DNA from: Chloroflexota bacterium
GTDB taxonomy: Bacteria > Chloroflexota > Dehalococcoidia > JACPPY01
NCBI GenBank assembly: GCA_016189825.1
Contig: JACPRR010000039.1
Span: 1-7,366 of the forward strand
Direction: 5' to 3'
Length of the DNA: 7,366 bases
Positions within the stretch are counted from its first letter, which is position 1. The number at the start of each line of letters is the position of its first letter. The position numbers and the translations under genes are program-made. The notes below the pieces were generated by a model that worked only from the letters and a program-made list of their open reading frames with translations, was not told where the DNA came from and made no database searches. Shown in pieces: positions 1 through 7,366 of this stretch.

Positions 1-1017
1 ATCCTGGAGTCACGAAAGCAGGGGAAAGACATTCTTTCCGTGATCATCGGGCAGGAGGAGGCGAAGGAGAAGATACTGGCCTCAGTGCTCTCCGGGCATC
101 ACCTGCTGATTGAGGGGCCTCCGGGGATCGGCAAGACAACGCTGACCAGGAATATCGCGTTCGCCTTGCCTCCGGTGAAGGCGGTGAAGGGCTGCCCCTA
201 CCATTGCGATCCGAGCGCGCCGGTCTGCCCGACGTGCAAGACCAAGGCGGAGGCCGGCGAGAAGCTGGAGGTCGAGGAAGTCAGCGGCCAGAAGCGGTTC
301 GTCCGGATACAGGGCTCGCCGGACCTGACGGCGGAAGACCTGCTGGGGGATATCGATCCGAGCATGGCCTTCAAGTATGGCCCGCAGGACTACCGCTCTT
401 TCACTCCGGGAAAGCTCCTCCGCGGCAACCGCGGCGTTGTATTCTTTGACGAAATCAACCGCGTGCCGGAGAAGCTGCAGAACGCGTTGCTCGAGGTGCT
501 CGAAGAGGGGATCGCGACCATTGGTCCCTACGACGTTGACTACCCGGCGAATTTCGTGATGATCGCAACGATGAACCCGAGGGAGCATGCCGGCGTGGAA
601 GAGCTTGCCGATGTCCTTCTGGACCGTTTCGACGTGGTCAAGATGACCTATCCGGAGACGGCAGAGAGGGAGACCGCAATCATAAAGCGGTACGGCATGA
701 AGTTCGAGGGTGTGACGATGCCGGAAGAAGTAGTGAGAACGATCGTCAAGCTGGTCCGGTCCACCCGGGAAGAGCCCTGGAGCAAGGAACTTGACCAGCC
801 GGCATCGGTCAGGGCCGGGCTTTCTCTCTATGAGAAGGTGCAGGCACTGGCGCTGCTCCGGGGTTCGAATGCCGCGGCTGTCGAGGACATCAAGCGAGTG
901 GCCACGTCCGCGCTGGGCAGCCGTGTGAAGCCGTCCCCGGAGTCGAAATACTACGACGATGCCTTCGGTTTCGTCGAGGAACTTACTGCGAAAGTATTGG
1001 AGGAGGTGGGGGCTTGA
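1..1017 (+). CDS. ChlI/MoxR-like AAA+ ATPase, putative metal-centre maturation motor (5' end cut by window)
   Basis: AAA+ ATPase of the magnesium-chelatase ChlI/MoxR type. Numbering from the first in-window start, GTG at 40: Walker A GPPGIGKTT 26-34, Walker B with intact D137-E138, sensor 1 N179 in ATMNP, candidate arginine finger R196 in LLDRFD, sensor-2-like R258 in SVRAGLSL. All ATPase residues therefore look functional. Four cysteines (C52, C56, C63, C66; CxxxCx6CxxC) follow Walker A and may bind a metal; similar cysteines occur in some archaeal-type ChlI homologues. The frame stays open to base 1, and the residues before the GTG (ILESRKQ-GKDIL) resemble the N-terminus of the ChlD-like protein at 3209 (ILKRLTSNGRDVI). 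I therefore infer that the true start lies upstream and give the CDS as 5' partial. It overlaps cooC by four bases (TTGA). Its likely partner is the AAA-VWA protein at 3209-5425. Its substrate is unknown; nickel delivery or remodelling of CODH/ACS is inferred from the neighbours. Confidence 0.88.
   Translation: MLESRKQGKDILSVIIGQEEAKEKILASVLSGHHLLIEGPPGIGKTTLTRNIAFALPPVKAVKGCPYHCDPSAPVCPTCKTKAEAGEKLEVEEVSGQKRFVRIQGSPDLTAEDLLGDIDPSMAFKYGPQDYRSFTPGKLLRGNRGVVFFDEINRVPEKLQNALLEVLEEGIATIGPYDVDYPANFVMIATMNPREHAGVEELADVLLDRFDVVKMTYPETAERETAIIKRYGMKFEGVTMPEEVVRTIVKLVRSTREEPWSKELDQPASVRAGLSLYEKVQALALLRGSNAAAVEDIKRVATSALGSRVKPSPESKYYDDAFGFVEELTAKVLEEVGA
999..1007 (+). promoter_or_regulatory. Ribosome binding site for cooC
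   Basis: GGAGGAGGT ends six bases before the TTG at 1014. It lies inside the end of the upstream ATPase gene and selects the TTG that overlaps the upstream TGA stop, so the two genes are probably translationally coupled. Confidence 0.8.
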
Positions 1018-1787
1018 GCGGGCTTGGCTTTACCGTCGCTGTGTCCGGGAAGGGTGGCGTGGGGAAGACGATGCTCTCGACCCTGATGATACGCTATTTC
1101 GCGAAGAAGGGTAGCACGCTGGCTATCGATGCCGACCCGGACTCGAATCTTCCCTGGGCATTGGGGGTGCCGGTGGTCAAGGATGTCGGGCATACGAGGG
1201 AAATGATAGCGCAGGCTCCGGCGCGCAGCGCCGTGGCCGGGGACAAGGCCTCCGCCTTTGAAAACGCGCTGCACGAAGTGGTCCAGGAGGCTGATGATTT
1301 CGACATCGTTGTCATGGGGCGCTCGGAGGGGGCGGGCTGTTACTGCGCCATCAACCACATTCTGCGGGACGTCATAGATGCCAGGGCGGCTAACTACGAC
1401 TACACGTTCATTGACACCGAGGCCGGCCTCGAGCACCTGAGCCGTCGCACCACGCGCGATGTCGATCTCATGGTGGTGGTCACGGAGCCCACGTTGAACG
1501 GCATACTCACTGCGAAGAGGGTGCATGACCTGGCGAAGGAAATTGACATCGGATTCGGCAGGATCATGGTCCTGGCCAACAAGGTCACCGACGAGACCAG
1601 GCCGATGGCGGAGAAGCTGGCGAGGGAATACGGGCTGAAGATCGATTTCTTCGTGCCATTCGATCCAGCGGTCGGCCTTCAGGACGCCATGGGGAAACCG
1701 ATGTACCAACTGGCGGAGGACTCGCCGGCGTCAAAGGCGGTCACGGAGTTTTGCGAGATCATCCAGAGCACGGTGCTGACGGCCTGA
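1014..1787 (+). CDS. cooC: CooC/AcsF-type ATPase for nickel insertion into CODH/ACS
   Basis: MinD/ParA-superfamily P-loop ATPase, 257 aa, the usual length for CooC. The deviant Walker A motif KGGVGKT is at residues 13-19, with its signature lysine K13. The IDADPDSNLPWALG stretch and the later FIDTEAGLEHLSRR segment are typical of CooC. The C109-Y-C111 motif (GAGCYCAINH) matches the CxC pair at which CooC dimers bind metal. CooC proteins use ATP-driven dimerisation to deliver nickel to the CODH C-cluster; the close relative AcsF does so for the ACS A-cluster. Sequence alone does not say which centre is served here, but cdhC begins 12 bases downstream and cdhA lies later in the same run. The start is TTG at 1014, chosen for the strong RBS and the four-base overlap with the ATPase gene. 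The gene ends in TGA, which here must be a true stop because the next gene has its own RBS and start. Confidence 0.92.
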   Translation: MSGLGFTVAVSGKGGVGKTMLSTLMIRYFAKKGSTLAIDADPDSNLPWALGVPVVKDVGHTREMIAQAPARSAVAGDKASAFENALHEVVQEADDFDIVVMGRSEGAGCYCAINHILRDVIDARAANYDYTFIDTEAGLEHLSRRTTRDVDLMVVVTEPTLNGILTAKRVHDLAKEIDIGFGRIMVLANKVTDETRPMAEKLAREYGLKIDFFVPFDPAVGLQDAMGKPMYQLAEDSPASKAVTEFCEIIQSTVLTA

Positions 1788-1792
1788 AGGAG
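1787..1792 (+). promoter_or_regulatory. Ribosome binding site for cdhC
   Basis: AAGGAG, beginning in the last base of the cooC stop codon and ending seven bases before the TTG at 1800. It favours that TTG over the next in-frame ATG at 1842, which has no comparable site upstream. Confidence 0.75.
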
Positions 1793-1799
1793 CGGGACT

Positions 1800-3203
1800 T
1801 TGGTTACCGGACAAATCAAACCATGGTACACGAGCGTTCGTATGCCGAAGGGCAGGGTGTTCCAGTTGGATACCGATCTGGACAATCTATACGCGGGTTT
1901 GGAGGACCTGGGCATCGGCCCGCGCTATGCCGGCGAGATACGCAAGGGACAGTGGTATGTGGAGCTTGGCGGACCGAAGCACCAGTACAAGTCATACCAG
2001 ACTATGGAGGTGATGAGGAGTCCCGAGGATGTTGTTGACGGGCGGGTCGAGATTGTCGGGCCGGAGCTGAACGAGATTCCGGTCGAAACCTCACTGCCGT
2101 TCTGCCTCCACGTAAGGGCCTGGGGCCCGGAGCTTCAGGAGGACCTCACCGAGTTCGTCGAGCGCGGGACCTTTCTGGCACTGCTGTTCATGGAAGGGTG
2201 GGGAATCGTCGGCGCAAGGGATATGATCTGGCTGCGCGTTTCCAAAGAAGTGGCGCCGAGGATGAGCTTCCTCAAGATGGCGCAGGCGATTCGCGCGAGC
2301 ACGATTTCGTTGTGCCCGATCGTAGAGAAGATGGAGATCAAGTGGGTGATAGCGACGCCGGAGGTGGGCGGGCGGGAGCTCATCGCGGCGATGATGGCGG
2401 AGATCAAGCCGAAATGGGAAGCGCTAGATGCGCGCACCAAGGGGTTGAGCGATGAAGAGGTGGATACTTTTTACGGCTGCACCATCTGCAAGATGATCGC
2501 GCCGAACCACGCCTGCATCATCACGCCAGGACTGGTGCCCTATTGCGGCATCCTTTCGTATTTCGCTGCCAAGGCCATGTACGCGGTAGACCCGTACGGA
2601 TATGTCTTCGAGGTGCCGCGCGGCCAGACCATCGACCTGGTGGCGGGAAGGTACACCGGCGTGGACGACACGATATGGGACAGGTCGGACCACAAACACA
2701 AGATATTCCACCTGCATAGTTGTATCAAGTACCCGACAACCAACTGAGGCTGATTCGAGGCAGTAGCCTACTACATCCCTCAGGTTGATGGGATAGGAAT
2801 CGCGGCCCGAAGGTATTTTGGCAATACTCCCCTGGGGATACCCTTCAGTAAACTGTGCGGCTTGATGAGCGGCGGGGTGCAGAACCACGGCTTCAAGGGT
2901 GTCTCGGTGGGCTCGATGCGCGAGCCCAAGTTCCTGCAAGGCGATGGGGGATGGGACCGCATCGTGTGGATGCCGAAAGACGTCAAGGCAGAGGTGGCCG
3001 ATTCAATACCGGAAGAGGTATACAGCAAGATAGCTACGGAGGAGGACTGCATCGATCCAGCAGACCTCGAAAAATGGCTGGCCGAGAAGAAACACCCGGT
3101 TGTGGACAAATACTGGAGAGATGGCAAGCCAGTCCCGCTGGAGGTGCCCCTGCCGAACCAACCGTGGCCTGATGAAATGCCTGTGGGGAGGGAGGAAGAT
3201 TAG
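1800..3203 (+). CDS. cdhC: Acetyl-CoA synthase beta subunit CdhC, candidate selenoprotein with Sec316-Gly317-Sec318
   Basis: Acetyl-CoA synthase subunit that joins CO, a corrinoid-bound methyl group and CoA at the Ni-Ni-Fe4S4 A-cluster. Reading through TGA at 2745 and 2751 gives 467 aa, the usual length of archaeal CdhC, which lacks the N-terminal CODH-binding region of clostridial AcsB. The Fe4S4 ligands are C227, C230, C239 and C249, with the same spacing as Moorella ACS (506, 509, 518, 528). The TGAs are codons 316 and 318, matching Cys595 and Cys597, which bind the distal nickel. Flanks on both sides are family sequence: KYPTTN before, and FEAVAYYIPQVDGIG, DGGWDRIVWMPK and EKKHPVV after. 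The frame does not change, so this is not a frameshift. Known for the family: Cys-Gly-Cys here is essentially invariant. Inferred: both TGAs encode selenocysteine. Alternatives are Cys insertion at UGA or a double-nonsense pseudogene. The gene ends in TAG, five bases before the next gene. Confidence 0.9.
2745..2747 (+). other. In-frame TGA, proposed selenocysteine codon 316
   Basis: In-frame TGA at the position of the first cysteine of the A-cluster Cys-Gly-Cys motif, 67 residues after C249. The frame before it ends in YPTTN, where Moorella ACS has YPHTS from memory. The loop of the downstream stem-loop begins 34 bases after this codon. Confidence 0.8.
2751..2753 (+). other. In-frame TGA, proposed selenocysteine codon 318
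   Basis: Second in-frame TGA, one glycine codon (GGC) after the first, at the position of the second cysteine of the motif. FEAVAYYIPQVDGIG follows at once in the same frame, matching conserved ACS sequence. The loop of the stem-loop begins 28 bases after this codon. Confidence 0.8.
2767..2797 (+). promoter_or_regulatory. SECIS-like stem-loop downstream of the double TGA
   Basis: Paired by eye. Upper stem: 2775-2779 (ATCCC) with 2790-2794 (GGGAT), a bulged U at 2789, then U2780-A2788 and C2781-G2787. The five-base apical loop is AGGUU (2782-2786). An outer stem of CCU (2767-2769) with AGG (2795-2797) can form across a 5' internal loop. Bacterial SECIS elements lie within the coding region shortly after UGA, with a short upper stem and a G in the first two loop bases; E. 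coli fdhF has GGUC in its loop and a bulged U, though on the other strand. The loop lies within the distance from either TGA that is usual for bacterial SECIS elements. The protein sequence here is itself conserved, so some pairing could be chance. Confidence 0.6.
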
Positions 3204-3207
3204 GTGG
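3202..3207 (+). promoter_or_regulatory. Possible ribosome binding site for the ChlD-like gene
   Basis: AGGTGG overlaps the cdhC TAG stop. It is almost in contact with the GTG at 3209 but seven bases before an in-frame GTG at 3215, so 3215 may be the real start. A GGAGG-type stretch at 3188-3196 could instead serve 3209 with long spacing. Confidence 0.45.
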
Positions 3208-3208
3208 G

Positions 3209-5425
3209 GTGCCAGTGGTAAAGGATGAAATCCTCAAGAGGCTGACTTCGAACGGGCGGGACGTAATCGAAGGGTTGTTCAGCGGTCTTGAGGTCGGCAG
3301 CAACGACGTAGAGGAAATACTCAGCACGCTGGTGACGGGGCACCATCTCCTCATACTCGGGCCTCCCGGGTCGGGGAAGACCGCTGTGGCCAACCGGCTG
3401 GGCACCCTGCTGGGCGACATCGAAGTCGTCGAGGGCTGTCCGGTGAACTGCGCGCCCGGGGATGCTTACTGCCCCTGGTGTCTGGAGCGAAAGCGCAACG
3501 GCGAGCCGTTGAAGACAGTAGTTGTCAGGGGCTCCGACCGTTTGAAGAAGATCCAGGGCGGCAGCGAGGTCACGCCAGAGGACATGGTGGGCTCGATCGA
3601 CCCCGAATCGGCGCTGGCTCATGGCATCCACTCGGTGTCTGCTTTTTCACCCGGGAAACTGCTCAGGGCAAACAAGGGCGTCCTTGTAGTCGACTTCATC
3701 GACCGCATGCCGGAAAGAGCGCTCAACACGCTGCTCTATGCGCTCGAAGGTGGCCGGGTCAACCTCGGCGCCTACGACGAGCAGTTGGACCTGGACATCC
3801 TGGTCGTAGCCACTGGCAGTCCTAAGATGCTCGAGTTTCTTCCCCTTGGCGTCCTGGAGTACTTCGATATCGTGACCCTTGGCTATGTGGACGATCCCGC
3901 TGTCGAGACCAGGATCGACCATGACAACCTGGAGAGAAGGCCGGCAGGTCAGATGCTGGACGACATAACGCTTGCCAGGGCGGTCGAGATAGCGAATCTC
4001 ACCAGGTCGCACAGCGAAATCGAGCGAGGAATCAGCACCAGGGGTTCGATGCGCTACACTGAGCTTCTGGCGTCCATGCAGGAAATGGGCGTTGGCGGCC
4101 GTGAGGAGATGCTGCGCGGCGCCGCGTTTTCCACGTTGCCTCACCGGCTTCAGCTCGCCCCTCATGCTGACCTCCCCGGCAAACGGGACCAGGTTATCCA
4201 GGAAATACTGGACGAGGTGCTTGGAGGCAAACAGAAGGTCGAGACGCTTGATTTTTCCCGGGACGACCTGATGAGCCTGGTGGAAGAAATCGCCAGGGAA
4301 GACAAGTTCCGCAAGCCGCTCAAGTACGGGGCGTTCGACATCCTTTTGAAGCGCGTGCAGCGCTTCCCGGAATCGAAGCTGGCGGAGATGGTCCGGGCAA
4401 TGAGCTCCCGTATGGAGGAGCTGTACCCAGATCGGTACCGGAAAGACAACGTGACTGAAGAGCTCCTGATGGATATCGAGGAAAGCCGCAAACGCGAGGA
4501 GCGGATAACGAAGCTCAGGAAAGCAATGGAGCTGGACGCTCTGAGCCAGACAATCGGCTATCTGGAACAGCACAAGATACTGGAAAAAGGCAAACAGGGG
4601 TGGGAATTGAGCCGCAAGGGGCTTTCGTTGCTGCTCGAACGGCTTACCCCGAAGCTGGTAACCAGCTCAGTCTATGGATATGGCAAACACACCACAGGCA
4701 AGAAGCTTTCCATTGGCATCGGCCGGGAGGTCGGCATCCGGCATTTCCGTTTTGGCGACAAGTACAAGGATGTAACCGTCAAGAACTCCATCCGAGAGGC
4801 CATCCGCAATCACCGCAACCAGGTGACCAAGGATGACATCATGGTCGTGACCAGGGATGTGCGGACCAGCATGGATGTGATACTGGTCGTTGATCTGTCC
4901 GGAACAATGAGGCAACTTGAGAAACTGTGGCACGCCAAGGAGTGCTCCATTGCGCTTTCGCTGGCGGCCTCGCAGTTCAAGGACCGGGTTGGCGTTGTCT
5001 CTTTCTCCAACATGGCGGACGTCGTAGTCGACATCACCGCGAATCCCTACCGCCTGACACGGCGGGTCATCGACCTCGAGCTGCATCCCAACTCGTTCAC
5101 CAACATCGGGTACGGTATATTGAAGGCGATGCAACTCTTCAGCTATCACCGGCGCAGCAAGGCGTCCCAGCACATGATCGTGATATCGGACGGCGACGCC
5201 ACCGCGCCCCATCCCTCTCCCAAGAAGTATGCACTCAGGCAGGCGACCAGGGCAGCGAAGAAAGGCATCACGATCTCGACGATCTGCATCAACGAGGAGT
5301 CGGCAGACCCGGAGCTGATGCGGCGCATTGCCAGGATCGGAAAGGGCAGGATCTACTACATCGGCGAGGAAGCGTTAACCGCGGCAATCCTGGAGGAGAG
5401 GATGGCGGCGAAGGCTACCTTGTAG
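3209..5425 (+). CDS. ChlD-like protein: degenerate AAA+ domain plus VWA (MIDAS) domain
   Basis: 738-aa two-domain protein built like the magnesium-chelatase D subunit. The N-terminal AAA+ domain keeps Walker A (GPPGSGKT, 51-58) but has lost key catalytic residues: Walker B reads VVDFID with F163 in place of the catalytic Glu, sensor 1 Asn is S204 (ATGSP), and the arginine-finger position is Y218 (LEYFD, against LDRFD in the upstream ATPase). It shares the CxxxCx6CxxC insert (C77, C81, C88, C91) with that ATPase. A charged region (about 390-440) and a winged-helix-like stretch (HKILEK, then GWELSRKGL) lead to a C-terminal VWA domain with MIDAS residues D562-x-S564-x-T566, T631 and D661. In Mg-chelatase and in CoxD/CoxE, NorQ/NorD and CbbQ/CbbO pairs, such a protein links an active AAA+ ring to a metal-enzyme target. 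By position the target here is CODH/ACS (inference). The start may be GTG 3209 or 3215. The stop is TAG. Confidence 0.88.
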   Translation: MPVVKDEILKRLTSNGRDVIEGLFSGLEVGSNDVEEILSTLVTGHHLLILGPPGSGKTAVANRLGTLLGDIEVVEGCPVNCAPGDAYCPWCLERKRNGEPLKTVVVRGSDRLKKIQGGSEVTPEDMVGSIDPESALAHGIHSVSAFSPGKLLRANKGVLVVDFIDRMPERALNTLLYALEGGRVNLGAYDEQLDLDILVVATGSPKMLEFLPLGVLEYFDIVTLGYVDDPAVETRIDHDNLERRPAGQMLDDITLARAVEIANLTRSHSEIERGISTRGSMRYTELLASMQEMGVGGREEMLRGAAFSTLPHRLQLAPHADLPGKRDQVIQEILDEVLGGKQKVETLDFSRDDLMSLVEEIAREDKFRKPLKYGAFDILLKRVQRFPESKLAEMVRAMSSRMEELYPDRYRKDNVTEELLMDIEESRKREERITKLRKAMELDALSQTIGYLEQHKILEKGKQGWELSRKGLSLLLERLTPKLVTSSVYGYGKHTTGKKLSIGIGREVGIRHFRFGDKYKDVTVKNSIREAIRNHRNQVTKDDIMVVTRDVRTSMDVILVVDLSGTMRQLEKLWHAKECSIALSLAASQFKDRVGVVSFSNMADVVVDITANPYRLTRRVIDLELHPNSFTNIGYGILKAMQLFSYHRRSKASQHMIVISDGDATAPHPSPKKYALRQATRAAKKGITISTICINEESADPELMRRIARIGKGRIYYIGEEALTAAILEERMAAKATL

Positions 5426-5426
5426 C

Positions 5427-5433
5427 GGGAGGA
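5427..5433 (+). promoter_or_regulatory. Ribosome binding site for the small Cys-rich gene
   Basis: GGGAGGA, ending four bases before the ATG at 5438 and directly after the TAG of the ChlD-like gene. It supports translation of the 75-residue ORF. Confidence 0.7.
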
Positions 5434-5437
5434 TATC

Positions 5438-5665
5438 ATGGGTACCGAGACCGGGATCTGCGGCGTTTGCGCCAGGAACGAGGCCGCGCGGGAGTGCAGC
5501 GAGTGCGGCATCCCGCTCTGCGATATCTGCGCGAAGGAAGTGCTCCTGCAGGATGTGAGCCCTGGCTCGATGGTGAAACCGGGGGTTTCCACTTCCCCCC
5601 TGCGGGCGGGGTCCAGGAAGAAGAAGGTCTGTCCGAAGTGCATGGAAGAAGCCGACTTCATGTAA
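5438..5665 (+). CDS. Small protein with four CxxC pairs, probable zinc-binding or metallochaperone-like
   Basis: 75-aa protein with eight cysteines in four CxxC pairs: C8/C11, C20/C23, C28/C31 and C65/C68. The first three form a compact N-terminal cluster (CGVC, CSEC, CDIC) resembling a treble-clef or B-box-type zinc-binding fold. The last lies in a basic C-terminal segment (SRKKKVCPKC). Between them is a low-complexity linker rich in Gly, Ser and Pro. There is no signal peptide or membrane segment, so it is cytoplasmic. I do not recognise a named family. It begins 12 bases after the ChlD-like gene with a good RBS and ATG, and ends in TAA before a 70-base gap and cdhA. Its place in the run suggests a role in CODH/ACS maturation, such as metal or cluster handling or an adaptor to the AAA-VWA motor; this is inference only. 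The RBS and even cysteine pattern argue that it is a real gene. Confidence 0.75.
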   Translation: MGTETGICGVCARNEAARECSECGIPLCDICAKEVLLQDVSPGSMVKPGVSTSPLRAGSRKKKVCPKCMEEADFM

Positions 5666-5671
5666 CACCGG

Positions 5672-5707
5672 AGGCGTATGCAATGCGTGGGTGTATGCGA
5701 TACGCCC
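5672..5707 (+). repeat. Imperfect palindrome, REP-like intergenic hairpin
   Basis: In the 70-base gap before cdhA, 5673-5682 (GGCGTATGCA) pairs with 5696-5706 (TGCGATACGCC) as a 10-bp stem with one bulged G at 5699 and a 13-base loop. On the - strand the downstream flank reads GTAGGGGCGTAT, which resembles the short palindromic repeats scattered between genes in many bacterial genomes (from memory). No U tract follows, so it is not a classical terminator. It could act in mRNA processing or stability at the boundary with cdhA. Confidence 0.55.
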
Positions 5708-5723
5708 CTACGGTCGTAACCTG

Positions 5724-5730
5724 AAAGGAG
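5724..5730 (+). promoter_or_regulatory. Ribosome binding site for cdhA
   Basis: AAAGGAG, ending five bases before the ATG at 5736. It is a near-ideal site and fixes the start of cdhA. Confidence 0.85.
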
Positions 5731-5735
5731 TCCAT

Positions 5736-7366
5736 ATGCCGGCGAAACAGTCGGTCCGTCTGGGATCGACGGAGGTGGAGGTCGATTCCCTGGTCCGAGA
5801 CTCTCGAGGCGTTTCCGGTATCATCGCCGATGACCTCGATGCGGACTTCCAGGAGGCGAGGCTAAAGAATTTCAACCAGAGGCTGTTCCCGTTCGCGGAC
5901 GCTACAGATATTGCGGAATGGGACGGCTACCTGGTGTCTCGCTTCGCCCCCCTCTACCTGAGTTTCGATGCTACATGCAGCGATTGCCCGCTGGGTCCGT
6001 GCAATCTGAAGAACGCAGTGGGCCAGTGCGGGCTGAGCGGCGCGGGCTACCAGGCAAGGCTGAGTCTGCGGCGGACCTGCCGGGGCTGTGTGAGCCAGAT
6101 GGCGGACAGCCGGGACATCATGGAGCACGCGAGCAAGGTCTTCGGGGATGATGCAACCATCGTGTGGGGGAAGCACCATGACCGCAGCGACGCCAGCCAC
6201 ATCGGGCTGCTGACGGCGATGTGGCCGCGGACGGTGGGCGACCTGCGAAGGGCAATGGAGTACGCCGAGGCGCAGTTGGGCAAGATGTTCCTGGGCAGCT
6301 TCACCGGATACGATGCGCTCGAACTGGAACGGATGGCCCTTCATGCCGGGAGCATACTCATCGTGTCAATGGATGTGGCGGAACTGCTTAAGGCGAATTT
6401 CTTTGGCTTCCGTAACGCCTCGGACCACGAGCTGACCGATCTGGCTAACTGGCCACCGGCGAATGTGCTGGGCGGATTGGGCAATGTCCTGCCTGGCAAG
6501 CCCGTGCTGACCTTCATGGGAGATAGCTTTCTGACCGCCTGGTACGCGGTGAGGAAACTGCGTGACGAGCGCATCGCGGACAAGGTCGAGGTGTGCGGTA
6601 TCGGATCTGTCGGCCACGATATCATCAGGTTCTATGATGGAGCGCGCGTCCTCGGTCCGATGACGATGAGCAACAAGCTGGTCCGGTTCGGCATTAGCGA
6701 CGTCATTGTCGCAAGCACGGCTTGCATCAATTGGGATTTCAAGGACAGCGCAGCGCGGGCGGGCTCCCGTATCATCTGGACCGGCAAAGAGGGCAACCTC
6801 GGGCTGCCGGACCGCATTGATGATCCTATTGACGCTATCGTGGATGACCTGGTTGCCGGCGCTCCGGGGGCCTGGGTCAGGGATGTCGAGAAGGCGGCCG
6901 AGATCGCGGTGCGGGTATCGCTGGCGGTGAGGCGCAAGCGAGCTGCGTTCCTGACTGACGGGCAGGCGAAGGCAGAGGCCGGGAGATGTGACGAGGACTG
7001 CGACCTGTGCTCAGCCGCATGTCCCAACGGGCTGCTGGTCGGTCAAGCGCTGCGCAAAGCGAAGACGGGAGGACTGAGCGCCCTGTCCCCCATCGAGGAA
7101 GGCTGCTATTCCTGCGGTCGTTGCGAGAGCGTCTGCCCGCAGCGGGTGAAATTGAACGATTTGTTAATGGCGTCGCTGTCGGCCAGGGCCCCGGAAGACA
7201 ATCTCACGAAGAGGGCTGGCCGCGGTCCGGTTTCTCGTATCGAGACCACAGGCTGGGCCTTCGGTTCTCTGATGGGGAATTGCCCCGGCATCTTCCATAT
7301 CCTGGGATGCGGGGATGCAAAACGAAGGGCAGACCTGGGGTGGATCGCCTACGAGCTGACATGGCG
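5736..7366 (+). CDS. cdhA: CODH/ACS alpha subunit CdhA, nickel CO dehydrogenase (3' end beyond window)
   Basis: Catalytic subunit of the archaeal-type CO dehydrogenase, which interconverts CO2 and CO at a Ni-Fe-S C-cluster. The frame is open from ATG 5736 to the window end, giving 543 residues with no in-frame stop. Full CdhA is near 800 aa, so about two thirds is present. The N-terminal cysteines C81, C84, C89, C98 (CSDCPLGPC, then CGL) and C115/C118 (TCRGCVSQ) fit the D and B cluster ligands. GKHHDRSDASHIG, ANWPPANVLGG, CGIGSVGHDIIRFYD and STACINWDF are CdhA-like blocks. Two ferredoxin-type motifs follow: C418, C422, C425, C429 and C457, C460, C463, C467. These are the E and F clusters that distinguish the archaeal alpha subunit from bacterial CooS/AcsA. 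The last visible stretch, TTGWAFGSLMGNCPGIFHILGCGD, belongs to the catalytic region. Unlike cdhC, no TGA replaces a cysteine here. The 70-base upstream gap makes this the least tightly coupled gene of the run; the epsilon subunit CdhB may follow outside the window. Confidence 0.93.
   Translation, partial: MPAKQSVRLGSTEVEVDSLVRDSRGVSGIIADDLDADFQEARLKNFNQRLFPFADATDIAEWDGYLVSRFAPLYLSFDATCSDCPLGPCNLKNAVGQCGLSGAGYQARLSLRRTCRGCVSQMADSRDIMEHASKVFGDDATIVWGKHHDRSDASHIGLLTAMWPRTVGDLRRAMEYAEAQLGKMFLGSFTGYDALELERMALHAGSILIVSMDVAELLKANFFGFRNASDHELTDLANWPPANVLGGLGNVLPGKPVLTFMGDSFLTAWYAVRKLRDERIADKVEVCGIGSVGHDIIRFYDGARVLGPMTMSNKLVRFGISDVIVASTACINWDFKDSAARAGSRIIWTGKEGNLGLPDRIDDPIDAIVDDLVAGAPGAWVRDVEKAAEIAVRVSLAVRRKRAAFLTDGQAKAEAGRCDEDCDLCSAACPNGLLVGQALRKAKTGGLSALSPIEEGCYSCGRCESVCPQRVKLNDLLMASLSARAPEDNLTKRAGRGPVSRIETTGWAFGSLMGNCPGIFHILGCGDAKRRADLGWIAYELTW

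Follow-up and report, generated by a model that had tools for sequence, protein, structure and literature searches.

The cdhC gene described here very probably encodes a selenocysteine (Sec) form of acetyl-CoA synthase (ACS), the C–C bond-forming enzyme of the Wood–Ljungdahl pathway and a textbook nickel enzyme, with Sec-Gly-Sec predicted to replace both nickel-binding cysteines. Sec appears by far the best reading of its two internal UGA codons, because this one codon recurs in diverged genes, is placed exactly on the nickel ligands and interchanges with Cys on a gene tree, and because a genome of another family with such a gene (G137) carries Sec machinery. The gene is the third of six in the window, the whole stretch of 7,366 nucleotides analysed, which open reading frames and profile matches identify as a CODH/ACS gene cluster. 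Its features are:

1-1017, plus strand: AAA+ ATPase, Mg-chelatase/MoxR-like, with a cysteine-rich insert; 5′ end open, TGA end.
1014-1787, plus strand: MinD/ParA-like P-loop ATPase; TGA end.
1800-3203, plus strand: cdhC/acsB-type acetyl-CoA synthase beta subunit; 467 amino acids with both UGA codons read through, TTG start, TAG stop.
2478-2546, plus strand: codons of the four A-cluster Fe4S4 cysteines (residues 227, 230, 239 and 249), all Cys.
2745-2747, plus strand: UGA, residue 316, first nickel ligand; aligns with residue 278 of 9c0s_E.
2751-2753, plus strand: UGA, residue 318, second nickel ligand; aligns with residue 280 of 9c0s_E.
2775-2794, plus strand: candidate bacterial SECIS hairpin, AUCCCUCA-GGU-UGA-U-GGGAU; the same 20 nt occur in G137 and in the Cys-type relative L005.
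3209-5425, plus strand: AAA + VWA chelatase-like protein; a 61% identical counterpart adjoins the Sec-type cdhC of G137.
5438-5665, plus strand: small Cys-rich protein; a 43% identical counterpart lies between cdhC and cdhA at the paralogue on contig C98.
5736-7366, plus strand: divergent CdhA-like CODH subunit, truncated by the window end.

The cdhC gene occupies a single frame whose only internal TGA codons lie at 2745-2753, as TGA-GGC-TGA, and which ends in TAG. Each half matches PF19436 (E = 3.6e-25 and 2.6e-26) and likewise the cdhC models, scoring 185.3 and 164.5 bits apart against the NCBIfam cdhC equivalog (cut-off 355.95 bits). Read through, the window product reaches 381.0 bits, and the products of the G137 gene and the C98 paralogue reach 369.1 and 379.2 bits, so that all pass. 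Frame and profile matches thus bear out the initial annotation, which had described two stops in an otherwise continuous gene with both halves resembling CdhC/ACS. In Pfam, the read-through product matches PF03598 (CdhC) with 77.2 bits and PF19436 (ACS_CODH_B_C) with 212.7 bits, the cut-offs being 24 and 25. An AlphaFold model of the read-through protein, with Cys for Sec, has a mean pLDDT of 92.3, and ACS chains account for 28 of its 28 PDB matches with E <= 0.001. An Rfam search over the whole window returned no match.

At the codon level the Cys-Gly-Cys nickel site is absent, and only with read-through of both UGA codons is the product an ACS. The UGA residues were mapped by phmmer alignment to the Methanosarcina ACS chain 9c0s_E, and the 467-residue product, whose alignment with CdhC/AcsB the initial annotation had suggested, passes the family cut-off and places its UGA codons on residues 278 and 280. 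The first of them, residue 316, corresponds to Cys595 in the Moorella numbering given by the initial annotation. The two thiolates of the proximal nickel also bind the distal nickel in ACS. In the 9c0s structure, as given in passages of PMC11474084, the proximal nickel has Cys278 and Cys280 as its two thiol ligands, and the distal nickel is ligated by the backbone nitrogen of a glycine. The earlier statement that both TGA codons fall on the nickel ligands and nowhere else agrees with this alignment: 36 of the 467 codons of cdhC are one step from TGA, and the two that are TGA encode the two nickel ligands. The Fe4S4 cysteines C227, C230, C239 and C249 are invariant in a 60-row alignment, and their spacing is as first reported (+3, +9, +10, then +67 from residue 249 to UGA residue 316). 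The remaining nine cysteines of cdhC are encoded by TGC or TGT; UGA is therefore restricted to the two nickel ligands. Two neighbour genes end in TGA (at 1017 and 1787), so UGA is also an ordinary stop here, and genome-wide recoding of UGA is ruled out by these two ends.

The same codon recurs in a paralogue and in another family. The window's own genome (G000) is a single draft bin of 282 contigs and 62.3% completeness, and its second cdhC, on contig C98, is 50% identical to that of the window, has TGA-GGG-TGC at the same site and ends in TAG. Downstream of it lie a small Cys-rich protein and a cdhA-like gene, with 43% and 35% identity to their counterparts in the window. G137, a genome of another family that is 95% complete, has on contig C111 a cdhC with TGA-GGT-TGA at the same site and a TAA end; its read-through protein is 56% identical to the window's (the genes 60%), and behind it on the contig come an AAA+VWA gene and a CdhA piece that share 61% and 45% identity, respectively, with those of the window. 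The initial reading of the site as Sec-Gly-Sec accordingly holds for the codon pattern of the window and G137 (TGA-GGN-TGA) and not for the C98 paralogue, whose motif is predicted to be Sec-Gly-Cys.

Sec-type cdhC is rare among sequenced genomes. A pattern scan matched in 2 of 393 genomes of the class (both genes of the own genome; G137:C111), with no match to the reversed control pattern in the same 393, and a similar pattern matched in 1 of 400 genomes of the phylum, an overlapping set, namely the own genome. Among the 15 genomes of G137's order the TGA pattern occurs in G137 only, and a viral collection gave no match to it. A protein search of 100 relatives yielded 46 with an ACS match, and TGA lay within the match for both own genes and for G035; the G035:C3 TGA is at the end of the match, off the site, which itself reads CGC. 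All ten relatives inspected at the DNA level have TGY-GGN-TGY. The own genome also holds a third, partial ACS-like match (G000:C231:3647-3982, 38.5 bits), the nickel site of which lies beyond the contig.

Several features of the surrounding genes may be recorded here. The chelatase/MoxR-like AAA, MinD/ParA-like ATPase and AAA+VWA proteins that flank cdhC carry cysteine-rich inserts (in the window and at L069:1206-3416) and may serve to load nickel or the A-cluster. The ATPase at 1014-1787, to which we presumptively give the label CooC, is possibly a CooC-type nickel-insertion ATPase. A small Cys-rich, zinc-finger-like protein is present at both Sec-type cdhC loci of the own genome (5438-5665 in the window and L045:6809-7021, 43% identical); the window copy has no Pfam or NCBIfam match, and the protein is possibly a partner or maturation factor of the cdhC product. 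The cdhA-like genes of the two loci (window 5736-7366; L045:7108-9264) each score about 280 bits versus a cdhA cut-off of 781, and both are predicted to be divergent CODH subunits. An N-terminal cysteine-rich stretch is present in the window cdhA and absent from the C98 cdhA, where the alignment has a gap.

A search for the Sec machinery in the same genome, proposed in the initial annotation, was answered in part. The own bin contains the N-terminal half of SelA at the end of contig C184 (279 bits; equivalog cut-off 267.9), and SelB, SelD and tRNA-Sec were not found in this bin of 62% completeness. Four weak tRNA-Sec candidates (38-41 bits) were assigned by ARAGORN to three tRNA-Ser and one tRNA-Tyr; five SelB candidates were all under the cut-off, the best of them adjoining tRNA genes and, by its place and length, looking like EF-Tu; and a single SelD candidate, at 66 bits, was below the cut-off of 125. 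SelD scored above the cut-off in 35 of the 60 genomes searched, including G001, the sole same-family genome of that set. UGA was found in neither of the own genome's two molybdopterin oxidoreductases. In G137, SelB (352 bits; cut-off 242) directly adjoins a tRNA-Sec with the anticodon UCA (76 bits), and a formate-dehydrogenase-like gene has an in-frame UGA in a UHAP motif. Two more tRNA-Sec matches in this genome, which narrowly exceed the Rfam cut-off at 50.5 and 48.3 bits, are tRNA-Ser. SelA was not found in the 95% complete G137 assembly, although SelB, tRNA-Sec and this UGA-containing gene are present (L080, L088).

The alternative that survives best is that a near-cognate or altered tRNA decodes UGA as cysteine or some other standard residue, yielding an ordinary Cys-Gly-Cys ACS. 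We regard this as improbable. It is in keeping with SelB and tRNA-Sec not being found in the 62% complete own genome and SelA not being found in G137, but it has to contend with the TGA ends of two neighbour genes and with the confinement of UGA to the two nickel ligands while the other nine cysteines are TGC or TGT. Half a SelA in the own genome, together with SelB, tRNA-Sec and the UGA-containing formate-dehydrogenase-like gene of G137, likewise argues against such a tRNA and for Sec.

The sequence after the UGA has evolved under constraint. Compared with L005, G137, C98 and L006, pS in this part of the window gene is saturated (0.75-0.78), and pN is 0.15, 0.22, 0.26 and 0.21, respectively, being lower after the UGA than before it in four of four comparisons. 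Low pN versus saturated pS indicates that the downstream part is very likely translated and needed. Database records point to the same site. Three protein searches, taking the best 120 of 2263, 432 and 688, gave 182 distinct proteins, and among these listed homologues the site reads Cys-Gly-Cys in 155, and the other 27 (308-318 amino acids) stop exactly one residue before the first nickel Cys, at ...TN or ...SN; alignment of the 182 to the window revealed no third class. From these protein records, we infer that the stop of the 27 short proteins is UGA.

Less probable still is that two nonsense codons arose by chance in a pseudogene or through an assembly error. The origin of the window in a single draft bin of 282 contigs and 62% completeness would allow for it, but the same codon, TGA, stands in a paralogue of 50% identity and in a second genome, 27 of the 182 listed homologues stop at this site and none elsewhere near it, and pN is low after the UGA versus a saturated pS. 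The recurrence and the 27 truncated records also sustain the earlier judgement that two random nonsense mutations at these codons were very unlikely. It is hardly credible that translation ends at codon 316 and that the halves function as separate chains: a piece of 308-318 amino acids is indeed recorded as a protein in 27 of the 182 listed homologues, but both nickel ligands would be lost at the break, the part after the UGA is conserved, and the next in-frame start is a TTG at 2862, 36 codons on, so that the intervening stretch would be lost as well. Just as little can be said for a selenium-dependent switch, in which a full-length Sec enzyme is made with selenium and a truncated, inactive piece without it, regulation being the point: the second cdhC of the own genome, with one UGA and hence one Sec event versus two, would suit it, but no intact Cys-type ACS was found among the own genome's three matches, of which the one on C231 runs off its contig short of the site and so could be Cys-type.

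The Sec interpretation is thus supported by the recurrence of UGA in the paralogue and in another family, by the conserved downstream sequence and by the SelB and tRNA-Sec of G137. On a FastTree phylogeny of 148 rows (30 Sec-type, 118 Cys-type), which drew a program warning that the long branches of G137 and P0013 meet, at least eight changes of type are required, six of them forced by well-supported branches; shuffles needed a mean of 27.8 changes, and none of 500 was as low as the observed eight. For this tree, 8 of the 182 proteins were left out for want of a recognised motif and 3 for exceeding 600 amino acids, and 37 Cys-type rows numbered above P0128 were removed from 185 to leave the 148. 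The C98 clade comprises 12 rows and is Sec-type throughout. The Cys-type L005 lies inside a group of Sec-type rows. This copy (L005:6001-7359), from a MAG labelled Syntrophaceae, keeps the candidate SECIS; its nesting among Sec types and the retained element fit a recent Sec-to-Cys change, and its place in that MAG reflects either gene transfer or mis-binning.

The hairpin at 2775-2794 is a candidate SECIS. The bacterial model described in parts of PMC13188914 has a loop of 3-9 nt with G in the first two loop bases, a stem of 4-16 bp, a distance of 16-37 nt from the UGA to the loop and an energy of at most -7.5 kcal/mol. The GGU loop of the window lies 29 nt past the second UGA and 35 nt past the first, and the best segment has an energy of -9.1, the core alone -6.5 to -7.3. 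The window gene conforms to the model at both distances, and the G137 and C98 genes do not. Conformity was found in one of the three real Sec-type genes (the window's) and in 4 of 11 Cys-type genes, and, under synonymous shuffling, in 29 of 60 versions of the window gene and in 20 of 60 versions of the G137 gene; the structure alone is no better than that of shuffles and is weak on its own. The C98 gene is without the shared element, and its own predicted hairpin has a loop 42 nt from the UGA, outside the published range.

Conservation is the better evidence. Between the window and G137 genes, at 60% identity and with saturated synonymous sites, no exact match is longer than the 20 nt ATCCCTCAGGTTGATGGGAT. 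In other parts of the gene the window also shares exact stretches of 20-21 nt with C98, L006 and L009, and the identity with G137 is therefore supportive and not proof. In codon-run permutations (L014, whose frame ran on, was excluded), the run shared at the hairpin by the window, G137 and L005 was reached in 242 of 20000 and that shared by the window and L005 in 336, and the run of the window and G137 alone was ordinary (9892 of 20000). The longest codon run common to the window, G137 and C98 is located at the Fe4S4 cysteines (618 of 20000), not at the hairpin.

We propose that SelB would deliver Sec-tRNA(Sec) at both UGA codons, guided by an RNA element just downstream, for which the GGU-loop hairpin at 2775-2794 is the best candidate, with the published spacing satisfied for both UGA codons. 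Both Sec side chains would be ligands of the distal nickel and link it to the proximal, catalytic one, and the four Fe4S4 cysteines would remain Cys. The UGA codons, their position and recurrence and the constraint on the downstream part are observed; Sec insertion, the SECIS and the Ni-Se cluster we infer. The gain, by analogy with [NiFeSe] hydrogenase, would likely be a more nucleophilic nickel site and easier recovery from oxidation. For the group as a whole, we consider it probable that a family of ACS in uncultured anaerobes has a selenium-bridged dinickel site with a Ni2Se2-type core, formed by Sec-Gly-Sec or Sec-Gly-Cys, that one SECIS serves two UGA codons six bases apart, and that Sec was both gained and lost several times.

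Known CdhC/AcsB enzymes (PDB 9c0s, 1oao, 7zkj) share with the window product the family cut-off, the fold, the Fe4S4 cysteines and the nickel-ligand positions, whereas the window gene has UGA for both nickel-binding cysteines. In [NiFeSe] hydrogenase, Sec also replaces a nickel-ligand cysteine; according to passages of PMC13188914 and PMC7324405, Sec has been proposed to be a Ni ligand, and its advantage seems to be protection of the Ni from irreversible overoxidation. That enzyme differs in fold and reaction, and the ACS would have two Sec two residues apart, expected to bridge two nickels. Sec formate dehydrogenase FdhA likewise has UGA for an active-site metal ligand and belongs to the same C1 pathway, and a UGA-containing relative is present in G137, but its single Sec is a Mo/W ligand in another family, as stated in parts of PMC13188914. 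The Sec form of HgcA, a corrinoid protein related to the CODH/ACS gamma subunit, is the sole CODH/ACS-related row in Table 1 of PMC13188914 and appears as CdhE in a portion of PMC9312934; it represents another subunit family, and its motif is CU, not the ACS nickel site. The same Table 1, a 2026 catalogue covering 119 families and subfamilies of prokaryotic selenoproteins, has no ACS beta subunit. This agrees with the initial annotation, which knew of no described selenoprotein form of ACS, the scope being open-access texts. The words acetyl-CoA, CO dehydrogenase and carbon monoxide are absent from the accessible main text of the deep-Sep paper (PMC12013277), and a Sec form of ACS is mentioned in none of the accessible parts of PMC9723677, PMC5736913, PMC8318568, PMC3971608, PMC11291895 and PMC13156950.

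If the Sec reading is true, the selenoproteins would gain a family in which two Sec, spaced two residues apart, bind metal, and a selenium-bridged site would be placed in one of the oldest carbon-fixing enzymes. Natural selenolates on both nickels would offer chemists a built-in label with which 77Se EPR/ENDOR and Se EXAFS could probe the debated mechanism of the A-cluster. Gene prediction would, moreover, halve this enzyme in some uncultured anaerobes, as in 27 of the 182 listed homologues, so that the carbon-fixing capacity of those organisms would be under-counted.
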